DNA of 64,000 bases. Source: a virus. The translations under genes and the position numbers were made by a program. This document shows, piece by piece, positions 1 to 64,000 of this stretch. Positions within the stretch are counted from its first letter, which is position 1. The number at the start of each line of letters is the position of its first letter. Below the pieces are notes generated by a model. It made no database searches. It worked only from the letters and a program-made list of their open reading frames with translations, and had not been told where the DNA came from. Where the stretch lies: IMG/VR virus record IMGVR_UViG_3300049001_000044, positions 62,001 through 126,000 of that record. One strand, written 5' to 3'.

Positions 1-72
1 CCGTACCCTGGAGTCGAACCAGGCTCTATACTGATTAACAGTCAGTCGCATACACCACGCTTGCTCGTACGG
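1..72 (-). tRNA. tRNA-Asn (GTT)
   Basis: A cloverleaf can be drawn on the minus strand, with a T-arm (GGTTCGACTCC) and an anticodon loop CTGTTAA giving GTT (Asn). The left edge of the window cuts at its 3' end, so a CCA tail cannot be judged. First of four closely packed tRNAs. Confidence 0.9.
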
Positions 73-83
73 AATTGATTTGG

Positions 84-156
84 TGGGGGCAGTGAGAATC
101 GAACTCACCTCTCTCCGGTTAAGAGCCGGGACTTCGCCAGCAAAGTTTCACCCCCA
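84..156 (-). tRNA. tRNA-Lys (CTT)
   Basis: Minus-strand cloverleaf with acceptor TGGGGGT/GCCCCCA, stem CCGG/CCGG and loop CTCTTAA (anticodon CTT). A CCA tail is encoded at 81-83. Confidence 0.9.
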
Positions 157-165
157 ATGTTTTGG

Positions 166-237
166 CATCGCCGAGGAGAGTCGAACTCCCGTCTCCAGAT
201 TGAAAGTCTAGCGTCCTAACCATTAGACGACGGCGAT
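166..237 (-). tRNA. tRNA-Glu (TTC)
   Basis: Minus-strand cloverleaf with perfect acceptor ATCGCCG/CGGCGAT, anticodon loop CTTTCAA (TTC) and T-loop TTCGACT. CCA is encoded at 163-165. Confidence 0.92.
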
Positions 238-249
238 ATTGAATTTTGG

Positions 250-320
250 TGTGACGTCGGGTTTCGATCCCTATCTCCAAGTTTCACAGACTTGAGTGCT
301 CCCATTACACTATCGTCACC
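250..320 (-). tRNA. tRNA-His (GTG)
   Basis: Minus-strand cloverleaf with anticodon stem CAAGT/ACTTG and loop CTGTGAA (GTG). The extra 5' G expected for tRNA-His is at 320. CCA is encoded at 247-249. Confidence 0.9.
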
Positions 321-328
321 ACTGAATT

Positions 329-414
329 TTTCCATTTGTAAGAGCACTAACGTTTCAACCATTCTTAGAAGACGGGGTATTGCAACCGTTCTCATTAGAA
401 CTCTAACAAATGGA
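329..414. ncRNA. Possible structured RNA (9-bp closing stem)
   Basis: The 9-bp inverted repeat TCCATTTGT/ACAAATGGA closes about 68 nt that holds further hairpins, among them GTTC/GAAC and an ACGG/CCGT stem. It lies where another tRNA would be expected, but no T-arm or anticodon arm can be recognised on either strand. The remaining 415-565 shows no supported gene, only a short hairpin CTCGGA/TCCGAG near 525-545. Confidence 0.3.
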
Positions 415-576
415 AGCTGCGCGATTTCTCTAGCAGCATACTTCCATTGCCAAATTCATTTTGCCTTTGTCGCACTCGTCTATCTGAAGGCTACTCGATA
501 GGTTCATCGCGGTCCGGGTTTGTTAGCTCGGATACCCTGTCCGAGGATCGCTGTTTCCCAACAGCTAAAAACAAAG

Positions 577-602
577 AAGGGATAATCTTTCGATTATCCC
601 TT
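577..602 (-). terminator. Rho-independent terminator
   Basis: A 10-bp perfect stem (AAGGGATAAT/ATTATCCCTT) with a 6-nt loop. On the minus strand it is followed by CTTTGTTTTT. It ends the 43-codon unit just upstream. Confidence 0.8.
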
Positions 603-629
603 AGTGTTTGCTTGGATTTAGTCTTCGAC

Positions 630-761
630 TTAACAGTCTGGACGTTTATCCCCTACACTAAGGGTGGTGCTAATATTCTCGACGCGTTCAAAGCGCACGG
701 TATCGCGTTGGCAATCATGCTGCCAATTTTGATTCGTGTGTTTAAACATTGCGTTGATCAT
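630..761 (-). CDS. Small hypothetical protein (43 aa)
   Basis: Not recognised. It begins MINAMFKHTNQNWQHDCQRD and ends KRPDC. The start is supported by TCTGGAGCTTGATATG, a good ribosome site. It forms a complete mini transcription unit: a perfect TATAAATA late promoter at 807-814, this ORF, then the strong terminator at 577-602. That arrangement is the main reason to believe it; the sequence has no domain that can be named. Confidence 0.5.
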   Translation of the reverse strand: MINAMFKHTNQNWQHDCQRDTVRFERVENISTTLSVGDKRPDC

Positions 762-806
762 ATCAAGCTCCAGAATTTTCCAATGCAACAATTTGCATTG
801 TGAAGT

Positions 807-814
807 TATTTATA
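807..814 (-). promoter_or_regulatory. Late promoter, TATAAATA
   Basis: Perfect T4-type late promoter octamer on the minus strand, upstream of the 43-aa ORF. It sits in the 15-nt word TAAATAACTTCACAA, which is repeated at 870-884. Confidence 0.75.
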
Positions 815-876
815 GGGATGCCGAAAAATTCAGCAACCTGAAGAACGAAGATGTTGTTGCATCGTCGTTGTGAAGT

Positions 877-884
877 TATTTACG
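877..884 (-). promoter_or_regulatory. Late-type promoter, CGTAAATA
   Basis: Second copy of the TAAATAACTTCACAA word, about 70 nt upstream of the perfect TATAAATA. It reads leftward and would start inside the 810-880 spacer, in which no convincing gene is seen. Confidence 0.45.
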
Positions 885-900
885 TGGGGTTTTAACCTGG

Positions 901-1027
901 TCGGGAATGATGGAATCGAACCATGGTTTCTTCTGTCCAACCGAAGAGTCCTAACACAAGTCGGTGTGTTACTAACTTGCTGAAAGTATCTTCGGCCAGG
1001 AGCGTTCTGCCATTGAACTAATTCCCG
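901..1027 (-). tRNA. Oversized tRNA-like gene, anticodon unclear (127 nt)
   Basis: The ends are tRNA-like: 7-bp acceptor CGGGAAT/ATTCCCG, discriminator A, encoded CCA (898-900), D-arm GTTC-AATGGCA-GAAC and a T-loop TTCGATT in an ATGG/CCAT stem. The middle is about 50 nt too long. It contains an extended stem (CCGAAGA/TCTTCGG plus wobble pairs) and an internal hairpin TAACACA/TGTGTTA. No normal 7-nt anticodon loop can be placed. It may be an intron-containing, decayed or decoy tRNA. A TGCAGTTTTTG-type promoter lies immediately upstream. Confidence 0.6.
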
Positions 1028-1054
1028 ATAACTCGTAGTAGAGTTGATGGAGTA

Positions 1055-1088
1055 ATTATAGCTTATTTTGTAAGCAACAAAAACTGCA
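1055..1088 (-). promoter_or_regulatory. TGCAGTTTTTG-type promoter
   Basis: Minus strand: TGCAGTTTTTG, exactly 17 nt, then consensus TATAAT. Drives the tRNA-like gene and possibly the tRNA cluster. Confidence 0.75.
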
Positions 1089-1158
1089 TTTTGGTTTGTT
1101 GCAACTGCAAGAGCAGCAGCGACAATGAAATTATAGCTTAAGGGCACGCCAACAAAAA

Positions 1159-1437
1159 CTACTTTTGTGCGCCAACGTATTTGTCGTAGAGTAGATCGAA
1201 CCCTTTCAATCTACCTCGTGGCACGTTCAGCGCCAACTCAAACTGGCTAACAGCACGAGAGCCGTTCCCCGCCATCCTCTTCAATGTCCTACTGTAGCGA
1301 AGGAGCAAGTCACCGCTAGAAATCTTCAGCTCGCCAGCAATGCGAACAATCTCCCGCCTCGCTCTCGCTGCTTCTAGTCCAGGCGTCTCTATCTTCTCAA
1401 CCAAATCCATCTCTTTGAGGTACTCTTTCAGTCTCAT
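1159..1437 (-). CDS. Putative head-internal protein with capsid-targeting-like leader
   Basis: A 92-aa basic protein of unknown function. Its N-terminus MRLKEYLKEMD has the [L/I]xE pattern (YLKE) that in T4 internal proteins is the capsid-targeting and prohead-protease cleavage site. It is the last gene of a four-gene late operon in which every protein starts this way, and it overlaps the upstream gene by 4 nt (ATGA). No catalytic motif is visible. Confidence 0.7.
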   Translation of the reverse strand: MRLKEYLKEMDLVEKIETPGLEAARARREIVRIAGELKISSGDLLLRYSRTLKRMAGNGSRAVSQFELALNVPRGRLKGFDLLYDKYVGAQK

Positions 1438-2237
1438 GATACCACCGCCGGAATTGTCTTGTACCCTGCTTGATCGAGGAGGAAGATGCGGTGGTGACCG
1501 TCCTGTAGATGGTAGGAGTCGTCGGGTAGCTTGATCACTTTCGCAGGATGCTTCTTCATGAAGGCTAGCAGGTTAGCTTGAGCCGACTTATCTCTCTTGA
1601 ACTCATCGACGAGGGTGCGCATATCCGCTTTAGGATCCACGCCCATCTTGCAGACGTTGATAAGAACGCCGGCGACTTGCGTGCTAGATACTCCCTGTGT
1701 TCCAATGGCGCCATTCTTTCTCTTGACGTTAGCGATTGGGAAGTCAACGATACCGGCGTCCTCATCCAACTTTGGCTTGCGGAATTTGTTCAGTACTTGA
1801 CCCGCCGCAGCGTGAGACTTACTAAAATCGCGTGTAGCCTTCTTCGCCCCTTGATGCGTTACCGTGAAGACTGCTTTGCTGTCAAGCATGACGTTGATTT
1901 GGACTTGTCTGAACTTGCAGTCGATAATGTCTTGGTTGTCGTGGATTAGTCCAACGTACTTACCGTTCTCAGCGCGTGAGAAGGTGACTGCGATATTCCT
2001 ATCGACACTGCGAAGAACCGCAGGCTCACGTTCGTCCTCATCAAATCCATCGCCAAGCAGTGACTCAAAGATGATGTGCGCTGCATCTCCCGCAACAAAG
2101 TATTGGAAGCGAGGACCAAGTGAGACGTACTTTGGCTCGCCCATGTAAGCCATTTCCTTGTTGCTCTCAATCCACCCTAGAATGTATTCCTTAATGTCGT
2201 CGTTGATCGACTCACCTAGATAGTCTTTGAATCTCAT
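1434..2237 (-). CDS. ParB-like domain protein with capsid-targeting-like leader
   Basis: 267 aa. The leader MRFKDYLGES contains an LGE|S site. The C-terminal region carries LQDGHHRIFLLDQAG, the DGxHR motif of ParB/sulfiredoxin-like domains, which bind nucleotides and in some families act as nucleases. The N-terminal half is not recognised. Overlaps both neighbours by 4 nt in the late operon. If packaged, it would enter the cell with the DNA. Confidence 0.7.
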   Translation of the reverse strand: MRFKDYLGESINDDIKEYILGWIESNKEMAYMGEPKYVSLGPRFQYFVAGDAAHIIFESLLGDGFDEDEREPAVLRSVDRNIAVTFSRAENGKYVGLIHDNQDIIDCKFRQVQINVMLDSKAVFTVTHQGAKKATRDFSKSHAAAGQVLNKFRKPKLDEDAGIVDFPIANVKRKNGAIGTQGVSSTQVAGVLINVCKMGVDPKADMRTLVDEFKRDKSAQANLLAFMKKHPAKVIKLPDDSYHLQDGHHRIFLLDQAGYKTIPAVVS

Positions 2238-3346
2238 ACCTTCTTCCTTAGTTTTGCGATGAGTTGTTCCATCTCTTTGGCAGGGTCAACCTTACCAGTT
2301 GCTTTGTTGATTGCTGACTTCGTTGCGTTCTTGGAGTCGACGTAGGTCTTAGCATTTTGGTTCACCTTACCGAGGTAGGAATCTAAGTTGCTCTCCAATC
2401 TTTGCATCATGAAGTAGGCACGAATACCATCTGCTAACTCAGCCTCTTTCTTTAATTCTTCAGGGGACATCTTAGACAACCTCAGCAGATATCTCCACAT
2501 CATCAGCTGCTCACCTTCTGCCTGTGATCTAGTCATGCCGCTATACTTGCGATAACCATCAACGAACAATGCCCATTGATACCCGTCATCGCCCTCGTGG
2601 CTCATAGATCTGATTTTTACTCGGTCTATGATGCTCTTTCCGAACTCCTTGTAGAGGGCTTCCTTGCGCTCCTTCTGCCGTTCGTAATTGAGCTTGTTGC
2701 GTGCCTTCTTTTCTTCGGGGTCATTCTTAATGCGGTCACGTTCTACCCGCATCTCATCGTAATACACATGTTCTTCCTTTGCCTCATCAAGCCATTTCTT
2801 CAGCACTTCAATTGGCGCAACAATTGTTGCCGCATTTGATTTAAAAGTGTAGATGTTCTTGATTAGGTGGCCTAACTGATTGTACGCCTTATACTTCTTG
2901 GCAATGGCGGTGCTCACTACCGAATAGACAAGCTTCAGTGCTGGCCCAGTCTTTGTTGCAACATGAATCTTTACCTTACCATCACCGAGGTCTGTGAGTT
3001 GGACATCATCGTACGTGAGCTCAACAGGCTGTTCCCAACCACTCCAATCTGCCGTTGCTTTCTTCGTCTTGAAATGGTTGCCGTGAATGCGCCAGACATC
3101 CATAGGCCAATCCAAATCCATGTCCTTCATGTATTCAACCGCCTCTTGTGGAGTGGTGAACTTCAACTTGCTAGGGTGCGCAGCTTTCAGCTCATTGAAC
3201 TTCGCCTTAGCCTTCTTTTCGGCGGCCTTGACGGCTTCCTTGCTCGGGGCCTTGTCGATATTGGTCAGGTCGAATGAGTGTCCAAAGAAAATCTGTGCCT
3301 TGAATGTTGGCTTTGCGGCTGCTTCAAAGAGCTGAATTAGTTTCAT
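2234..3346 (-). CDS. Putative head-internal protein (370 aa)
   Basis: Unknown function. An upstream extension in the same frame is possible, but GGAGATAAG directly before ATG at 3346 fixes the start, giving MKLIQLFEAAAKP with an LFE|A cleavage-like site. The rest is lysine-rich with a charged helical stretch near residues 210-260. Third gene of the four-gene capsid-targeted operon. Confidence 0.75.
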   Translation of the reverse strand: MKLIQLFEAAAKPTFKAQIFFGHSFDLTNIDKAPSKEAVKAAEKKAKAKFNELKAAHPSKLKFTTPQEAVEYMKDMDLDWPMDVWRIHGNHFKTKKATADWSGWEQPVELTYDDVQLTDLGDGKVKIHVATKTGPALKLVYSVVSTAIAKKYKAYNQLGHLIKNIYTFKSNAATIVAPIEVLKKWLDEAKEEHVYYDEMRVERDRIKNDPEEKKARNKLNYERQKERKEALYKEFGKSIIDRVKIRSMSHEGDDGYQWALFVDGYRKYSGMTRSQAEGEQLMMWRYLLRLSKMSPEELKKEAELADGIRAYFMMQRLESNLDSYLGKVNQNAKTYVDSKNATKSAINKATGKVDPAKEMEQLIAKLRKKV

Positions 3347-3347
3347 C

Positions 3348-3860
3348 TTATCTCCAAGGGTTGGACTCTGGCTTGATGTTGCCATCCTTGTCGACGCGAT
3401 AGAACGGGCTGTTGTCATCTACGTGGCCTTGCTTGGCGTCATGGACGTGGTCGCCTGCGGTATCATCCCACATGTCTGCGAGATAATCGTAGAAGCCCTT
3501 AGTGCCCTTGTTGAACTTTCTAATGATGCGGTCGATAGCGTCCATGTCGATCTCATACTTGCGCTGGATACGTTCCAACTTGAAGGATGGATCACTACCG
3601 TCAAGTGCTTGAGCTGCAATCATGGAGAGCTCGGTATCGATCTGATACTCCAGCTGTCTCTTAGCTTCTTGGGCCTTAGCACGCTTGTCTTTGCGCTCTT
3701 CGTCAGACATTTTCTGGCGCTTCTTGACAGGTTCATCGTGCGATGCAGCCCATTCTGCGGCGCCCGGGCTAGACATCGACTTGAACCGCTTATATGAACC
3801 GCTCTTGTTTTTGATTTGCACCGAACTCGGTTTGGCCTCGAACAGCTCTGTAACTTTCAT
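3348..3860 (-). CDS. Putative head-internal protein (170 aa)
   Basis: Unknown function. Starts MKVTELFEAKPSS at 3860 behind GGAGATTCTCC; the LFE|A site closely resembles the start of T4 Alt. The middle is highly charged and predicted helical (KKRQKMSDEERKDKRAK). First gene after the late promoter at 3892-3899, and therefore head of the four-gene operon. Confidence 0.75.
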   Translation of the reverse strand: MKVTELFEAKPSSVQIKNKSGSYKRFKSMSSPGAAEWAASHDEPVKKRQKMSDEERKDKRAKAQEAKRQLEYQIDTELSMIAAQALDGSDPSFKLERIQRKYEIDMDAIDRIIRKFNKGTKGFYDYLADMWDDTAGDHVHDAKQGHVDDNSPFYRVDKDGNIKPESNPWR

Positions 3861-3891
3861 GGAGAATCTCCAAGTATGGTTATAAAGAAGG

Positions 3892-3899
3892 TATTTATG
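3892..3899 (-). promoter_or_regulatory. Late promoter, CATAAATA
   Basis: T4-type late octamer about 32 nt upstream of the first capsid-targeted gene of the 1.2-3.9 kb operon. Confidence 0.7.
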
Positions 3900-3921
3900 T
3901 CCGGGTCCCGAGCATAAGAAA

Positions 3922-3942
3922 GCCCGCGAGGGTATCACGGGC
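3922..3942 (-). terminator. Terminator
   Basis: GCCCG/CGGGC stem followed on the minus strand by TTTCTT. It lies just after the ADP-ribosyltransferase stop codon. Confidence 0.6.
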
Positions 3943-3950
3943 CAGGATAC

Positions 3951-4460
3951 TTAGCCGCGAACTGCTTCGAAGATTGTCCAACCATCCTCAACACGAGTAT
4001 TCACGATGCGCAGTGAGGTGCCAATTCCCAAAATCCACTCTGCCTCCGCTTCGTACGTCTCAATGAGAGTGTCTCCATCGGACTCTTCGTATTCTTGTGG
4101 ATTCAACTGCTTCATCTTCTTGTGAAGATCGATGGCCCACTTACACAGCGGAAAACCTCGTACGCACTTGACATGAAGGAGGGCTTTAACTTGTCTGCCA
4201 AACCTCTCCGCCACGCACCTGTACTCGGTCAAACTTGTGTAGTGATCCAAGGTGAATCGCACGTTTGACCCAAACTGCAGCAGTTCAGTGATGGCCTTTA
4301 CCTCTTGCTCGTAAAGGCCACGCCAAAGCTGCGTGCCATCTTCACTAAGAAGCCTCAGTGCTTTTTCAACACTTGGGATTGCTTCCCCATGTTTTCCTAT
4401 GTGACCTTTGCTGTGCACCAAATACAACAGGGTCGACTCATCATCATTTGTTATAGTCAT
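3951..4460 (-). CDS. Putative mono-ADP-ribosyltransferase (R-S-E class)
   Basis: 169 aa. Three signatures appear in the right order: LWRGLYEQE (the Arg of beta-1), HYTSLTEYRCVAERFG (the S-T-S-like segment followed by A..F), and YEAEAEWILGIGTSLRIV (the ExE catalytic loop with the following beta strand). This is the toxin-like ART fold also used by T4 Alt, ModA and ModB, which modify host RNA polymerase and other proteins. The target here is unknown. The gene stands alone with its own terminator. An AT-rich stretch at 4505-4545 probably holds its promoter. Confidence 0.65.
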   Translation of the reverse strand: MTITNDDESTLLYLVHSKGHIGKHGEAIPSVEKALRLLSEDGTQLWRGLYEQEVKAITELLQFGSNVRFTLDHYTSLTEYRCVAERFGRQVKALLHVKCVRGFPLCKWAIDLHKKMKQLNPQEYEESDGDTLIETYEAEAEWILGIGTSLRIVNTRVEDGWTIFEAVRG

Positions 4461-4549
4461 CTCGCTCCCTAATTGTTATAAAAGCGCATCACCTCGATGC
4501 AGTTAAATTATAACACAGGTTGTTAAGAGTGCACAAAAATTTTCAAATT

Positions 4550-5752
4550 TTACAATGTGAAACGCGTGATATCCCCATTGATAATTTCTCCCTTGACCCA
4601 CTCACCAAAGGCATTACAGCCTATCAATCTCGTGGGGCCCTGGCGAGAAGCGAGGAGAGACCAGATTTCTCTGAAGAATCCTTCTCCCACCTCTAGTCTT
4701 CTCTTGTAGTAGTTGAGAGGAGAGGCGTAGATGTCTGCAAAGTTTACCACGACGCTGCTTTCAATATCCAAAATTTCCTTGATGAAGTCTTCCAACTCAT
4801 AGGATAGGAAGTCAACTTGCTTATAGATAACTTCCACATCCTTCAACGGCTGCACCACTGCGTACTCATCGCAGTCAAAGTCGCCAACCATGACTGCTTT
4901 TTCGGCTGATGGAAGATCCTTGAAGGTGCTCACCACATCGCCGTATAGTACGCTACTCTCTGCCGAAAATAGCAGGTGTTGGAAGTCAAGTGCCTCTTGC
5001 GAACGGTCCACGACGTAGATTTTCTTTACCTTGTAGTGCTCAGCCAGGATGAGAGGAGATAGTCCGGCGGCGTGCGTGATAAGTACGTCTGCCACACCAT
5101 CAGGGAGGTCAGGTAGCTCCTCACCACTTTCGTGCATGACGACATGTTGGAGTTTAGCAAGCACTTCCTTTTCAAAAATCGATTCAAAGTGCAGCTCGTG
5201 GTAAGGTGTTTTGAATTCGAACAGGAAGGTACCCTCTTCTAGTGGTAGGTTGTAGAACCTACCGTACTTTTTCAACTGTGCATTGATGAGCAGGCCGCCT
5301 CTCGCGGCATCATCCTTGCTAACCATTGCATTTTCGCCGTTCCTTTCCAAGCCATCGCTGACTTCTTTGAAGCCAACACCGATCATCTGCGTACCATTGA
5401 ACTTGGGCGAGTCGCATGCCTTCCATTCGTCGATGTTGAAGAACAAACATGTCTCTTCTAACCGCGCATATTCAACTGTCTTGCTAGCATAGCCGACTAC
5501 CATGTTGTCGCAGTACCGCTCTAAGCGCGCAACACTTTGCTCGTCATAAATGATGTGGTTGGCACTTTGCACAACGAGGTACTTCGTCTCGCACGTCCCA
5601 AGCGCATGGTCCACGCTGTCACGAAGTAGGATGTGTTTGGCATTCAGTTTGTCACGGAAGAATGGGATGAATGCTTTCGCAAAATCCCAATGCCAGTTTG
5701 GTTCGCCATCCTTAGGATTGAGGATGGCGATAGTTAGGTCGTCTCGAATCAT
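4550..5752 (-). CDS. Hypothetical protein with C-terminal Rossmann-like segment
   Basis: 400 aa, not assigned to a family. The start at 5752 (MIRDDLTIAILNPKDG) is preferred because AGGACATTGAA precedes it and the late promoter at 5812-5819 would leave almost no leader for the upstream ATG at 5797. Residues about 235-290 contain ITHAAGLSPLILAEHY followed by a beta strand ending VVDRS, which resembles a nucleotide- or SAM-binding fold. The N-terminal part may be a second alpha/beta domain. Confidence 0.65.
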   Translation of the reverse strand: MIRDDLTIAILNPKDGEPNWHWDFAKAFIPFFRDKLNAKHILLRDSVDHALGTCETKYLVVQSANHIIYDEQSVARLERYCDNMVVGYASKTVEYARLEETCLFFNIDEWKACDSPKFNGTQMIGVGFKEVSDGLERNGENAMVSKDDAARGGLLINAQLKKYGRFYNLPLEEGTFLFEFKTPYHELHFESIFEKEVLAKLQHVVMHESGEELPDLPDGVADVLITHAAGLSPLILAEHYKVKKIYVVDRSQEALDFQHLLFSAESSVLYGDVVSTFKDLPSAEKAVMVGDFDCDEYAVVQPLKDVEVIYKQVDFLSYELEDFIKEILDIESSVVVNFADIYASPLNYYKRRLEVGEGFFREIWSLLASRQGPTRLIGCNAFGEWVKGEIINGDITRFTL

Positions 5753-5811
5753 TTCAATGTCCTGTAGTCCGGATGGTGCGCACGACAACGTCCCCATCCT
5801 GAATAAAGAAG

Positions 5812-5819
5812 TATTTATC
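5812..5819 (-). promoter_or_regulatory. Late promoter, GATAAATA
   Basis: T4-type late octamer upstream of the 400-aa Rossmann-like gene. Confidence 0.65.
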
Positions 5820-5849
5820 CAGTACGGGGACGTTCAGATTTGATGCGAG

Positions 5850-6290
5850 TTAGATGTCTCGACCGTAAGCGTCTACGAGATATGGACCACCGACAGGGCC
5901 AATGAACTTGGCTTCTACCTTGATACCGTTAGGGCTTCTTACTTCATCGATGAGGTAGTAGTTGTCATTCACTCGTTCAACCATCCGCATTGCACAGCGA
6001 CAGAGGGGCTCCACTTTTCGCTCTGGACCCCAAGGCTTATCTTCGTAACCAGGCAGCGTAGCTTGACCCATGCACCCACAAGCATACCCATACGACGGTG
6101 GTTTAGCCAGATATTGGCGAATGGCAGTTTGCTTTTCGATCGTCAGCAACAGCTTAGCTCGCAATTCGCCGACAGTTAAACTGCCACCTTCAACATCCGG
6201 AGAGATGATGGGAGTATCGTCAGTGATAGTGCCTACAACCTTGAACTCTTTAGGGCCGCACGAACAGCTTTCGCATTTTCCGCAAGACAT
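5850..6290 (-). CDS. Cysteine-rich hypothetical protein
   Basis: 146 aa. The N-terminus MSCGKCESCSCG and the CGC...CRC motifs near residues 71-99 suggest metal binding. The C-terminal part (YLIDEVRSPNGIKVEAKF) looks like a small beta domain. Preceded by AAGGAAAG. Function unknown. Confidence 0.7.
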   Translation of the reverse strand: MSCGKCESCSCGPKEFKVVGTITDDTPIISPDVEGGSLTVGELRAKLLLTIEKQTAIRQYLAKPPSYGYACGCMGQATLPGYEDKPWGPERKVEPLCRCAMRMVERVNDNYYLIDEVRSPNGIKVEAKFIGPVGGPYLVDAYGRDI

Positions 6291-6298
6291 AACTTTCC

Positions 6299-6478
6299 TT
6301 AATCGAAGATAGAACCGATGATGTCGCCAGCGGCTTCAGCACCGCCCATGGCGATCATCCAACCCAGGCAGTTGACACCGAAGCCGATCAGTGCACCGAT
6401 ACCAGGTGCGTGTTTGGCCAACTCACCGATGAGGGCGCCCAGACCAGCGCAGACGATGGAGGTAAAGATGAACCACAT
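6299..6478 (-). CDS. Small membrane protein (59 aa)
   Basis: Start MWFIFTSIVCAGLGALIG is fixed by GGAGGGGCTAAC just before 6478. Two hydrophobic segments rich in Gly and Ala fill nearly the whole protein. A holin-like or other small membrane role is possible but not shown. Confidence 0.65.
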   Translation of the reverse strand: MWFIFTSIVCAGLGALIGELAKHAPGIGALIGFGVNCLGWMIAMGGAEAAGDIIGSIFD

Positions 6479-6479
6479 G

Positions 6480-6794
6480 TTAGCCCCTCCGCACCGAACC
6501 ACCGGCAGTGATATTACCGCCGACATCATCACAACTGACCGAGCCACCGGCCATCACGCTACCACCCACGTCATTGCAGCTTACGCTGCCGCCAGCTTGG
6601 ACATTACCCTTGACGTTGTTGCAGGAAATGCTGGCGTCTGACGAGATGTTTTCAACCACGCCTTCCAGGATTCGAACTTCAACAACGCCTTGCGCGTCAT
6701 CACGACGTTCCACGCCGTCGATAATGATCTTGCTGCCGTTAATGACGATGTTGTTGCCTTGGTAGATTTTACCGTTGATATTGATAGTGCCCAT
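6480..6794 (-). CDS. Beta-helix repeat protein
   Basis: 104 aa. The N-terminus (INGKIYQGNNIVINGSKI) and the repeated GNVQAGGSVSCNDVGG-type units predict a short right-handed beta-helix. Such proteins are common in phages and in bactofilin-like polymers. It is directly upstream of the small membrane protein and may work with it. Confidence 0.7.
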   Translation of the reverse strand: MGTININGKIYQGNNIVINGSKIIIDGVERRDDAQGVVEVRILEGVVENISSDASISCNNVKGNVQAGGSVSCNDVGGSVMAGGSVSCDDVGGNITAGGSVRRG

Positions 6795-6797
6795 TGT

Positions 6798-7598
6798 TTA
6801 GTTCCTCGTAAAGTTTTCTTCAAGTGCCATCACCAGCTTTTGCATGTCGCAAGCGTAGAAGCCGCAGGAGTTCAAGGTGTTGATCTCCACTACCTTCAGA
6901 CCTTCGCTCGTGTCTGCAACGTCAATGACGAACGCTTCATGCGGTTGCCATTCAGCGATTCTCTCTTCAGCATACTTCTGGAAGATGCTATCAGCAGGCA
7001 GCGATTGGTAGATTACAGTGTGGCCCAGTTTGTAAGTAGAGCTCGTCACTACCTTGCCCTTGACAACCCAGAAGCGGTGCTCGGAGTAGATCTTCTTTGG
7101 CTTGCAGAGCTGGATGAGGGTGTGCTTGTTTAGCGAATCACCGTAGTCTTCTTCCAACACGCACACCTTACGTTTCCAGGTGTAGAACTCGTCTCGCTCG
7201 AACACCTTACCAGCGAAGGATTTGGAATCGTGGATGGGACGAATGAACATCAGCTCATCGTCAAAATTCGCATCACCGAATTCACAAACTACCGCGTCAT
7301 AGTTCAGCATGTGGTTGCCCCACTTTGCCAACTGAATGGTGAAGTCGAACGGCTCCAGATCGAACACTCCTGGATACCAACCTTCCTTCTTCGCAGTGTG
7401 TCGCATCGAGTAGCTACCCATGCAGATCACATTGTCGTAGCCATCAATAGGGCACTGCGAATGGAACGGTGGGGTGATCTCACCGATGAAGGGGATGATC
7501 TTGTGGATGGAGTGCGGGATGTTGAATTTCTCCAGCGTCTCCAACAGCACGTTGTAGGCGTCCTCGTTGAAGAGATTATTTTGCAATACCCAATGCAT
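6798..7598 (-). CDS. ATP-grasp domain protein (DUF4343-like)
   Basis: 266 aa. The C-terminus has EINTLNSCGFYA, the metal-binding ExN of ATP-grasp ligases. The region around HRFWVVKGKVVTSSTY resembles the ATP-grasp central sheet. Phage members of this family are of unknown substrate. Start ATG at 7598 overlaps the stop of the small upstream gene (TGATG); a GTG one codon earlier is also possible. Confidence 0.75.
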   Translation of the reverse strand: MHWVLQNNLFNEDAYNVLLETLEKFNIPHSIHKIIPFIGEITPPFHSQCPIDGYDNVICMGSYSMRHTAKKEGWYPGVFDLEPFDFTIQLAKWGNHMLNYDAVVCEFGDANFDDELMFIRPIHDSKSFAGKVFERDEFYTWKRKVCVLEEDYGDSLNKHTLIQLCKPKKIYSEHRFWVVKGKVVTSSTYKLGHTVIYQSLPADSIFQKYAEERIAEWQPHEAFVIDVADTSEGLKVVEINTLNSCGFYACDMQKLVMALEENFTRN

Positions 7599-7774
7599 CA
7601 CTTGTCCTTTCGCTTGTCAACTTCTACTTCCAAACCATCAACATAACCATCGTAGTCAGTGTGGACACGGACGGTCACTGCGCTGTGCGACACATCCAAT
7701 TCCTTCGCAAGCAGTAACTCCAAATCTGCTTTCGTGTACTCATAGGTGATGACGTCAGATTTAATTCTCGGCAT
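7598..7774 (-). CDS. Small hypothetical protein (58 aa)
   Basis: Begins MPRIKSDVITYEYTKADLEL and ends EVEVDKRKDK. AAAGGA precedes the ATG; the ORF overlaps the upstream gene by 14 nt and the downstream ATP-grasp gene by a TGATG junction, as is typical of this genome. No family recognised. Confidence 0.65.
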   Translation of the reverse strand: MPRIKSDVITYEYTKADLELLLAKELDVSHSAVTVRVHTDYDGYVDGLEVEVDKRKDK

Positions 7775-8012
7775 TTTTAATCCTTTCTTTCAACATTGCG
7801 TCAGCGCAACGATAGGCCCAGTGAGCAAAGTCACCAGGAGAATTGCAACCAGTGACTGGATTGCCCGTTACTCCTGCAAGAGCCTGGCCAGCGAATTGAT
7901 CGCGAAGCTCAAGCGGATGCAGGGGCGTCTTCATTATCTTCAACGCCTCTGCCATGGTCAACCCGTAGCGGTCTCGTACCAAGGCGATTACATCATGGAT
8001 TGTTGGAGTCAT
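7761..8012 (-). CDS. Hypothetical protein (83 aa)
   Basis: Mostly helical (HDVIALVRDRYGLTMAEAL). Overlaps the RNA-ligase gene by 4 nt (ATGA) and the 58-aa gene by 14 nt, so co-translated. Function unknown. Confidence 0.65.
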   Translation of the reverse strand: MTPTIHDVIALVRDRYGLTMAEALKIMKTPLHPLELRDQFAGQALAGVTGNPVTGCNSPGDFAHWAYRCADAMLKERIKNAEN

Positions 8013-9064
8013 TTTGCAAGTTGGTTAGGGGTGAATTGGCGTCCAGCGCGCCAATGTTTGGTGGTTTGAACGTGACCCTTGCGAACGAACTTGGCGACAG
8101 ATTTTCGGAACTCGCCGTACTTGAAACCTTCAGCGAGCCTTACCACGTAGCCTTCGTCCTTCGTGAAGTCCATCTTCAAATCCACATGAAGCGTCTCAAT
8201 GTACTTCGAGATGAAGATACCTTCCCACAGCACAGGCACAGGGGTGATATCCAGCAACTTGAACCACAGCAGTGTTTCATCCCATGGCAGGCATTCGTTG
8301 CGTTCATTCCAGATGCTGAAGCCGAGGAAGTAGCTGCTCAGCCCGTCGTAATGGATGGAATGTTCAGCCCACAGATTTTCACCACATACGCGCCAACCCG
8401 CTGGCAAGTTGAAGCAAACGTTCTCGATGAGGAACTTCTTCACCCATGCTCTGTCTTCGCCACCACGTGAATCAATCGAACGGGCATGGACGTGACCATC
8501 ACTGTAGCAGGTGGTGTTCTCGCCATCCATTTTCCTGGTGATGACAACATACTTGCCTTCAAACTGCGAGCAGTCCTTCAACGCCTTGTCATCATCATGG
8601 ATACCTGGCGACCAAGGAAGGTGGAAAGTGCGTTCGTACTTCACGTAGGGAGTGAAGAGCTCAAGCACATTCGCTAACACCTTCTGCACGGACTCGTCAT
8701 GGAACAACTCGCCCATCCCTCTACGCCCATCTTCAAGAATTGGGTTGCCCCACTTGTCGTAGACGTGGTCAGGGTAGAAGTGCGGAGGCACTATCTTCCT
8801 AGTGATGCCTGCTTTCTCCCTCACCTCTTCGACCGAGTAGATTGTCTTCTCGCACATGAGGTGGTGTTCCTCGCAGACGGTTGCACCATTTTCCAGGTAG
8901 TAGCCACCATCAGGCCAGAGCCTGCGCTCTAGGATGTGATGAGCATCCAATTTCCCTTCGGGCGTTTCTTCTGCCTTCTTCCCGCAGAACACGCATCGAT
9001 GATTGTCACGGGCAAATGTTCCCTCTCGGAAAGCATCCCGTGTTAGTAAGATTGGTTCCTTCAT
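8009..9064 (-). CDS. HNH domain fused to an RNA ligase
   Basis: 351 aa, two domains. Residues about 15-75 are an HNH nuclease-like module: CVFCG, AHHILERRLWPDGG, then ATVCEEHH. Residues about 160-340 are a nucleotidyltransferase RNA ligase: motif I KMDGEN (adenylated Lys), motif III GENLWAEHSIHY, motif IV EGYVVR and motif V KFVRK. RNA ligases of this type reseal cut RNA. Joining a nuclease-type zinc module to a ligase in one chain is unusual. Starts with an ATGA overlap after a 44-aa membrane peptide. Confidence 0.8.
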   Translation of the reverse strand: MKEPILLTRDAFREGTFARDNHRCVFCGKKAEETPEGKLDAHHILERRLWPDGGYYLENGATVCEEHHLMCEKTIYSVEEVREKAGITRKIVPPHFYPDHVYDKWGNPILEDGRRGMGELFHDESVQKVLANVLELFTPYVKYERTFHLPWSPGIHDDDKALKDCSQFEGKYVVITRKMDGENTTCYSDGHVHARSIDSRGGEDRAWVKKFLIENVCFNLPAGWRVCGENLWAEHSIHYDGLSSYFLGFSIWNERNECLPWDETLLWFKLLDITPVPVLWEGIFISKYIETLHVDLKMDFTKDEGYVVRLAEGFKYGEFRKSVAKFVRKGHVQTTKHWRAGRQFTPNQLAK

Positions 9065-9195
9065 TTCTTCTTATTCCTTTTATGGAAGATCACCACAATG
9101 GTGACGATCACAACTACACCACCCAGGATGGCGCCAATTGCTGCAGGAGGAAGTAGGGAAATATCGCCGGTATTGGCGTAAGTGATCGCGTTCAT
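9061..9195 (-). CDS. Single-pass membrane peptide (44 aa)
   Basis: Begins MNAITYANTG, then one strong hydrophobic helix (IGAILGGVVVIVTIVVIF), then a basic tail HKRNKKK. No Shine-Dalgarno site is present: the ATG lies 6 nt after a TACAAT -10 box, so the mRNA may be leaderless. It overlaps the HNH-RNA ligase start by ATGA, which supports real translation. Confidence 0.6.
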   Translation of the reverse strand: MNAITYANTGDISLLPPAAIGAILGGVVVIVTIVVIFHKRNKKK

Positions 9196-9201
9196 AATGG
9201 T

Positions 9202-9234
9202 ATTGTAGCTTGTTGCACTTTGGAAATAAACTGA
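9202..9234 (-). promoter_or_regulatory. TGCAGTTTTTG-type promoter (variant)
   Basis: Box TCAGTTTATT, 17 nt, TACAAT on the minus strand. Upstream of the membrane peptide and HNH-RNA ligase. Confidence 0.55.
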
Positions 9235-9307
9235 GGTGCTCAGAGACCTCCGTATAGTTTGTAATGATTGTTATTGTGCATTTTGCACTGAGGTCTCTGA
9301 GCACCTC
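9233..9307. repeat. Intergenic hairpin repeat 1
   Basis: Perfect 18-bp inverted arms (9233-9250 and 9290-9307, GAGGTGCTCAGAGACCTC) around a 39-nt AT-rich loop. The arm sequence recurs near 19040 and 38641. It separates a leftward and a rightward unit. Confidence 0.75.
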
Positions 9308-9355
9308 TGGTGACCTCCAGAATACATAGGAAGCACATCAATAGCATTGAGAGTC

Positions 9356-9384
9356 TTGACAACATTCAATAAGCAAAAAGTTAT
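9356..9384 (+). promoter_or_regulatory. Sigma70-like promoter
   Basis: TTGACA at 9356-9361, then a 17-nt spacer and a poor -10 (AGTTAT). It precedes the rightward pair of stress-type genes and looks like a host-type promoter, unlike the phage promoters elsewhere. Confidence 0.4.
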
Positions 9385-9425
9385 CAAGAAATAAAATGTA
9401 ATTGTAGCAACGTTACGGAGGTTAA

Positions 9426-9683
9426 ATGAAAAAAGGTTTAGTTACCCCCTTTGATAATCCACCCACTGCGCCTTTCACCAATTTGCAGGCGGTGCGTGAT
9501 TGGCATCAGCAATACGCAGTCAGTTGCGAGCGCAAGGCCGAACGTCATGCAGTAACGGCGCAGACCACAGGTGGCAGTAATAGCGCCTCGCATGCCAACC
9601 ACTTCTCGGAAAGGGCGAAGATGCACCAGTCGGCGGTGAATTTGATCGATGAGATCATCTCGCCCGCCAAGTTGGCCGCATGA
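9426..9683 (+). CDS. Hypothetical protein (85 aa), rightward
   Basis: ACGGAGGTTAA precedes the ATG. Polar and His/Ala-rich with no recognisable domain (YAVSCERKAERHAV). It is the first of two genes transcribed against the general direction, followed by a KGG-repeat gene and a terminator, so the pair resembles an inserted cargo unit. Confidence 0.7.
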   Translation: MKKGLVTPFDNPPTAPFTNLQAVRDWHQQYAVSCERKAERHAVTAQTTGGSNSASHANHFSERAKMHQSAVNLIDEIISPAKLAA

Positions 9684-9748
9684 GGACCCAGCACGGGAAG
9701 TTTGGGCAGCCACTACCACCTGCGTGAATTATTTCCTTGGGAGGTTTA

Positions 9749-9985
9749 ATGACTGATGTTGCAAAACTGAAGCGCGGCTTCGCTGCGATGTCCCCTGAAA
9801 AACAGCGGGAAATTGCAAGTAAAGGCGGCAAGGCCGCGCATGCCATGGGCTTCGCCCATCAATTCACCAGTGAAAACGCTGCAGAAGCAGGAAGGAAAGG
9901 AGGGCTGAAAATCAGTAAGGACCGTGAACACATGTCCAGGATAGGAACCCTAGGGGCGCTGAAGATCGGACGCGGCGGCCACTAG
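9749..9985 (+). CDS. KGG-repeat stress-type protein
   Basis: 78 aa. GGGAGGTTTA fixes the start at 9749. The pattern SPEKQREIASKGGKAAH followed by EAGRKGGLKIS is the KGG repeat of bacterial general-stress proteins, such as the E. coli YciG group. Such short hydrophilic proteins are linked to stress or motility; their mechanism is unclear. Probably of bacterial origin. Confidence 0.8.
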   Translation: MTDVAKLKRGFAAMSPEKQREIASKGGKAAHAMGFAHQFTSENAAEAGRKGGLKISKDREHMSRIGTLGALKIGRGGH

Positions 9986-10001
9986 GGTATTGAAAACCTT
10001 T

Positions 10002-10024
10002 AGGGGCCGAGGAGGGCCCCTTTT
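10002..10024 (+). terminator. Terminator
   Basis: GGGGCC/GGCCCC stem followed by TTTT on the plus strand, closing the KGG unit. Confidence 0.8.
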
Positions 10025-10029
10025 CCGTT

Positions 10030-11259
10030 TTAGAGTTCTATCACGTCCTCAGCTGTGGGGCCGTAGGAGAGGTACTTGACGTTGACTTCAGGGATTCGGT
10101 CAGCGATCACCTTTGACAGTTCATCAGTGAGGATGGTGATGAGCTGCCCTCCCAAGTTCACGTTCAACTTTTCACCAACTTGATCCAGGCAAGTGATCAT
10201 CAGTTGGGGTTTGTTGACATGGATACCAGTGATTTTGCTCAAGCTGTAGGATCGCTGAATATCCCTACTGATCATCAGCGACAAGGTATCCACATCCAAT
10301 GGTGCGTAGCGGAAGTGTCCTTGCCAAGGGCCAGTTACGTTCGTCTTATCTGTGGGGATTTGTGTAGACGTGATAGGGAGATTCTCCATCTTCAGAGGGC
10401 CGGCGCCGTGACGCGTGAGGTAGCACCTAGTGATGTAGACTGGGGTGATCTCGTTGTAGAACGTCTCGTACGCAGTCAAGATGCTTGATGGCAGTCCCGT
10501 GACCGAGCGAGTGACGTGAGGGAAGATTCCCAGCTGTTCATCCAACATCAAACCTTGTGCGCCTTCAATGATGAGGTCAGTGTAGGGGCGGGTGTAGTCA
10601 GCGCGAATGCTCTTCAACGGGGAGAGCATCGTTGCGTCGTGTTCGAAGTCAGGATTTTCGAACATCTGCAGGAACGGCGCAGCCTCTTCCTCGTCGACCC
10701 TGTCCTTCAACAGCTCGTATTCTTTCTTCCAGTACTCATTGAAGATATGTTGCAAGGTGCGGGACATCTGGTAGATGGAGGTCTGCTTCACCATGCCAAG
10801 CGTGATGCTGCGGCCGGCGAGGCTGCGAGTGACCGTCTCGTTGATGCCTAACCCGCAAGAACCGTGGCGCCCTTTACCACGGGACAACTCGCGAAGAGAG
10901 TTCAATGCCATGTCGTAGATGATGGTGACGCGGCATTCGGGGTGAGCAATAATCTTGTCCTCAAGATCCACACCCATCAGATTGAGCTGGTCAATCTCTT
11001 TAGTGAGGGAGTAGGGATTGAGGATGAACTGCCGAGCGAGGTAGGTGTTGGCACCAGCAAAGGTACCTGCACCAATATGACCGAAGACATGGCGTTTACC
11101 ATCCTTCGTTTCGACGGTGTGTCCTGCTTGAGCACCACCGTTTTGGCGTGCTACGAGGGAAGGTTTTCCTGCCTTACGAACGAGATAGTCCGTAGTCAGT
11201 CCCTTACCCTCATCGCCGAAGTTTGCACCAATTACTGCAAAAGCGTGATTCATCGACAT
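10030..11259 (-). CDS. purA: Adenylosuccinate synthetase-like (PurA/PurZ family)
   Basis: 409 aa, close to the 430 aa of PurA. The GTP/active-site loop FGDEGKG near residue 15 keeps the catalytic Asp, and GHT is present in NGGAQAGHTV. Family enzymes join aspartate to IMP with GTP; a phage branch (PurZ) makes diaminopurine nucleotides. The retained Asp argues for ordinary PurA chemistry, but the usual Asn before AGHT is Gln and the protein is divergent. Start ATG 11259 follows AAAGGTGG; an in-frame ATG at 11277 is upstream of that site. Confidence 0.85.
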   Translation of the reverse strand: MSMNHAFAVIGANFGDEGKGLTTDYLVRKAGKPSLVARQNGGAQAGHTVETKDGKRHVFGHIGAGTFAGANTYLARQFILNPYSLTKEIDQLNLMGVDLEDKIIAHPECRVTIIYDMALNSLRELSRGKGRHGSCGLGINETVTRSLAGRSITLGMVKQTSIYQMSRTLQHIFNEYWKKEYELLKDRVDEEEAAPFLQMFENPDFEHDATMLSPLKSIRADYTRPYTDLIIEGAQGLMLDEQLGIFPHVTRSVTGLPSSILTAYETFYNEITPVYITRCYLTRHGAGPLKMENLPITSTQIPTDKTNVTGPWQGHFRYAPLDVDTLSLMISRDIQRSYSLSKITGIHVNKPQLMITCLDQVGEKLNVNLGGQLITILTDELSKVIADRIPEVNVKYLSYGPTAEDVIEL

Positions 11260-11292
11260 CGTGTTGCCACCTTTCATCGTTTGTTGCTTTTG

Positions 11293-11922
11293 TTAACCCA
11301 AATCAGTTTGCTCTGCGTGGTACTTCTGTGGATTCTTGTCGTCTCGCCATACCTTGACGTGGATAGGATCGTGGAGCTCGACATTGTCTTTGTCATCTTC
11401 TCCTCTCCAATCTTCGTTCTTCAGCGTGATGTTGAAGATTGCCCAGGCAACTTCCCTTCCGCTCTTCTTCCAGCGGCCGCGAAGATCAAGTGCGTCGACT
11501 CCCTTGTCGTCAATCCATGCATCTGCGATCTCACCCATGTGGATGTGATTTTCATCGCAGACTTTCTTCAGGGCTCCATCGCTCAGCCTGATCTCGTCTT
11601 CGAAGGAATCTTCGAAGCGTTGTGCTTTGCTCGCCCGGTCAGCCTTGTCAGTTTCCGCCTTGACCGTTTCAGGGTCGCGCAGCTCCTGTGCCTTCCAACC
11701 TGGCTTGAGATCGTCTTTGCTTGGTTGATGTTCGAAGCGTTGGGAAGTACCGTCAGGGTAGAAGGCGAAATAGACCTTGTGCTTTCCCTTGCCGTTGACG
11801 CCCAGCTTACCCACCAAGTCTCCCTTGATGATCTCGCCATACACCTGGCCACCTACTCGCTCAAGACGAGCAATCAGGTCTTCAATCGTGGTTTTATTTT
11901 CTAGCAGCTCATGGACTTTCAT
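11293..11922 (-). CDS. Putative head-internal protein (209 aa)
   Basis: N-terminus MKVHELLENKTT with LLE|N, the same leader as the 1.2-3.9 kb operon. GAGGATCAC precedes the ATG and a late promoter lies at 11959-11966. The body is charged (DDKDNVELHDPIHVKVWRDD) and not recognised. Isolated between metabolic genes, but with its own late promoter. Confidence 0.75.
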   Translation of the reverse strand: MKVHELLENKTTIEDLIARLERVGGQVYGEIIKGDLVGKLGVNGKGKHKVYFAFYPDGTSQRFEHQPSKDDLKPGWKAQELRDPETVKAETDKADRASKAQRFEDSFEDEIRLSDGALKKVCDENHIHMGEIADAWIDDKGVDALDLRGRWKKSGREVAWAIFNITLKNEDWRGEDDKDNVELHDPIHVKVWRDDKNPQKYHAEQTDLG

Positions 11923-11958
11923 TTTATGTGATCCTCAAATTGAGTGTAAGTGATCTCA

Positions 11959-11966
11959 TATTTATT
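11959..11966 (-). promoter_or_regulatory. Late promoter, AATAAATA
   Basis: T4-type late octamer about 37 nt upstream of the capsid-targeted 209-aa gene. Confidence 0.65.
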
Positions 11967-11998
11967 TTAACACAATCAAAATCAACATGCACAAAAGG

Positions 11999-12022
11999 CA
12001 CAGGACTTTTACATCCTGTGCC
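11999..12022 (-). terminator. Terminator
   Basis: GGCACAGGA/TCCTGTGCC stem, then CTTTTG on the minus strand, after the 130-aa gene. Confidence 0.75.
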
Positions 12023-12048
12023 CCTCTGTCTCCTCTACTTCTAGAGAA

Positions 12049-12441
12049 TTACTTCACGTCGAACTCGACCTCGTGCTTGACACCCTTGGCATCGTAAAAG
12101 AAGAGCTCGATGCCGGAGATAGGTGCGCCATTACCCTCGCAGGTTATGTCACCCTCGTAGAACTCATCGCTGAAACCTTCAGCGATTTGGTTGTCCGGGT
12201 CTTCGATGCCGTTCGCAGCCAGGATTTCTGCTGCCTGATCTTCCAGGTATTCACCATCTTCCAGGCCGTCGATGATCAGCAGATCCTGCTTCAGTCGTTC
12301 TTCCTCATCCATGCCGTAGTGGATGGTCCGCTCAGTATCGCCATCTGCATCGCCATGCATGTAGGTAACATTCAGCTCATACATGTTCTCGTAGGATGGG
12401 AGGGAGACCTGTTTGCCTACTTTCAGTTCAACGTTTTTCAT
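12049..12441 (-). CDS. Acidic hypothetical protein (130 aa)
   Basis: Very acidic (DADGDTERTIHYGMDEEER; C-terminus HEVEFDVK). Directly downstream of the VWA gene and ended by a terminator, so probably part of the 12.0-14.1 kb VWA unit. No family recognised. Confidence 0.65.
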   Translation of the reverse strand: MKNVELKVGKQVSLPSYENMYELNVTYMHGDADGDTERTIHYGMDEEERLKQDLLIIDGLEDGEYLEDQAAEILAANGIEDPDNQIAEGFSDEFYEGDITCEGNGAPISGIELFFYDAKGVKHEVEFDVK

Positions 12442-12448
12442 TTTTTGA

Positions 12449-13348
12449 TTAGCCTTGGGTCAGTGCGTTCTTGAATGCGTGGCGGAGATCGTCAGGGCAA
12501 TTGCTCGACTCGATCACGTCGTAGATGTCTTCGCCTTGTGCGATCTTCAGGGTCGCGGTGACGACATCAGCCAGCTTCTTGTGGTTGCGCAGGAAGATGA
12601 CATTCGGACCCAACAGCTTGTTCCATGCCGAAGCGACATTGTCAGGGTAGTGGCGGAAGTGGCTGCCTTCTTCCGTGACAATGTGGAAGACCTTGTACTT
12701 CTCTTGCACCACGCTGAGCAGCGATTGGATGCTTTCGACTTCAGGCACGTCATTCGACCCGAATACCCGACGCAGATGCTCTTTGCTCAGTGGAGTCGGC
12801 GGCGGCGGTTCATCGCCGATCGTGAAGAGGAAACCCTTCTGACCGCGACGATCGAAGGAGTCGATCTTGGTTCGGTGGGCAGCGAAGTACCACGGCAGAT
12901 CGTACGACTCGTGATGATTGCCACCGCCACCGCTCTCAAGATACAGAGTGCGCAGCTGTTCGATCAGAGGAATGGCACCGGCTTCGAACTGCGAAACTTG
13001 CAGGGGAGCTTGGTCACTTGCACGAACATCGCCGATGCCCATGAACATGATGTGCGGATCGGTGACAGGCTGGTCTTCGTAGATCGACTCCATCAGCGGC
13101 TGCAGACCTTCACGTGCGATGTTCTCGGCCACGAAGCCCATCGAACCAGTTACGTCCAGGCCGAAGATAACCGGAGTGGAGCTGGGGTTGGCCGCGCTGT
13201 CGCACGATTCACGCAGCATGATCTTGGCCGGGTCCAGGCCAGCAGGCAGGTAGCGGCTTTCGAAGATTTGTTCGCGGCTCTTCGATTCGAGCTTGTGAGT
13301 TGAACGGTAGGAGACGTATTCATTGCTGTCAAAACGGTGGTTACCCAT
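12449..13348 (-). CDS. Von Willebrand factor A domain protein
   Basis: 299 aa. The MIDAS metal site is seen as FGLDVTGSMG near residue 72, with later GIGD and TIGDEPPPPTP segments. Start ATG 13348 follows AAAGGAAAGATC. VWA proteins of this kind accompany Ter-type stress modules, and a full one lies at 26-31 kb. Its partner is likely the Met-rich protein just upstream. Confidence 0.85.
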   Translation of the reverse strand: MGNHRFDSNEYVSYRSTHKLESKSREQIFESRYLPAGLDPAKIMLRESCDSAANPSSTPVIFGLDVTGSMGFVAENIAREGLQPLMESIYEDQPVTDPHIMFMGIGDVRASDQAPLQVSQFEAGAIPLIEQLRTLYLESGGGGNHHESYDLPWYFAAHRTKIDSFDRRGQKGFLFTIGDEPPPPTPLSKEHLRRVFGSNDVPEVESIQSLLSVVQEKYKVFHIVTEEGSHFRHYPDNVASAWNKLLGPNVIFLRNHKKLADVVTATLKIAQGEDIYDVIESSNCPDDLRHAFKNALTQG

Positions 13349-13400
13349 GATCTTTCCTTTCAGAGCGGAGAGAGGAATCCTCTCTCCTTGTTGATGTTGA

Positions 13401-14081
13401 TTAGCCGCGGAACGGAGTCTTGCTGCGACCACCGTAGCTATCGTTGCTATCGCCGCTGAACATCTTCATCATCTGCATTTGCATCATCATCTGCATCATG
13501 TTGGCGCCACCTGCTGCACCTGCTGCCGGGTCCGTACCTGCTGCGCCGGTCTGCATCATCAACATCATTGGCATCATCTTCTCGAGATCGAGATCGTCGC
13601 CGCCCATCATGATCATCGGCAGCAACATGCCTTGCATTGCGCCCAGACCGGTAGCACCACCTGGCAGCATGGTAGTCAGCGAGCGAACAACCATCACGCC
13701 GCTATCGAGGCCGAACATCTGCACTTTCGGCGGGTTCCATGCCTGGATGGTACCGTTAGCACGCATGATTTTGAAGGTGCCTTTCTCGCTCTTCGAGATG
13801 ACCCAGCCAGGAGTATCGCCCGTGGTGTAGATCATATCGCCGACATTCACGGCTTCCTTCGGAGTGGATTGTGCGAAGGCAGGAACCGCGACGGCCATGT
13901 CTTCGAAGAAGTTGATGGTGATCGAAGCGTCTTCGCCTTCACCATCGATCGAAGCGATACCGTCTTTCGTTTGGACGCCGATCTTACCACTCATCAGGTC
14001 CCATACGACGCCATCGACACGGCGGAAGAAGCGGTTCATCAGTGCATCGCCACCAGGCATTTTGAATTTCGACATGTTCAT
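13401..14081 (-). CDS. Hypothetical protein with Met-rich C-terminus
   Basis: 226 aa. The N-terminal part (residues 1-130) looks like beta-rich domains. The C-terminus is extremely methionine-rich with Gly/Ala linkers (MMQMMMQMQMMKMF) and ends SKTPFRG. Start at 14081 follows AAGGA; a longer in-frame start at 14150 would add a CPCC zinc-knuckle-like leader but has no ribosome site. Similar Met-rich proteins accompany VWA proteins in ter-like loci. Confidence 0.65.
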   Translation of the reverse strand: MNMSKFKMPGGDALMNRFFRRVDGVVWDLMSGKIGVQTKDGIASIDGEGEDASITINFFEDMAVAVPAFAQSTPKEAVNVGDMIYTTGDTPGWVISKSEKGTFKIMRANGTIQAWNPPKVQMFGLDSGVMVVRSLTTMLPGGATGLGAMQGMLLPMIMMGGDDLDLEKMMPMMLMMQTGAAGTDPAAGAAGGANMMQMMMQMQMMKMFSGDSNDSYGGRSKTPFRG

Positions 14082-14170
14082 TTTCATTTCCTTTTTGCAG
14101 TTGCCCTCTGTCTCGAAACAGCAAGGGCAGATTGGTTTGGTGTACTTCATCTTGTTAGGCTTGCAGTTGA

Positions 14171-14204
14171 ATTGTAGCTTGTTAGCATTCACTTCAAAAC
14201 TGCA
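14171..14204 (-). promoter_or_regulatory. TGCAGTTTTTG-type promoter (variant)
   Basis: TGCAGTTTTGA, 17 nt, TACAAT. Drives the Met-rich/VWA/acidic unit. Confidence 0.65.
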
Positions 14205-14216
14205 AGCCCACTCGCT

Positions 14217-15731
14217 TTAGGCTTCCGTGTTCTGACGCATTTCGTCCAGGGTGATCTCGTTGTAGAGGTCACCGTAGTGGTAGACGATCTGGTGCAGGTC
14301 TTCCAGGGTGTGGTGCAGGTCACCTTGGTCGATACGGACAGTCTTGATCTCGTTAGTCACGGTATCGCGAACCAGAGTCAGCACACCTTCCTTCGACTTC
14401 TTGCCAGCGTCAGTGACGGGGTCCTTCGCGATGCCGACCCATTCACCATCGACCAGGATCGAAGATGCTTTCTGGGCGAACTTGTACTTGTCGCGATTGA
14501 CTTTCTGCAGCAGTGCACCACCAGAACCGAAGATGATGCAGTCAGCCGAGTAGTTCAAGCCGATGACGATGTTGCCCAGCAGGGTACGGATTGCGGAGTG
14601 ATCCACACCATCGCCTTGGATGATGCCGACGTAGCGGATCTTCTTGTGGCCGGTGCTGGTGTAGTCGAAGCCATAAGCATCTTCCTGCATCTTAAGGATT
14701 TTAGGAACGATTTCCATCATGTCGCCGCTGTCCGGGCGGAAGACCACCTTGATGCCTGATGCCTTGATCAGTTCGACGAATGGAGGAGAGCAGAGTCGAG
14801 CTGCGCAGCGGAAGACATCGCGGCCATCGATGACGAGGGAGAGGATCTTGGCACCCAGCTTCTTCGCCGATGCGATCTGGTGCTCGAGGTAGTGGATTTC
14901 GCCGGCATCGTCCAGGCCGAAGGAACATTCCACACTGTGTTCAGTGGCGTAGACGGAGAAAGCAGCCATGTCGCACTTGTAGAAGTGGTTCGCAGCCAGC
15001 ACACCTTCGATGGTATCAGAACCCATGAAGTTGATGAGGTGAGCAAAGCCACCGATTTCAGCCTGCTCCGCGCAGGTAACACCGCGGCCGCCGAAGTCGT
15101 GGTAGGCGAAGCCGATCATCGACATGTCTGCACCCGACAACTTGTAGTAGTGCTTGATTTCCTGCTTAATGTCGTAGTCATCGGTCGCGATGGTGGTGGG
15201 GTACCAGATACCGCGGAGGATGATGGTCTCGAAGTAAGCGGACATCCAGAACAGGTCTTCGTCCAGGCAGGTGACCGTGTACAGAGCGTTGCCGCCCGGA
15301 ACCTTGGTGCCTTCCTTCGCTGCACGAATGATGAGAGGAGCGTAGCCGTTGTACTTCTCCACCACTTTCTCCCAGTCCTTGCGGGAAACCAGGGAGTAGC
15401 CGAAGTGCTTCAGCGAGAACGCTTCAGCTTCGTCGATGTGGAATTTGGTGATGCGCTGGGTAAAGTAGCGCTTCAGCAGCATCTGCATACCGGCAGGAAC
15501 GATGGTCTCGTCCTTGGATACGCGGGCTTCGCCGTAGCTGGACATGCCCTTGATGCCGGGACGGTACGAGAAGGCGTGTGCACCCTTGTACGAGTCCGAA
15601 CGGAGGATGAGGGAGATGATGAGCCGATCCAGGTAGGTGTACTTCTTGTCCGTGCTGGATGGAGTGAGGTACTTGGAAATGAAGTCGAACTTCTGTACCA
15701 AGCCGATTGCGCTGCTTGCAACTTGAGTCAT
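14217..15731 (-). CDS. nadV: Nicotinamide phosphoribosyltransferase (NAMPT)
   Basis: 504 aa, full length for NAMPT. It makes NMN from nicotinamide and PRPP. Landmarks: SYGEARVSKDE early, WYPTTIATDDYDI, VFRPDSGDMMEI (substrate/PRPP-binding Arg-Asp) and FGSGGALLQKVNRDKYKFAQK. With the NMNAT-Nudix protein at 17.2-18.3 kb it gives a two-step route from nicotinamide to NAD+, the NARP2 arrangement by which phages rebuild NAD+ after defence systems deplete it. Confidence 0.95.
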   Translation of the reverse strand: MTQVASSAIGLVQKFDFISKYLTPSSTDKKYTYLDRLIISLILRSDSYKGAHAFSYRPGIKGMSSYGEARVSKDETIVPAGMQMLLKRYFTQRITKFHIDEAEAFSLKHFGYSLVSRKDWEKVVEKYNGYAPLIIRAAKEGTKVPGGNALYTVTCLDEDLFWMSAYFETIILRGIWYPTTIATDDYDIKQEIKHYYKLSGADMSMIGFAYHDFGGRGVTCAEQAEIGGFAHLINFMGSDTIEGVLAANHFYKCDMAAFSVYATEHSVECSFGLDDAGEIHYLEHQIASAKKLGAKILSLVIDGRDVFRCAARLCSPPFVELIKASGIKVVFRPDSGDMMEIVPKILKMQEDAYGFDYTSTGHKKIRYVGIIQGDGVDHSAIRTLLGNIVIGLNYSADCIIFGSGGALLQKVNRDKYKFAQKASSILVDGEWVGIAKDPVTDAGKKSKEGVLTLVRDTVTNEIKTVRIDQGDLHHTLEDLHQIVYHYGDLYNEITLDEMRQNTEA

Positions 15732-15804
15732 GATAAAGCTCCTTTATCTAAAATTTGGCTTTGCGTCTATCGCTTTGCCGTGGTCATCAAGAGTTGATAT
15801 TGAA

Positions 15805-15838
15805 ATTGTATTACTTCAAGTACGTTTCAAAAACTGCA
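15805..15838 (-). promoter_or_regulatory. TGCAGTTTTTG-type promoter
   Basis: TGCAGTTTTTG, 17 nt, TACAAT, embedded in the last codons of the upstream gene and driving NAMPT. Confidence 0.75.
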
Positions 15839-16395
15839 GTGTTGAAGTTGAATTCGACAGGATCAACGTAGACGATCTCGATGCCAGAGGCCGTGGCCTT
15901 CTCGATCTCGTCCTTAACTCCGGTGGATTGGTCCCAACCTGGAAGCATGACGACGATCACCTTGTCGCAACGCTTAAGCAGGTTGATGGAGTAGTCGCCC
16001 CAGAAGTTGTAATCGCCCTCCATCCCTGGCGTCAGATGGATGGAGTAATGGTTGAAGAGTGGGCTGACGACGTGTTCGCCCGGATTCTTCATCATGTACA
16101 TCCCGCTGATACCCATGATCGCCGTCATGAGCACTTCCTTGTTCTCGTACTGCGAGTACGGGCCGGCCAGATAAACCAGCTTATGCCTGGGTTTATCCAG
16201 GACTTCGAAGCGAGAAGCGATGTAGGAGATGCCTCGCGCTTCCAGCAGCTCAACAAAGCAAGTGTTGGTGTCACTGGCAACTGTGTAAACCCTGCCAACT
16301 TCCAGCTTGAAGAGCCGGTCGTTTGGGAGCAATTCTTCGCTCTCTCCAGCATCAACGCAACGGAGCTGAGTGCCTGCGTGAATCATTTTCGACAT
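15811..16395 (-). CDS. Nucleoside deoxyribosyltransferase-fold protein (DUF1937-like)
   Basis: 194 aa. The N-terminal ~60 residues form a small beta domain. Then LVYLAGPYSQYENKE, the typical first strand and loop of nucleoside 2-deoxyribosyltransferase-like proteins, and CDKVIVVMLPGWDQSTGVKDE with the acidic active-site region. The fold cleaves N-glycosidic bonds of nucleotides. Lying between NAMPT and NMNAT, it may take part in NAD or nucleotide turnover. Confidence 0.75.
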   Translation of the reverse strand: MSKMIHAGTQLRCVDAGESEELLPNDRLFKLEVGRVYTVASDTNTCFVELLEARGISYIASRFEVLDKPRHKLVYLAGPYSQYENKEVLMTAIMGISGMYMMKNPGEHVVSPLFNHYSIHLTPGMEGDYNFWGDYSINLLKRCDKVIVVMLPGWDQSTGVKDEIEKATASGIEIVYVDPVEFNFNTAVFETYLK

Positions 16396-16398
16396 GAT

Positions 16399-16971
16399 TT
16401 AATCCTTTTGACGTGGGAGCAACTTGACGTAAGATGCTCCGAATTCTTTAACCACTGCATCGAAATCCTTTGCAGCTTCTGCGAGGTACTTCTTGTCCAA
16501 GCTGGTGATGCTCATGATTGGGAAGCCATACGCTTCTTCCTTCTCTGCAACTAGCGAGGTTTTGTTGTCCTCGTAAGTCAGGTAGAAAGGGCGGCCTTTC
16601 TCGAAGAATACCAGCACCACGATATCCATCTTGGCGATCTTATCTCGCTCACGCTTGGCATCGAAGGCACGATTGTGGAGATAGGTTCCCATCTGCTTCC
16701 ACCACTGCCGAATGAAGGTATAGTCCACACCCTGCTCCAGCAGATTTTCGGCGGTGTGAGCCAGATCATAGATGGTCAGTGTGTCCATCCCACCAGCAAC
16801 CAGCGTCATGTCGATGCGGTGCTTGTAGAGAAGGTAGGAGAGGAATCGATTCCTTACCGTGAACAGCTGGATTTCCCAGAACTCTTCGTCCTTCTCTTCA
16901 GTGATTCCCAGCGCCTTGATGACCTGTTCCTTGGTGGCCATCGTAGCGAGCATTTGTTGCAGGTCGTTCAT
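16399..16971 (-). CDS. Hypothetical protein (190 aa) in the NAD cluster
   Basis: Start MNDLQQMLATMAT at 16971 follows AAGGAACTACG. Mixed alpha/beta with FYLTYEDNK and YGFPIMSITSLDKK segments. No family recognised. Co-directional with the flanking NAD genes behind a phage promoter. Confidence 0.65.
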   Translation of the reverse strand: MNDLQQMLATMATKEQVIKALGITEEKDEEFWEIQLFTVRNRFLSYLLYKHRIDMTLVAGGMDTLTIYDLAHTAENLLEQGVDYTFIRQWWKQMGTYLHNRAFDAKRERDKIAKMDIVVLVFFEKGRPFYLTYEDNKTSLVAEKEEAYGFPIMSITSLDKKYLAEAAKDFDAVVKEFGASYVKLLPRQKD

Positions 16972-17006
16972 CGTAGTTCCTTCATCGAAAAGCATTCAGA
17001 TGATTC

Positions 17007-17040
17007 ATTGTAATGCTTTTCGATCGCATCAAAAACTGCA
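17007..17040 (-). promoter_or_regulatory. TGCAGTTTTTG-type promoter
   Basis: TGCAGTTTTTG, 17 nt, TACAAT on the minus strand. Drives the 190-aa gene and DUF1937-like gene. Confidence 0.75.
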
Positions 17041-17041
17041 G

Positions 17042-17203
17042 TTACAGGTGCTTTTCACCCACCATGGAAAATTCCTTAGGTGCCCAGAGGCGAGTGAACC
17101 TGGACCGCCTTACAACGACGATCATGCCAGGACTGTCTTGGTGCCACACGAGCAAATCTCGGTAGTCTACAACCCAGTCCCAAAAGTCCTTGAGGGCGGT
17201 CAT
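17042..17203 (-). CDS. Small hypothetical protein (53 aa)
   Basis: Begins MTALKDFWDWVVDYRDLLVW and ends MVGEKHL. AAGGACTGACC precedes the ATG; it starts 3 nt after the stop of NMNAT-Nudix and so is translationally linked to it. No family known. Confidence 0.6.
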   Translation of the reverse strand: MTALKDFWDWVVDYRDLLVWHQDSPGMIVVVRRSRFTRLWAPKEFSMVGEKHL

Positions 17204-17205
17204 GG

Positions 17206-18339
17206 TCAGTCCTTGATCAGGCCAACCATCGTGTCGATGATGGCGTGGTGATCTTCGAACCAGTTCTGCGGATTTGCACGTGCTTCCGAGATCGGCAGCC
17301 AGAAGGCCTTCGCGGTTTCGACGATGCCTTCAACCCCGCCAGTATCTTCCAGGGGAGCGAACTGGCCAGCCACTTTCGGCAGCGGCTTGGTATCGTCGAG
17401 GCGGTACAGGAATGCGAAGGTGATGGTGCGACCACGCAGCGAACGATTTGGATCGTCGAAGTATTCGTAATCGACGATCGAACCGCGGAGGATGTCCTCG
17501 GTGATTTCCTTCGCTCGCTTGCCTTCGGCTAGTCGCAGGCCGGTTTCTTCCAGCACTTCGGTGATCGCGGCTTCTTTCACTCGCTGCTTCGGCTTGACGA
17601 AGCCACCAGGCAGGGCCCACAGACCTTTGCCAGGCAATGCGCCGCGTTCGACGACGAGGATGTGGCCAGACTGGATGATGACGGAGTCGGCGGTGACGAA
17701 GGTTGGCGCGTAAGGAGCAAATGCCCAGCGTTCCTTGTATGCCTTGATGAAGTTGTATTCATCACGCAAAACGCCGAGAGTTGGCGTGGTGATGAAGTTG
17801 CGAAGGAAGCGATCGGTTGCTTCAGGAATATCCCGCCACGTCATGTAAGCGCCAGTGAACAGGCGATCGCGGAGAGCTGTGGCGTTGAGGTCTTCGCCGA
17901 CAGGGTGTGGGTCCTTGAAGTCCTTGCCCCATTGAGGGAAGCAGCGGAGGTACCAGGTGCTGTCATCGCGCTCGGAACCGGTCACGAAGATTTCCGGGTT
18001 GTCGAAGCCGAAGTCTCGCACAGCAGCTTGGACATTCTCCTGGACCGATTGGATCCATTTCGCGTCGTTGTACGGCTGATCAGGGAGGGGACGAATTTCG
18101 TAGGAGGTTTCTGCCGTTACTTGCAGATTACCGAGCACCCAGTTCGTGATGATCTGGCGGCGTTCGATGTAGGTGAAGGGGTTCTTGATGTCTCGGGATT
18201 TGTTAGCCGAGCCGACCAGAACTACAACGCCATCGTAATTTTGGAAGGCATTGTTGAGGACGTGAACGTGTCCGTTGTGGAGGGGTTGGAATCGACCGAT
18301 GTAGACGGCCACCCGCTTGCGGGGATTAGTGTTTGCCAT
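17206..18339 (-). CDS. nadM: Bifunctional NMN adenylyltransferase / Nudix hydrolase
   Basis: 377 aa, two domains. Residues 1-180 are an [21 protein letters not shown] (HxGH-type ATP site) and later DLNATALRD (ISSTxxR-like). Residues about 215-377 are a Nudix hydrolase, with the box spread over [18 protein letters not shown] and LEETGL. This NadM-Nudix fusion is a known architecture that makes NAD+ from NMN and hydrolyses ADP-ribose. It completes the NAMPT pathway. GAGGAGCTCG precedes the start. Confidence 0.95.
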
Positions 18340-18396
18340 TTTCGAGCTCCTCGTAGTTGGCGTTGGTTTCCTTGGCGTCTATCGCCTCGGTGAAAT

Positions 18397-18404
18397 TATT
18401 TACT
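18397..18404 (-). promoter_or_regulatory. Late-type promoter, AGTAAATA
   Basis: Late-like octamer upstream of NMNAT-Nudix, overlapping the stop of the lipoprotein gene. Confidence 0.45.
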
Positions 18405-18639
18405 GGTTCTGGCGGTAGATTGATTCAGGAACAGTGGTGTAGACCCAGCCTGGATCGCCATCCTTATAGCAGCCGAAGTCAGTGACTCTTCCCATTGGGG
18501 CATTAATGCTGTTCAACGTGGTTACCGACATGTCATGCTGTTTGCAGTAGGTTTCTGCTCTCACACGATCTTCAGCAGTTCGTCCAGCGCAGCCCACCAG
18601 GGAGAGGGTAAGCACCATCATCAGAATTTTCTTCATCAT
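18400..18639 (-). CDS. Small lipoprotein
   Basis: 79 aa. Signal peptide MMKKILMMVLTLSLVGC with lipobox LVGC, then a short periplasmic domain with two more Cys. Could be an outer-membrane spanin or a superinfection/adsorption factor; no partner spanin is visible. Confidence 0.75.
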   Translation of the reverse strand: MMKKILMMVLTLSLVGCAGRTAEDRVRAETYCKQHDMSVTTLNSINAPMGRVTDFGCYKDGDPGWVYTTVPESIYRQNQ

Positions 18640-18654
18640 CTTTTCAGCTGCATT

Positions 18655-18822
18655 TTACTGGAGACGCTTGATGTCTTGCTTCAGGTCAGCGATTTTCTTC
18701 ATCGTGCCTGGAACGTCGTAGGCCTTGCCTTGGCGCTTCTTCTGCAGGGCTTCCTGCATTTCAGCCTCGAGCTGGTTAATGCGATCCTGCAGCACCTTGA
18801 TTTTCTTGTCGTTCTTTGCCAT
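18655..18822 (-). CDS. Small coiled-coil protein (55 aa)
   Basis: Begins MAKNDKKIKVLQDRINQLEA and ends KQDIKRLQ, almost entirely heptad-like helix. GGGAGAACTGA precedes the ATG. Upstream of the lipoprotein in the same unit. Confidence 0.65.
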   Translation of the reverse strand: MAKNDKKIKVLQDRINQLEAEMQEALQKKRQGKAYDVPGTMKKIADLKQDIKRLQ

Positions 18823-18910
18823 TCAGTTCTCCCATGTGATGATTAGTTTTCGACAGCAGCTCCTGCAGTCGTTGACCTTGCTCTTTAACTTTGTCAAGTA
18901 GAGTATTCAT
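18776..18910 (-). CDS. Possible leaderless small ORF (44 aa)
   Basis: Begins MNTLLDKVKEQGQRLQELL. The ATG is exactly 6 nt after a TAAAAT -10 box, so it could be translated from a leaderless mRNA. It overlaps the 55-aa gene out of frame over 47 nt. It could simply be the leader of that gene. Confidence 0.35.
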   Translation of the reverse strand: MNTLLDKVKEQGQRLQELLSKTNHHMGELNGKERQENQGAAGSH

Positions 18911-18916
18911 AAGAGC

Positions 18917-18950
18917 ATTTTACACGAGAGTACACACAACAAAAACTGCA
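18917..18950 (-). promoter_or_regulatory. TGCAGTTTTTG-type promoter
   Basis: TGCAGTTTTTG, 17 nt, TAAAAT; upstream of the coiled-coil and lipoprotein genes. Confidence 0.7.
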
Positions 18951-18969
18951 GTAGGTCCTTAGAGCATAG

Positions 18970-19055
18970 TCTGGGACCTCTAAATGAGGCCCAGAGATGA
19001 CACAGGGACCTCGATGACAGCTTTATCATCAAAGGTCCCTGAGGTCTCTGAGCAC
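18970..19055. repeat. Intergenic hairpin repeat 2
   Basis: Contains AATGAGGCCCAGAGATG, a long hairpin with arms AGGGACCT/AGGTCCCT, and GAGGTCTCTGAGCACCT, the same arm as repeat 1. Confidence 0.7.
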
Positions 19056-19056
19056 C

Positions 19057-19368
19057 TTACAGAGTTTTCGCGATCTGAATCGAGGAGGTTTGTTGCAGGT
19101 ACTGTTGTTGGACGTTCTCCGCAGGAGTGAACTTCACGAGGACGCTATTTGCGGGAATCTCCAAGGTCTCAATCTCTGGATTCGAGAGAGTCCATGGCAC
19201 GAACGCCAGTCCTAGTTGACCTGGGCGAACTTGCTGGAATTGGAGAATGTGGGGACGACGAACGACGTAGGAGGTTGGCTTGTCGCTGCCCAAGAGAGTG
19301 AGAGTGCTCTTCAGTTCGGTGACGAGCTCTTCACCGGTGATCATTTTCAGGGAAACGATTTCAGACAT
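19057..19368 (-). CDS. Sm-like small protein
   Basis: 103 aa. The N-terminus IVSLKMITGEELVTEL, the middle YVVRRPHILQF and the C-terminal strand EIPANSVLVKFTP match the pattern of Sm/Hfq-like five-stranded proteins found in T4-related phages. An RNA-binding role is inferred from the fold only. Confidence 0.55.
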   Translation of the reverse strand: MSEIVSLKMITGEELVTELKSTLTLLGSDKPTSYVVRRPHILQFQQVRPGQLGLAFVPWTLSNPEIETLEIPANSVLVKFTPAENVQQQYLQQTSSIQIAKTL

Positions 19369-19390
19369 GTGGGTGATCCTAAAAAGAAAA

Positions 19391-19412
19391 TAGTGGAGCT
19401 ATTTAGCTCCAC
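19391..19412 (-). terminator. Terminator
   Basis: GTGGAGCTA/TAGCTCCAC stem with minus-strand tail TTTTCTTTTT, after the HAD gene. Confidence 0.8.
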
Positions 19413-19435
19413 TACCGGATCAGATGTCTGGCTTG

Positions 19436-20071
19436 TTAGGCAGCTTGGGGTGTTGCCTTCTCGAGGGTACGGGTGATGCGGCGCTTTACGATGGGTGTGC
19501 GGATTTTGGCCATCTTCTGCTGGTATTCTTTCAGCTTGTCACCCAGGTTTTCCACACCCAGGAACGTGCTGATCCGATCCAGGTCCTTCCACGTGATGCC
19601 CTCGAGGTAGGATTCGGCGCAGATGTGGAAGGTCTCACGCTCCTCATCCGTGATTTCACGGTAGTACTCGGCCTCGTCCTCGATCACGACGAAGTTGTCA
19701 GTGAGGTGTTCCTTGTGCCGTGCCAGCCACTGGCGGATTTCCGTCAATTTGCTGGTACGCTGGGCGTAGCGGGCTTGGCCATGGACAGTGCACCAGTCAT
19801 CGTGGATTTTCAGGAACAGACCGTTCTCGAAAAAGATGCGCTCCCAGCTTTCCTTGCTGTCCGTCGAGGTGCCGTCGAACGGGCTGGTCATGCCCACACG
19901 ATGGGAGCTGATGACGACGCGAAGATTGGGAACAGCCCAGTCCAGGAAGTTCAGCATGCCCACAGCGCAGGGGTCGAACTGCCAGCCATAGCGGGGAACG
20001 ATGTTCTTGGGCATGAAGAGGGCGCGGCCAGGGACCATCGGTCCGTCAACGTCAAAAAACAGAATTGGCAT
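19436..20071 (-). CDS. HAD-like domain protein
   Basis: 211 aa. FFDVDGPM is HAD motif I (nucleophile Asp plus second Asp), LRVVISSHR is motif II, and FVVIEDEAEYY resembles motif IV. The group includes phosphatases and polynucleotide-end-processing proteins. A role in RNA or DNA end repair is possible given other repair genes here. Confidence 0.75.
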   Translation of the reverse strand: MPILFFDVDGPMVPGRALFMPKNIVPRYGWQFDPCAVGMLNFLDWAVPNLRVVISSHRVGMTSPFDGTSTDSKESWERIFFENGLFLKIHDDWCTVHGQARYAQRTSKLTEIRQWLARHKEHLTDNFVVIEDEAEYYREITDEERETFHICAESYLEGITWKDLDRISTFLGVENLGDKLKEYQQKMAKIRTPIVKRRITRTLEKATPQAA

Positions 20072-20085
20072 AAGTCCTCCCTGGG

Positions 20086-20259
20086 TTAGAACCCGGTATC
20101 GTCTTTGTTGTAGATGAAGGCCGAGATCAGAAACGCGGTCGCCTGCTCGAGAATCTTCCCTTCCAGAGGGATAGCATTCCCAAAGTCGTCCATGATGAAG
20201 GTCCGCAGATCCTCATCCTTGTAGATGGGGCCGTTAGGCCCATGGAGAACCCGCATCAT
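20086..20259 (-). CDS. Small hypothetical protein (57 aa)
   Basis: Begins MMRVLHGPNGPIYKDEDLRT and ends YNKDDTGF. GAGGAACTGCGCA lies upstream, and the ATG overlaps the stop of the preceding gene. Unknown function. Confidence 0.6.
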   Translation of the reverse strand: MMRVLHGPNGPIYKDEDLRTFIMDDFGNAIPLEGKILEQATAFLISAFIYNKDDTGF

Positions 20260-20432
20260 TTGCGCAGTTCCTCAACAATGCGGGTTACCTCATCGAGGTC
20301 GGCTTCTTCCAGTGCCGCGTCGTAAGTGAGCATGTCCACGGCGATCGCGCGAGCATCCATTCCGGTGAAGTCGTAGCCGTTTTCGGCCGCGTTCTTCAGT
20401 GCTTCACGTACCAGTTCTTTGAGCTTGTCCAT
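20256..20432 (-). CDS. Small hypothetical protein (58 aa)
   Basis: Begins MDKLKELVREALKNAAENGY and ends RIVEELRK; acidic and helical. GCAGGAGGCGAG precedes the ATG. Overlaps the DUF4031 gene by 29 nt. Confidence 0.65.
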   Translation of the reverse strand: MDKLKELVREALKNAAENGYDFTGMDARAIAVDMLTYDAALEEADLDEVTRIVEELRK

Positions 20433-20685
20433 CTCGCCTCCTGCAAATGTTCACTAGTTCCCTCGAAGTAATGCTCGAGGCTCCAAGCTGGAGAGCCAAA
20501 TCTCGCTGCTCCCCGGAGATGTCGTAGTGCGGGTACTTCGTGTTCTTGTGGAAGAAGTGGGGTTTGATTCCCACCTTCTCCGCAAATTCGTGCATCTCTT
20601 CGTATGTGTCGGCCACGAGGTGAGCGTAGGATTTCCTTCCCTTACTCCCCTTTTTCCAAGTGGCCCCATCCACGTACACTCCCAT
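20404..20685 (-). CDS. DUF4031-family protein
   Basis: 93 aa. MGVYVDGATWKKGSKGRK, then HLVADTYEEMHEFAEKVG and PHYDIS match the DUF4031 pattern, a small phage/bacterial family of unknown activity. Starts at a TGATG junction with the SprT gene. Confidence 0.75.
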   Translation of the reverse strand: MGVYVDGATWKKGSKGRKSYAHLVADTYEEMHEFAEKVGIKPHFFHKNTKYPHYDISGEQRDLALQLGASSITSRELVNICRRRDGQAQRTGT

Positions 20686-21437
20686 CACTTGCCTTTCGAC
20701 AGGTGCTTGATGACCTCGACTGCGTGTCCGCACGGGGAGAACACGGAGGCAGACCTGATCGTCGGGAACTTCTTGGAGAGCAGCTCACCAAGTTGCCTGA
20801 ACTCCTTCTCCATCATGAGCTGCTCCACGGTCGGTTCCGCTTCCAAGCTGATGTCGAAGCCCAGGCGCTGCTTCAGGGCCTCCATCTCCTCTTCGTTCAG
20901 GGTCCCGATCTTGGCGATAATCTCGCCCACTTTCCTGCCGCCCGGCTTTCGTGGCCCGTGCTTCTTGCGAACCGGGAGTTGGATCGAGGAAGGGTCGTAG
21001 ACGTGCTTGATGACGTCCTTCCAAGTTTGGCCTGGCTTCGGCCCGCGATCCAGGAACTCCATCACGATCCGCCACTCCTGACCATGGGCCATGACCTTCC
21101 CATTTCCAAGAGAGGGGTTCTCCTTGCGGAGGATTGGGGCAACGTGCTTGGTGGCGATGTGGGCTACCTCGTGTGGAATCGTCTCCAAGATGTAGTCGCT
21201 CTCGTTCTCCACCAGGAACACCGGATGGAAACGCAGGACGTTCAACGAGGGCATTGCCATCCCGCAGGTGAGCGTCTTCAAATCGTACCGGATTTCCGGC
21301 ATGCCCAACTTCAATTTCCACTTCTTGTTGCAAGCGTCGAGGGTTTCTTTAACCCTGGCTTCGCACTTGGCCTTGAGTTCGTCCGTGAGCAATACGGCTT
21401 CACGTTCCATGAACTTGATCTGCTTCTTCTTTTTCAC
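20685..21437 (-). CDS. SprT-like zinc metalloprotease
   Basis: 250 aa. The zinc site is ETIPHEVAHIATKHV (HExxH-type), with a following AHGQEWRIVM, the SprT signature. The C-terminal part (about 150-250) is basic. SprT/SPRTN proteases cut DNA-bound proteins. Starts at GTG (21437) behind GGAGGTTGTAG. The 21438-21535 gap contains AT-rich promoter-like sequence (TATTATAGCC). Confidence 0.85.
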   Translation of the reverse strand: MKKKKQIKFMEREAVLLTDELKAKCEARVKETLDACNKKWKLKLGMPEIRYDLKTLTCGMAMPSLNVLRFHPVFLVENESDYILETIPHEVAHIATKHVAPILRKENPSLGNGKVMAHGQEWRIVMEFLDRGPKPGQTWKDVIKHVYDPSSIQLPVRKKHGPRKPGGRKVGEIIAKIGTLNEEEMEALKQRLGFDISLEAEPTVEQLMMEKEFRQLGELLSKKFPTIRSASVFSPCGHAVEVIKHLSKGK

Positions 21438-21535
21438 CTACAACCTCCGTTGCTGCATTCGATAAGGCTATAATATCACAACCTGATAGAAAGTACACAG
21501 GCAAAATTGTAACAAGCCAGACTTCCTGTTACAAG

Positions 21536-22078
21536 TTACTCAAAGGAAACAAGTCCTCCCATACTCGCATTCATTTGCTCTATTAAAGCAACCCGTTCTT
21601 GGCGGAGTTCTTCGAGCTTAGCGGCATTCGCGGTTGGTAGTTTCAACTCCATTTGGAAAAGGGTGCGAAGTTCCATGAGGAGTTGACCCAAGTGATTTAA
21701 GCCGTTGCCACTGCCCACAGGCGAGACACCCCAGAAGCGGTCGCCCCAAGAGTTGCCCTCAATGAGTATGGCATCTTTCGTGTCGATGAGTAGTTGTTTC
21801 AGGTGGGGATTTTGGTCGAACTTGGCGAAGAGGATTTCCGCCATGACCTCAACTTTGATGTCGTCCCAGTCCGGACGAATGAGGATTTGCCTTCCATATC
21901 TCTTAGCTTGGCCTGGAGACAGATGTAGGAATTTACGTCTTACGAGTGGGTGTTCGGATTTTGCAGCTTGGAAGGCAGCTTCACTGTGGGCCCAAGTGAA
22001 TCCATCCCACGTGAAGCTGCAAAGATAAAAGTTCGATAGGAAACGGTAGTCTCCCTGGAACTCAAGTATTTTTGCCAT
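21536..22078 (-). CDS. NADAR domain protein (YbiA/DUF1768 family)
   Basis: 180 aa. FQGDYRFLSNFY, then HSEAAFQAAKSEHP and the final WGVSPVGSGNGLNHLGQLLM are the conserved NADAR blocks. NADARs act on ADP-ribose N-glycosidic bonds; some remove ADP-ribose from guanine in DNA and so reverse DarT-type toxins. With NAMPT and NMNAT-Nudix nearby, a counter-defence role is plausible. Confidence 0.9.
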   Translation of the reverse strand: MAKILEFQGDYRFLSNFYLCSFTWDGFTWAHSEAAFQAAKSEHPLVRRKFLHLSPGQAKRYGRQILIRPDWDDIKVEVMAEILFAKFDQNPHLKQLLIDTKDAILIEGNSWGDRFWGVSPVGSGNGLNHLGQLLMELRTLFQMELKLPTANAAKLEELRQERVALIEQMNASMGGLVSFE

Positions 22079-22364
22079 CGGTCTTTTTACGACGCTTCTT
22101 CTTAGGAGGCGTCGTCACTATCTTGTTGAACAGTAAACGAGTGTCGTAAATGACGCCTCTATCCATCAGCACGTCCATGTGGCGTTGATCCAACTGGAAG
22201 TGGTTCTGATGCAGAAGAATGCCGTACTTTGACGCGGCAAAGTTGGCTGCCTGAATTGTGTCTACCCTTCCCCATTGATCGGAGAAGTTGTAGTAAAGCA
22301 GAAGCACGTCTATTTCTAGATCTGAGATATTATTATCGAAGGTGTTATTCTTGCTTAGGTCCAC
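22062..22364 (-). CDS. Hypothetical protein (100 aa)
   Basis: Ends in a basic tail PPKKKRRKKTDGKNT after a mixed alpha/beta body. Overlaps NADAR by 17 nt, so co-translated with it. Not recognised. Confidence 0.65.
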   Translation of the reverse strand: MDLSKNNTFDNNISDLEIDVLLLYYNFSDQWGRVDTIQAANFAASKYGILLHQNHFQLDQRHMDVLMDRGVIYDTRLLFNKIVTTPPKKKRRKKTDGKNT

Positions 22365-22403
22365 CTTGGGTGCCTCCGTACGGCGTATTGCGACAGCTCT
22401 ATT

Positions 22404-22604
22404 TTACTTCGGCGGGCGAGTAAAAATTACTTCGACCAGAGTCGAAGTGTCCTCACGATAATAAACCGAGAACCCAGCTGCAAGAGCATCGGCCTCGGGC
22501 GTACCAGTCACTGTAGTTGGATCATACGCTACAGTAACGACTACGGCCCCAGCTTCCGCCAGGGCCTGTAGATTCTTTTTCTGCGTTTCGGTAAAGTTAC
22601 GCAT
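22404..22604 (-). CDS. Small hypothetical protein (66 aa)
   Basis: MRNFTETQKKNLQALAEAGA, then a beta region. Adjacent to the next gene with no gap. Function unknown. Confidence 0.65.
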   Translation of the reverse strand: MRNFTETQKKNLQALAEAGAVVVTVAYDPTTVTGTPEADALAAGFSVYYREDTSTLVEVIFTRPPK

Positions 22605-22922
22605 TCAATCCTTTTCTCGGGAGACCGCCTCCTCGAAGATATCCCACATGGAGTTCTTCCATCCAGGCAACGTCGTGATATCGGTCCCCTTGTTAATCAT
22701 GCCAATTACAGTGTGTCCTTCGTCCTTCGTGAGGCGGACTTCTCCGACAGTGACTGCGTTAATCAACTCAACTGAATAACCCAGGTCTTCCTCAGCGTAT
22801 CCTTGACCGTATGGATGACGTTCAATACCATGGTGCTCCACCCTGTAGGTGATAAGCACGTCCATCATATCCACGCCTGCATCGCAAAGCAAATCAAAGT
22901 CGCGGTAAACCAAAGTCTTCAT
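22605..22922 (-). CDS. Hypothetical protein (105 aa)
   Basis: Begins MKTLVYRDFDLLCDAGVD. Start chosen at the second ATG of TTG-ATG-ATG, which best spaces GGGA. A late promoter lies at 22939-22946. Not recognised. Confidence 0.6.
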   Translation of the reverse strand: MKTLVYRDFDLLCDAGVDMMDVLITYRVEHHGIERHPYGQGYAEEDLGYSVELINAVTVGEVRLTKDEGHTVIGMINKGTDITTLPGWKNSMWDIFEEAVSREKD

Positions 22923-22938
22923 CATCAATCCCGTTCAG

Positions 22939-22946
22939 TATTTATT
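22939..22946 (-). promoter_or_regulatory. Late promoter, AATAAATA
   Basis: T4-type late octamer overlapping the stop of the dimethylargininase-like gene, about 17 nt before the next start codon. Confidence 0.6.
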
Positions 22947-23721
22947 CAATCATCTCAATGGCAAGTCGCTTGCACGAGTTACCGAATTCGCTCGTATCAA
23001 CGATGATCACATCGTACCCTCTGTCCTCCAGGGTCTTCTTCAGCTGAGGCGTGATCTTCGATACGATAATTGTATCATGTATCGAAATCGCGTTACACAC
23101 CATATTCAATGCATCCTCCTCAGTTATCTCGATCATCTTGCCTTCGTACCACATCTCGATGTTCATCTTCGAGTGCGGATGGAAAGCGTTCGGGTACCAA
23201 AGTAGGTCACCAGTATCTAGCGTGTTCATCACCATGCTCAGGTGATAGAAGCGAGGGTCCTTCAACAGGATGGGACGTACGATGATATCCGCTTCATCGA
23301 GCAGGTCGTCAAGGTGGGCTTTGAACTTGTGGGAGCTGCGATGACCGAAGCCAAACCACAGATGCTTGCGATCGTGACTAATGACTACATCACTGCCTTC
23401 GAACGTGTCAGGACGTTCTTCGCCCCCGTACGATGGGTTGTAGAGGATGTCAAAGCGATGTTCTTGGAACCACTCGGCAATGAAGTGCTCATCGACTTGG
23501 CGTCGTGCGTGCTTAAAGCGGCCCACTATGAAGTCGTTTTTGTACACTGTTCCATAGTCGCCGCAATAGACGCTATCTACTCGCTTCGATGGAGTGTCAG
23601 GCATGACGATCACGTCCGCACCGACGTCGAGCAGCATATTGCGCAGATCGCTCCACTGTTGATACTCCTTGAACGTCGTGTCAGGAGCGGATGGGGTTGT
23701 CATGATGAATTGCTTGGTCAT
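22942..23721 (-). CDS. Dimethylargininase / arginine deiminase-like enzyme
   Basis: 259 aa. Fits the guanidine-modifying superfamily: substrate Asp/Glu in RPDTFEGSDVVI, a mid His region (YHLSMVMNTLDTGDLLWYP), and a C-terminal Cys in EFGNSCKRL as nucleophile. Members hydrolyse arginine, methylarginine or agmatine. The substrate in infection is unknown. No Shine-Dalgarno precedes the first ATG; an in-frame ATG is six codons later. Confidence 0.75.
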   Translation of the reverse strand: MTKQFIMTTPSAPDTTFKEYQQWSDLRNMLLDVGADVIVMPDTPSKRVDSVYCGDYGTVYKNDFIVGRFKHARRQVDEHFIAEWFQEHRFDILYNPSYGGEERPDTFEGSDVVISHDRKHLWFGFGHRSSHKFKAHLDDLLDEADIIVRPILLKDPRFYHLSMVMNTLDTGDLLWYPNAFHPHSKMNIEMWYEGKMIEITEEDALNMVCNAISIHDTIIVSKITPQLKKTLEDRGYDVIIVDTSEFGNSCKRLAIEMIE

Positions 23722-23761
23722 AAGAAGTATGGTTAGTTGGCCTACAAGTGTATCTATCCCA

Positions 23762-23769
23762 AATAAATA
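23762..23769 (+). promoter_or_regulatory. Late promoter, AATAAATA
   Basis: T4-type late octamer for the rightward 182-aa and HNH genes. Confidence 0.65.
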
Positions 23770-23798
23770 TCCTGACCCCTAACAACATGGACGATACC

Positions 23799-24347
23799 AT
23801 GAACATCAAATTCAAGAAATACCTAGAGTTCGTTAACCTTGACGACCCTTCTGATGAGCAAATCAACGAACTGTTCGGCATCTTCAAGAACAATCAGAAG
23901 ATCGACAAGGTGAAAGCTGCTCGTGAAAAGCTGAAAGCGGACACTGCAAAGAAGGTGAATGATTGGCGCGCACAGAAAGCTGCCCAACAGCAAGGTGACG
24001 ACGACGAAGATACAGACATCCCGCAAGCGAAGAATGATCAACGTCGTCCTAACATGACTGCTCAAGCAGCACCGAAGGCAGCCGCTGCTGGTCGCGCAGC
24101 AGAAAGAGACTGGGTGAGCAACCTTGCTGAGGAACACCGCATAAAGACGGTCAAGGGCGAAGAAATGATCGCCATGGCAAAAGATAAGTACCCATTTGGG
24201 CCTGGCTTCAGTGATGAAGATCTGAAAGATGCGGTGACCATGGAAATTTGGGGCTCGTCGTTTGATGACCACGGTGAATGGACCGAATTCAAGCTTAAAG
24301 ATGCCAGTGGCAAACTTATCAAGAGAAAGCGCGTTGACGGGTATTAA
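23799..24347 (+). CDS. Hypothetical late protein (182 aa)
   Basis: Begins MNIKFKKYLEFVNLDD (an ATG at 23787 is an alternative). Long charged helical middle with an Ala-rich stretch, and a C-terminal beta part ending KRKRVDGY. The N-terminus is only weakly like the capsid-targeting leaders. Expressed from a late promoter, so possibly a virion protein. Confidence 0.65.
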   Translation: MNIKFKKYLEFVNLDDPSDEQINELFGIFKNNQKIDKVKAAREKLKADTAKKVNDWRAQKAAQQQGDDDEDTDIPQAKNDQRRPNMTAQAAPKAAAAGRAAERDWVSNLAEEHRIKTVKGEEMIAMAKDKYPFGPGFSDEDLKDAVTMEIWGSSFDDHGEWTEFKLKDASGKLIKRKRVDGY

Positions 24348-24349
24348 GA

Positions 24350-24778
24350 ATGGCCGCTCATCGCACACCACCAAAGCCAGCATGGTACGACAGCGTTCCT
24401 GAAGGGACCTGTCGTTGGTGCAACAAGGAAGTTGGCTTGACTAGGACTGGCCGTCAAAGCAAGTCACGTTGGCACGCGAAATGTTTTGAGGAATATGAGC
24501 TGCTCTTCTTTGCTGGAGAAACGAGGAAGGCAGTTTGGAAGAGAGATTTTGGCAAGTGCGCAGAGTGCGGACATCAATGCGCTAGGAAGGGTGAAGATGT
24601 GTGGCACATGGACCACATCAAGCCGCTCATCGAAGCCAACGGTGATCTGTCTTATTGGCGTCTTCCTAACTTGCAAACTCTCTGTCAAGAGTGCCACATC
24701 AAGAAGACATCGGCTGAAGCAACTGAACGAGCGACTCGTAGGAGGCTCTTGAAGGAGGCAAAAGAAAAGGGAGCTTAA
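24350..24778 (+). CDS. HNH endonuclease
   Basis: 142 aa. Two Zn knuckles (CRWC...C and CAECGHQC) with HMDHIKPLIEANGD and CQECHIKK, a complete HNH active site with zinc ligands. Could be a homing endonuclease or a packaging-associated nuclease. Follows the late 182-aa gene by 2 nt and ends in a terminator. Confidence 0.85.
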   Translation: MAAHRTPPKPAWYDSVPEGTCRWCNKEVGLTRTGRQSKSRWHAKCFEEYELLFFAGETRKAVWKRDFGKCAECGHQCARKGEDVWHMDHIKPLIEANGDLSYWRLPNLQTLCQECHIKKTSAEATERATRRRLLKEAKEKGA

Positions 24779-24788
24779 GCTCCCTTTT
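24765..24788. terminator. Bidirectional terminator
   Basis: Palindrome AAAAGGGAGCTTAAGCTCCC with T-run on the plus strand; contains the HNH stop codon. Confidence 0.8.
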
Positions 24789-24792
24789 CTGA

Positions 24793-24904
24793 TAATGTTG
24801 GTAGGATTCGAACCTACACTTGCAGTCATTTGATGAACAGTTGGGGTGTTTATTCCCTCTCCCAGTCTTAGTGGGACGCCTTGACCAATTTGGCGTTCAA
24901 CATT
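24793..24904 (-). tRNA. tRNA-Leu-like with oversized variable arm (112 nt)
   Basis: Acceptor AATGTTG/CAACATT, D-stem CGCC/GGCG, anticodon stem TCCCA/TGGGA with loop CTAAGAC (apparent anticodon AAG), T-arm GTAGG-TTCGAAT-CCTAC. The variable region is about 40 nt, far longer than the 10-24 nt of normal class II tRNAs, with its own TCAT/ATGA hairpin. No CCA is encoded. A34 in Leu is rare in bacteria, so the anticodon reading is uncertain. Confidence 0.65.
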
Positions 24905-24941
24905 ATCGCGAGGCTGCTAGTTATGCAGCATCGTTATCGAA

Positions 24942-25496
24942 TTAAGCTGCTTCCAGCTCTGCTTCAACCATCGTTTCGGTACCTTCGACTTGTGCTTCGA
25001 CTGCGATGCCGCTGCCTTCAGCTTCGGCTTCCGGCGCCGGATCTGCGAAGACTGCAGCGACCTTGCGGGTGGTAGTGGAAGCCTTGACGGTGGTCTTGGC
25101 CTCGGTTGCTTCAGCCTTGCGACCGCGAGGCAGCTTGGTCACGACGCCGCCGACTTCCTTGATGCGACCACCCAGGATCTGGTTCAGTTCCAGCAGGTGC
25201 TTTTTCAGCTGCTTGACGGTGATTTCCGGTTCGACGGTCTTCGCCGCTTCCAGCAGACGCTCTTCAGCTTTCGAGAAGAACTCCGGGTTGACGAAGTTGT
25301 AGTTGCGCGGGATTTCGAAACCTTGCGCGCCCAGGGTGGTGCCGACTTCGATTGCTACGCCCTTCCAGCTGTCGGCGTGATCGGCCGGGCGTGCTTCTTT
25401 CCAGAAGCCGGTTGCGATTTCCTGCAGCAGGACTTGTTGCAGAACAGCCTGTTGAGCGGCGGTCGCAACGAACAGAACTTTGGTGGTGGTCGACAT
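24942..25496 (-). CDS. Hypothetical protein (184 aa)
   Basis: AGGAGATTTGAAG fixes the start MSTTTKVLFVATAAQQAVL. The N-terminal two-thirds are helical. The C-terminal third is low-complexity, Ala/Thr/Glu-rich (VEAQVEGTETMVEAELEAA). Driven by a strong phage promoter at 25561-25594, suggesting high expression. Confidence 0.7.
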   Translation of the reverse strand: MSTTTKVLFVATAAQQAVLQQVLLQEIATGFWKEARPADHADSWKGVAIEVGTTLGAQGFEIPRNYNFVNPEFFSKAEERLLEAAKTVEPEITVKQLKKHLLELNQILGGRIKEVGGVVTKLPRGRKAEATEAKTTVKASTTTRKVAAVFADPAPEAEAEGSGIAVEAQVEGTETMVEAELEAA

Positions 25497-25560
25497 CTTC
25501 AAATCTCCTAAAAGAAAATACATCAAAATTTAATACGATCGTTTGTTTGATCGATGAGTT

Positions 25561-25594
25561 ATTTTACTTTGCAACGTCATCATCAAAAACTGCA
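25561..25594 (-). promoter_or_regulatory. TGCAGTTTTTG-type promoter
   Basis: TGCAGTTTTTG, 17 nt, TAAAAT; upstream of the 184-aa gene. Confidence 0.75.
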
Positions 25595-25595
25595 T

Positions 25596-25726
25596 TTGCT
25601 ACTAGTTAGGTGACTCTTTTGGTTGGCCTTCCCTCAACAGGCGAGGAGTCGAACCTCGCTATACCGACCTCTCAGCCGTCGCTGTGCCATTCGCGTTCTG
25701 TTTCAGAGTCACCTAACTAGTAGCAA
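25596..25726. repeat. 22-bp perfect inverted repeat enclosing a tRNA-like RNA
   Basis: Arms 25596-25617 and 25705-25726 are exact complements (TTGCTACTAGTTAGGTGACT plus two more bases) around 87 nt. Confidence 0.85.
25618..25704 (-). tRNA. tRNA-like sequence inside a long stem, anticodon unclear
   Basis: Clear T-arm CGAGG-TTCGACT-CCTCG and an AACAG/CTGTT acceptor remnant, a D-arm-like CGC-GAATGGCACA-GCG, but the anticodon hairpin is CGAC/GTCG with a 9-nt loop (GGCTGAGAG). It is a degenerate or modified tRNA enclosed by a 22-bp stem. Promoter at 25741-25773. Confidence 0.45.
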
Positions 25727-25740
25727 CTGCTGATAGTGAA

Positions 25741-25773
25741 ATTATAAGCTACTTGACACTGAATAAAAACTGA
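25741..25773 (-). promoter_or_regulatory. TGCAGTTTTTG-type promoter (variant)
   Basis: TCAGTTTTTA, 17 nt, TATAAT; reads into the stem-enclosed tRNA-like sequence. Confidence 0.65.
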
Positions 25774-25804
25774 TTATTTCCCCACTGTATCTTTTCGTTC
25801 TCAT

Positions 25805-25900
25805 CAGCAGATGAGGCCCAGAGGTGTTGTGCAAAAGTGACAACAGCAAATACAACGAAGGGTCCCTAACACCACTGGGACCCTTCTGACACCTCTAGCG
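25805..25900. repeat. Intergenic hairpin repeat 3
   Basis: Shares AGATGAGGCCCAGAG with other copies; carries the GGGTCCC/GGGACCC hairpin near 25860-25885. Confidence 0.65.
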
Positions 25901-25904
25901 ATAC

Positions 25905-26114
25905 TTAGAAGTCAACTTGTCTGACTTCCTTTACAGCTGCAGAAAATTCAACCTGCACTAGCATGCCCGCACGCAGATTATGGGTGTTCAAAGTCAGGTA
26001 AGTGTAGCTCATCCCAAACTCGTTCTCCATGTACACCTCATCATACTGGTCTGCCATGTGAGGTGCTGGCCAAGGTCTTACGGACTTGACCGTCATCTTC
26101 ACCCTGAAGCTCAA
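25905..26114 (-). CDS. Small hypothetical protein (69 aa)
   Basis: Beta-rich (YLTLNTHNLRAGMLVQVEF). Overlaps TelA by 4 nt, so it is the last gene of the tel/ter unit. Not recognised. Confidence 0.65.
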   Translation of the reverse strand: MSFRVKMTVKSVRPWPAPHMADQYDEVYMENEFGMSYTYLTLNTHNLRAGMLVQVEFSAAVKEVRQVDF

Positions 26115-27238
26115 TTGGTGCCCCAGTTCTTCATCTCGAGACGGAGCTGCTCGCGGTTTGCAGAGATTTTCTGCGCATCAGCTTGGCGTTGGGCACGGCC
26201 TTGGGCTTCGATCTGCTTGACTTGGCCCAGGCGGTCGATGAGCTTGGCTTGGGTATACTCGAGCGTATCAGTATCTGCGACCGAGGAACGTTGCGCCAGT
26301 TGGGCGGTTTGAATCGAGCTCTCATGCATGAGGTCAGCACGCTTACGCATCAGATCGTTGTTGCGATCGGCGATGGCATTACCCAGCTTCGCACGATTGA
26401 GGTTCCTTGCTGCCTGCAGAGCCATGGTCAGCTGGCGTTTCCACAGAGGGAGGGTCACGTCGATGATGTCATTGAAGGAAGCAGTGGTGTCGAAGTTGTT
26501 CTTCTGCAGCGAGCGAATGTCTGGTGCATCCATCATGCCGATCTGAATCAGGCGCTCGAGGCGGTCGATCTGTCGCTCGATGCGCTCTTGGATGTTGGCC
26601 TCGTCATTGATGAGCTGGGCATGTTGCATTCGCTGCGTGTCGTCCATGTCCGTCTCCGGCACTTGACGGAGAGAGTTCACGTATGCGATTTGTCGCTGCA
26701 GCAGTTCTTGAAGATTCTCCACGTCATCCTTCATCGTGATGATCTCTTTGATGTTCTCCTGGTAGAGTTGCTCCAACCATTTGTTCTCCACCTGCATCTC
26801 GACCAGCTCTTTCTTCAGATCGTTCGCGATGCGTTCGACTTGCTGGTTGACGTCTTCGTACTGAGCGAGGACCTTCACTCGGGTTTGCTTGAAGAGGTTG
26901 GTGATCTTACCCACCAGACCAGGGTCGCCCTCTTCCAGCTTCGACATGTCCACGGTGGCAGTGAGCGAGAGGATGTCAGTGATGCCCTTACCCAAACCGC
27001 CAGTGTCACCCACCTTCACCTTGTTCAGTACTTGCTCGCTGATCTTATTGATCTTGCTCGTGCTGCCGCGGCCGATCTCTTCAATGTTGGCTGGGAGTTG
27101 GGGCTTCTGCACCAGGCCGTACGTGGGCTGAACTACCGGCAGATTCGCGGTAGGCTGGCTAATCGTCGCATTCAAGTTGATGGACGGGGTCTTTGCGATC
27201 GTCGGCTTTGCGCCAAACATTTTGCTGAAGTCGGTCAT
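26111..27238 (-). CDS. TelA/KlaA-like toxic anion resistance protein
   Basis: 375 aa. Long helical protein with the TelA pattern: VKVGDTGGLGKGITDILS, LQELLQRQIAYVNSL and DVTLPLWKRQLTMALQAAR. Start ATG 27238 follows AAGGAACGCAC and overlaps the upstream stop. Bacterial TelA is linked to tellurite and other stress tolerance with Ter proteins. Its N-terminus DFSKMFGAKP is also found in the upstream gene. Confidence 0.88.
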   Translation of the reverse strand: MTDFSKMFGAKPTIAKTPSINLNATISQPTANLPVVQPTYGLVQKPQLPANIEEIGRGSTSKINKISEQVLNKVKVGDTGGLGKGITDILSLTATVDMSKLEEGDPGLVGKITNLFKQTRVKVLAQYEDVNQQVERIANDLKKELVEMQVENKWLEQLYQENIKEIITMKDDVENLQELLQRQIAYVNSLRQVPETDMDDTQRMQHAQLINDEANIQERIERQIDRLERLIQIGMMDAPDIRSLQKNNFDTTASFNDIIDVTLPLWKRQLTMALQAARNLNRAKLGNAIADRNNDLMRKRADLMHESSIQTAQLAQRSSVADTDTLEYTQAKLIDRLGQVKQIEAQGRAQRQADAQKISANREQLRLEMKNWGTN

Positions 27239-27993
27239 AGTGCGTTCCTTAATTCGATAGATTGCTTGGTGCCGTTCAAAACATCCAAGCACAACATTCG
27301 GTACATGGGAACAGTGGCGTTGAGTAGGTCGTCAACTTGATGCGGACGAGTCTTGATATCCATCGCCAGCTTTCTCACCTGTTCCACTCCTAGTGCCACA
27401 AGCTGCTGTTGGGTGTAGAGGGTGTGGCACCGCCTGTTAATTGCGTCCACCTCCAGATCGTCAGTGCAGTTGGGTTTTTTCTTCTCCAGATCTGCACCGG
27501 CTTTCGCCAACTGTTCAGCAAGGTATGAGGCCTGCTGCAGCATCTTCTCCACTTCCGCAATCTTGAAAGGATTGGGACGTTTGAAGCTGCGCAAGGTTGC
27601 TTCCACTTCAGCAATCACCGTGTCGACATAGGCGTCCATGTCGACTTGCGGCTCTTGTTTGAAGAAGCGGAAGATGGATTTTGAAGATGCTTGTTCGTTG
27701 TGGCGCAAGACATCTTCCGCCATCTCATGCAATTTCTGCTGAACCTCTGCAACGATGTCCACATCGTTCTTCACCAGTGCCTCGATCAAGTCCACGTGCT
27801 CCTTGACCTTCTCACTCAGGTCACGGCGCCAGTCCATGATATTGTTGCTGTTGCTGAAAGCATTCGAAGGAGAAGTGCGAACTACAGCAGGTGCTTGTGC
27901 TTTCGGCTTCTCAAACATCTTGCTGTAATCCACTTTCTTCTCCTTCGCTTTCGCAGCAGGTTGGTTTTCAAACATCCTGCTGTAATCTTTCAT
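27235..27993 (-). CDS. TelA-linked coiled-coil protein
   Basis: 252 aa. Two N-terminal repeats (DYSRMFENQ and DYSKMFEKP) match TelA's DFSKMFG, suggesting a shared docking motif. The rest is helical and resembles 5-bromo-4-chloroindolyl phosphate hydrolysis/TelA partner proteins. ATGA overlaps on both sides. Confidence 0.65.
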   Translation of the reverse strand: MKDYSRMFENQPAAKAKEKKVDYSKMFEKPKAQAPAVVRTSPSNAFSNSNNIMDWRRDLSEKVKEHVDLIEALVKNDVDIVAEVQQKLHEMAEDVLRHNEQASSKSIFRFFKQEPQVDMDAYVDTVIAEVEATLRSFKRPNPFKIAEVEKMLQQASYLAEQLAKAGADLEKKKPNCTDDLEVDAINRRCHTLYTQQQLVALGVEQVRKLAMDIKTRPHQVDDLLNATVPMYRMLCLDVLNGTKQSIELRNAL

Positions 27994-28205
27994 CGCTGCC
28001 TAAAACACTGGTAGATGAAGGTGACCATCTTCTCTTCGACCCCCTCATCGCTTAACGAATCGATGAAGGCATCCGAGATGTGGCAGAATCTGCCCTTCGG
28101 CATCTTGAAGTCGGAAGGATGCTGGGAGCCGTGAGCCATGATGGTCTCCACGTTTCGTTCCCTTGCATCCTTCACCAACTTCTTGAAGAGCTCTTTGGCT
28201 TCCAT
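27990..28205 (-). CDS. Small hypothetical protein in ter unit (71 aa)
   Basis: Helical, MEAKELFKKLVKDARERNVE. Overlaps the stop of TerD by 1 nt and the next gene by 4 nt. Part of the ter operon by position only. Confidence 0.65.
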   Translation of the reverse strand: MEAKELFKKLVKDARERNVETIMAHGSQHPSDFKMPKGRFCHISDAFIDSLSDEGVEEKMVTFIYQCFRQR

Positions 28206-28885
28206 TACTCGGTTTCGAAACCGTACAGGTGGAAGAATTCAGCCAGACCGTTCTCGAATCCTTGATTAACGGCTTTGACGGACCAAACACCGTTCTTTTT
28301 ACGGAGCTCAACGAAGAGCAGGCTGGTTGCCGAGTTACCGTCAGCGGTAGTGGCGTCGTCTTCCAGGTCGTAGCTGGCAAGACACTCATCCGTTTCGTTG
28401 TTGAACACCTTGATCCAAGAGTTGTGGACTTGGCCGAAGTTCTGGCGGCGAGCATGCGCTTCGTCGATGGTCACGATGACGTGGACGACGTTGATTTCTT
28501 CCGGCAGGCGATCAGTGAAGACCGTGATGATCTCGTCGGCACCATCACCAGCACCGTCACGGCTGTCGCCGCTGTGGATCATTGCGCAGTTCGGAACAGT
28601 CGGCTTGCCTTTCTTCGGCAGACCACTATCGATGAAGGTGGTCTTGTCGTCGCTAGTGCGCAGCATCGAGTTGTAGAAGAGAACGAATTCTTCGCTGTGA
28701 CCACGGCCGAACGGATACTCGGGTTCATCTTTGTCGACAAGACCGATCGCGCTGACGTCGAGGTCGAACTTCTGACCGGTCTGGAAGACTTGCGGGCTCC
28801 AACCTAGTTCCAGCCGAACTGCGGTGATTGCCGAACCATCGGCTTTCTGCATTTTCAGCTTGCTACCTTTGGTCATTTGCAACAT
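28205..28885 (-). CDS. terD: TerD-family stress protein
   Basis: 226 aa. Conserved TerD features: FDLDVSAIGLV (Ca-binding Asp cluster), FVLFYNSMLR, HSGDSRDGAGDGADE and the closing FHLYGFE. Start at 28885 follows AAAGGAAATACC. TerD proteins bind calcium and work with TerC at the membrane. Confidence 0.95.
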   Translation of the reverse strand: MLQMTKGSKLKMQKADGSAITAVRLELGWSPQVFQTGQKFDLDVSAIGLVDKDEPEYPFGRGHSEEFVLFYNSMLRTSDDKTTFIDSGLPKKGKPTVPNCAMIHSGDSRDGAGDGADEIITVFTDRLPEEINVVHVIVTIDEAHARRQNFGQVHNSWIKVFNNETDECLASYDLEDDATTADGNSATSLLFVELRKKNGVWSVKAVNQGFENGLAEFFHLYGFETE

Positions 28886-28907
28886 GGTATTTCCTTTCAA
28901 GATTTAC

Positions 28908-28930
28908 GAAGGGGAGTAATTTCCCCTTCG
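28908..28930 (-). terminator. Possible terminator
   Basis: GAAGGGG/CCCCTTC hairpin between TerC-like and TerD genes; weak T-tract. Confidence 0.4.
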
Positions 28931-28935
28931 TTTGA

Positions 28936-28967
28936 AACATGAGATATTCTACTATCGATTGATGCTC
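28936..28967 (-). promoter_or_regulatory. TGCAGTTTTTG-type promoter (variant)
   Basis: AAGTTTTTC, 17 nt, TAGAAT; drives TerD and the tel genes. Confidence 0.6.
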
Positions 28968-28975
28968 TGAAAAAC

Positions 28976-30079
28976 TTAAGTCAGAGTACCTGCTTCGTAT
29001 TTTACAGGTTCACCTTTATTACGTACCTTCAGCGAGTGGATGGCGGCGATCGAGATGATTACCAGGCTGCCACCTGCGGTTACTACTTCGCCGAGTTCGA
29101 TGCCAGCGGCAGAGAGGAACATGACGGCTACGAGGAAGCCAATCGCATAGAATGCGCCGTGTTCGAGGTAAGCCAGTTCATCCAACGCTTCCTTATCGAC
29201 CATGTACAAGGTGAGGGACCGTACGAACATTGCGCCGATACCCAGGCCCAGTGCGATGATGAGGAAGTTGTTCGTGATGGCGAAAGCTGCGATCACACCG
29301 TCGAAGGAGAAGGAAGCATCCACTACTTCCAGGTAGATGAAGGCACCCAGGCCGGTTTTCGCTGCTGCATTGTCATCGCCGAGGAAGGCGCCGATACCAT
29401 CAACCAAGATGTAGGCGACCAGGCCAACCAGGCCAGCAGTGAAGAAGTGAGTGGGCTCATGCATGAAGGGAGAGACGATCAGCAGGGTGACGATGGCAAC
29501 AGCTGCTTGAATCGATTCGATCTTGCCAATGGTGACGAAGTGTTTCTCGATGAAGCCGATCCAGTGATGGTCCTTCTCAGCATCGATGAAGAACTTCAGG
29601 AAGACCATCAGAAGGAAGATGCCACCGAAGGCCATGATCTGCGTGTGAGCACTGGTGATTGCCGCTTGGTACGCTTGAGGATCGAACAACGCCATGTAGA
29701 CGGAGGTACCCTTGAACAGCTCGACCCATGCAGCTCCATTGAAGACCGCGCCGATGTGATCCCAGTTAATCACTGAGTGGGCGCCCGTTGCGATGGAGAC
29801 GATTGCAATGGGGAAGACCAGTCGCATACCGAAGACTGCAATCGCCATACCCCAGGTGAGGAAGCGATGTCGCCATTTGTCGTCCATGTCCTTGAGGACG
29901 GTGGCATTGACGATTGCGTTATCGAAGGAGACGCAGGTTTCCAGAACACCCAGCATGAAAGCTGCGAACATGTACTGCATTGCGGTGGTGATGCCGCCGT
30001 ACATGAAGCCGATACCGCCTGAGAGAGCGATCGCAGCCAGTGCGAAGGCAATGGAGCCACCAAAATATTTCTTGATCAT
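28976..30079 (-). CDS. TerC-family (DUF475) integral membrane protein
   Basis: 367 aa with about nine hydrophobic segments. Acidic metal-site motifs characteristic of TerC/DUF475: ETCVSFDNAIVNA, EVVDASFSFDGVIAAFA. Proposed to export Mn2+ or to organise Ter complexes at the membrane. Sits between TerD and VWA genes, as in bacterial ter loci. Confidence 0.92.
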   Translation of the reverse strand: MIKKYFGGSIAFALAAIALSGGIGFMYGGITTAMQYMFAAFMLGVLETCVSFDNAIVNATVLKDMDDKWRHRFLTWGMAIAVFGMRLVFPIAIVSIATGAHSVINWDHIGAVFNGAAWVELFKGTSVYMALFDPQAYQAAITSAHTQIMAFGGIFLLMVFLKFFIDAEKDHHWIGFIEKHFVTIGKIESIQAAVAIVTLLIVSPFMHEPTHFFTAGLVGLVAYILVDGIGAFLGDDNAAAKTGLGAFIYLEVVDASFSFDGVIAAFAITNNFLIIALGLGIGAMFVRSLTLYMVDKEALDELAYLEHGAFYAIGFLVAVMFLSAAGIELGEVVTAGGSLVIISIAAIHSLKVRNKGEPVKYEAGTLT

Positions 30080-30097
30080 CTTGTTCTTTCTTTGAAG

Positions 30098-30805
30098 TTA
30101 AACAGCGGGTTGACGGGCGATCAGCCAGTCGCAGATTTCTTTCTGCAGGATTTGTTCGTACATCTCATCATCGCTGATTTTCAGATCATCGAAGTGGACG
30201 AAGCCAACGTTGTCGTACAGATCAGCAGCTTCTTGCATCAAGCCAAAGTCACGGACATTGCCAACGCCGATCAGCATGAAGTAGTCGTTTGGCGAACTCT
30301 GCACCAGCCGCTTGAACTCTGCGTGGTCACCCATGTCTTGGCCATCGCTGACGAAGAAGTGGACGTTCGGGTAGACTACTTCTTTCTTCGAGAACATCTT
30401 CGTGAAGAAGCCTTTCGCCTTGGCGACCGGGTTGGCTGCGAGTGCAGTGCTGACCGCCTTGGCGTAGTTGGTACCACCGCGCCAGGTGCCGGCTTGGGTT
30501 GCTTCAGGAATGAAGCGTGCCTGAATGTAGGTGTAGATTTCCGGCTCGGTGACATCGCCGTGTTTGTGAGCTTTGTCGCTGAAGGAAGTCACTTCCAGCA
30601 GACCATCTGCGTCGAGGCGGAGAGCCACGGCCATCAGACGTTCAGTCAGCTCTTGCATATCGCTGCGAGGACCATGATAGAAGGGCATTGCCGATCCGCT
30701 GACGTCAAGCAGGAATTTGATCTGTGCCTTCAGATTATCGGGCACGTTGTGCTTCTTCAGTTGCAAAGCAACCTTACCGACTCGTTTACTCATCTCAAGT
30801 GCCAT
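30098..30805 (-). CDS. VWA protein of the Ter module (TerF/TerY-like)
   Basis: 235 aa. MIDAS FLLDVSGSAMPFY, second-site TWRGGTNYAKAV, and HFFVSDGQDMGDH are complete VWA metal-site elements. Such VWA proteins partner TerD in bacteria. GGAGA lies 10 nt before ATG. Confidence 0.9.
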   Translation of the reverse strand: MALEMSKRVGKVALQLKKHNVPDNLKAQIKFLLDVSGSAMPFYHGPRSDMQELTERLMAVALRLDADGLLEVTSFSDKAHKHGDVTEPEIYTYIQARFIPEATQAGTWRGGTNYAKAVSTALAANPVAKAKGFFTKMFSKKEVVYPNVHFFVSDGQDMGDHAEFKRLVQSSPNDYFMLIGVGNVRDFGLMQEAADLYDNVGFVHFDDLKISDDEMYEQILQKEICDWLIARQPAV

Positions 30806-30852
30806 CTAAAAATTCTCCATGAAGGAGTGGTTGTTAAAAAGTTTGTGAGGCT

Positions 30853-30884
30853 ATTGTATGCTACTGCTCGATGCTGAAAAACTC
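30853..30884 (-). promoter_or_regulatory. TGCAGTTTTTG-type promoter (variant)
   Basis: GAGTTTTTC, 17 nt, TACAAT at the end of the upstream gene; drives VWA and TerC-like. Confidence 0.55.
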
Positions 30885-31223
30885 ATCTTTCTTGCCACCG
30901 CTCAAGATGCTGATGAGGCTATCGATAATACGCAGTCGATAGGCTTGGATTTCCACCTCTGACAGATCGTATGCGACCGCCTCGCCCAGCTTGTCGTAGA
31001 GAAAGGTCATCGCGGTGTTGCTATGACCATTGATATGATCGCCGATCATATCGTGAAGAACTTCTGGGACCAGGCCTTCGTCATTGCTAAGGGGCTGATT
31101 ATTCATGATTGCAACTGTGCGCGCGATTGCAAAGCACACATAGCGAGTCGTTTTACGATCATGCACATCCTCACCATTCCACAGGTGCTCTTTGGATTTC
31201 TCCAGAATTTCAATCAGGTCCAT
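30861..31223 (-). CDS. Hypothetical protein (120 aa)
   Basis: Helical; YVCFAIARTVAIMNN and LGEAVAYDLSEVEIQAYR. Directly ahead of the Ter unit. Not recognised. Confidence 0.65.
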   Translation of the reverse strand: MDLIEILEKSKEHLWNGEDVHDRKTTRYVCFAIARTVAIMNNQPLSNDEGLVPEVLHDMIGDHINGHSNTAMTFLYDKLGEAVAYDLSEVEIQAYRLRIIDSLISILSGGKKDEFFSIEQ

Positions 31224-31226
31224 TTC

Positions 31227-31667
31227 TTATCCCTGGTAAACTTGGGTAACAGTCGCACCAGCAGCCACGCCGCCAGTAACAACGTTGGTGTTGGAAGTGG
31301 GAGCTTCTTTCAGTTCGCGGGAGATCAGGTGAGCGAAGCGCTCGAAGAAGACGGCCTTCTGCGAGGAGGCCAGCATCGCGTTCACGTCGACTATGCCGTT
31401 GTGCTTGGGGTCCATCATGTCGTACTCGACGAAGTTGGCGTGTTCCTTGGCAATGTCCACGATCTGTCCCATGCCCAATTGCATGGAGTCGTAGTTGACG
31501 TGGCTGAGTGCTTCGCAGATAGCCAGGGAGAAGAGGATGTATTCGTGCTGTTGCGATTGCACGATGTGGTTGTCGCCGCCAAACGGCATGTCGTTCTTGT
31601 GACCTGCTTTAACAGCCAGGGCGAGCATGCGGATTGCCGGGATAGTGCGGAAGGTAGTGGTAGTCAT
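31227..31667 (-). CDS. Hypothetical protein (146 aa)
   Basis: Begins MTTTTFRTIPAIRMLALAVK. Has MPFGGDNHIVQSQQHEYIL and a Val/Gly-rich tail ending TQVYQG. First gene after the promoter at 31704-31736; may belong to the Ter unit. Confidence 0.65.
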   Translation of the reverse strand: MTTTTFRTIPAIRMLALAVKAGHKNDMPFGGDNHIVQSQQHEYILFSLAICEALSHVNYDSMQLGMGQIVDIAKEHANFVEYDMMDPKHNGIVDVNAMLASSQKAVFFERFAHLISRELKEAPTSNTNVVTGGVAAGATVTQVYQG

Positions 31668-31703
31668 CGTTTACTCCTTAGAGTTTGTTCATCAAGTAAG
31701 GCT

Positions 31704-31736
31704 ATAGTATACAGGACTTGATGCTACAAAAACTGA
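31704..31736 (-). promoter_or_regulatory. TGCAGTTTTTG-type promoter
   Basis: TCAGTTTTTG, 17 nt, TACTAT. Confidence 0.65.
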
Positions 31737-31762
31737 AGTAACAAATTTTTCACGCAACAAAA

Positions 31763-31780
31763 GGGAGCCTTTCGGCTCCC
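31763..31780 (-). terminator. Terminator
   Basis: GGGAGCC/GGCTCCC stem, GAAA-type loop, then TTTTGTT on the minus strand. Confidence 0.85.
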
Positions 31781-31806
31781 TCCAGAAGAATCTTGAAATT
31801 CTCTGC

Positions 31807-32421
31807 TTACTGGATTTCTTCGACCTCGAAATCGCGGAAGCCGCCGCCATCATCCGCGTACTGACCCCAGATGCAGTTGCCGATCATACTGTCGCAGACG
31901 TAGTGGAGCAGTGCGCTCTTGTCATCTGCGACCGCAGGACCGGTATCACCATGGTCAACAGGGCCGTCAGTGGTAATGATCGCGGTGATTGTGTACGGCA
32001 TGTTCGAGCCATGGCCATGATCCATTGCATCAGCATAGGTCTCGATGCTGATTTCATCTTCCTCATCTTCCTCATCTTCATCGTCACCATATCCACCACC
32101 GCTGATATCTGCTTCGGATTCCACATTGTTCATAAACTCATGGATTCCGAATTCGACGGATTCAATTTCAATGTCCAACACCTTGACGCCCATGCCCTCC
32201 TTTTCGAGGTCCTCGACGTAGTGCGGGTTCTTGAGCAGACTCATTACCTCGTCTTGCAGGTCCTTGCATTGGCTTCCCTTGAATTCGATGTCGTGGTCAG
32301 TACCATCAGGGATATCGAAGTAGTGGGGCGTGTTGTAGGCATTTGCATTCAGCTCAAAAGTAATCTTGTACTTGTGAGGCTTTGCCTGGTTCATGTTATT
32401 CAGTTCTTGCAAGAGTTTCAT
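31807..32421 (-). CDS. Acidic hypothetical protein (204 aa)
   Basis: GGAGAAAAT fixes the start MKLLQELNNMNQAK. Contains an unbroken acidic run (DDEDEEDEEDE, about residue 117) and a C-terminal domain ending RDFEVEEIQ. The leader only weakly resembles the capsid-targeting leaders because no LxE is present. Unknown. Confidence 0.7.
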   Translation of the reverse strand: MKLLQELNNMNQAKPHKYKITFELNANAYNTPHYFDIPDGTDHDIEFKGSQCKDLQDEVMSLLKNPHYVEDLEKEGMGVKVLDIEIESVEFGIHEFMNNVESEADISGGGYGDDEDEEDEEDEISIETYADAMDHGHGSNMPYTITAIITTDGPVDHGDTGPAVADDKSALLHYVCDSMIGNCIWGQYADDGGGFRDFEVEEIQ

Positions 32422-32465
32422 ATTTTCTCCAGGAAAATGGTTTATCAAAGTATGTATTATTTTAC

Positions 32466-32550
32466 ATCGCAGGAGGTGTCCTGTACACTCGATGTATGCA
32501 TTTGCAACAAAGGGCCCAGATCATCTCTGAGCCCCTCTAGGAGGTCCTGA
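32466..32550. repeat. Intergenic hairpin repeat 4
   Basis: Contains TCGATGTATGCA, also in repeat 5, and a GGGCCCAGAT/CTGAGCCC hairpin. On the minus strand the hairpin runs into TTTG and may terminate transcription. Confidence 0.6.
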
Positions 32551-32553
32551 AGG

Positions 32554-33126
32554 TTATTGGCAGAACACTCCGTACAGGCTGTTAAACTCCATCAGCACTT
32601 TGCCGGGTTGATCGCTCATGGTGTACTTCGAGATCAGGATGTTGTACTCGTCGCCTTTCTTCAAGGCGTAGGCGTTGTTGCAGTGTTTGGAGACGTAGAT
32701 ATTGTTGTACACCTGATGGGTTTGCACGTCCTCCAAGTTCACATAGAAGTGCTTTGGCGGATTCCAACCTACCAACTCATAGCGACGCAGTTCAGTGCCT
32801 ACCTCAATGCGGACAGGTTTGACAGACGCCTTTTCCTCGATGTCAACCTGGTACGTATAGGCGCCCCAACCCTGCATGAACTTGTTGCGAGCGTCCATGG
32901 TGACTGAGCCATTGCACATCCAATCCCAGTAGGGGATGGAGATGAAGAGAGCAACGCATCCCCATATGATGAGACTGTTGCGTTCGGTCCTTTCACTGTC
33001 GTAGTCGGGTATTGCCCAGGACATCAGGCCCAAAATGAAGAAGATGCCGAACATGAAGAACAACACGACACCGGTAAAGACCTTCCATAGCAGGAAGCTA
33101 ACGACGAGAGCAAGTACACTAAACAT
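32554..33126 (-). CDS. Membrane protein (190 aa)
   Basis: GAGGATAGAA fixes MFSVLALVVSFLLW. Three hydrophobic segments within the first 85 residues, then a soluble beta-rich domain with a CNNAYALKKGDEY stretch. Upstream neighbours are LemA- and TPM-like membrane genes, so it may act with them. Confidence 0.7.
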   Translation of the reverse strand: MFSVLALVVSFLLWKVFTGVVLFFMFGIFFILGLMSWAIPDYDSERTERNSLIIWGCVALFISIPYWDWMCNGSVTMDARNKFMQGWGAYTYQVDIEEKASVKPVRIEVGTELRRYELVGWNPPKHFYVNLEDVQTHQVYNNIYVSKHCNNAYALKKGDEYNILISKYTMSDQPGKVLMEFNSLYGVFCQ

Positions 33127-33147
33127 TTCTATCCTCGAAAAGAAAAA

Positions 33148-33165
33148 GGGAGTCCGAAGACTCCC
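33148..33165 (-). terminator. Terminator
   Basis: GGGAGTC/GACTCCC with TTTTTCTTTT on the minus strand. Confidence 0.85.
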
Positions 33166-33184
33166 AAACATCAGGTGTTGATTA

Positions 33185-33772
33185 TTAACGCAGTTTCAGC
33201 GGGCCATCTTCCTTGCCGGCTTTGTACACGTTCTCGGTGCGGTCGGTGGTGATCGGCTTGAACTTGTTCATGTCGACTTTCGGGTAGCCAGCGATGCGCA
33301 GCCAGAAACCTTGCCACAGGCTACCCTGAGCGGTCTTGTAGCTGCGAGTGACGTCGATCATCTTGGTCTGGTTCACTTCGAACTTGGCACGGAAAGCCTT
33401 GATGGTCGGTTGGATTTCCTTGTACATCTCCACCGCGCCGCCGTCCATCTTGATGTCGTGCTCGTTCATGAAGACGCTCACCGCCTTCAGACCATCCTTG
33501 CCGTAGCGGCCTTGAATGTCGGCCTCGACGATCTTCTTGAAGTCTTCAGCGTACATCGCCGGCACTTGGGCAATTTCCAGAACGGTCTGGGTGCCTTGTG
33601 CGTAAATGTTCTTGTTGTTATCGTAGATGGCTTCCAGCTCGTTGTCCATCTTGTTGCCGTAATCATACGCTGACTTGTACGACATGAATGCAGCGAGAGC
33701 GATACCACCCAGGAGAACCACGATCGCGATCAGCGCTACCATCGCATTGCCAGCTTGGTGTTTCAGTTTCAT
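33185..33772 (-). CDS. LemA-like protein
   Basis: 195 aa. One N-terminal transmembrane helix (MVALIAIVVLLGGIALAAFM), then a long helical periplasmic or cytosolic domain with the LemA-like arrangement (YNNNKN..., IDVTRSYKTAQG). LemA proteins are of unclear function and often pair with TPM-domain proteins, as here. Confidence 0.55.
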   Translation of the reverse strand: MKLKHQAGNAMVALIAIVVLLGGIALAAFMSYKSAYDYGNKMDNELEAIYDNNKNIYAQGTQTVLEIAQVPAMYAEDFKKIVEADIQGRYGKDGLKAVSVFMNEHDIKMDGGAVEMYKEIQPTIKAFRAKFEVNQTKMIDVTRSYKTAQGSLWQGFWLRIAGYPKVDMNKFKPITTDRTENVYKAGKEDGPLKLR

Positions 33773-33799
33773 CTTGAACCTTTCAAAGTTTGGGGTTAA

Positions 33800-34945
33800 T
33801 CAACGAAAGCGTCGATTACGATTGGAATTATAACGTGCTGTTTGAGCACCAAAAACTTCAAGTCGCCATGCCCAGAAGCCAAAGTACGCGAGGACAATCA
33901 GCACACCCACAGTCACATTGACCCAGGTCGGAGGATCGATCTCAGCATCAAGGTAGGCGAACTCCTTCATGCGCTTCCGTTGGTGGTACTGCAGCGTGTC
34001 CTTCTCAATCACACTGATGGCAGAGTCAGCTGTCAACTCTTCCATCTCCATCAGGTGATCTTGCAGCTTCACCTTGAACATCTCGTTGTTCGTGAGGGTG
34101 AGGATGTGGACGAAGTCTGGTTTCGATGGGAACTTGGTCGCACCAATTACCACGATCACGTCATTCTTCTTGCCGTTTAACCATGCATCTTGAAGGGCGA
34201 AGCCGTAGGTTGGATCAGCTGTGTTGACCAAGACCACTACCACGTTCGCTTGTTTTGCTGGTCCCAACTTCTTCAGGGATTCGCTCAGCTTGTCGTTCCA
34301 TTCTCGGAGGTTTGGAACTTTCACGCCCACTGCCAGTACTCGATCCACCTTCCAGCGGTTGTAGATGTCAAGTGGATATTCAGGGATCATGTTCTTGAAC
34401 TGCTCCCTCACACTGCCATCAACAGGGTGGAAGAGAGACTCAGGCACCGCCTTGATGTAGTTCGTGTATTGGTTTGTCACCGCACATGGGTCGCCTTTTC
34501 GCACATTCGTGTATTCTCGGGGGTCTGGCGTTCTATACACGTCATCGTCCGTCTCGTCCAAATGCTTCAAGGTGAAGTGACCCACATTCGCATGCGCTTT
34601 CCAAGTTACCGTGAAGTGGTCACGGTAACAGGTCTGACATGAAGTCGTGGTGTTGCCCTTCGAATCCCTTGACGTGGTGCAATTGCATTGGTAGGACTCG
34701 ACGTAGGAACCGTGCAGACGTTCCTTACTGACAATCTCACCATTCCAAATCTCCGTGTCCGACGTCTTGCTTCCTTTGGCAATGAAGAAAGCCGCCGAAA
34801 TGATGAGAGCTGAGATGAGGAACCCGCCAACAGTGAAGAGAGCGATTTCCTTCGCATCTGCTTTCTTCTTCATGAGTACGAAGACCGTAATCACCGACAT
34901 GAAGAGCGGGATAAGCAGCAACCAGAAGAGGGTAGAGTTAACCAT
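33800..34945 (-). CDS. Membrane protein with TPM-like domain
   Basis: 381 aa. Two N-terminal hydrophobic helices, a Cys cluster (CNCTTSRDSKG...CQTC), a TPM-like segment (ANVVVVLVNTADPTYGFALQ ... NDVIVVIGATKFP) and a C-terminal helix before a basic tail RNRRFR. Adjacent to LemA as in bacteria. AAGGATTGTC precedes the ATG. Confidence 0.6.
   Translation of the reverse strand: MVNSTLFWLLLIPLFMSVITVFVLMKKKADAKEIALFTVGGFLISALIISAAFFIAKGSKTSDTEIWNGEIVSKERLHGSYVESYQCNCTTSRDSKGNTTTSCQTCYRDHFTVTWKAHANVGHFTLKHLDETDDDVYRTPDPREYTNVRKGDPCAVTNQYTNYIKAVPESLFHPVDGSVREQFKNMIPEYPLDIYNRWKVDRVLAVGVKVPNLREWNDKLSESLKKLGPAKQANVVVVLVNTADPTYGFALQDAWLNGKKNDVIVVIGATKFPSKPDFVHILTLTNNEMFKVKLQDHLMEMEELTADSAISVIEKDTLQYHQRKRMKEFAYLDAEIDPPTWVNVTVGVLIVLAYFGFWAWRLEVFGAQTARYNSNRNRRFR
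33827..33858 (-). promoter_or_regulatory. TGCAGTTTTTG-type promoter (variant)
   Basis: GAAGTTTTTG, 17 nt, TATAAT, inside the 3' end of the TPM-like gene; drives LemA. Confidence 0.65.
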
Positions 34946-35129
34946 GACAATCCTTGTTATCCATGAAGTAATCGCAAGTCATAACAGCGCCGGAATCCTC
35001 AAGCTGAATCATGTAGCATGGTGGGTGCGCGAAGTAGGCCTGGCGATACTCGTTTGCGGGCGCAGTGTAGCGATAGCATTTCGCCTTCAAGCTGCATTCT
35101 GTCCCGTGACATTTGGAGATGTCGGCCAT
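34938..35129 (-). CDS. Cysteine-rich small protein (63 aa)
   Basis: CHGTECSLKAKCYRY, then CYMIQ, CDYF and CHG: six Cys, probably metal-binding. Overlaps both neighbours (8 nt and TAATG). Confidence 0.65.
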   Translation of the reverse strand: MADISKCHGTECSLKAKCYRYTAPANEYRQAYFAHPPCYMIQLEDSGAVMTCDYFMDNKDCHG

Positions 35130-35404
35130 TATTTCGTCATCGCCTCGAGGGCGTGCATGATGTTGTTCTGGGCATCATTGATGCGGCGGTCAGTGCGCTT
35201 GGTCCACGAGCTGTCGTTAGCATCCAAGGCCGACAGCAGATTCTCGTTTGCGTGGCGCAGTTCGCGGCACACGATGGACTTGAGTTGCGTGGTGTCCGTG
35301 CCTCCGATCTTTTGAGCCATCGCCAGGGCCAGCTTCGCCTTCTCGTTGCCTTCAGCTGCCAGTTCCTGCAGGGTTACACGGTAAATGTCTTCAGCGCTTG
35401 CCAT
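35129..35404 (-). CDS. Hypothetical protein, paralogue A (91 aa)
   Basis: IYRVTLQELAAEGNEKAKLA is nearly repeated in the protein at 61538-61801 (LQELANEGNEKAKLGL). Start MASAEDIY follows GGAGAGAAGT. Helical, function unknown. Confidence 0.7.
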   Translation of the reverse strand: MASAEDIYRVTLQELAAEGNEKAKLALAMAQKIGGTDTTQLKSIVCRELRHANENLLSALDANDSSWTKRTDRRINDAQNNIMHALEAMTK

Positions 35405-35425
35405 ACTTCTCTCCATAGTAAAAGA

Positions 35426-35452
35426 GGTCGATAGTCCGAAGAACTATCGACC
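35426..35452 (-). terminator. Terminator
   Basis: GGTCGATAG/CTATCGACC with TCTTTT on the minus strand. Confidence 0.8.
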
Positions 35453-35474
35453 TCGCGTTCATCGTGATAGAGAC

Positions 35475-35507
35475 ATTCTACTTTGAATGTACACTCACAA
35501 AAACTGC
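35475..35507 (-). promoter_or_regulatory. TGCAGTTTTTG-type promoter
   Basis: GCAGTTTTTG, 17 nt, TAGAAT; drives the 35.1-34.9 kb genes. Confidence 0.7.
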
Positions 35508-35771
35508 TTACTTCGCAGTGGCAGTAGTCTTACGACGATGTGGACGGAATGGCTCAGACACATTCACTGGGGACTTTGCCAGATCCACCTGAATTTCCAC
35601 CAGGGTTTCTTCAGGTCGCAGCTTGATGTCGTACTTATTGGTAAACTTTTTCGCTTCCAGTGGATCAACGACGAAGTTTGCTTTCCCTTGTCCAGCATCG
35701 AAGCCAGCGAAGAAGGTGCCATCAGCGGTTTTGACAGCGTACAGGGACACGACGGTATTTTGGTTTTGCAT
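35508..35771 (-). CDS. Small hypothetical protein (87 aa)
   Basis: Begins MQNQNTVVSLYAVKTADG after GGAGTT; basic tail PHRRKTTATAK. Monocistronic between its own promoter (35868-35899) and the terminator downstream. Not recognised. Confidence 0.65.
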   Translation of the reverse strand: MQNQNTVVSLYAVKTADGTFFAGFDAGQGKANFVVDPLEAKKFTNKYDIKLRPEETLVEIQVDLAKSPVNVSEPFRPHRRKTTATAK

Positions 35772-35867
35772 CATAACTCCAAATGAGATTTTTATAGGAT
35801 AGCTCGCTTCGTGCGAGTCTTCTAAAGGAAGGTTGGGCAACAAGTTGTGGTGTGTTGCTGTAAGAGA

Positions 35868-35899
35868 ATTATACGTCTTCCAACGTTACAATGTAACTG
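35868..35899 (-). promoter_or_regulatory. TGCAGTTTTTG-type promoter (weak variant)
   Basis: CAGTTACATT, 17 nt, TATAAT. Confidence 0.5.
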
Positions 35900-35954
35900 A
35901 AGTGGTCCTGCAGTTAACAGATACGGAACAATGTAACGTACTACGGACAAAAAG

Positions 35955-35976
35955 AAGGGTAGCCTAGGCTACCCTT
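35955..35976 (-). terminator. Terminator
   Basis: Perfect palindrome AAGGGTAGCC/GGCTACCCTT with TCTTTTTG tail on the minus strand; ends the unit below 36.8 kb. Confidence 0.85.
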
Positions 35977-36009
35977 AAAGGACCTTTCGGTCTTTGGAGG
36001 CACAACAAG

Positions 36010-36399
36010 TTACACAGGTTTCAGGCCAGCCGGCCCAAAGAATTCCATTTTGAAGACGACACCATCTTTCGTCATCTTCAGCAACTGCCGAGGATAGACA
36101 AGCTCGATGTTCCTTGCTTCATTCTTCGTCAGCTCGGTGATTTGACAGTAGCCCAGACCTTTCGTCTGTCTCACCCACCGCTTCTGCGTGGTAAGTACTG
36201 CCTTCAACCCACCATAAAGCTCTGCCCACTTAATGTCGGGCTGCCAAATGACTTCATTGTCGCGGAGTAGTTTCCCATCCTTGACTTCGAAGAAGGCTTC
36301 ATGCTTGTGATTGAGAACGTTGCTCACGTGCTCCAGATCGAAGCCCTCATCGAGGAGGAATTTGGCGATGCGCGCGTCTTGCGGCTTAGTACGACTCAT
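36010..36399 (-). CDS. Hypothetical protein (129 aa)
   Basis: Basic; MSRTKPQDARIAKFLLDEGF and a C-terminal beta part (VFKMEFFGPAGLKPV). Overlaps the zinc-ribbon gene by 14 nt. Not recognised. Confidence 0.65.
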   Translation of the reverse strand: MSRTKPQDARIAKFLLDEGFDLEHVSNVLNHKHEAFFEVKDGKLLRDNEVIWQPDIKWAELYGGLKAVLTTQKRWVRQTKGLGYCQITELTKNEARNIELVYPRQLLKMTKDGVVFKMEFFGPAGLKPV

Positions 36400-36622
36400 C
36401 TAACGCCTCGACGATTTCTTCGTCAGTGAGAGTTGGGAAATCAACCACTTGCTTGCAATCCAAACAGATCGTCAGATCCAAGTAGTCACCTCGGCCAATG
36501 CCCAAACCACTGGGCACATAGCCATTGTGGTCTATGTCGTCACCTTCTGCAGGGACGAATGTTACGCCACACATATCGCTTACCTTGCCGCCCACCTCGA
36601 GACGACGGTTATGTTCACACAT
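36386..36622 (-). CDS. Zinc-ribbon-like small protein (78 aa)
   Basis: MCEHNRRLEV...MC and ICLDCKQVVDFPTLTDEEIVEAL. The layout repeats in the protein at 52871-53332 (MCECTRL...ICMDCGKIRD...DEEVEAL), so they are paralogues. Likely binds one zinc. Confidence 0.7.
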   Translation of the reverse strand: MCEHNRRLEVGGKVSDMCGVTFVPAEGDDIDHNGYVPSGLGIGRGDYLDLTICLDCKQVVDFPTLTDEEIVEALDESY

Positions 36623-36629
36623 TCAAACC

Positions 36630-36791
36630 TCACTGAAACGGGAAGAAGATGCTGTCCACGATTAGGTAAAAGACGGTGACTAAGATCGCTTGAACCAACA
36701 CCAAGTCCCAGTCCTTCTTCAAATCCACTGTGAAAGAACGAAAACCGACAAAGGTCAAAAAACAAATGATTGCACCGAATAAAGTACCCAT
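36630..36791 (-). CDS. Small membrane protein (53 aa)
   Basis: MGTLFGAIICFLTFVGFRSF, short polar hinge, second helix VLVQAILVTVFYLIVDSIFF. AGGAGCTGTTAG precedes ATG. Two-helix membrane protein of unknown role. Confidence 0.65.
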   Translation of the reverse strand: MGTLFGAIICFLTFVGFRSFTVDLKKDWDLVLVQAILVTVFYLIVDSIFFPFQ

Positions 36792-36816
36792 CTAACAGCT
36801 CCTAGTTGATTAGGCT

Positions 36817-36850
36817 ATTTTAGCTTGCGTGCGGCACTTTAAAAACTGCA
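36817..36850 (-). promoter_or_regulatory. TGCAGTTTTTG-type promoter
   Basis: TGCAGTTTTTA, 17 nt, TAAAAT, overlapping the end of the upstream gene. Confidence 0.7.
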
Positions 36851-37179
36851 TCATCCTGGCCGGGTATGAAGCACGTTCGGAACCTAAGGGCCTTCTCATA
36901 CAGGACGTATGCGAATACCCCGCTCTCGAGATAGATCCTACCGTGCTTCGCGTCCTCGCTCACATTGGCGTCAAAGAGTAGTTGGCAGTAGTGTTGGTCA
37001 ATCCAGTCCTCGACCTCCTTGAGGAATGGAATCCCGCCAGTGCCAAATCGCTCGATAAATCTTTGAACGAAATGCTCTTCGACGAACATCTTCAGGCGAA
37101 TCTTTTCATCAGGGCACCACACCTTGTTCTTCTCATGGAAGCGGGCCCTGAACGGATTGACGACTTTTAGGTCAAGCAC
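36820..37179 (-). CDS. Hypothetical protein (119 aa)
   Basis: Start taken as GTG 37179, because GGAGAACTACT precedes it and it gives an 8-nt overlap with the kinase stop; ATG 37200 is possible. Mixed alpha/beta with MFVEEHFVQRFIERFGTGG. Last gene of the kinase/sulfotransferase group. Confidence 0.6.
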   Translation of the reverse strand: MLDLKVVNPFRARFHEKNKVWCPDEKIRLKMFVEEHFVQRFIERFGTGGIPFLKEVEDWIDQHYCQLLFDANVSEDAKHGRIYLESGVFAYVLYEKALRFRTCFIPGQDDAVFKVPHAS

Positions 37180-37588
37180 AGTAGTTCTCCAATATGACAT
37201 CGACCTCTTCATCGATCGTCAAACCTCTGCCTATCCGTATGTCGAAGTTTTCAGGAGGAACAAAGAGTTGGTTAGTATCTTCAAATCGTCCTTTTGAAAT
37301 TCGATCCACCCACACAATGAACGCGTCACCGAAAGCCACTCTGCATTCTGGCAGCGGACAGACAAAGTCGGCAACGCAGGGTGTATTAGCACGCAGAACC
37401 GTTTGGCAGAGCCAGCCCATCCTTCTTGCTTGTTCGATGCGATCCTCAACACTGAACTTGAGGTCCTTGTTGAGATTGCCGCGCACCTCATCGGCGTTCC
37501 AATGTACTGCACCAAGTCTCTTAGCCAGCTCTATTGCCAGTGCGGTCTTACCGCTACCGGGCAGTCCCATGATTAAGATTGGCTTCAT
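37172..37588 (-). CDS. APS-kinase-like P-loop kinase
   Basis: 138 aa. Walker A GLPGSGKT; WNADEVRGNLNKDLKFSVEDR closely follows the adenylylsulfate-kinase signature (D-x-D/E-x-V-R...LN-x-D-L-x-F-x-x-x-D-R). It would phosphorylate APS to PAPS. Shorter than bacterial CysC (about 200 aa). Overlaps the sulfotransferase gene by 35 nt, which supports a joint PAPS pathway. Confidence 0.75.
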   Translation of the reverse strand: MKPILIMGLPGSGKTALAIELAKRLGAVHWNADEVRGNLNKDLKFSVEDRIEQARRMGWLCQTVLRANTPCVADFVCPLPECRVAFGDAFIVWVDRISKGRFEDTNQLFVPPENFDIRIGRGLTIDEEVDVILENYCA

Positions 37589-38273
37589 CGAAAATCTCCT
37601 TCAGTTGGGTAAAGTTCATCACGAACTTGGCCTTGTCGCCGAACTCGATAGTGTTCTTTTGTAGATTGAAAGGCTTGACGGGTAAGCCCACCAATTGACA
37701 GAACTTTTGGGCGTTCGCCGCGAATAGATCCTCGACAAAAACGTGATGAGGATTGCCTAAGTCGATATTTCTATTTTGTTGATACTCTTCAATGCGATGC
37801 CTCCAATGGGCGACATCAATCAGGATTGGGTTCGCAGCGAGTGCCACCTTGTGCTCTTCCATCCTCTGCCCTGGGATGTACCAGTTGAGATGGATGCTGA
37901 TGGCTTGGCTCAGTAGTTGGTTAAAGAGGTCTCTTCGTTCAACCAAAATCACGTGATCGAACGACGCGATGGTTTCCTTCAAGAGGTCTGGGTATTTTAC
38001 CAGGCGTTCTTGGTGGATCTTCGCTACTAAGGGAGCCTCAGCTTTGCGAACTACGTCGATTCGATTTTGGAAAAATTCCCTTGACGAATGTTCAATGAAA
38101 TCGCCGTGTGTGGTGACGATCCTACCCTCATCAACAAACAGCCGAACATGCTTAACCATCCCATTGTACATGTCGGTGGGATGGTTCGACGGACCCAAGT
38201 AGTTGATGATGTTTCGACTTACGAACTTAGATCCAGTTCTGGGTAACCCGAAGATCAGAACTTTGATGTTCAT
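37554..38273 (-). CDS. PAPS-dependent sulfotransferase-like protein
   Basis: 239 aa. GLPRTGSKFVSRNI is the 5'-phosphosulfate-binding loop, and HVILVERRDLFNQLLSQ contains the 3'-phosphate-binding Arg/Ser region. The C-terminal part includes DLFAANAQKFCQLVGLP. Sulfotransferases move sulfate from PAPS to sugars, lipids or proteins. Acceptor unknown; cell-surface glycan or a virion component are options. Confidence 0.8.
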   Translation of the reverse strand: MNIKVLIFGLPRTGSKFVSRNIINYLGPSNHPTDMYNGMVKHVRLFVDEGRIVTTHGDFIEHSSREFFQNRIDVVRKAEAPLVAKIHQERLVKYPDLLKETIASFDHVILVERRDLFNQLLSQAISIHLNWYIPGQRMEEHKVALAANPILIDVAHWRHRIEEYQQNRNIDLGNPHHVFVEDLFAANAQKFCQLVGLPVKPFNLQKNTIEFGDKAKFVMNFTQLKEIFDEANLNHGTAR

Positions 38274-38578
38274 GCGTAAGTCGCTGGCTTGAAAGTCCAG
38301 AAGGCGTTGTAGGATTCGTTGTATCCTGGCTTATCATAGACGACGTGCCAGCCAGCTTCGCGGAAAACATCCTCAATGTCTAGCAGCTTGTTGTCAAAGA
38401 CTTGATTGCTGGTGAGGGACAAAGCTTCCATCACCTTCGACAGAGCCTCGTCTTGCTTGATGTGGGCAGTCCGACCATTGTAGTGCTTGGCGATCAGATC
38501 GTTGAAGACCTTGATCACCTCAGGAGGGATGGACTTGATTTGCTTTTCTTTAACTTCGTGGGGACGGATTGGTTGCAT
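38270..38578 (-). CDS. Hypothetical protein (102 aa)
   Basis: MQPIRPHEVKEKQIK; overlaps the sulfotransferase by 4 nt after AAAGGAGCTAAC. C-terminus AFWTFKPATYA. First gene of the sulfation group; not recognised. Confidence 0.65.
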   Translation of the reverse strand: MQPIRPHEVKEKQIKSIPPEVIKVFNDLIAKHYNGRTAHIKQDEALSKVMEALSLTSNQVFDNKLLDIEDVFREAGWHVVYDKPGYNESYNAFWTFKPATYA

Positions 38579-38639
38579 GTTAGCTCCTTTCTGTAACAGA
38601 GCTATTGTACTTCTGTATTATTCAGAAGAAATCTTCTAC

Positions 38640-38752
38640 CTGAGGTGCTCAGAGACCTCCAGAGACCTCCTATGCGGTCGATGTATGCAACAACACCCAG
38701 ACAGACCCTTCATCTCTGGGCCTCATCTGGGTGTTCGTAGAGGTATCGGAAA
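38640..38752. repeat. Intergenic hairpin repeat 5
   Basis: Contains GAGGTGCTCAGAGACCTC, CATCTCTGGGCCTCATCT and an AACACCCAGA/TCTGGGTGTT hairpin; shares TCGATGTATGCA with repeat 4. Confidence 0.7.
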
Positions 38753-38753
38753 C

Positions 38754-39041
38754 CTAGAAGAAGGCAGCACCGTAGTCGTTAAGACGGATCAGTGCAGTAT
38801 CCTGCTCCCCACGGCTTTCCAATTTCAGGGTATCGGACTTGCCATGGCACTCATCGAGGAACCCGGTCGAGGACAGGAAGCCTGCACTTATGGGAGTCGC
38901 AGTGGAACCTTCCCAATGTTTCTCTAGTGTTGGTTGAACCGCTTCCGCGATGAGGGAGTGCACGCACAGCTCAGGAAAGACGATGGGAACTTCAAGCCCA
39001 CCGCCATCCTTGAAGTCGACCCTGAAGATCACGTACTTCAT
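38754..39041 (-). CDS. Hypothetical protein (95 aa)
   Basis: Begins MKYVIFRVDFKDGGGLEV; overlaps the next gene upstream by 4 nt. Beta-rich C-terminus. Unknown. Confidence 0.65.
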   Translation of the reverse strand: MKYVIFRVDFKDGGGLEVPIVFPELCVHSLIAEAVQPTLEKHWEGSTATPISAGFLSSTGFLDECHGKSDTLKLESRGEQDTALIRLNDYGAAFF

Positions 39042-39493
39042 GCGGTCATTCCGTAAATGAGGGATGCATTCTCACGGATCGCTGCGAAGTTCAGTATTTC
39101 CAGGATCGCGGTGAGATGCTTCCGGTCGGCCACACGTTCAGGGTAGGCCTTCATGATGAACTCGTACGCGCTGCTCGGGCCAGTGCAGGAGTTCTGGCAT
39201 TCGCCGGCCACGATGTGGATGATGTCGGCGATTGTGAGCGGGGTGTTCCAGCTTTCGATCAGCTTCAGGAGCTTGTCCTTGTCCTCGGGGAAGAAGTAGC
39301 CGATGTCAGGTTCGTGGGCTTCCATGTCGTCTTCCATGTCGCTAACCGCCTGGCATTCCTGGGCAGTGGCAGCATAGAGTTGAATGCCCTTCTTGCCCAG
39401 CGCTTCGATCATGGCCGTGACGTCTTCCTCCTCGAGGCGAATCACTGCATTGCGGCGGGTATCAGTGGGATGAACCAAAGTAAATTGCCTCAT
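39038..39493 (-). CDS. Hypothetical protein (151 aa)
   Basis: AAAGGACATGCC fixes MRQFTLVHPTDTRRNAV. Largely helical; contains HIVAGECQNSCTG. ATGA overlaps both sides. Not recognised. Confidence 0.7.
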   Translation of the reverse strand: MRQFTLVHPTDTRRNAVIRLEEEDVTAMIEALGKKGIQLYAATAQECQAVSDMEDDMEAHEPDIGYFFPEDKDKLLKLIESWNTPLTIADIIHIVAGECQNSCTGPSSAYEFIMKAYPERVADRKHLTAILEILNFAAIRENASLIYGMTA

Positions 39494-39762
39494 GGCATGT
39501 CCTTTGCGAGGGTTACACGGAAGTGGCCAGGATTGACCAGGTAGCTCATCTTGAACGTCCCATTCTTGTTGCCCAGGGGCTTGCGAATGTGGCGATACGA
39601 GTACTTCGCGATTGCCGCACGAACGGCCTGAAACTCGGCGGAGTCCTTGTAGGGGATATCCACGAAGGAACCCGCTGTCTTTTTCGCGGCCAGCTCCTTG
39701 AGGTGGTTCTCGACCATGGTCTCGAGCTCTGACTTGGTCTCCATCAATTCTTGAACTTTCAA
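39490..39762 (-). CDS. Putative head-internal protein (90 aa)
   Basis: TTG start behind AAGGAGCGCGACA gives MKVQELMETKSELE, a capsid-targeting-like leader with LME|T. The body has a Lys-rich helix and ends RVTLAKDMP. Not near a visible late promoter. Confidence 0.65.
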   Translation of the reverse strand: MKVQELMETKSELETMVENHLKELAAKKTAGSFVDIPYKDSAEFQAVRAAIAKYSYRHIRKPLGNKNGTFKMSYLVNPGHFRVTLAKDMP

Positions 39763-39773
39763 TGTCGCGCTCC

Positions 39774-40052
39774 TTACGGCAGTTTGGAGAAGTCCAACCC
39801 TGCTTCGTCGAGGGTGTGGTTCTTGAAGTCGCGGATGTAGTTCGAGAAGTCCATCTCGTAGCGGAAGGACACCTCGTCGCCCACACTCAGCAGGCGTAGC
39901 TTCGCGAGCTCTACCTTGCTCTGTCCCAGCGTTTGACCTTCGTACACAGTCTTCTGCCCTTCGACAACCATCGTCAGGGTAATCATGCCGCCGCGTTCTT
40001 CCATCATGCGTACGCGCTGCACCTTACCACGATTCACCAAATGTGCCATCAT
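39774..40052 (-). CDS. Hypothetical protein (92 aa)
   Basis: GAGGAGAACG fixes MMAHLVNRGKVQRVRM. Beta-barrel-like (GMITLTMVVEGQKTVYEG). Upstream of the capsid-targeted 90-aa gene. Confidence 0.65.
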   Translation of the reverse strand: MMAHLVNRGKVQRVRMMEERGGMITLTMVVEGQKTVYEGQTLGQSKVELAKLRLLSVGDEVSFRYEMDFSNYIRDFKNHTLDEAGLDFSKLP

Positions 40053-40069
40053 CGTTCTCCTCAAAAAGT

Positions 40070-40089
40070 GGGAGGGTTGGTTCCCTCCC
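40070..40089 (-). terminator. Terminator
   Basis: GGGAGGG/CCCTCCC with CTTTTTGAG on the minus strand, after DNA ligase. Confidence 0.8.
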
Positions 40090-40096
40090 GTTCATC

Positions 40097-41491
40097 TTAT
40101 ACAGCGATCATGTTGCGGCCCTTGAACTCCAGGACTGCGTCATCAGCCATTTCCACGACCTTGTCGAAGCGGATACCGCCACTTGCATCCTTGCGGTTGA
40201 GGGTGGGGAAGCGGAGGGATGCGTGCTTCTTCGCCTTCGTCTTCGACACTTCCTGGAACTTGATCACGGCCGTGGCACCCAGGTATTTCTTGGGGTTAGC
40301 CAGCATGTCTGCCCGCATGTCATCGTTCAGACCCGAGCCGACACAGGTTTCGAAGTAGATGCCATCGTCAGTCCAGCCCGCCACCACGATGCCGCCGACG
40401 GTATTCGCGAGGCGGGATTTGGGGCGACCGTAGTAGAAGCCAATGATGCGAGCGTCCGCCGGGTAGAAGCGCTTGACCTTGATCCAGGTGAAGGTGCGAT
40501 CCCACTCATAAGTGCTGTTCAGGTTCTTCAGGATCAGGCCCTCGATCTTCCTCGCCTTGTTCTCCGGCATGTCGATGGCTTCGTCGCAGTACTCCAGCAT
40601 GTCCGCCTCGTCTTGAACGATGCGTCCTTCCGTGAGGATGATCTTCTTCAGGCCCAGGGCTGGCAGGAGTTCAGCCAGGTACGCACGATTCTGTTCCATC
40701 GTGATGCCGCATTTCTGTGCCATCCAGTCCGTGAGCGGCATGAGGAAGAATGCGCGGAGCCGGAGGGATGCCTTGGCCTCGGTGTTGCCCGCTTTCTTCG
40801 CGTTCACTGTGGCCTCAAAGCCCAGGTCAGAGATGCGTTCGCAGTCCAACACGTAGTCGAATCCCAAGTGGTTGCGAATCTTGTAGAGCTCTTCGTCGAA
40901 GAGGCCGAGGATGTGGGAGGATTGTTTGCCCGACCGGGAGAAGGGGAGGATTTCGTCCTTCTTGACCATGATGATCGTGCGCTCGCCGTCGTACTTGAAG
41001 TCGGCTTGGCAGGGGAAGGTGATGTAGTCCCCGAATTCCATGTCCTCACCCATCTTCTCGGCCAGCATGACCTCGAAGGAAGGGATCACCCCGTACTTGT
41101 CCTTCAGCACCTTGTTCACAGTGTCGGCGGAGAAGCCCGCTTTCAGGTCCTTGTCCAGGATTCGTGCGAGGTAGCGTTGGGTTTCGTGGTCGAAGTAGGA
41201 GAGGGAGTCTGACACCGCCTCTCGTGCGTCATTGCCCGTGAGCTCCTTTGCATCCAGCTTGTCGAGGAGCTGGAAGAACCGGTCGTAATCCTTCTGGGAT
41301 GCGGGGACCTTCGCATCGTCTCCCGGCATATCGAATTTGCGAACGCCGAAAACGCGGAAGGGATTCTGAGCTTCCCAGATCAGCCGCCAGGTATTCTTGT
41401 CGGCTTGTTGCAGGGCAGCCACAATGGCTTTCTTAGTCCCAGCACCGCCAGCAGATTCCGCGGCTTTGATGACTTGTACGAAGTTACTCAT
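40097..41491 (-). CDS. ATP-dependent DNA ligase (T4 gp30-like)
   Basis: 464 aa, near the 487 aa of T4 gp30. Motif I FKYDGERT (adenylated Lys), motif III VLDCERI, motif IV EGLILKN, motif V WIKVKR, followed by an OB domain (RIIGFYYGRP). The N-terminal helical domain also fits gp30. Seals nicks in replication, recombination and repair. Confidence 0.95.
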   Translation of the reverse strand: MSNFVQVIKAAESAGGAGTKKAIVAALQQADKNTWRLIWEAQNPFRVFGVRKFDMPGDDAKVPASQKDYDRFFQLLDKLDAKELTGNDAREAVSDSLSYFDHETQRYLARILDKDLKAGFSADTVNKVLKDKYGVIPSFEVMLAEKMGEDMEFGDYITFPCQADFKYDGERTIIMVKKDEILPFSRSGKQSSHILGLFDEELYKIRNHLGFDYVLDCERISDLGFEATVNAKKAGNTEAKASLRLRAFFLMPLTDWMAQKCGITMEQNRAYLAELLPALGLKKIILTEGRIVQDEADMLEYCDEAIDMPENKARKIEGLILKNLNSTYEWDRTFTWIKVKRFYPADARIIGFYYGRPKSRLANTVGGIVVAGWTDDGIYFETCVGSGLNDDMRADMLANPKKYLGATAVIKFQEVSKTKAKKHASLRFPTLNRKDASGGIRFDKVVEMADDAVLEFKGRNMIAV

Positions 41492-41576
41492 TCTTGGTTA
41501 ACCTCAGTTTGTTGTTTTGATAATGTTATTATACCAAGGTTCCTGCAAAAGTACACAACTTTTTTCACTCGTGCCA

Positions 41577-41584
41577 CATAAATA
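41577..41584 (+). promoter_or_regulatory. Late promoter, CATAAATA
   Basis: T4-type late octamer 29 nt before the rightward oxygenase start. Confidence 0.7.
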
Positions 41585-41612
41585 TCTGGACGAACCCTAG
41601 ATCTAGGAACCC

Positions 41613-42260
41613 ATGACCATGATCAATCTCGAAAACTTTAAACCTATAAAGCCTTGGCCGACTACAGGCTTCATGCACAACGACAAAATGTTCAGTGATG
41701 AAGATTTTGCGAAGCTCAAGAACTTCAATTTTCGTAAGTGCCAACTCACTGCGGCTGAAGGCAATCGTAAGAGCAAACAGTACTGGAGAACCCAGGACAT
41801 TGACCCAAATGATCCAGCAGAAGTTCTGATCAAACAGACTCTAGAGCAGCTTGATGATTGGGAAGTTCTCAAAGCACTTACCCTCAAAGCATTAGCAAAT
41901 GAAGGACTAACTCCGTCAGATGTGTGGACTGGTGATATCGATGATCTGAAGGATCACTACCTCGGCGTGTTCTGTGCCGTTCATGAAGATGACGCAGAAT
42001 ACTATTTGACGACCCACCTAGATTCAAGACCACTTCTTCAAGTGTACATTGAACCAGATGGGGCGCCAGTTGGAACATACTTCTATGAGATGGATGATTA
42101 CTCGAAGTTTGTGCAGTTGCCATTCAAAGAAAACACTGGATATTTCCAGCTTCATGTTAGACGTGGCTGGCACAGCGTGAGGAACATTCCTGGCGTAACG
42201 AGGCGTTCGATAATTTTCGGGTGGAACATGATGTTCAGTGACAGATTTAGAATGAAATAA
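41613..42260 (+). CDS. 2OG-Fe(II) oxygenase-like protein
   Basis: 215 aa. HLDSRPLLQVYI gives the metal HxD, GWHSV the distal His, and TRRSIIFGW the 2-oxoglutarate-binding Arg, in the correct order and spacing for a prolyl-hydroxylase-like fold. TAGGAACCC precedes ATG. Late expressed. Substrate unknown; it lies back-to-back with a QueC-like gene. Confidence 0.75.
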   Translation: MTMINLENFKPIKPWPTTGFMHNDKMFSDEDFAKLKNFNFRKCQLTAAEGNRKSKQYWRTQDIDPNDPAEVLIKQTLEQLDDWEVLKALTLKALANEGLTPSDVWTGDIDDLKDHYLGVFCAVHEDDAEYYLTTHLDSRPLLQVYIEPDGAPVGTYFYEMDDYSKFVQLPFKENTGYFQLHVRRGWHSVRNIPGVTRRSIIFGWNMMFSDRFRMK

Positions 42261-42263
42261 AAA

Positions 42264-42280
42264 GGGAGCCTAGGCTCCCT
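42264..42280. terminator. Bidirectional terminator
   Basis: GGGAGCCTAGGCTCCC with flanking A- and T-runs, between convergent genes. Confidence 0.85.
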
Positions 42281-42860
42281 TTACTTGATCGATTGCCCAC
42301 TTTCGTTCTGTGCAGTGGAAGCAAACTCCGCATGGTGGAATGCTATCATGCTTGGGACATGAACGAGTTAAATCGAGCAAATCATTTACACCAAGCAATG
42401 AGTACAGATAGATCGTCGCGCGCTTATCGAATGTCACGAACGGTGTTGCGTACCCTCTGTACTTGTTATCCATTGCAGTCAATGGACGCATTGGCTTAGG
42501 TCCAGTGTAATCCCAGTTGATTGGATTTTGAGTCACGCCAGTGTAGAGCCAATCGACTTGCTCCATGGTTTCGTAGATGTCTCTACGAAGCAATCCATTC
42601 TCAAGAACGAACTCATGCACCCTAGATCGCAAATCCACGTTGAATTTGTTTTCAAGATAGATGAGTGTGTTATCAATCGAGGCATTCTTCAAGTCTTTTC
42701 GGTACACGACAAAAATTTTGTCAGGCACGACCCCATTTACAAGTAGGCAGTACAGAAGAATTACACTGTCTGCCCCGCCCGAATACGAGATGCCGGTCAT
42801 CCCATCATGCAGCGGGATGATCACGTTTCGATAGGGGGTCTTGTAAATGATTTCCTTCAT
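42270..42860 (-). CDS. QueC-like PP-loop ATPase
   Basis: 196 aa. PP-loop SYSGGADSVILLY at the N-terminus and a C-terminal zinc site SCPKHDSIPPCGVCFHC, TERKWA, as in 7-cyano-7-deazaguanine synthase and its relatives. Several key elements are shorter than true QueC (about 230 aa), so another ATP-dependent amide or nitrile chemistry is possible. Adjoins the subtilase by 1 nt. Confidence 0.75.
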   Translation of the reverse strand: MKEIIYKTPYRNVIIPLHDGMTGISYSGGADSVILLYCLLVNGVVPDKIFVVYRKDLKNASIDNTLIYLENKFNVDLRSRVHEFVLENGLLRRDIYETMEQVDWLYTGVTQNPINWDYTGPKPMRPLTAMDNKYRGYATPFVTFDKRATIYLYSLLGVNDLLDLTRSCPKHDSIPPCGVCFHCTERKWAIDQVKGA

Positions 42861-44434
42861 TACGACTTGATACCTTTACCTTGGACTGATTCTTGATCAA
42901 CCTCTTCTAGGAAGGTGAACGAGCTTGATGCGCTCAACTCATCTAGCATTGGTTTGATATCAGACGATACAGCATCTGGTGTCACCAAGAAGAAATAAAT
43001 CTTGGGTGAGACGAATGTAATGCCTGGACAGTGTAGAGTCACGGTGAACCACATCTGCTTAACATTCTCGCCTGGGGCTAGTTGTGTCCCTGGAGTGATT
43101 CGGATACCAACCACGCCGTCATCAGACACTACCGAGTTTTGCAAGATAGTAGCCATCTCAGCATCACCAAATTGCAGCGAGAAGACCAGGTCTTCTTTTT
43201 CAATCTGGGATAGCACGTTAACTGGCATCAGCATTTTCACGTCGACCTTCATATCAGCAGTGCCGCCGAGGGTGTTCGTACCCAGATACTGGATGTTGTT
43301 ATCTGGAAGCGAGTTAGTGTCTGGGCGATGCAGAAGACGATTTTCTGTTTGACTCACCTTATCATTCAAAATCAGCGCATTGTAGGTCGAATCGGCGATC
43401 ATGACGTCCTTCACCTCTTGCGCCATTGGGGCGATCTTGTTGATGCCGAACAGTGCCGATGCAACGCCACTTGCCAACGCGGCCGAGAAAGAAGAACCGG
43501 TGTTAAGCGTGTACTCATCTACCGCATTGAAGCCCGCAACGTCAACGTCTTTAGCTGGCGCATACAGATCAATTTTCTTGTTCACACCATAAACCTCAGC
43601 GAATTCATGATCGTCACTAGTGCTACCTGCAACGGTGAAAACACCCGCCAGACCAGCAGGAGTAACCTCGTCGATGTTTGTGAGAGTGTTACCAGCAGCC
43701 GCAACAACCATCATGCCTGCATCGATGAGTTTGGTAATTTTCGCGTTGATGTACTCGCTCGCTGGGATACGCCACGACATATTCACGACCATTGGCACAT
43801 CGAGTTTCGTCTGACGGTATTCGTAGACTTGGTCGATCAAATCACCCAGTTCACTGATGGATGGTTTGCGAGTAGCATCGCTGACCTTTACGATCTTGAG
43901 TGTTGCGTTCTTGTTGACACCGAGCGTTTTACCAGCTACGAGAGATGCAATTGCAGTGCCGTGACCCAACGTATCTTCGGTGTCAGTGAAATCGGGGAGG
44001 GTGAAGAGGTCTTCGATTTGCACGCCCTCGAACTCGACGTGGTCCTTTCTGATTCCGCTATCCATCACAATAACTTCTACCGATCGCTGCGCTTCAACAG
44101 TCGCAAGATATGGGTTGGCGACAAATGGGGCGTAGCGATTTGCGATTCGATTCTGCGCCCACCCCAGCATTTTGATTGGTGCTTCAGCAGGTTCTAGGAT
44201 TTCGCCTGCTTGAATACGACTGACGGGATCGGCAACTATTTCAGTGGTCCAGCCATCGTCGGTCTTTACATGAAACAGAATAGGCTCGCCAACAGCCACG
44301 CAGGACACAAGTCCTTCGGCTTTCAGAGCCATGTTAATCAAGCCGATCGGAATGTTTGACAGATCGGTCTCGTCAGTCTTGAGCAAGAACAGGTTAGCTT
44401 GCTCAGTAGTTGCGAAGGTTAGTTGAAGTTTCAT
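42860..44434 (-). CDS. Subtilisin-like serine protease (S8)
   Basis: 524 aa. Asp in VIVMDSGIRKDH, His in LGHGTAIASLVAG, oxyanion Asn in VAAAGNT, Ser in NTGSSFSAALASG: a full catalytic triad. About 110 N-terminal residues may be a propeptide; about 170 C-terminal residues form an extra beta domain. No secretion signal. Could process virion or host proteins. MKLQLTF does not have a capsid-targeting LxE. Confidence 0.93.
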   Translation of the reverse strand: MKLQLTFATTEQANLFLLKTDETDLSNIPIGLINMALKAEGLVSCVAVGEPILFHVKTDDGWTTEIVADPVSRIQAGEILEPAEAPIKMLGWAQNRIANRYAPFVANPYLATVEAQRSVEVIVMDSGIRKDHVEFEGVQIEDLFTLPDFTDTEDTLGHGTAIASLVAGKTLGVNKNATLKIVKVSDATRKPSISELGDLIDQVYEYRQTKLDVPMVVNMSWRIPASEYINAKITKLIDAGMMVVAAAGNTLTNIDEVTPAGLAGVFTVAGSTSDDHEFAEVYGVNKKIDLYAPAKDVDVAGFNAVDEYTLNTGSSFSAALASGVASALFGINKIAPMAQEVKDVMIADSTYNALILNDKVSQTENRLLHRPDTNSLPDNNIQYLGTNTLGGTADMKVDVKMLMPVNVLSQIEKEDLVFSLQFGDAEMATILQNSVVSDDGVVGIRITPGTQLAPGENVKQMWFTVTLHCPGITFVSPKIYFFLVTPDAVSSDIKPMLDELSASSSFTFLEEVDQESVQGKGIKS

Positions 44435-44462
44435 ACGTTCATCCTTGAGGTTGTCTTCTCTA

Positions 44463-45413
44463 TTACTTATTGAGTAGGGAGAATTGGTTGTTGAGTTTTG
44501 TCAGTCTTCTTTCAACTGACGGTGACAGGCGCAATTCACTGCCATACTCGGGGTATTTTCCATGATTTGGATGTCGATACAGCTTCTCGAACATCCAAGC
44601 ATCGTGCGTCTGACTCTCAATCTGCTTCTTAACTAATTCGAAGCCGTTGAACTTTTGCTCCTGTGGGATTACGTCCAAGCCGTTGAGCCACATTCCTTTA
44701 AGCTTGCACCCATACCAGTCGATCTTCTCCTTGTTGATCGTCCGCATGTTAGGTTGCTGAAGCATGAAAGGGATTGCAATGTCCCTGCTGTAGGACAGGA
44801 AGTTTCCAAATATAGGAAACTTGTTCAACTTTGCGAACGTCATCCACGCAGATTGTGATCGTGTTGAAATGAACTCCCACTTTTCGTCTCGAAGACAGGG
44901 TGGGTTGCCACCACAGATGATCGAGGTGGCGTTGTTTTCCATGATGAGCATCTCGTAGAAGTAGAAATGCGTTGCGAACTGCGGTGATGGACATTCATAT
45001 CGCTCCACGAATTCCATTCTATCCCTTGACAGGAACCGCATGATGTCGACCTCATGCACGATGAAGGGTACCGCATTTAGCGCGCAAAAGTTCAACGCAC
45101 TCGTGACATCATGTTGGTTCAAATCGTCCTTGAACCTGAGGATGGCGGCGGTGAAAGGAACACCATTCCGTTTCAAAGCCAAACATGCTGCTTGGCTATC
45201 CACCCCGCCACTCAGTGCCACGAGCGGATTGTCTCCTAATTGGTTACCCAACCGTTTCACTGCATTGTCGAACCTCACACGCATTTCGTCGCAGGTGAAG
45301 CTCGCCACGTTGATGAAAGTGGTCGTGCTTTTCGATAGGCGCCACACGATTGTTCTATCCTCAAGGGTAGGATAGATCCAATCTTTTTCGAAGGGTTCGT
45401 AAGTGTGGTCCAT
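44463..45413 (-). CDS. PP-loop ATPase (asparagine-synthase/PAPS-reductase-like)
   Basis: 316 aa. VALSGGVDSQAACLAL is the PP-loop, IICGGNPPC a later active-site segment. Resembles N-type ATP pyrophosphatases that activate a carbonyl for amidation, or sulfur transfer. A late octamer at 45419-45426 is so close that the mRNA may be leaderless, and no ribosome site is present. Probably functions with the QueC-like gene. Confidence 0.75.
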   Translation of the reverse strand: MDHTYEPFEKDWIYPTLEDRTIVWRLSKSTTTFINVASFTCDEMRVRFDNAVKRLGNQLGDNPLVALSGGVDSQAACLALKRNGVPFTAAILRFKDDLNQHDVTSALNFCALNAVPFIVHEVDIMRFLSRDRMEFVERYECPSPQFATHFYFYEMLIMENNATSIICGGNPPCLRDEKWEFISTRSQSAWMTFAKLNKFPIFGNFLSYSRDIAIPFMLQQPNMRTINKEKIDWYGCKLKGMWLNGLDVIPQEQKFNGFELVKKQIESQTHDAWMFEKLYRHPNHGKYPEYGSELRLSPSVERRLTKLNNQFSLLNK

Positions 45414-45418
45414 GGACG

Positions 45419-45426
45419 TATTTATC
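45419..45426 (-). promoter_or_regulatory. Late promoter, GATAAATA
   Basis: T4-type late octamer 5 nt before the PP-loop gene start. Confidence 0.5.
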
Positions 45427-45434
45427 CATGAACC

Positions 45435-45476
45435 ATCAAGGCACCTCCTGGTGCCTCAGATGAGGCCCAGAGATGC
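45435..45476. repeat. Intergenic hairpin repeat 6
   Basis: GGCACCTCCTGGTGCC hairpin followed by AGATGAGGCCCAGAGATG, the most conserved word of this repeat family. Confidence 0.65.
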
Positions 45477-45484
45477 GAGGGATT

Positions 45485-45892
45485 TTAAGATGATGACTTA
45501 TTAGTCCGAAGGAACCGTTCCATCTCGTATAAACCTGGGGCGTGGTGCTTTTCGTTCACGTACGCGGAAACTTCCCGGAAGGTGAACTCGGCCACGCTGA
45601 TATACTCGCAGCGCTGCATGTACTTCTCAGCAAGGGTAACGTCCACGTACGTGTCGCCGTGCTTTACCCACGCGTGCTCGATTGGAGCCCCACCTTCAAG
45701 GATGAGGAATCCCAGCACGTACTTCGTGCTGTCATCGGAGACTTCGTGGAGGACAACCCTAAATGCATTGTTGAAGCACTGGCTCTGTTCGCTGCGGGCA
45801 TGGACTTTGGAGGTCACGTGAACCTCCTTGACGTCTACTGGCAAATACCGGTAATTCGACGCCATCATTTTGACGAGCTCGAGGGCGTTCAT
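45485..45892 (-). CDS. Hypothetical protein with Cys-His-Asp pattern (135 aa)
   Basis: Has QCFNNAF, EHAWVKHGDTYVDVTL, an arrangement like papain-fold or transglutaminase-like proteins (Cys, His, Asp). AAGGAGTCCCCA precedes ATG and a late promoter is at 45913-45920. Activity not proven. Confidence 0.6.
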   Translation of the reverse strand: MNALELVKMMASNYRYLPVDVKEVHVTSKVHARSEQSQCFNNAFRVVLHEVSDDSTKYVLGFLILEGGAPIEHAWVKHGDTYVDVTLAEKYMQRCEYISVAEFTFREVSAYVNEKHHAPGLYEMERFLRTNKSSS

Positions 45893-45912
45893 TGGGGACT
45901 CCTTAAAGGAGG

Positions 45913-45920
45913 TATTTATG
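45913..45920 (-). promoter_or_regulatory. Late promoter, CATAAATA
   Basis: T4-type late octamer with a short leader to the 135-aa gene. Confidence 0.65.
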
Positions 45921-46185
45921 CTGGCCGGTTCTCACTCAGCCATTTTGCCTTCTGGGCCATTCCCTCAGGATCCTTTTCCACCTGCTCACGGGCAAACTGA
46001 TCCACAAAGTCCACCTCCCAGGGTTCCAACTTTCTTTCAAAATCCTGCTCGTGGATGAAGATGAGTTCTTGAAGGAGCTCGGCTGCGATCGTTTCTTTCC
46101 GCCGCCATCCTGCCCGTGCCACACTGTTGATATGCAACACGATGAGGACGGACAGGATGATTGCCTGACCACGATCAGTGAACAC
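45916..46185 (-). CDS. Small membrane-anchored protein (89 aa)
   Basis: GTG start at 46185, overlapping the preceding stop (GTGTTCACTGA). N-terminal hydrophobic segment (AIILSVLIVLHINSVARA), then an acidic helical tail ending WLSENRPA. Unknown. Confidence 0.6.
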   Translation of the reverse strand: MFTDRGQAIILSVLIVLHINSVARAGWRRKETIAAELLQELIFIHEQDFERKLEPWEVDFVDQFAREQVEKDPEGMAQKAKWLSENRPA

Positions 46186-46387
46186 GGCTTTTCCCCAGTG
46201 CTTTGTCGGCCATAATGATGGAGTCGATCGAGGACTGCAAGTTTTCGTACACCGACTGCAGGTGACTGCGCTGGACATCATCGCCCGTCTCCGAGATCAT
46301 CTGCTCCACCCGCTGTTTCTGCACGTGCAGATCGATCGCCAAGATGCTGTAGGCATTACTTTTCCAATTACGATTCGTGAGACTCAT
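46175..46387 (-). CDS. Small helical protein (70 aa)
   Basis: GGAGGAAGTG precedes the ATG. AIDLHVQKQRVEQMISETG and ENLQSSIDSIIMADK are coiled-coil-like. Unknown. Confidence 0.65.
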   Translation of the reverse strand: MSLTNRNWKSNAYSILAIDLHVQKQRVEQMISETGDDVQRSHLQSVYENLQSSIDSIIMADKALGKSRVH

Positions 46388-46407
46388 CACTTCCTCCCAG
46401 GAAAAGG

Positions 46408-46435
46408 GGGCCCGAAATCCTTTCCATTCCGGGCC
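46408..46435 (-). terminator. Terminator
   Basis: GGCCCGGAAT/ATTTCGGGCC stem then CCCTTTTCC on the minus strand. Confidence 0.8.
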
Positions 46436-46443
46436 ACTTGACT

Positions 46444-46791
46444 TTAGACGCGCAGCTTATCCATGTTGTTGCCAGCCGCGATGTATGCCTTCACCCATTT
46501 CGGGCGGGCACCCTTGCCTCCCCAGGTTTCTTGGGGGTTGTCGGGATTGCGGTACATCACCGCTGCACCCGGTGCGCGGTAGGTGAGGATTTCCGAGAGG
46601 GGCATGCCGATGTTGGCCGCGATCTGCATGATCTGCTCCACGGCCTGCTGGCGTTCGCGCTGCTCCACTTCCTTCGTCTTTGCGGCTACTCGCTCGGCCA
46701 GCTTTTTCAGATCCGCCGCACTGAGGTTGTCCAGCTGCGGGGTGATCTGCTCGAGGGCCACAGCCGAGAATTTGTTGTCTGCTTCTGCCAT
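46444..46791 (-). CDS. H-NS-like nucleoid protein
   Basis: 115 aa. N-terminal coiled coil (LKKLAERVAAKTKEVEQRER) and C-terminal AT-hook-like DNA-binding end YRNPDNPQETWGGKGARPKW, the form found in H-NS relatives of Burkholderiales. AGGAGAAACAAAA fixes the start. A phage copy may silence host genes or counter host H-NS silencing. Best clue to host group. Confidence 0.88.
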   Translation of the reverse strand: MAEADNKFSAVALEQITPQLDNLSAADLKKLAERVAAKTKEVEQRERQQAVEQIMQIAANIGMPLSEILTYRAPGAAVMYRNPDNPQETWGGKGARPKWVKAYIAAGNNMDKLRV

Positions 46792-46874
46792 TTTTGTTTC
46801 TCCTATTTCTACTTCTTCATCATCAAACCCAGAGTTTCCTCCGGGCACTCATCATCCGCGATTTGCGGGATTCC

Positions 46875-47264
46875 TTAGGCCTTGAACGGCTTGCCGTTGC
46901 GGAAGACCACTTCCAGGGTCGGTTGGGTCAGGCCCACGGTCCACTTGGTGGTGGGGAACTGCGGGGTGCCGTCCGAGTTGCACGAGGGGCCCTGCATGCA
47001 ATCACCGTTCCGGTTCATGTGGTCGAACTTGAAGTAGTTGTAGCCCGCATTTTTGCCGCGGCCCGACTTGTAGAAGCGAATGACATCGCCCACCTGGAAT
47101 TTCCCCTCCACCACTGCAGCCGTGGCGACAGTTTGGCGGCTAATCCGATTCTTGGCCTTGTAAATCACACTCAGTTGTTTGTTCAACTGGAGGAGTTCCT
47201 CCGCGGTCAGGTTATGCAGGCCAGCCATCATTTCAGCGAGAGTAAGTTTTTTAGTTTCCATCAT
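46875..47264 (-). CDS. Hypothetical protein (129 aa)
   Basis: N-terminal helices like LTAEELLQLNKQLSVIY, then a beta domain (GDVIRFYKSGRGKNAGYNYF). AAGGAAACG precedes ATG. The layout of oligomerising helix plus DNA/RNA-binding-like beta part parallels H-NS next door, but no family is recognised. Confidence 0.65.
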   Translation of the reverse strand: MMETKKLTLAEMMAGLHNLTAEELLQLNKQLSVIYKAKNRISRQTVATAAVVEGKFQVGDVIRFYKSGRGKNAGYNYFKFDHMNRNGDCMQGPSCNSDGTPQFPTTKWTVGLTQPTLEVVFRNGKPFKA

Positions 47265-47387
47265 CGTTTCCTTCAGTTTGTTTCGTCGATAAGGCTATAA
47301 TACCATGGTGCGTCAGGATGTAAAACAAAAGATTGTAACAAATTGTAACGATGAATCCTAAACCTGGCGCTATATATAGCAGACCTT

Positions 47388-47395
47388 GGTAAATA
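47388..47395 (+). promoter_or_regulatory. Late-type promoter, GGTAAATA
   Basis: Late-like octamer for the rightward pair. The spacer 47265-47387 also has AT-rich promoter-like sequence (TATTATAGCC on the minus strand) for the leftward gene. Confidence 0.5.
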
Positions 47396-47418
47396 CGCGA
47401 TCTAATATGGAGGCCACC

Positions 47419-47886
47419 TTGGCGAAGAAAAGAATCCCAGAACTTAAGATCGAGACTATTAACGGTCGAGACAACTACATCTACCTTTCCCTAGTAGAGT
47501 ACAAGCGAGAGAATTACCTATGCATCATCGACAACATTAAGTCCGCAGAAATTGGTGCGTACGTCTTGGACTATGCTGGCCAGAGCGGTATTGACGTTGT
47601 GGAATTTTTGGAGTTGGCTACCCTATGGTTCTACTCCAAGTCCGACGAGTACCCACTGTCCGTGGCCTTGGCACAACAAGGCAAGACCGAATGGGCATCA
47701 GGTATGTACCGAACTTTTGACACCACCTACGTCTCACGAATCGTTGGGCAGGGGTTCTCGTACGACAGAATGGAAAAATCGAAGGTGCGTAGACGTAGAG
47801 TGGTTGCTCTACCGGCGGGCATCGAAGTACGATTGAAGAAGGATGGACGGAAACTAGAGCCAGGACAACTTATCCCGGAGGAATGA
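47419..47886 (+). CDS. Hypothetical protein (155 aa), rightward
   Basis: TTG start preferred because GGAGGCCACC precedes it; ATG 47407 in frame lacks a ribosome site. Begins LAKKRIPELKIETING. Mixed alpha/beta, ends GRKLEPGQLIPEE. Overlaps the capsid-targeted gene (ATGATG). Confidence 0.65.
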   Translation: MAKKRIPELKIETINGRDNYIYLSLVEYKRENYLCIIDNIKSAEIGAYVLDYAGQSGIDVVEFLELATLWFYSKSDEYPLSVALAQQGKTEWASGMYRTFDTTYVSRIVGQGFSYDRMEKSKVRRRRVVALPAGIEVRLKKDGRKLEPGQLIPEE

Positions 47887-48383
47887 TGAAGCTAAGTCAG
47901 CTGTTTGAAGCAAAGGCGGTGCCAGAGATTTGCAGAGGAATCAACGCAACTGTTACGGTGAACTTAGAACAGGCAGATAGGATTCTTAATGGCGAAATGG
48001 ATGGGAAGGAAATCGTATCATTCCTAGAGGACGCAGGAATTTGGTGGTACGACATGGAGAAGGATGGTGCCTCTATGATAGAGGAGGCGAAGGAATTCGC
48101 CATGAAGGAAGATGACCTCACCCAAGGATTTGGCAAGTACTGCTATGACTTGCTGAAGAAGGGCGAATCCAAGACAGAGGAAGTAGAACTGCCCATCGTC
48201 CTCGTGGCAAAGAAGCCAAAGGGATGGGACTATGAGAAAAACCCGCTACAGCAGGGCGGGCTGAATGGTAATTCCTACATCGAAACCAGTCGTTGGAAGT
48301 CCGTGCAGCTCTTACGGGTTCTCTACTTCAGCAACAAGGGCTGGGTAGAGAAACCAGTAAGCGCCAAAATCAAACTTGAGTGA
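47886..48383 (+). CDS. Putative head-internal protein (165 aa)
   Basis: CCGGAGGAATG precedes MKLSQLFEAKAV, a capsid-targeting-like leader with LFE|A nearly identical to the one at 3346. Body acidic, unknown. Convergent with, and overlapping by 14 nt, the PD-(D/E)XK gene. Confidence 0.75.
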   Translation: MKLSQLFEAKAVPEICRGINATVTVNLEQADRILNGEMDGKEIVSFLEDAGIWWYDMEKDGASMIEEAKEFAMKEDDLTQGFGKYCYDLLKKGESKTEEVELPIVLVAKKPKGWDYEKNPLQQGGLNGNSYIETSRWKSVQLLRVLYFSNKGWVEKPVSAKIKLE

Positions 48384-48849
48384 GAGCCTTCTCAACGTGG
48401 AGTCGTTCGATGTAGTAACCAAGGAACTCGTTCGCAAGAGTGTAGGATCCTTGGAACAATCCCTCATCGAAGATGTAGGAGGCGTCTAGCGAACCAATGA
48501 AGGTGGTGGTTCTTACTTCAAGGTCGTTGACGTAGAAGAGGACTTTGTACTGCCCACCGTTGATGAAGACCTGCCCACGCATGAACTTGTATTCCTCAGC
48601 AGAGAACGTGAAGTATAAACCACTCGTGCTCTTCACTTCCAAATACAAGTCACCCATCTGCAAATCATAATGCGCGAACTTTGGTGGAATAGTACACGAA
48701 AGTTCGCGCATTGCTTTGTGCTTGAACATGTCATCAACGGCCAACCCAAACGCCTGACCCATTGCAAACTTGGTCTTCCTCAGCGTTTGGGCAGCCCACT
48801 CCAGAGTTTCCTCAGGGACTGGGATCGGCTCGTTGGGCTGATGAATCAC
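48370..48849 (-). CDS. PD-(D/E)XK nuclease-like protein
   Basis: 159 aa. MGDLYLEVKSTSGLYFTFSAEEY fits the D...ExK core with the following helix of this nuclease fold; the upstream Glu/Asp helix and C-terminal helix are consistent. Cannot tell Holliday resolvase, restriction or repair type. Confidence 0.6.
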   Translation of the reverse strand: MIHQPNEPIPVPEETLEWAAQTLRKTKFAMGQAFGLAVDDMFKHKAMRELSCTIPPKFAHYDLQMGDLYLEVKSTSGLYFTFSAEEYKFMRGQVFINGGQYKVLFYVNDLEVRTTTFIGSLDASYIFDEGLFQGSYTLANEFLGYYIERLHVEKALTQV

Positions 48850-49214
48850 GGCTTGTTGAAGTACTGCGTGACCACGACTTCACGAGGATAGACGCGCTCC
48901 AGGGAGGAGTCATCCCACTCGGTACCCGCGTATGAGTTGTAGAAGCCAGTGAAGCGAACGTGAGCCAGTACTTCATCGCCGTAGGAAATACCAACGACTA
49001 CTTCAGCATGATCACCACCGCCTTCGTAGCCGCCTTCCGAATACACCTGCTTCAGCTCAAAACCGTTGATGGCTTCCGGTTCTCCACTGTAGTCGAAGAT
49101 GCACAGGCTTTCGCCAGTTTCTTCCATGAATTGGTTGAAGTAACGGACTGGATCCTGGAGGATCAGTGCTTTGGTTTCGTCGATCGACAGGTCTTGCAGA
49201 TTAAGTTCTTCCAT
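48846..49214 (-). CDS. Tandem paralogue 1 (122 aa)
   Basis: Shares with the next two genes the blocks YSEGGYEGGGDHAEV and GFYNSYAGTEWDDS, ending VVVTQYFNKP. Acidic, unknown. Last of three tandem related genes. Confidence 0.7.
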   Translation of the reverse strand: MEELNLQDLSIDETKALILQDPVRYFNQFMEETGESLCIFDYSGEPEAINGFELKQVYSEGGYEGGGDHAEVVVGISYGDEVLAHVRFTGFYNSYAGTEWDDSSLERVYPREVVVTQYFNKP

Positions 49215-49224
49215 TTTCTTCTCC

Positions 49225-49602
49225 TTAGATTGCGTGGTATTGGGTGACCATCACTTGCACCGGCGTCACGAGGTAGATGTCATCCCACTCGGTGCCTTCG
49301 TAGCTGTCATAGCTACCAGCCATTTCAAAATAGAACACATCAGTGTCGCCTATCACATTGCGAACAGCAAAGGTTCGTTCGGCATACTCGCCACCACCTT
49401 CGGTGCCACCAACGCTGTTGACCAGCTTGATGTACATGCCGTGATGGGTCTTCATACCACGATAGCTGTACGAGTAGTCAGATGCGCAATCATAGCCGTC
49501 AGTCCGCATTGCGGTCTTCACCCATTCGATCGGGTCGTTCTTGGCCAGCTCATGCGCTTCCGCTTCGGTCATTTCGTCAAACGTACGTTCAGTCATATCC
49601 AT
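49225..49602 (-). CDS. Tandem paralogue 2 (125 aa)
   Basis: Blocks NSVGGTEGGGEYAER and GSYDSYEGTEWDDI, ending MVTQYHAI. Start MDMTERTF at 49602 in a TAATG junction. Confidence 0.7.
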   Translation of the reverse strand: MDMTERTFDEMTEAEAHELAKNDPIEWVKTAMRTDGYDCASDYSYSYRGMKTHHGMYIKLVNSVGGTEGGGEYAERTFAVRNVIGDTDVFYFEMAGSYDSYEGTEWDDIYLVTPVQVMVTQYHAI

Positions 49603-50045
49603 TACTTTCCTTTTGGCAGCCACTTCATTACTTTGACTTCGCGCTTTTCCACTTCATAGGCGTGATCGTTGTAGTTGCTGTACTCATAAGAGCTGTAAGT
49701 ACCATCGACGGCGAAGTAGGTTACCAGCTCGCCATCCTTGTAGATGCCGAAGACTTCAGTGATGTCGCTGCAGTCGTACTCCCCACCTTCAGTTTCCTTG
49801 TGCTTGATGTGGAAGCCCAGAACCTTGTGCTCATGGTTGAAGTACTGATACTCTTCGATTTCTTCAATGAAGATTTTCTTTTCCTCGGCTTCGTAGCCTT
49901 CACCGCGCTCGTCCTGGAACGGGAAGTTCGACAAGAATGCCGTCAACCATTCGCTGACATCCTTCTTCAGCAACGCTTCGAATTGTTCCTGGGTCATGCC
50001 TTCAGTGAGAGAAGTTCCAGTGCTTTGGTTATCTGCGTCTGCCAT
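49602..50045 (-). CDS. Tandem paralogue 3 (147 aa)
   Basis: Most divergent of the three: KETEGGEYDCSD and GTYSSYEYSNYNDH. AAGGAAGAAAGA fixes MADADNQSTGT. Overlaps the nucleotidyltransferase gene by 52 nt. Confidence 0.68.
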   Translation of the reverse strand: MADADNQSTGTSLTEGMTQEQFEALLKKDVSEWLTAFLSNFPFQDERGEGYEAEEKKIFIEEIEEYQYFNHEHKVLGFHIKHKETEGGEYDCSDITEVFGIYKDGELVTYFAVDGTYSSYEYSNYNDHAYEVEKREVKVMKWLPKGK

Positions 50046-50779
50046 TCTTTCTTCCTTACGTAGAGTAGATTGTAGTGGTTGATGATGAGGTACCTTGCGA
50101 ACCAACCCTTAGTCATCGAGGTGCACAGTTGGCGATGTGCGTACTTTACAGCTCGAAGGCGCTCAACCTTCGTACTTTCTTTCGTCAGTTGCGCTCGTTC
50201 GATCGCAGTGACGAGGATTTCTTCCAATGCGTCTTGCGCTTGCTGATCAGGAGTGAGTGCATTGAACATCTCCTCACTACACCAAACCTTCGTCAAGTCA
50301 GGTCGGATAAGTTCATGCATTGGGCGATCGTTGAACTTCACACAGTCATGAACATGATCGTGAGGATAGATACGCTTGACCTTCTCGGTGAAGAAGGTAT
50401 CTACATCACCTCCAACGTAGGCAGGCTTCTTACCATGAATCCGTTCCCACATTGCATAGAGCTTGTAGTAGAGATCCAAATCGAAAGGAACCTGCTTCTG
50501 TTGAAGGAAGTGGATATCGAAGAGCGTCTTGTCGAAGTGGATGTCCCAATGAGCATGACTGATCTTCAAGGTGAGTAAAATCCAGGGATCAGCAAAGACC
50601 TTGTCCTCGCTCCTCTCCATGATCTCTTCAGCCAGCTCATGCCACTGACTATCGACAACACAAACCTTCGCTTGATTGCCTGCTATCTTTGCAGGGGTGA
50701 GAAGGTCAAGATCCGTTGGCTTGCGCGAGTCCTCAAACCAATGATACTGTGCGGTGCTGCCGATAATCATCCAAGTCAT
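49994..50779 (-). CDS. Nucleotidyltransferase-fold protein 1
   Basis: 261 aa. MTWMIIGSTAQYHWFEDSRK then PTDLDLLT is a GSx...DxD nucleotidyltransferase site. The long helical C-terminal part is unassigned. First of three such enzymes within 4.5 kb. Confidence 0.65.
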   Translation of the reverse strand: MTWMIIGSTAQYHWFEDSRKPTDLDLLTPAKIAGNQAKVCVVDSQWHELAEEIMERSEDKVFADPWILLTLKISHAHWDIHFDKTLFDIHFLQQKQVPFDLDLYYKLYAMWERIHGKKPAYVGGDVDTFFTEKVKRIYPHDHVHDCVKFNDRPMHELIRPDLTKVWCSEEMFNALTPDQQAQDALEEILVTAIERAQLTKESTKVERLRAVKYAHRQLCTSMTKGWFARYLIINHYNLLYVRKKEWQTQITKALELLSLKA

Positions 50780-51012
50780 TTCATCTTCCGTTTCTTACGC
50801 TCTTTTTCCAATCGTCGTTGAAGTCTTCTATCTGCTTCAAGATCACGAATGCGCTGCCATTCACGAGCCTCTTGTGCCGGTGTTAATGGATCTGGCATTG
50901 GCGTAGAGCTCCAACAAACTAAGACCCATTCACCATCCCGATATTCGAAAATAGAGTTGCCTCTCGGCCACAACATACCTTCAACCGGTTGGGATGGAGG
51001 GAAGTCACTCAT
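50776..51012 (-). CDS. Small hypothetical protein (78 aa)
   Basis: N-terminal beta segment (SIFEYRDGEWVLVCW), C-terminal basic coiled coil LEKERKKRKMK. Overlaps both neighbours by 4 nt. Confidence 0.65.
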   Translation of the reverse strand: MSDFPPSQPVEGMLWPRGNSIFEYRDGEWVLVCWSSTPMPDPLTPAQEAREWQRIRDLEADRRLQRRLEKERKKRKMK

Positions 51013-51344
51013 TCTTCTTCAACCCATTCGGTATGGTTCACTTCTCCGCAGCAAGCACTTGCGAGGCCATGCTCTTCTGGTACTTTATCCCCGCAGTAGA
51101 CGCATGCCCAATAACCATCCTTCTCAGGCTTCTCATCTATGACATGACCACAGCCAGCGCTACAGCACCACTTGCCGTTGTTCTCACCGTAGTGTAGTTG
51201 CAACTTCCACCAACCCATGTTGTGTTTGCAGCACAGGTTGCAGATGGTGCCGTGGTTGTGATCGTACATGTAAGTGCCGGTGCCCTTACAGCGGGGACAA
51301 TCTGGGCGAGCATTGTCCTTCGCGTTCTGCCATGTGTCAGTCAA
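51009..51344 (-). CDS. Multi-zinc-ribbon protein
   Basis: 111 aa from a TTG overlapping the RlaP stop; start uncertain. Cys pairs CPRCKGTG (DnaJ-type), CNLCC, CCSAGCG, CVYCG and CCGEV suggest at least two zinc ribbons. Confidence 0.6.
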   Translation of the reverse strand: MTDTWQNAKDNARPDCPRCKGTGTYMYDHNHGTICNLCCKHNMGWWKLQLHYGENNGKWCCSAGCGHVIDEKPEKDGYWACVYCGDKVPEEHGLASACCGEVNHTEWVEEE

Positions 51345-52413
51345 GGTAGTACTTTCGCAGAAGATTGGTTTTGAACTCGACGTACTGCTCATCCAGTTCA
51401 GGGGTGCGTTCCTGAAGATGAGAGTTCGCCACTGCATCGTCGATCACATTGAAGAGAGTAGTGAGGTAGTTGGTTGCGTCCTCGAGAGTGCGCTTACCCT
51501 CCTTCACCTCTTTCAAGTAATCAGCGTTGGCGCAAGGGAAGACCAGCTTACCCGTGGTCGTCAGCTCCAGCACCTGCTCAGTGATTCGGATGGCGTGAGA
51601 GAGAGCTTTCCAATCTACGCCTTCGCCATCGTACTTCTTAACGCGATCGCCATATTGCGCGAGCGATGCTTTAAGCGACTTAAGCATTGTACTAAATGCG
51701 GCCGTCAGAGGAAACTGCTTTCCGCATACTTCGATCGCTGGCGCCATCTGAGTTCCACCGGCACCATTCAGGATTTCGCACTCTTTCACATGCGGCATCT
51801 TGACCAGCTCTGCGATGAGGGCAGGCGAATCCTTTAGGATCAGCTTGTTGATTGCCTGCTCGTTCGTCTTCATGATTGCAAGACTTTGGATGTAGCCCTC
51901 GACAGTCTCAACCACGTTCTTCATCGAGGTGTAGCGCTCAGTCTTCAGACCATAGTTGCGCGATTGGCTCACTGCGTAGCCCACCATCTTCTGGACGTTG
52001 CGAGTCAGGAAGCGGCCGACCAGTTCGTCCATCCACTCGAAGACGAAGATGTGATCGTCGGTGATTAGCTTGTCTGCCGCCAATTGCTGCACAGGCATGC
52101 CCTCGAACCACACTTTCTCTTGCAGCACAGCAAAGGCGATTTCCAGCGCGTAGGTTTGGCCAGCGATGAAGTCATTGAGGAAGACTTGCAGAGGGATGTA
52201 CTCGTACTCTGCTTCTCCTACCGACATTTTCTCACCATCCTTCTTACCCTCAGGCAGAACCTTACGATTGGTGACTTGCTTGTTCAGCAGAAGGTCGGCC
52301 AGCGAAGGCAGGCAAACCAGCTTGAAGTCAAGATCCGAATTTGGACCGTTGGTGCCGTACAGGTGCGAACCAAAAGGCACCATGAACAGCGCAGTTTCTA
52401 CTTTTACTTTCAT
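51337..52413 (-). CDS. Nucleotidyltransferase 2 (RlaP-like)
   Basis: 358 aa. FMVPFGSHLYGTNGPNSDLDFKLV is the catalytic GSxxxGT...SDxD block of the YcgL/RlaP group, pol-beta-type enzymes linked to RNA repair. The remaining 300 residues are mainly helical. GGAGATGTG fixes the start at 52413. Its neighbours (CCA enzyme, NTase 1) support RNA 3'-end work. Confidence 0.75.
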   Translation of the reverse strand: MKVKVETALFMVPFGSHLYGTNGPNSDLDFKLVCLPSLADLLLNKQVTNRKVLPEGKKDGEKMSVGEAEYEYIPLQVFLNDFIAGQTYALEIAFAVLQEKVWFEGMPVQQLAADKLITDDHIFVFEWMDELVGRFLTRNVQKMVGYAVSQSRNYGLKTERYTSMKNVVETVEGYIQSLAIMKTNEQAINKLILKDSPALIAELVKMPHVKECEILNGAGGTQMAPAIEVCGKQFPLTAAFSTMLKSLKASLAQYGDRVKKYDGEGVDWKALSHAIRITEQVLELTTTGKLVFPCANADYLKEVKEGKRTLEDATNYLTTLFNVIDDAVANSHLQERTPELDEQYVEFKTNLLRKYYLD

Positions 52414-52871
52414 CACATCTCCAGATTAAACTTGTGGCTCATATCGATCGAGTCGCACTTGATGAAGGTGACCTCCATCTTCTCCACCACTCGAATGAAC
52501 AAGTCGTAGTCTTCGTAGTCGACGGTGTCGCCCAACACTTCACGAAGCTCGTCATAGATTTCCTTCGCACGAGTAGTCTCTTCATCCGTGTCTTCGTCTG
52601 CTTCGCCGAACTCGTGGTAGTACTTTGAACGAACATCCGCGCTGATACCTGGATGTTCGTCGAGAGATTCCTTCACGATCGAAAGCAGGGTGCTAGTACA
52701 GATTTCGTCGTTGCCTTCGCCACCACCGTTGTACTTGCTCTTGAAGTGACGAAGGATGTGAACGTAGAACTCCACGTCTTCCTTCGACAGCCCGCCAATA
52801 CTGTTGGTTTGGTAGTGGTCAGCATCGTTCTCCCAAGTGGTGACGTGGAGTTGATAGCCAGCTTGGATCAT
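52413..52871 (-). CDS. Hypothetical protein (152 aa)
   Basis: Acidic (DEDTDEETTRAKEIYDE) with a GGGEGND segment. Overlaps both neighbours by 1 nt. Unknown. Confidence 0.65.
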   Translation of the reverse strand: MIQAGYQLHVTTWENDADHYQTNSIGGLSKEDVEFYVHILRHFKSKYNGGGEGNDEICTSTLLSIVKESLDEHPGISADVRSKYYHEFGEADEDTDEETTRAKEIYDELREVLGDTVDYEDYDLFIRVVEKMEVTFIKCDSIDMSHKFNLEM

Positions 52872-53332
52872 TACTCTTCTCCTAAGATCATTTTGATTGC
52901 CTTGAGCGTGGTGCCAGTAGCGGTGGAGAGCTCATCCCGCAGCATCTGAATTGCGTCAGGATTTTTCTCCCACTCGCTGCCGAATGCGTCCTTTAGCACT
53001 GCGATGATATGGTTTTTCTCTAGCACTGTGGCATTGATGACGGGTTCAGGCAGGGCGGCTTTGACTTCCGCGTTCTTCACCTTCTTCGCATCCAGTTTTT
53101 CCAGGTGCTCTTCGTATCCTTCAAGAGCTTCCACCTCTTCGTCAGAGATGGGTTCCCAATCTCTGATCTTTCCGCAGTCCATACAGATGTAGACGTGAGT
53201 CTCATCTCCACCCAGAATTCCAACATAGGGGAGGTAACCCTGAGTCTCAAAATTTTTGAGGTGAGAGAACCGCACATTGGTTACGTCGTTGTGCTTGACG
53301 TAAATCTCCATCAGTCGCGTGCATTCACACAT
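52871..53332 (-). CDS. Zinc-ribbon protein, paralogue of 36.4 kb gene (153 aa)
   Basis: MCECTRLMEI ... ICMDCGKIRDWEPISDEEVEAL repeats the layout of the 78-aa protein at 36386-36622, with an added helical C-terminus. AAAGGCCG fixes the start. Confidence 0.7.
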   Translation of the reverse strand: MCECTRLMEIYVKHNDVTNVRFSHLKNFETQGYLPYVGILGGDETHVYICMDCGKIRDWEPISDEEVEALEGYEEHLEKLDAKKVKNAEVKAALPEPVINATVLEKNHIIAVLKDAFGSEWEKNPDAIQMLRDELSTATGTTLKAIKMILGEE

Positions 53333-53342
53333 CATCGGCCTT

Positions 53343-54449
53343 TCAAAATACTGCAATCAATCGTTTGATACGAGCCTTACGCTCTTTGTTCATGGCCACG
53401 CCGATGGCCGGGCCTTCCAGGTGCGTGTAGGGTTCGCTCGTTACTCGACGAACCTCTTGCAGCATTTCCTTCAATTCGTCAGGCCATACCGCAGTCACGT
53501 GGCCGGAATTGTTCAGCACTTCGACAGCTAAGATCACGTCCTTGATGAGCGTGTCATCTTGCCATGCTTTCGTCGTCTTGAACAGTTCGAAGATGGCTTC
53601 GACTTCCAGATCACCCATCCTGTCGATGCGCTGAACAGCTTGATGGATTTGGGTGACGTGGGTGGGCAGAGCATGCACACGACCAGGCAGATCATTCTTC
53701 GCAGTCAACGCGACGAAGTAAGCGAACTGAATCTCGTCCCTGACATAGCGAAGAGTCCTTGCCAGCTTGTCCATCTTGGAGATGACTCGCACGGCTTCAT
53801 GCTGATTGCCCCACACCTCTTTGAAGAACTTGACCCTATTGAAGACGCCAAAGCTGTGCAAGACGTGGAACATCAAGTTAGCCCTGCCGTCTTCAACTGC
53901 TTTGCTGATCTCCAGCCAGTAGCGTTCGTAGGGGATGTGGTCAAGTTCACCCGACTCAACCACGCTGATCGCCAGCTTTTGGGTCTCCTCTGCAATGGAG
54001 AAGTCCTCATAGCGCGCAGCAAATCGTGCGAGGCGAACAACACGCAGAGGGTCTTCAGCAAAAGCTGGGGACACATGCCTCAGCACCTTGTTCTTCAGAT
54101 CATCCAAACCACCGAAGTAGTCGATGATGTTGCCATGAACGCTATCCTTTGCGAGGGCGTTGATGGTGAGGTCACGGCGAGAGAGGTCTTCTTCCAACGT
54201 CACGTCGGTACCGAAGTCGCAGGAGAAACCGTGATAGCCAACACCCGTCTTTCGTTCACGGCGCGCCATTGCAATCTGACTACCATCTGCAGGGTCGATG
54301 AAGACGGGGAAGTCAGCACCGACCGGATCACCGAAGCTTGCTTGCAGTTGTTCGAACGTGCAGCCAACAGCTACGTAATCCAAATCATTTGTTGGTCGGC
54401 CCAACAGCTCATCACGAACTGCACCTCCAACCAAATAGACTTTCTTCAT
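53343..54449 (-). CDS. cca: tRNA CCA-adding enzyme (nucleotidyltransferase 3)
   Basis: 368 aa. KVYLVGGAVRDELLGRPTNDLDYV is the head-domain motif with the DxD, followed by EEDLSRRDLTINALA and EDPLRVVRLARFAARY, the conserved neck motifs. Adds or repairs the 3' CCA of tRNAs. Length fits class II enzymes. GAGGAGGATTG fixes the start. One tRNA-like gene here lacks an encoded CCA and could use it. Confidence 0.95.
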   Translation of the reverse strand: MKKVYLVGGAVRDELLGRPTNDLDYVAVGCTFEQLQASFGDPVGADFPVFIDPADGSQIAMARRERKTGVGYHGFSCDFGTDVTLEEDLSRRDLTINALAKDSVHGNIIDYFGGLDDLKNKVLRHVSPAFAEDPLRVVRLARFAARYEDFSIAEETQKLAISVVESGELDHIPYERYWLEISKAVEDGRANLMFHVLHSFGVFNRVKFFKEVWGNQHEAVRVISKMDKLARTLRYVRDEIQFAYFVALTAKNDLPGRVHALPTHVTQIHQAVQRIDRMGDLEVEAIFELFKTTKAWQDDTLIKDVILAVEVLNNSGHVTAVWPDELKEMLQEVRRVTSEPYTHLEGPAIGVAMNKERKARIKRLIAVF

Positions 54450-54694
54450 CAATCCTCCTCGATGGTTGTTCCAAAGAAATGGCAAACGCTGCCCTTTACC
54501 TTCTTGCCCTTTGGGTTAACTGCTTTGAATGACGTGCCAAGAGCCCAAAATTGTGGAGGTCCACAACGAATGTCCATAGCACCGTCATTCACTTCAACGT
54601 GGGTGTAGCCATTCTTCTCAAGGAGGTCTTGATCAGCTTGACTTTGACACCCAACGAGAAGCAAGGCCACCGTTACGATGGCCAGGTATTTCAC
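54449..54694 (-). CDS. Small lipoprotein 2
   Basis: 81 aa. Signal peptide with lipobox MKYLAIVTVALLLVGC, then a short domain with CGPP and VCHFFG. TGATG overlap with the CCA-enzyme gene. Envelope role unknown. Confidence 0.75.
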   Translation of the reverse strand: MKYLAIVTVALLLVGCQSQADQDLLEKNGYTHVEVNDGAMDIRCGPPQFWALGTSFKAVNPKGKKVKGSVCHFFGTTIEED

Positions 54695-55278
54695 GACCAG
54701 ACCACTCCACCCGAAACCACCGAGCCGGCGATCTTGAATGCAACGAAGTGGACGCCCGGATTCAGACCAGCCAGTCGAGTCATCTCGCTCTTCAGCGAGG
54801 CCTCAGTGGTATGGATGACCGGGTTGGTACCGAAGACGAACTTGCCGTCAACGATCGACGCGATCATCGTGCCTTTCGAAGACAGTGCTTCGTCGACAGT
54901 GCGAGCGTGGTTACGCTCAGCGGTGATGGCGGCGCCAGTTGCCTTCAGCTTCGTTAGTACTGCGCCAGGCTGCACTTTTGAAGGCAGAGTACTGGTGCGA
55001 ATGCCGGTAACGGTCGGGACGGAGGTCTCGATACCGAAGTCACGGTGCGACTTGCAGTTGGTGGTCAGGTACGACTGTTGAAAGGTGGCGCCGTCCAGCG
55101 TGAAGTAGCGGGTTTGGTAACCGTACTGTTGGGAGCCCATCAGCTGCTTCAGCTTACCAGTGCCACGAGTCGAGAAGATGTTGCCATCCTTGTCCATGAA
55201 GTAACCGCGGAAGCGGCTCTGGAACTTCTCCATCGGAAACAGGTGCTGCTCTTTACCTTGAGTGTTGTATACTTTCAT
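54691..55278 (-). CDS. Hypothetical protein (195 aa)
   Basis: N-terminal YFMDKDGNIFSTRGTGKLK resembles NUMOD4-like segments of homing endonucleases, but no nuclease core follows. C-terminal part is beta-rich. Driven by the promoter at 55306-55339. Unassigned. Confidence 0.6.
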   Translation of the reverse strand: MKVYNTQGKEQHLFPMEKFQSRFRGYFMDKDGNIFSTRGTGKLKQLMGSQQYGYQTRYFTLDGATFQQSYLTTNCKSHRDFGIETSVPTVTGIRTSTLPSKVQPGAVLTKLKATGAAITAERNHARTVDEALSSKGTMIASIVDGKFVFGTNPVIHTTEASLKSEMTRLAGLNPGVHFVAFKIAGSVVSGGVVWS

Positions 55279-55305
55279 CTAAGCTCCGTAATTTGTTGAT
55301 GTGTT

Positions 55306-55339
55306 ATTGTAGCATTTTGCCACTTGTGAAAAATCTGCA
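55306..55339 (-). promoter_or_regulatory. TGCAGTTTTTG-type promoter (variant)
   Basis: TGCAGATTTTTC with TACAAT; spacing 17-18 nt. Confidence 0.55.
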
Positions 55340-55340
55340 A

Positions 55341-55637
55341 TCAGATAGGGGTGCGCAGGTAGCGCAATACCTTCGTCTTCTTGTAGGCAACCCGCCGCTC
55401 AATCAGCTCTTCGCTGAGAGGGCTATCCTCTGTCTCCTTCAGCATCTCAACCAACGCCAGTGCATCGGCGGTTTCCAGATTCAGGAGCTCGAAGTTAGTG
55501 CCTGCGTCAGGGTCGCCAGGGTTGAAGCTGTTGATGCCAAACCTTCGAATCTTGCTGATGATTTGGATGATCTCGGCACACTCCTCTTGCAGAATGCCCA
55601 GCAATTCCATTTGGTATGGGGTGGGTTCTTTTATCAT
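55341..55637 (-). CDS. MazG-like nucleotide pyrophosphohydrolase
   Basis: 98 aa. LQEECAEIIQIISKI and LLNLETADALALVEML are the EExxE...ExxD metal-binding halves of MazG-type enzymes, which hydrolyse NTPs or alarmone-related nucleotides. Single-domain size is normal for phage MazG. Confidence 0.8.
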   Translation of the reverse strand: MIKEPTPYQMELLGILQEECAEIIQIISKIRRFGINSFNPGDPDAGTNFELLNLETADALALVEMLKETEDSPLSEELIERRVAYKKTKVLRYLRTPI

Positions 55638-55856
55638 TTAGTCGGTCTCAAATTCTGCGTCTGCGCGGCAGACAGTTTGGATTATGCTGTTTACCTGACG
55701 ACCCATTGCGTAGCCATCAGTGAACGCCTCTGCATCGTCAGTGTTGCTGCCCATGTACATGACGAGTACTTCGCCATCTACTTCGACAGTGGTGTAGAAG
55801 TCCCCATAGAACTCCTCATCTTCCGGTTGGAAGTGCTTTACGATTTCAATCTTCAT
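55638..55856 (-). CDS. Small acidic protein (72 aa)
   Basis: Begins MKIEIVKHFQPEDEEF; ends ADAEFETD. Four-nt overlap with the upstream gene. Unknown. Confidence 0.65.
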   Translation of the reverse strand: MKIEIVKHFQPEDEEFYGDFYTTVEVDGEVLVMYMGSNTDDAEAFTDGYAMGRQVNSIIQTVCRADAEFETD

Positions 55857-56143
55857 AGTCCTACTTTATCAAGTGCGCCCCAGTATTCTTCAAGAGGAAT
55901 CCACAGATCGTCGTCATCGGCTTCCCAGCCGTCGAAGAGAATCTTCAATGTGCATCCTTCTACTTCTTTCTCACCGTTGTAGCCGCATGTGGTACCTTCT
56001 TCGTCGTCCCACACGTACTCAACTTGGATCTGTCGTGGGTCAAAGCCTTCATGAAAGCCTTGAACCTTTTTCAACCAGATGATGTCTTCACCGTGAGCAG
56101 GCTTGCTCTCTGCGACGGTGTGGAATGTGAATGTGACGCTCAT
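55853..56143 (-). CDS. Hypothetical protein (96 aa)
   Basis: Acidic, with VEYVWDDEEGTTCGYNGE and WEADDDDLWIP. ATGA overlaps. Unknown. Confidence 0.65.
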   Translation of the reverse strand: MSVTFTFHTVAESKPAHGEDIIWLKKVQGFHEGFDPRQIQVEYVWDDEEGTTCGYNGEKEVEGCTLKILFDGWEADDDDLWIPLEEYWGALDKVGL

Positions 56144-56334
56144 ATGTATCCTCTTGGGTTACGAACCATCTCCATGATCTGGAGTTGAAGTTCAGTCGGT
56201 GTAGGTGGAGGTGGGGTTGTGGTGTCTATGTAGAAGACCCTTCGCTCACCTCTCACTATCTTGAATATGGGAACGTATGGGCAGTAGAAGTTAGCGACAT
56301 CCATTTCTGTCTGTCCCTTGTAACCAGTAATCAT
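56140..56334 (-). CDS. Small hypothetical protein (64 aa)
   Basis: Proline run TTTPPPPTPTE in the middle, ending MVRNPRGYI. ATGA overlap with the 2H phosphoesterase gene. Confidence 0.6.
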   Translation of the reverse strand: MITGYKGQTEMDVANFYCPYVPIFKIVRGERRVFYIDTTTPPPPTPTELQLQIMEMVRNPRGYI

Positions 56335-56783
56335 TCTAGTCGTCCAATAGTTAGGTGGAAGAAGCGCTTGTTGGTGGGGAGGCCATACGATGAGCGGATA
56401 TCCGCCAACTCATCGCATCGAACGTTCAACCACCAATGGTCCGCGTTGGAGTAGATTTGGTGGGTGTAATCAATCTTGACTTTCCTACCATCATCCCATC
56501 CCCATCGTTCAGGGTTAGGGAGTGTCTCGCCTCGTATAACGGAGACGTGAGCACCCCACTTACTCCGCCAATGGAGAGGGATGTCGAAGCGCTTTTGGAT
56601 CTGCGCTGCGTAGTAACGAGCGATCTCGTCATCTACCTGGAGTAGGAGCCAGTCACCTACGTAGCGAAGGGTGCCAACAACACTGTGCACGTAATCGTCA
56701 CCCTCGCGATCGCGATACGTCGTGACGAGTCTTCCAAAGCTACTTCCTAAGATGAGGGTCCCGTCAGACGTATCTACAATCAT
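56331..56783 (-). CDS. 2H phosphoesterase-like protein (possible Acb1-type)
   Basis: 150 aa. Two HxS/T motifs, HVSV at 79 and HLTI at 143, with the intervening spacing of 2H phosphoesterases. Members open 2',3'-cyclic phosphates in RNA repair, and T4 Acb1 (about 150 aa) cuts cyclic oligonucleotide signals of CBASS immunity. Length and T4 context fit Acb1, but RNA repair is equally possible. Confidence 0.7.
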   Translation of the reverse strand: MIVDTSDGTLILGSSFGRLVTTYRDREGDDYVHSVVGTLRYVGDWLLLQVDDEIARYYAAQIQKRFDIPLHWRSKWGAHVSVIRGETLPNPERWGWDDGRKVKIDYTHQIYSNADHWWLNVRCDELADIRSSYGLPTNKRFFHLTIGRLE

Positions 56784-57316
56784 GTCGAGATGACCTCCGA
56801 ATCGGTGCCTACGGAAGGCGAGAAGGTTCCTGCTGCGATGATCGCGTTCTTGACGATCGTTTCGGCAGCCTCGTAGGTGCGAGGAGTACCATTCAGCAGA
56901 TTAGTGAAGACGCTACCCATTGCGTACTCAGCACCGCTACCAACTGCAGCGAAGCCACGAGTCGAGCGAAGGACGGAGAAGTCCGCTTGTAGTTCCCACA
57001 GTTGACCCTTCACACCGATCAGTGCATTGCCGCCCTTGTCGTGGTCGAAGCTCTTCAGCGCGTCCTTGATGTCAGGGATCAGCACAGTGATTAGCCAACG
57101 ATAGATCTGTTTTGGATCTTCAGGAACGACTGGATCCGGTAGCCCATGCTCCAGCACTTGGCCAAAGCGATAGCTTGAGGTAAAGCCGAAGATGACGCCG
57201 TTCTTGTCAAACACCTTGGGTTGAGTGTGAACGACTTTGTTGTTCCAGCCAGTTCCTTGGATGTCGCCACCCATCAGAACCTTGCCATTGTGTTCGATGC
57301 CTACGATGCAGGTCAT
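56780..57316 (-). CDS. Proteasome/HslV-like Ntn hydrolase
   Basis: 178 aa. After Met removal the N-terminus would be Thr (TCIVGIEHNGKVLMGGD), matching proteasome-beta/HslV, with FGFTSSYRFG and FAAVGSGAEYAMGS as the later conserved blocks. Catalytic Thr and Asp17-like residues are seen; a Lys33-like residue appears in the first third (KVF). A self-assembling protease or a related amidase. Confidence 0.8.
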   Translation of the reverse strand: MTCIVGIEHNGKVLMGGDIQGTGWNNKVVHTQPKVFDKNGVIFGFTSSYRFGQVLEHGLPDPVVPEDPKQIYRWLITVLIPDIKDALKSFDHDKGGNALIGVKGQLWELQADFSVLRSTRGFAAVGSGAEYAMGSVFTNLLNGTPRTYEAAETIVKNAIIAAGTFSPSVGTDSEVIST

Positions 57317-57591
57317 GTAGTCTCCTTAGGAGGTTGAATGAATCCACCGACGATCAGTTCGTCTTCGAGCTGGTTAGCCCATCGAGCGACTTGTGCCGTG
57401 GATGTATGAGGGTCATTGAAGGCCGCCAACATCTGAGTAGCGGTGTTAATGACTGGGAGTTTTGTCTTGGTGAAGAGGTGCGCCATGTGGAGAACTCGGA
57501 CCATGATGTCGTCCTCGAGCTCGTTACCTTCCTCGTAGTATTGAATCCACTGGAGCAGTTCTTCTTGAGATAGAGGTGATGGTGCTGGCAT
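57313..57591 (-). CDS. Hypothetical protein (92 aa)
   Basis: MPAPSPLSQEELLQWIQYY; helical. Overlaps the Ntn hydrolase by 4 nt. No strong ribosome site: coupled by TAATG to the preceding gene. Confidence 0.6.
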   Translation of the reverse strand: MPAPSPLSQEELLQWIQYYEEGNELEDDIMVRVLHMAHLFTKTKLPVINTATQMLAAFNDPHTSTAQVARWANQLEDELIVGGFIQPPKETT

Positions 57592-57773
57592 TATTTGTTT
57601 GGATACCAAACAGCGGTACCTTCCTTAAGTTCGTTTACCCAAGTGTCAATTCTCCATCCCTTCTCAGTGTCAAATTCCCAAAACACTGGAAGAAAGGTTC
57701 TGACGCCGTCGATAGAGACGTTGTATTTTCCCGACTCTGTTGGTGGGTCCATAAAGCAATCAAATCCGTTCAT
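57591..57773 (-). CDS. Small hypothetical protein (60 aa)
   Basis: AGGAGTCCT fixes MNGFDCFMDPPTESGKY. Aromatic-rich beta protein (WEFDTEKGWRIDTWV), similar to DUF551-like phage proteins. Overlaps the DnaE-like gene. Confidence 0.65.
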   Translation of the reverse strand: MNGFDCFMDPPTESGKYNVSIDGVRTFLPVFWEFDTEKGWRIDTWVNELKEGTAVWYPNK

Positions 57774-58345
57774 AGGACTCCTGTTGAGATGAGATGCAGT
57801 TGTAAGACGATCACCAATGCGTAGGCAATCGCGTGGCTCTTTTTGAAGCTGTACCCTTGCTCGTCCTTCGCATACAGAGTGCGACGGCATACGTCACGTT
57901 GGGCGTTGTAGAGCTTGAGGAATTGCTTCTTACCCGGTCGAATCAGTGCGAGGACGTCTGCAAGTTCTTCCACACTTCGTGGCTTCACAAAGTTGAGGAC
58001 GTCACCATGATTCGACAACTGAAACAGTTTCTTCTGTTCAGTTGGAACCAGAAGTAGCCCCCAGTCGGGTTCGATCTTCAACAGCTCTTCAATCTCTTCA
58101 CGAGAAGAGAAGTGATCGTACACACCCAAGTGCAGCATGTCCACTTTGAAGTAGCCCAGCTTTTCAGCTGCCTCGTAAGGGATGGCTGCGAGCTGTGTGA
58201 CAGGGTCGACAGGGATTTTCTGAGGATAGACACCGCATGGGTGAGGAGCTAGGTAACCGTTCTTCACTAAGCTGGCACGAGGCCAAGGAAAGACAGAGTT
58301 GGGTTTGAAGCTCGTCGGGAAGTCGATGTCAATATCCGCGTTCAT
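57770..58345 (-). CDS. Miniature DnaE-like (Pol III alpha) protein
   Basis: 191 aa against more than 1,100 in DnaE. It keeps short hallmark segments in order: ADIDIDFP near the start (two catalytic Asp), FKVDMLHLGVYD (third Asp region), LFQLSNHGDVLNFVKPRSVEELADVLALIRPG, and FKKSHAIAYALVIVLQLHLI near the end. The PHP, thumb, OB and tau domains are missing. Could be a regulatory decoy of host Pol III or a reduced enzyme. Starts in an ATGA overlap. Confidence 0.8.
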   Translation of the reverse strand: MNADIDIDFPTSFKPNSVFPWPRASLVKNGYLAPHPCGVYPQKIPVDPVTQLAAIPYEAAEKLGYFKVDMLHLGVYDHFSSREEIEELLKIEPDWGLLLVPTEQKKLFQLSNHGDVLNFVKPRSVEELADVLALIRPGKKQFLKLYNAQRDVCRRTLYAKDEQGYSFKKSHAIAYALVIVLQLHLISTGVL

Positions 58346-58527
58346 TGGAGTACAGAATCTTTCTTGATGCAGTAGAAGCGGTCTTCAGCGTTGATGAATA
58401 CTCCGCCTTTGGCTTTGCACTGTTCACGGTAGTCAACCTTCTCGTTGACGTACAAGACGCCGACCACCACGATAATTGGCAGGGCGATGAAGGGAAGAGA
58501 CAGCATGATGCGGTCTAGTATGCTCAT
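58342..58527 (-). CDS. Single-pass membrane protein (61 aa)
   Basis: One helix (LSLPFIALPIIVVVGVLYV) then a short polar domain with CKAKGG and YCIKK. Precedes the DnaE-like gene with ATGA overlap. Confidence 0.65.
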   Translation of the reverse strand: MSILDRIMLSLPFIALPIIVVVGVLYVNEKVDYREQCKAKGGVFINAEDRFYCIKKDSVLQ

Positions 58528-58556
58528 ATTGTATCCTTTATGAATGATGGGAAAAA

Positions 58557-58958
58557 CTAGGGACCTCGATCTAAGTCTTCATCATCGAAGTACTCGACCT
58601 CATCCCTACTGCAACTGACGCTGCCATTTTGGAAGGTCTTCAGCCACACGTCGTCGCCCATTCCATCTCCTTCACCTACTCCTTCTAGGATGAACTTGAT
58701 GGTAGGGAATGCTTCGCTGATTCTGCGCATGTGACCCTCATGATGGTACCATTTGCAGTTACCGCCAACGCAAGCACTCTCAACGTAGTCGAAATCGTAG
58801 TAGTTCTCTAGTCCGTCAGGCTTGTACTCTGCGATGATTCGTTCGATCACCTCACGGTTGTTGAGGAAGAACCGCTGCACTTCCATCCTTGGGCTGCAGC
58901 GAACTTCTGTCCCACCGGTCTGATCAACGTGCAGCTTGTAGTCAGTGTAGTATCCCAT
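58557..58958 (-). CDS. Hypothetical protein (133 aa)
   Basis: MGYYTDYKLHVDQTGG, then CVGGNCKWYHHEGHM (possible zinc site) and an acidic end. Belongs to a set of phage MGYYTDY proteins. Unknown. Confidence 0.65.
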   Translation of the reverse strand: MGYYTDYKLHVDQTGGTEVRCSPRMEVQRFFLNNREVIERIIAEYKPDGLENYYDFDYVESACVGGNCKWYHHEGHMRRISEAFPTIKFILEGVGEGDGMGDDVWLKTFQNGSVSCSRDEVEYFDDEDLDRGP

Positions 58959-59722
58959 TACAAACCCAGCTCCTTCACAATGCTGATAATCTCTTCACGA
59001 ATTTTTGCGTTCTTCTGCAGACGCTCTGCCCAAGTAGAGAACTTGATGATCTTGTCGTACGCCTTCTTCTCCTCATCATCCAACTTTCTAATCAACTCTT
59101 GCGAGGTGACCGAGTGGAAGAGGAACCACGGCGAAATCTTCCGCTGCGTAATAAGGGAGAGCATGCGTTGAGGGCCAAGGTGGTTGACGATCTTGTTGTA
59201 CTCCACCCCTTCCTTGTCTGCCATATCCATCAGGGTCTGGATCGACATCACCACTTGATCGAGTGGCTTCTCACGGGTGTCCATGTAGTCCAAGTACATG
59301 GTGTAGCACTGATCCCTTGTCCATAGATCAGGTGTGATCCCACTGTCGACCATGATTTCGATGTAGCGGTCTGGCTTGCTAATTCCAGCAGTGGCGACCA
59401 TTGTTGCGAACTTCAGAAATTGCTTGTAGTAACGGGATGCGGCGAATGCATCGATCGCTTGGGTCTTGAACTTCCTCACCCGCATCCAGGTGAGGTAGTG
59501 TTGGTATGCAGCTTGACCCATAGGAGAGGCCAGCTCTTGAGCACGAGTCTTCTCCTTGCATGCATGCCGTTCGAACACCACTTCATTGGTGAAACGCTTT
59601 GAGCAGTAGTGGCAGAGCCAGTGCCCTGCCTTTTGCGATTGCGTGATATTCGCATCTTCCAACGAGACACGACGATCCGCGATTGCATCCATGTTAAGCA
59701 TTTGAGTATCTTTCTGGGACAA
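58958..59722 (-). CDS. C2H2 zinc-finger protein (254 aa)
   Basis: WLCHYCSKRFTNEVVFERHAC is a classic C2H2-like finger at about residues 36-56, followed by a 190-residue helical domain. TTG 59722 is the best start (GGAGG-TTGAAA-TTG). May be a nucleic-acid or replication accessory protein, being close to the clamp loader; function not known. Confidence 0.65.
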   Translation of the reverse strand: MSQKDTQMLNMDAIADRRVSLEDANITQSQKAGHWLCHYCSKRFTNEVVFERHACKEKTRAQELASPMGQAAYQHYLTWMRVRKFKTQAIDAFAASRYYKQFLKFATMVATAGISKPDRYIEIMVDSGITPDLWTRDQCYTMYLDYMDTREKPLDQVVMSIQTLMDMADKEGVEYNKIVNHLGPQRMLSLITQRKISPWFLFHSVTSQELIRKLDDEEKKAYDKIIKFSTWAERLQKNAKIREEIISIVKELGL

Positions 59723-60311
59723 TTTCAACCTCCTTACCTGTCCATGCTCGGCCAGGTGTGATTGGTTCCCCTAAGGATTGGTAGAACTTGATGAAGTCGA
59801 CAATGACTTCAGGTGTGATCTTCGGTACATCTAAGGTGACCCAGAGACCTACAGCAACTTTGCCATAGTCCTTTACATCTACTTTAGGCGACACCTTCTG
59901 GGCCTCTCTAGTGACCTCAGGCAATAACTGTTGCTTCAACAGCTCTCTTGCATTGTAAGCTGCAGTGTGTTCGTCCGTAAACTCAAGTCGACCAAAGCCA
60001 GTCTTCTTGTCGATAGGATGGAAGATCAGACCACTTCCTGCTGGATATGGATGCAACTCGTTCAGCTTCGCATCGATGATTTCTTCTACCATCTCCTCCA
60101 CAGCGTATTGCGCGGTGTTGGCTGCGACAGCGAAGTACTTCTTCAGCTTGGTGTGGAAGAACCGAAAGTCAACCCACTGCCAACCACGATCTGGATCGTA
60201 CATGTGGTTGCAGTAGAATTGCCCATCATACGCGCAGTCAGGGTACTGACGCATCAGGTTCTTGGCGTTAATCCACTGCTCTTTGCGTTGCTTTCGGTTC
60301 TTTGCTTTCAT
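59694..60311 (-). CDS. Hypothetical protein (205 aa)
   Basis: Basic start MKAKNRKQRKEQWINAKNL, then a beta/alpha body with WQWVDFRFFHTKLKKYFAVAA. Overlaps the zinc-finger gene by 29 nt. Unknown. Confidence 0.65.
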   Translation of the reverse strand: MKAKNRKQRKEQWINAKNLMRQYPDCAYDGQFYCNHMYDPDRGWQWVDFRFFHTKLKKYFAVAANTAQYAVEEMVEEIIDAKLNELHPYPAGSGLIFHPIDKKTGFGRLEFTDEHTAAYNARELLKQQLLPEVTREAQKVSPKVDVKDYGKVAVGLWVTLDVPKITPEVIVDFIKFYQSLGEPITPGRAWTGKEVEIVPERYSNA

Positions 60312-60427
60312 TTTGAAAATGCCTTATCTGCAGTAAAGTCGTGGAACTTGATCGACCACTTACTATTACAGGTGATGCCCATCAAGGGATGCGCCACCAC
60401 GTTATGGATAAATTCCCACAGCTTCAT
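60308..60427 (-). CDS. Conserved small phage protein (39 aa)
   Basis: MKLWEFIHNVVAHPLMGIT, a recurring short phage/bacterial motif (HNxxAHPLM). Overlaps both neighbours (ATGATG and ATGA). Confidence 0.6.
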   Translation of the reverse strand: MKLWEFIHNVVAHPLMGITCNSKWSIKFHDFTADKAFSK

Positions 60428-60603
60428 CATTTGGGAAACTTGGTGACGTAGACGGTTGGGATGCCGAGCGGGCCTGCTTCGCTAGTGAAGGTGTACTCCA
60501 CTCCATCAGTGCCGATCAGTTTGATTTCGTTCAGTGTCTGTGCGTCAACACGGGCGATGGTTACGCCAATCAACTCTTTGGAACCGCGATTAGGGTCGAT
60601 CAT
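60427..60603 (-). CDS. Small hypothetical protein (58 aa)
   Basis: Begins MIDPNRGSKELIGVTI, beta-rich. Start follows the preceding stop directly (AAAGGAAATGA). Unknown. Confidence 0.6.
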   Translation of the reverse strand: MIDPNRGSKELIGVTIARVDAQTLNEIKLIGTDGVEYTFTSEAGPLGIPTVYVTKFPK

Positions 60604-60604
60604 T

Positions 60605-60811
60605 TCATTTCCTTTCAATAAAACCCACGCCAGTCCATCCAACGACGCAATCATCAGAGATGTGCAACGGATATTTCTCATCCTTCAGGAATGGCTCCTG
60701 TTCGATAAGTTTAGCGAGCAGTTCTTCTTCAGTGTCGACTGTGAAAGGAGCAGGAATCTTACCCTCCTCATCTTGCCACAGACTGATATTACGATACGAG
60801 AACGTGATCAT
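60605..60811 (-). CDS. Small hypothetical protein (68 aa)
   Basis: Begins MITFSYRNISLWQDEEGKIP, ends GVGFIERK. ATGA overlap with the gp62-like gene. Unknown. Confidence 0.6.
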   Translation of the reverse strand: MITFSYRNISLWQDEEGKIPAPFTVDTEEELLAKLIEQEPFLKDEKYPLHISDDCVVGWTGVGFIERK

Positions 60812-61263
60812 TCTTTCAATTCCTTTTTCAGTTTCGCCATCTCGTCCTTCTGCCATCCCAGCGCCTCTGCCATTTCGACGATCTCTTCTGCGGGTGGGAG
60901 CACGGTCATCTTGCGCATCTCCAAAGAGGAGTAGTCGAAGTAGTCTTGCACCACTTGACGCGACAAACTCTTCTTCTTGCTGCTCTTGATACCCAACCAT
61001 TGATAGCGGCGGGATACCTTGCTACTACACGATGCGAGTAGCATGGACAGAAGTTCAGGGTGCTTGCCTAAGGGAAAGATCACCTTGTTGGCAAAGGTGT
61101 TGATGGCCATGATTTGGCGTTCATCACTTGTGCCGGTCATCCATCGCATGATGACGAGTGGAGCAAAGCCCTTCTTCTCGTCATCGCTAAGACGGCGATA
61201 CACCATGTGATCACCGGAGCTGAGCTCGCCCAGCACTTTGAAGATGTCTAGTTTGAATGTCAT
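60808..61263 (-). CDS. Clamp-loader small subunit (gp62-like)
   Basis: 151 aa. Helical; APLVIMRWMTGTSDER then CSSKVSRRYQWLG parallel the gp62 proteins of T4-related phages, and the gene is two genes downstream of gp44. Would form the gp44/62 loader that puts the sliding clamp on DNA. Shorter than T4 gp62 (187 aa), similar to cyanophage forms. Confidence 0.6.
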   Translation of the reverse strand: MTFKLDIFKVLGELSSGDHMVYRRLSDDEKKGFAPLVIMRWMTGTSDERQIMAINTFANKVIFPLGKHPELLSMLLASCSSKVSRRYQWLGIKSSKKKSLSRQVVQDYFDYSSLEMRKMTVLPPAEEIVEMAEALGWQKDEMAKLKKELKE

Positions 61264-61541
61264 GGGCAATATGGCGCAGGTACGCCGAACTCGTGGTCAA
61301 GCCAGTCCTTACCACACTTGGGGCAATTTTCTGTGATTTCTTTGCACTGATTATTTGGACGTTCCTTCAGAATCTTCATCTCATAATTTGGCTCAACAGT
61401 GCGTGGCAAATCATGCAGCATCAGGTCAACGTACGGCTGATACGGATGGACTGGCAGCTTGGAAGGAAGAACGACAGGAGGCATGTCCTTGATCATCTCC
61501 TTCAGCTGCGCCATCAACTCCTCTTGCGTGATCGTGCTCAT
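61260..61541 (-). CDS. Small zinc-ribbon protein (93 aa)
   Basis: C-terminal CPKCGKDWLDHEFGVPAPYC is a zinc site. N-terminal helix STITQEELMAQLKE. Between gp44 and gp62-like, overlapping by 4 nt. Confidence 0.65.
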   Translation of the reverse strand: MSTITQEELMAQLKEMIKDMPPVVLPSKLPVHPYQPYVDLMLHDLPRTVEPNYEMKILKERPNNQCKEITENCPKCGKDWLDHEFGVPAPYCP

Positions 61542-61801
61542 ACGTGCGAGAGGGCAGCGGTGGCCGCCAGAATGTTCATGCGGACTTTGTCGAGCTCGGC
61601 AACTGCGGAGGCGTCGTACCCACTATCGATGTGGCCCGCGGCCTTGTTGATGGCGGCCATTGCAGATGTCAGCTCGGCGATGATCTTACTCGGGGTGGGG
61701 GAGTCGTCGCGCTCACACAGACGCAGGCCCAGCTTTGCTTTCTCGTTGCCTTCATTGGCAAGTTCTTGCAGGACTTGATACAGGATTTCTTCGCGTTTCA
61801 T
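61538..61801 (-). CDS. Hypothetical protein, paralogue B (87 aa)
   Basis: LYQVLQELANEGNEKAKLGL matches the protein at 35129-35404. Directly downstream of gp44 with 4-nt overlap. Helical, unknown. Confidence 0.7.
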   Translation of the reverse strand: MKREEILYQVLQELANEGNEKAKLGLRLCERDDSPTPSKIIAELTSAMAAINKAAGHIDSGYDASAVAELDKVRMNILAATAALSHV

Positions 61802-62709
61802 TGGTTACCCAGTTCGATGAACATTGCAGCCAGATTGATTTCGGTATCGGCCATGAGAGGATGGCGCGACAGGTATTCGGCGATGGTGACGATTGCTTGG
61901 TCTTTGTCCTTCACCTTCATCTTGTCGATGTTTTGGTACAGGAACTTGAACACGTCTTCATGCTCTTCACGAGTGGCAGACTCGCAGACCAACTTCCTGG
62001 CTTTCTTGAAGTCACCCTTCTGAATGCATTCCAGCAGACCAAACTTCCAGTCAGCGGCATCAGCACTCACATCCTTCGCACTTTGCAGTTTCTTGTTCTG
62101 CACATTTTGGGACAGGAGCTGGATAGTCTTGCGAATGTCAGGGTAGCCAACAGCCACGTAATCGCACAGGATCAGAGGATCATATTCCACCTTTTCCGTG
62201 TCCAGCATTTCTGCCATTCGCAGCGCAACCTTCTCTTGGTCAGGGGCTTTGAACGACACCTCTTGGAATCGGCTACGCAGCGGAGGGATGACCTTGTTGA
62301 CGTAGTTGCAGGTGGCGATGTAGCGGCAGTTCTCCGAGCTGTCTTCGATCAGCGAACGAAGCAGAGCTTGTGCATCGAGCGAGAGGTAGTCGAACTCTTC
62401 CAACTGAATCACTTTGAACTTACCCAGTGGGAAGGTCATTGCGAAGCCAACCGCCTTGTCACGAAGGGCTTCGATCTTTTCGTCCGAACATTTCAGCCTT
62501 AACACATCAGACGGATCAATTTGCAGATCGTTGATGAGGGCTTTGGAGATGGTGGTCTTTCCGGTGCCTTGCACGCCGAACAACAGGAGATTGGGAAGAT
62601 CACCGCTTGCTACGATGTTCTTGAAGAAGTTCTCTTGCTTATCGTCCTGAAAGATTACTTCAGCGATAGTCTTCGGGCGATAGCGTTCAACCCACAGCGA
62701 TGTTTTCAT
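61798..62709 (-). CDS. Clamp-loader ATPase large subunit (gp44-like)
   Basis: 303 aa (T4 gp44 is 319). WVERYRPKTIAEVIFQDD is the loader N-terminus, GVQGTGKTT Walker A, KFKVIQLEEFDYLS Walker B (EE in place of DE), IATCNYVNKVIPPLRSR sensor 1 and SRF-type arginine finger. It drives clamp loading in T4-type replication. Confidence 0.95.
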   Translation of the reverse strand: MKTSLWVERYRPKTIAEVIFQDDKQENFFKNIVASGDLPNLLLFGVQGTGKTTISKALINDLQIDPSDVLRLKCSDEKIEALRDKAVGFAMTFPLGKFKVIQLEEFDYLSLDAQALLRSLIEDSSENCRYIATCNYVNKVIPPLRSRFQEVSFKAPDQEKVALRMAEMLDTEKVEYDPLILCDYVAVGYPDIRKTIQLLSQNVQNKKLQSAKDVSADAADWKFGLLECIQKGDFKKARKLVCESATREEHEDVFKFLYQNIDKMKVKDKDQAIVTIAEYLSRHPLMADTEINLAAMFIELGNQ

Positions 62710-62745
62710 TTTGATCCTTTAAGTGACAGCGATACCTACCGTACT

Positions 62746-62778
62746 ATTGTAGTACGGAGGCAATCAACTTTAAACTTC
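62746..62778 (-). promoter_or_regulatory. Promoter of the clamp-loader unit
   Basis: TGAAGTTTAAAG, 17 nt, TACAAT: a diverged TGCAGTTTTTG-type promoter. Confidence 0.45.
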
Positions 62779-62780
62779 AG

Positions 62781-63188
62781 TCAGTCTTTGCAGTCTTCGC
62801 TGATGCGAGTAGGAGGGGTAGTGCCGAAGAACTCAGGATGCTTCGCGTAGTGCGCAGCTCGTTCTTGGTGGTCTTGCTCGAGGTAGGCCTGCAGCGCATT
62901 CACAACGTGCTGCGTCTCGTGAGGGGACATGTGGTAGAAGAGAGTGTCGAGAAGCTTCTTCGCCATCTCCTTTGCATCCTCGCATGTCGCACTGATGCCT
63001 TGTTCAGCAAGTTGTTCAGTGCGCCATAGCCCGGCAAAGGAGTGGGTGATTGACTCATGCGAAGCATGCTCCACGATAAGATGAAAGCGCTCATTCTCTG
63101 TCCGATAGATGAGGTACTCTTCCTTGCCACGCCATGTGGGATTACCGTTCTCTTCGGCAAACTTTTCTAACGGTTGAAGGTCTGTCAT
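62781..63188 (-). CDS. Hypothetical protein (135 aa)
   Basis: Helical, His-rich middle (FHLIVEHASHESITHSFAG). ATGA overlap with the peptide upstream. Unknown. Confidence 0.65.
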   Translation of the reverse strand: MTDLQPLEKFAEENGNPTWRGKEEYLIYRTENERFHLIVEHASHESITHSFAGLWRTEQLAEQGISATCEDAKEMAKKLLDTLFYHMSPHETQHVVNALQAYLEQDHQERAAHYAKHPEFFGTTPPTRISEDCKD

Positions 63189-63265
63189 TTCTTCTTCGGT
63201 GGTTTTGGGAACAACGTGCAGAGGATCATCGCCAGCACCATGATCACCATGGGATGGGAGTTCAT
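63185..63265 (-). CDS. Tiny membrane peptide (26 aa)
   Basis: MNSHPMVIMVLAMILCTLF then KPPKKK. Both ends overlap neighbours by ATGA, which argues for translation. Its hydrophobic helix plus Lys tail is like the 44-aa peptide at 9061-9195. Confidence 0.5.
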   Translation of the reverse strand: MNSHPMVIMVLAMILCTLFPKPPKKK

Positions 63266-63600
63266 TGATAGGTCTTCAGCCAGCGATTCAGGATTTTCTT
63301 GCACTCTCTAGCTTCTTCGCCCTTCCACGCCTGCATGTTGTTGAGCATGTACATGACTTGAGATTGAACACCTCTGATGCCGAACAGCTCACCATCCTCT
63401 CCTCGACTTTGGAAGGATTTCGTCATTGCATGGGCGTAGGTCAGAGCATAGGTGTTAACGCTTGCATTCAGCATGGCGATTCGAAGGGCGTCGATGACTT
63501 CCTTGGGCACCTTCGCCTTCGCAAGTTGCACGGCAAGTTCGTCGCTCATCATTGGGCCAGGGCCTTTGTTCTTGCCCTCTAGTAGTTCATTCACTTTCAT
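63262..63600 (-). CDS. Putative head-internal protein (112 aa)
   Basis: TGGAGCTAAC fixes MKVNELLEGKNKG with an LLE|G site, the same capsid-targeting-like leader as elsewhere. Helical body, unknown. Confidence 0.72.
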   Translation of the reverse strand: MKVNELLEGKNKGPGPMMSDELAVQLAKAKVPKEVIDALRIAMLNASVNTYALTYAHAMTKSFQSRGEDGELFGIRGVQSQVMYMLNNMQAWKGEEARECKKILNRWLKTYQ

Positions 63601-63601
63601 G

Positions 63602-63811
63602 TTAGCTCCAGCATAGTCTGAGTTTGCGCTTGACGATCTCCACTCCGGCGATTTCACGTGGATCGATCCAAGCAATGTTCTGTTGGTCTTTCTTTGGCCA
63701 CTTGATGTTGTAGCCCTCTTCACCGAACTTCCAGTCGCGGACGTTCTTAGTGACGATGGTGCCACCACCTTTCAGGATAATTCGTAGGTCGTGCAGCTCT
63801 TCAAACTTCAT
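63602..63811 (-). CDS. Small hypothetical protein (69 aa)
   Basis: MKFEELHDLRIILKGGGTIV, a beta-rich basic protein ending KRKLRLCWS. One nt before the capsid-targeted gene. Unknown. Confidence 0.65.
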   Translation of the reverse strand: MKFEELHDLRIILKGGGTIVTKNVRDWKFGEEGYNIKWPKKDQQNIAWIDPREIAGVEIVKRKLRLCWS

Positions 63812-63820
63812 CTTGTCCTC

Positions 63821-64000
63821 TTATTTTGGATTGCCTACAACGACGGGATCAGCTTGAGCTGGCTCTTCGATGTAGTGGTTACGCAGTCTAACGGAATGGT
63901 TGGAAAGCGTGGTGTTGTCGGTAACGATGTCAGCATTGTAGGTGCTTACATCTTCAAGCGCACTACGTGGAGTGGACAGAGCGATGACATCGCGGCCGTC
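63821..64000 (-). CDS. C-terminal part of a protein, cut by the window edge
   Basis: Open frame of 59 codons reading in from the right edge, ending ADPVVVGNPK then TAA. Includes DVIALSTPRSALEDV and LRNHYIEEPA. The start lies beyond the window; no family can be named. Confidence 0.6.
   Translation of the reverse strand, partial: DGRDVIALSTPRSALEDVSTYNADIVTDNTTLSNHSVRLRNHYIEEPAQADPVVVGNPK

Follow-up and report, generated by a model that had tools for sequence, protein, structure and literature searches.

The window analysed here (64,000 nt, positions 62,001-126,000 of the 343-kb virus record IMGVR_UViG_3300049001_000044) encodes a nicotinamide phosphoribosyltransferase (NAMPT) and an NMNAT-Nudix protein whose sequences support well that they form a standard NARP2 module, and between them lies a DUF1937 gene that looks to be a new element of the locus. 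The reading that we favour, with slightly better than even confidence, is that this gene encodes an accessory N-glycosidase of NARP2 acting on NAD+-derived molecules. Gene identities, the fold, a conserved motif, recurrent adjacency and a shared promoter motif form its observed basis, and from them we infer the substrate, the flux direction and the anti-defence role. An initial annotation had placed NAMPT, NMNAT-Nudix, a deoxyribosyltransferase-fold protein and NADAR within positions 14217-22078, and every gene is present as described, with NAMPT, DUF1937, an orphan of 190/198 aa, NMNAT-Nudix and NADAR all on the minus strand (Table 1); its deoxyribosyltransferase-fold protein and its DUF1937-like protein, counted as two, are one gene.

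Table 1. Features of the window and the basis on which they were assigned
Feature	Position	Strand	Basis or remark
Small ADP-ribosyltransferase-like protein, 169 aa	3951..4460	-	R-S-E motif; loosely associated
HNH-RNA ligase	8009-9064		
Adenylosuccinate synthetase-like protein (PurA/PurZ relative)	10030..11277	-	Catalytic GDEGKG Asp kept
NAMPT (NadV-type), 504 aa	14217..15731	-	PF04095, PF18127, phrog_448, solved relatives
Promoter motif CTGCAGTTTTTG-N17-TACAAT upstream of NAMPT, overlapping DUF1937 gene 3' end	15805..15839	-	L025 equivalent at 8701
DUF1937/DUF4406 protein, 194 aa	15811..16395	-	PF09152, phrog_355, fold comparison
Orphan, 190 aa from Met9 (198 aa from first ATG at 16995)	16399..16971	-	RBS-like AAGGAAC before Met9
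Promoter motif CTGCAGTTTTTG-N17-TACAAT upstream of orphan/DUF1937	17007..17041	-	L025 equivalent at 7890
Small ORF (~53 aa), immediately after NMNAT	17042..17203	-	Sequence; kept in L025
NMNAT-Nudix (NadM-type, bifunctional), 377 aa	17206..18339	-	phrog_395, solved relatives 2qjo and 2qjt
Promoter motif CTGCAGTTTTTG-N17-TAAAAT upstream of 18400-18639/NMNAT	18917..18951	-	L025 equivalent at 4637
Hairpin, 12-bp stem, T-rich tail, between HAD gene and 19057-19368	19389..19416	-	Similar hairpin at same place in L025
HAD_SAK_2 protein	19436-20071		
NADAR, YbiA type, 180 aa	21536..22078	-	PF08719, TIGR02464

The NARP2 module

NAMPT matched PF04095 (4e-34), PF18127 (1e-15) and phrog_448 (3e-116), and its closest solved relative, 7yqo of Xanthomonas (324 bits), is a true NAMPT; its active site is intact, with the catalytic His265, Asp239, Arg332 and Asp334 invariant (alignment A1). 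The NMNAT-Nudix protein matched phrog_395 (2e-68) and the solved enzymes 2qjo and 2qjt, the matches to solved enzymes running along the length of both proteins; its HxGH is retained, as is the ExxEE of the Nudix box, which is otherwise changed (E to Q, R to T). In all 54 non-redundant IMG/VR loci that have both genes, the two lie on one strand with NMNAT first and a median gap of 342 bp, a fixed arrangement rather than a chance one. The initial proposal that the two genes constitute NARP2 is thus well supported by gene identities, catalytic residues and this fixed adjacency. The two enzymes, their order and their strand are those of other phages; different from these, the DUF1937 gene, the small ORF and the orphan lie between the two genes here, and the Nudix box is altered. 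A NARP1 identity was rejected because no match to PF13793, representing the PRPP-synthetase-like ADPR kinase Adps, was found in the 343-kb record (which may be incomplete), while the control search was positive in 14 of 14 genomes.

It is now acknowledged that phages counter NADase defences broadly by rebuilding NAD+. As known for these enzyme families, NAMPT would combine nicotinamide freed by host NADase defences with PRPP to give NMN, which the NMNAT domain would adenylate to NAD+, and the fused Nudix domain could split ADP-ribose into AMP and ribose-5-phosphate, to be returned to ATP and PRPP through host enzymes. The loss of the usual E and R from the Nudix box weighs against this scheme and against the reading built on it.

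Predicted fold and activity of the DUF1937 protein

The DUF1937 protein matched PF09152 above the cut-off (1.4e-9) and phrog_355 (5e-18), and comprises a low-confidence N-terminal region (residues 1-68) followed by a domain resembling N-glycosidases of the nucleoside-deoxyribosyltransferase (NDT) fold (residues ~70-184). In fold comparison, the top hit was the DUF1937 protein 1t1j (Z 12.7), which we take to be PA1492, followed by NDTs, the CMP N-glycosidase MilB and DNPH1 (Z 9-10.4); residues 69-186 gave 4e-5 in Foldseek and Z 9-12.7 in VIA. Across seven phage proteins, S157-x-G159-x-x-x-E163 (SxGxxxE) is invariant, and this motif suggests that E163 is the counterpart of the nucleophilic/catalytic Glu of NDTs. 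Together, fold and motif point to a predicted N-glycosidase-type enzyme. The phage protein thus shares with PA1492 and with NDTs, MilB and DNPH1 the fold (Z 12.7 and ~9-10, respectively) and an SxGxxxE-type motif, but differs from them in its ~20% identity, its extra N-terminal region and its NAD-salvage context. Two points count against an enzyme acting on NAD+-derived molecules: the second catalytic acid (Asp) of NDTs has no invariant counterpart in alignment A5, and enzymes whose substrates are dNMP, CMP or free nucleosides share this fold. No mention of the DUF1937 family name was found in the literature searched.

Linkage of DUF1937 to NAD+ salvage

Among 36 related records, Pfam detected DUF1937 in five, each copy adjoining an NAD+-salvage gene. 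For three of them (the own record, G001 and G007) this is NAMPT, ~0.2-1 kb away, a proximity with a probability by chance of ~3e-6, or ~3e-4 leaving out the window. In Caulobacter phage CcrSC the DUF1937 gene overlaps a NadR-type NMNAT gene with PnuC upstream, and the same placement was seen in a CcrSC relative. On the NMNAT tree the DUF1937 label requires at least three changes, and therefore belongs to more than one lineage, with copies in at least two NMNAT clades. In L025, a close relative whose NAMPT is 90% identical, DUF1937 (54% identity) is retained and again lies between NMNAT and NAMPT. The sample behind this linkage is small and partly from a single clade, which tempers our preferred reading.

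The DUF1937 genes of Brevundimonas phages have no adjoining NAD gene, and the bacterial PA1492-type genes lie beside sugar/dehydrogenase-like genes without an NAD link, indicating that the family is not NAD-specific. These copies speak against NARP2 with an accessory DUF1937 enzyme and for an alternative that we consider unlikely but to be taken seriously, namely a plain NARP2 with an unrelated neighbour, in which the DUF1937 protein would be a DNPH1/MilB-like nucleotide N-hydrolase with a housekeeping role towards unwanted nucleotides or the precursors of phage DNA, and would owe its place beside NAMPT to the way genes are ordered locally in a single phage group. Consistent with this alternative, the closest solved enzymes with known function use deoxynucleosides, CMP or dNMPs, the purine-nucleotide gene for adenylosuccinate synthetase is likewise a recurrent neighbour within the NMNAT clade of the window, and the related NDT family PF15891 does not cluster near NAMPT. 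It is at odds with the adjacency of all five Pfam DUF1937 copies to NAD+-salvage genes, which spans two contexts (NAMPT; NadR-type NMNAT with PnuC) and two or more clades of the NMNAT tree.

PF15891 NDT genes lie between NMNAT and NAMPT in L080 and L102; as NAD-linked candidates they were rejected on their whole-record positions. A peptide-pattern scan for close viral relatives of DUF1937 returned none, a weak negative since it missed the L025 copy, and a genome scan using the phage DUF1937 alignments gave no matches.

Possible role of the DUF1937 protein

As an accessory of NARP2, the DUF1937 protein would hydrolyse the N-glycosidic bond of an NAD+-derived or related nucleotide arising from the host immune response, with N-linked cyclic ADP-ribose or another ADP-ribose conjugate as candidate substrates, and could thereby clear a signal or dead-end product and hand building blocks back to salvage. 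Of the genes in these jumbo phages it has the tightest link to the NARP2 enzymes, and it may be an overlooked helper; the family would gain its first proposed function in phages.

A precedent is RyDEP, a glycosidase inserted in a NARP1 operon that breaks down 2'/3'cADPR and feeds NAD+ synthesis (PMC13232231, 2026 preprint). Both are glycosidase-type genes within a phage NAD+ rebuilding operon, but RyDEP has an RyR-type domain, acts on the ribose-ribose bonds of 2'/3'cADPR and belongs to NARP1, whereas DUF1937 has the NDT fold and accompanies NARP2; a Pfam scan found no RyR-type domain in the DUF1937 protein or the orphan. If the DUF1937 protein is a glycosidase for NAD+-derived molecules, it would offer a candidate signal remover that can be tested, as RyDEP did for NARP1. 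A stricter version, to which we give rather little weight, makes it the NARP2 counterpart of RyDEP, an NDT-fold N-glycosidase that would destroy an N-glycosidically linked NAD+-derived immune messenger and feed the products into NMN/NAD+ synthesis; structurally it would then resemble the TIR enzymes by which the signals are produced. If true, this would add a second, unrelated enzyme class that clears NAD+-derived signals, spread over jumbo phages.

Alternatively, the DUF1937 protein might supply the co-substrate of NAMPT by cleaving NMP to base and ribose-5-phosphate, from which host Prs would form PRPP. NAMPT enzymes require PRPP, the NDT-type fold includes the NMP N-glycosidase MilB, and the gene adjoins NAMPT; however, the copy in the Caulobacter phages sits beside the NadR-type NMNAT and PnuC genes with NAMPT ~57 kb away, and we regard this role as quite improbable.

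Transcription units, the orphan and NADAR

The motif [AC]TGCAGTTTTTG-N17-TANAAT occurs six times in the window against 0.47 expected, always on the minus strand, and one copy precedes each of NMNAT, DUF1937 and NAMPT, as it does in L025. The motif serves the phage as a promoter in general and recurs in weaker form elsewhere, which lessens its value for our preferred reading.

The initial annotation had suggested that the proteins between NAMPT and NMNAT might be new parts of the pathway. This gains support for DUF1937 from its recurrent NAD+-salvage adjacency, shared promoter motif and glycosidase-type fold, but not for the orphan, which was rejected as a pathway part and is regarded as a strain-specific insert: 16399-16995 had no match in Pfam, PHROGs, NCBIfam, phage records, viral contigs or 18 related records, and the gene is missing from L025. 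Its single-sequence fold (pLDDT 54) is too low in confidence to interpret. The 190-aa start is the likelier one because of the ribosome-binding-site-like sequence before it.

Enzymes of the NADAR family act on DNA or RNA, freeing guanosine of ADP-ribose. The NADAR of the window, which had been grouped with the NAD+ rebuilding enzymes, is a genuine YbiA-type protein (PF08719, 3e-26; TIGR02464, over the cut-off), but the hairpin terminator divides its transcription unit from that of NARP2. It resembles YbiA 2b3w (9e-19), with Glu107 aligned to the last-strand Glu that is typical of YbiA, and differs from it in being extended at the C terminus; in NADARs of the T4 gp30.3 type, His occupies the position of this Glu (PMC11125620). 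NADAR beside NadM/NadV in phages was already published in 2022 (Iyer et al., PMC9503650), which covers much of the initial idea; here too NADAR has NadM-Nudix and NadV less than 8 kb away, but lies in a separate unit with SprT, DUF4031 and HAD genes. Over 14 genomes, the closeness of NADAR to NAMPT exceeds chance by only a modest margin (p ~0.03). By analogy with its family, the NADAR of the window probably takes ADP-ribose off guanosine adducts, a role distinct from NARP2 but compatible with it.

More tentatively, and short of an even chance, NADAR could form with the HAD_SAK_2 protein and the HNH-RNA ligase, both present in the window, an RNA-repair/ADP-ribose clean-up set independent of NAD+ salvage. 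Iyer et al. connect NADAR with RNA repair (PMC9503650), guanosine ADP-ribosylation of RNA is reversed by NADARs (PMC11833690), and the hairpin that parts the two units has a counterpart in L025; against such independence, the phages XacN1 and B23, as well as L081-L084 and L102, carry NADAR between NMNAT and NAMPT.

Other genes in the window

A Z-genome reading of the PurA/PurZ-like gene was rejected, as the PurA-type catalytic Asp is retained and the PurZ model scored far below its cut-off. The ADP-ribosyltransferase reported initially at ~4 kb is present as a gene, with R, S-x-T and E-x-E motifs in common with a 37%-identical protein of another jumbo phage; its sole family match was phrog_832 'RNA polymerase ADP-ribosylase' (1.6e-6), with none in Pfam/NCBIfam, and at ~10 kb from NAMPT it is a weakly supported, loose member of the cluster. 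Macro-like genes were called by sequence motif alone in L093, L095, L097, L100 and L105; that of L093 has no Pfam match, and those of L093 and L100 match phrog_335 'phosphatase'.

Gene content and the NARP2 core

The window covers bases 62,001-126,000 of a virus record of 343,229 bases. All genes named in the initial annotation are present on the minus strand, and Pfam, PHROGs, NCBIfam and solved relatives leave no doubt about the identities of NAMPT, NMNAT-Nudix and NADAR. The deoxyribosyltransferase-fold and DUF1937-like proteins had been counted as two, but are a single DUF1937/DUF4406 protein encoded between NAMPT and the orphan gene. The ADP-ribosyltransferase proposed at 4 kb has an R-S-E motif in common with a protein from another jumbo phage (37% identity), but otherwise only a weak PHROG match. 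A conserved small ORF directly 3' of NMNAT had not been listed, and the window also encodes an RNA ligase whose N-terminal domain is HNH-like.

The catalytic His, Asp and Arg of NAMPT are retained, as is the HxGH motif of the NMNAT domain. The Nudix box shows two departures from the canonical form in the window and its nearest relative (first Glu is Gln; Arg is Thr or Glu), and is canonical in the jumbo contig L026. A scan of IMG/VR recovered 81 NMNAT-Nudix loci, reduced to 59 at 80% identity, and NAMPT was found in 54 of these, in every case on the same strand and downstream, at a median gap of 342 bp. Adps, the enzyme of NARP1, was not found in the 343-kb record. Together, these data indicate that the system is NARP2, as had been proposed, and its core route can be read from established enzymology. 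The initial observation is right, and its interpretation is mostly known biology.

Features of the window, its record and related loci
Feature	Position	Strand	Remark
RNA ligase	8009-9064
Adenylosuccinate synthetase-like	10030-11277
VWA-like by appearance	12449-13432		327 aa
NAMPT	14217-15731	minus
DUF1937	15811-16395	minus
Orphan	16399-16995	minus
Small ORF	17042-17203		about 53 aa
NMNAT-Nudix	17206-18339	minus
NADAR	21536-22078	minus
Promoter-like motif copies	1089, 15839, 17041, 18951, 25595, 31738	minus	[AC]TGCAGTTTTTG-N17-TANAAT
PF15891 NDT and macro-domain genes, own record	G000:C1:235539-235853, 332208-332537		outside window
Homing endonuclease	L025:5695-6652		GIY-YIG/NUMOD3
NadA	L043:12391-13299, L063:11782-12681
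PF15891 NDT	L080:11192-11683, L102:8119-8604

Promoters and terminators

The motif [AC]TGCAGTTTTTG-N17-TANAAT occurs six times, with 0.47 occurrences of its first box alone expected in the window. Three copies stand before the NMNAT, orphan/DUF1937 and NAMPT genes, and the same genes are preceded by copies in the close relative L025. Weaker versions (AGTTTTT-N17-TANAAT) are spread along the 343-kb record, with very few on the plus strand, and show the motif to be a general phage promoter. It suggests a separate start for each salvage gene and no exclusive regulon. A hairpin terminator separates the NADAR, SprT, DUF4031 and HAD genes from the NARP2 genes, and a like hairpin is found in L025.

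DUF1937 recurs beside NAD+ salvage genes

In L025, whose NAMPT is 90% identical, the order NADAR-DUF4031-HAD-NMNAT-DUF1937-NAMPT is retained, with DUF1937 at 54% identity and both orphan and SprT absent. (In this locus a truncated 34-codon nmnat start is separated from the complete nmnat by a homing endonuclease gene, leaving the 5' end duplicated.) A 112-aa relative in L026 has a 4-base overlap with the NAMPT stop, one in L029 overlaps the NMNAT end, one in L040 lies about 0.2 kb after NAMPT, and in Caulobacter phage CcrSC DUF1937 overlaps a NadR-type NMNAT downstream of PnuC.

A whole-record Pfam search found DUF1937 in 5 of 36 records, every copy adjoining a salvage gene; three of the five lie by NAMPT, with a chance of about 3e-6 (about 3e-4 without the window, calculated likewise). 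In the locus survey, 4 of 5 relatives fall within the NMNAT-NAMPT core (18% of sequence; p 0.004), although the profile used was seeded partly from core genes. On the NMNAT tree, carriers make up 5 of the 7 rows of the window's clade plus L040 elsewhere, requiring at least three changes; the L031 copy lies 8 kb off on the opposite strand. The link to NAD+ has counter-examples in the DUF1937 genes of Brevundimonas phages and bacterial PA1492-type genes.

A putative accessory N-glycosidase

In an AlphaFold2 model based on seven sequences, the confidently predicted part spans residues about 70-180, the N-terminal 68 residues being low-confidence. By Foldseek and VIA-align, its closest fold is the DUF1937 protein 1t1j (Z 12.7), followed by NDTs, the CMP N-glycosidase MilB and DNPH1 (Z 9-10.4). 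Scores of Z 9-9.6 are reached by TIR proteins, ThsB among them, in agreement with the superfamily common to NDT-fold and TIR proteins described by Iyer et al., who also described the viral DrHyd members that they found as predicted ADP-ribosyl cyclases. S157, G159 and E163 do not vary in the alignment, which holds no second invariant acid.

RyDEP, encoded within a NARP1 operon, cleaves 2'/3'cADPR to ADP-ribose, which NARP1 converts to NAD+ (PMC13232231). With this precedent for an accessory glycosidase in phage NAD+ rebuilding, we infer that DUF1937 may have a similar role in some NARP2 phages, acting on a substrate with an N-glycosidic bond. Possible substrates are the Thoeris signals N7-cADPR and His-ADPR. 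The fold would suit an NMP or dNMP hydrolase equally well. Our literature search, with most subscription journals outside its coverage, found no paper connecting DUF1937 or a deoxyribosyltransferase to phage NAD+ salvage. This N-glycosidase-like gene is the one component worth following, and a readily testable lead.

Other genes of the salvage islands

NADAR lies beside or between NMNAT and NAMPT in phages XacN1 and B23 and in L081-L084 and L102, a proximity to NadM/NadV already reported (Iyer et al. 2022, PMC9503650). Its closeness to NAMPT is only modestly above chance: in 14 genomes, 3 of 16 copies lie within 5 kb where 0.7 would be expected (p 0.03). Macro-like, adenylosuccinate synthetase, DUF1937, NadA (PF02445, 1.8e-77) and PnuC (PF04973, 2.6e-41) genes also occur between or beside NMNAT and NAMPT. 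NadA, the quinolinate synthase of de novo NAD+ synthesis, is thereby found in phages: the jumbo phages L043 and L063 encode it between NMNAT and NAMPT, with relatives nearby in L040, L060 and L074. PF15891, a different NDT subfamily, occupies this position in the related contigs L080 and L102, and in L102 NADAR comes next; the window's own record has another PF15891 gene as well as a macro-domain gene, both lying far from the NAD+ cluster.

The adenylosuccinate synthetase-like gene, which belongs to a PHROG of PurZ-type enzymes and retains the PurA-type Asp, recurs beside salvage genes in L026, L027, L028, L031, L040 and L102. It is paired with the VWA-like gene; the same pair is found in Vibrio and Rhizobium phages, and relatives of both occur in mycobacteriophages.

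Follow-up and report, generated by a model that had tools for sequence, protein, structure and literature searches.

Within the 64,000-nt stretch of viral DNA analysed here (hereafter the window; bases 62001-126000 of the 343,229-bp IMG/VR virus record IMGVR_UViG_3300049001_000044), a gene for an APS-kinase-like protein is overlapped by a gene for a protein with sulfotransferase-type motifs, and it seems probable to us, with due reserve, that this phage converts APS from its host to PAPS and then uses that PAPS to sulfate a target. Four elements of this reading are ones that we infer: that the kinase acts on APS, that PAPS is the donor, that the two enzymes are coupled, and what the acceptor is. 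The suggestion of the first-pass annotation that "the phage sulfates something" is favoured by the fold and acceptor motif of the kinase, by the motifs of its partner and by the recurrent pairing of such genes in other viruses, and it is weakened by the absence of most of the cap from the kinase.

Results

Layout and coding signal of the locus

The region 36820-38578 holds four overlapping ORFs on the minus strand (Table 1), which share, from the upstream end onwards, 4, 35 and 41 nt; the coordinates and the 35-nt overlap of the central pair, as first annotated, proved exact, and both of these ORFs were found on the minus strand. The start of the kinase gene is credible because it is preceded by AAGGAG and because the P-loop follows from residue 8. 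The frame of the sulfotransferase-like gene scores +0.12 bits/codon, against -0.37 and -0.49 for the other two frames of that strand, which hold 14-15 stops, and one antisense frame reaches +0.07 but contains 8 stops. That score, like those of the kinase gene (-0.01) and of the downstream gene (0.06), is low for a phage whose named genes score 0.27-0.67, and the upstream 102-aa gene has a native-like 0.51. The three low values lie in the lowest fifth, yet within the range covered by 51 other short genes, and they fit a joint recent acquisition of the three genes without being proof of it. The downstream gene has no relative in the loci of the kinase relatives.

Table 1. Features of the overlapping gene group (window coordinates) and, in the last row, of related viral loci (coordinates within each locus)
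Feature	Position	Strand	Remarks
Upstream gene of the overlap group	38270..38578	-	102 aa; no known family
Sulfotransferase-like gene	37554..38273	-	239 aa; start in 4-nt ATGA overlap with upstream gene
5'-PSB-type motif G9-LPRTGS-K16 of sulfotransferase-like protein	38226..38249	-	From sequence
3'-PB-type motif R114-DLFNQLL-S122 (R-x7-S) of sulfotransferase-like protein	37908..37934	-	From sequence
Kinase ribosome-binding site AAGGAG	37596..37601	-	Within sulfotransferase-like gene; from sequence
Overlap of sulfotransferase-like and kinase genes	37554..37588	-	35 nt
APS-kinase-like gene	37172..37588	-	138 aa; P-loop kinase lacking most of the cap
Walker A/P-loop G8-LPGSGK-T15 of kinase	37544..37567	-	From sequence; fully or almost fully conserved across 63 relatives
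Kinase acceptor-side stretch NADEVRGNLNKDLKFSVEDR, residues 31-50	37439..37498	-	Aligned to 20-residue stretch of E. coli CysC
Kinase RFEDTN, residues 101-106	37271..37288	-	Site of absent APS-kinase cap helix RDPKGLYKKARAGEL; Phe of FTGID retained
Downstream gene of the overlap group	36820..37212	-	130 aa; no known family
Two-domain sulfotransferase proteins	L052 73-1836; L023 2615-4366; L062 2603-4375		About three genes upstream of kinase

The kinase

The label "APS-kinase-like" is borne out by a match to the Pfam family APS_kinase (PF01583) at 1.9e-12 and 47.9 bits, above the cut-off of 21.1, and the protein also matches PHROG 10255 ("kinase") at 4.4e-26; the NCBIfam apsK equivalog model TIGR00455 gives 39.3 bits, short of the 138.7 needed. 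An AF2 model built from a 63-member alignment has a mean pLDDT of 95.9, and every one of the 50 Foldseek PDB matches listed for it is an APS kinase, an APS-kinase domain from a PAPS synthetase or the APS-kinase-like domain of a fungal ATP sulfurylase, with TM values of 0.75-0.89 by query length; a profile of the kinase family likewise returned solved APS kinases as its first matches. We therefore assign the APS-kinase fold with very high confidence. Matches to defence-system models were set aside as P-loop noise.

The kinase shares with CysC and with the APS-kinase domains of PAPS synthetases (PF01583) the fold, the P-loop, the Phe of FTGID and the acceptor stretch, which reads VR..L..DL.FS..DR.E..RR (DLxFSxxDRxExxRR) in common with E. 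coli CysC; it differs from them in being only 138 aa long, in having NADE where the alignment with E. coli CysC shows DGDN, and in lacking the cap helix. The cap closes over the substrates, and its segment RDPKGLYKKARAGEL, which bears two of the three named conserved cap residues (PMC13213808), is absent from the window kinase, where only the Phe of the conserved Arg, Lys and Phe is present. By fold and motif the protein looks like an APS kinase that departs from full membership in one defining feature, the cap; since most of the cap is missing, it is only by such likeness that we infer its action on APS.

The sulfotransferase-like protein

The 239-aa protein has no significant match in Pfam, PHROGs, NCBIfam or PDB sequences, none of the curated profiles PF13469, PF00685, PF03567 and PF09037 recognises it (PF13469 has no match in the whole 343-kb record), and neither do the defence-system models; close relatives were sought in IMG/VR and GTDB genomes, in phages and plasmids and in 50 viral records, and none that was usable came back. 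A single-sequence AF2 model (pLDDT 37) was not usable, and Foldseek on it was uninformative. The earlier label "sulfotransferase" accordingly has no profile behind it, and what upholds it is the presence of both PAPS-binding motifs at the proper spacing: 105 residues separate the 5'-PSB-type from the 3'-PB-type motif, compared with 100-107 for a set of twelve related sulfotransferases from phages (some of which were checked directly against Pfam), and the joint chance of both motifs, on a composition basis, is about 4e-7 per protein. An N-terminal 5'-PSB-type motif occurs in 38 of 1321 viral ORFs of at least 180 aa, these being the window protein, locus L089 with its copies, and sulfotransferase families. 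The order and overlap of the gene are, moreover, those of the Sulfotransfer_3 genes found beside kinase relatives. Judged from its motifs, the protein is very probably a sulfotransferase.

L089 was considered as a distant relative and set aside: its shuffle z of about 6 is suggestive, but unrelated ORFs score similarly, and it has no R-x7-S; the sole match of a profile made from it and the 239-aa protein, to an IMP-nucleotidase, was spurious.

Relatives of the kinase and their neighbours

The viral kinase family is large, with at least 580 confirmed IMG/VR matches in each of two overlapping scans, and neighbourhoods were compared in 181 loci representing 113 clusters at 85% identity. A sulfotransferase-type gene is present within the retrieved DNA of 34 of these clusters (in L021 only as a two-domain protein's truncated tail) and directly adjoins the kinase in 14, against 6.1 expected from permuting gene positions within the fetched loci (2000 permutations, maximum 15). 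Those 14 comprise nine clusters with clear Pfam families, three with a "GPQGSGNH" family that matches nothing in Pfam, one sub-cut-off case and the window itself. In a window-like subgroup, eight other clusters at 90% identity have a Sulfotransfer_3 gene (1e-16 to 1e-18 in Pfam where tested) that lies upstream of the kinase gene and overlaps its start, mostly by 4 or 22-25 nt. Among the 49 records reached through a kinase (L101, the 50th, came in by way of a sulfotransferase and is excluded), 22 have a Sulfotransfer_3 match at E <= 0.001. Linkage within three genes changes 18 times on the kinase tree, 5 of them on supported branches, and the linked sulfotransferases belong to several unrelated families; it is this recurrence with different families that argues for a function of the pairing.

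Kinases of the CysC-like DR type, to which the window kinase belongs, are linked to a sulfotransferase in a ratio of 14:6, versus 22:55 for the others (Fisher p 0.0013), although the tree shows no more than two changes of the motif, which was for that reason discarded as an independent marker of linkage.

What most kinase relatives have beside them, however, is not a sulfotransferase but an HxGH nucleotidyltransferase (CTP_transf_like), found within 3 kb of the kinase in 57 of the 113 clusters and fused to it in 26 of 67 clusters at 90% identity (first locus set); examples of the fused or directly adjacent arrangement are L004 7989-8822, L001 7108-7892 and L003 7995-8775. It is closer to NMN-/CTP-type nucleotidyltransferases than to ATP sulfurylase; it could in principle make APS, and nucleotidyltransferase plus kinase may in many viruses form a compact PAPS synthase or serve another two-step donor pathway. 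A DUF2061 membrane protein (1.5e-14; L142 6371-6631 and relatives) adjoins the kinase in 22 of the 113 clusters, usually overlapping it. An annotated cysteine dioxygenase lies a few kb upstream of the fused kinase in Stenotrophomonas phage Bhz60 and Clavibacter phage 33, and the fused-kinase gene of Bhz60 is itself overlapped by one with a NADAR domain (positions for these observations: L017 4187-4864 and 7559-8002 in Bhz60; L019 1124-1834 in Clavibacter phage 33).

Other genes of the phage

Elsewhere on the minus strand of the window, 10030-11277 encodes a PurZ-like protein (PHROG 1211, labelled 2-aminooxy adenylosuccinate synthetase; 3.2e-59), a gene whose presence suggests that the phage DNA may contain 2-aminoadenine. 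A nicotinamide phosphoribosyltransferase (14217-15731) and an NMNAT-NUDIX-type protein (17206-18339) constitute a two-gene NAD salvage route, the former having a 90%-identical counterpart on a 12.5-kb IMG/VR contig (L188), and 42860-44434 encodes a subtilase-family protease (Pfam S8 3.4e-18, PHROG 3677).

Discussion

The pair can be pictured as a two-gene, translationally coupled sulfation module, in which host ATP sulfurylase would supply APS, the 138-aa kinase would phosphorylate the 3'-OH of APS so that PAPS is made beside the sulfotransferase, and the 239-aa PAPS-dependent enzyme would pass the sulfuryl group to an acceptor, most likely a carbohydrate of the cell surface or of the virion. 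Neither ATP sulfurylase (PF01747) nor CysD/CysH-type proteins (PF01507) have a match in the 343-kb record, which is possibly incomplete, and no second APS kinase or other PAPS-pathway gene is seen in it; with no ATP sulfurylase in the record, APS would have to come from the host.

Phage and virome sulfotransferases are already known, with their function stated as unclear (PMC10580990; PMC12285232), examples being those of cyanophages S-SKS1 and S-SRM01 and of OM43 phages, and viral cysC is a reported auxiliary metabolic gene (PMC12766990, PMC9611531, PMC8066274). The claim that such a pathway is "undescribed" in phages consequently needs narrowing: the components have each been published singly, and it is the kinase-sulfotransferase pair of which no description was found in the open-access literature searched. 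The viral Sulfotransfer_3 (PF13469) proteins, including those of S-SKS1 and S-SRM01, resemble the window protein in motifs, spacing and size, and their environmental relatives stand, as in the window, before a kinase; however, their sequences give no significant match to the window protein, and S-SKS1 and S-SRM01 have no kinase adjacent. The homologous kinases of the PHROG 10255 phages (Stenotrophomonas phages Bhz60, Suzuki and DLP_6; Clavibacter phage 33) are 43-48% identical to the window kinase but, unlike it, occur in proteins of about 245 aa as fusions with an HxGH nucleotidyltransferase, and no sulfotransferase was seen in their vicinity. Such fusions recall the human-type PAPS synthetase and the bifunctional ATP sulfurylase/APS kinase of Aquifex in joining kinase and nucleotidyltransferase in one protein, whereas the viral nucleotidyltransferase is a CTP_transf_like domain of about 110 aa, unlike the ATP sulfurylase of PAPS synthetases, and none stands beside the window kinase.

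As for what might be sulfated, the window itself offers no evidence of the target, and a surface or virion glycan is our leading guess, to which we would give less than even credence. It is prompted by the surroundings of the relatives: CMP-KDO-synthetase-like, carbamoyltransferase, epimerase and nucleotide-sugar genes occur near kinase relatives; the S-SRM01 sulfotransferase gene is two genes from a glycosyltransferase and close to an epimerase, and that of S-SKS1 is beside a repeat protein; and some viral proteins of 580-600 aa join an N-terminal sulfotransferase to a C-terminal part that is glycosyltransferase-like (by eye; no Pfam match).

The absent cap and the replacement of DGDN by NADE would also suit a kinase that phosphorylates some other acceptor, e.g., another nucleotide compound that the HxGH nucleotidyltransferase produces, with the sulfotransferase-like enzyme either using the product or being independent, in which case surface decoration would still be likely, but not as sulfation. 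The frequency with which that nucleotidyltransferase, of CTP/NMN type rather than an ATP sulfurylase, lies beside the kinase (the 57 clusters above) or is fused to it points the same way, and there is a precedent in the Campylobacter capsule, where the MeOPN kinase Cj1415 helps make a 3'-phosphorylated CDP-phosphoramidate donor for decorating the surface polysaccharide (PMC11800397); the likeness is drawn from the description of that pathway, and the group donated is phosphoramidate, not sulfate. The window phage, however, has no such nucleotidyltransferase apart from its NMNAT-NUDIX gene, which matches weakly, sulfotransferases recur as kinase partners, and the window kinase is of the subtype that is linked to them more often (a weak argument, given the two motif changes on the tree), so that we regard another acceptor as unlikely, if to be taken seriously.

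Doubt may also be directed at the partner, which could be some other P-loop-like protein or an inactive relative that is next to the kinase by chance: profile searches were of no use, the structural model was poor, and in pairwise scores its N-terminus also resembles kinase P-loops. Yet GLPRTGSK does not fit the Walker A pattern, the two PAPS motifs stand at sulfotransferase spacing, and gene order and overlap are as in recognised pairs, which makes such an identity improbable. That the kinase merely serves sulfate assimilation, feeding PAPS to the host PAPS reductase and cysteine synthesis next to an unrelated sulfotransferase-like gene, would agree with the way in which viral cysC has been reported from viromes, as a sulfur-metabolism gene; with no PF01507 protein or ATP sulfurylase in the record, and with kinase relatives linked to sulfotransferases and glycan genes, we find it very hard to credit.

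Returning to sulfation as the preferred reading, it can be extended to a widespread, miniaturised viral supply of PAPS, in which a cap-less APS kinase, in many viruses fused to or beside a nucleotidyltransferase of about 110 aa (HxGH) in place of ATP sulfurylase, would feed many unrelated sulfotransferases of phages, and these would alter the glycans of host or virion, with the window phage representing a form of two genes that draws its APS from the host; this is a speculation that we put forward as rather doubtful. Viral cysC is usually taken as a helper of sulfate assimilation, and a recurrent kinase-sulfotransferase unit would give phage sulfotransferases and viral cysC a common and testable purpose, the local provision of PAPS for sulfation. 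The cap-less kinase would reveal if the APS-kinase fold still functions, or was repurposed, without its lid, and, should LPS, capsule or a tail fibre be what is sulfated, the module would represent a little-explored kind of phage-made surface modification, perhaps directed against competing phages.
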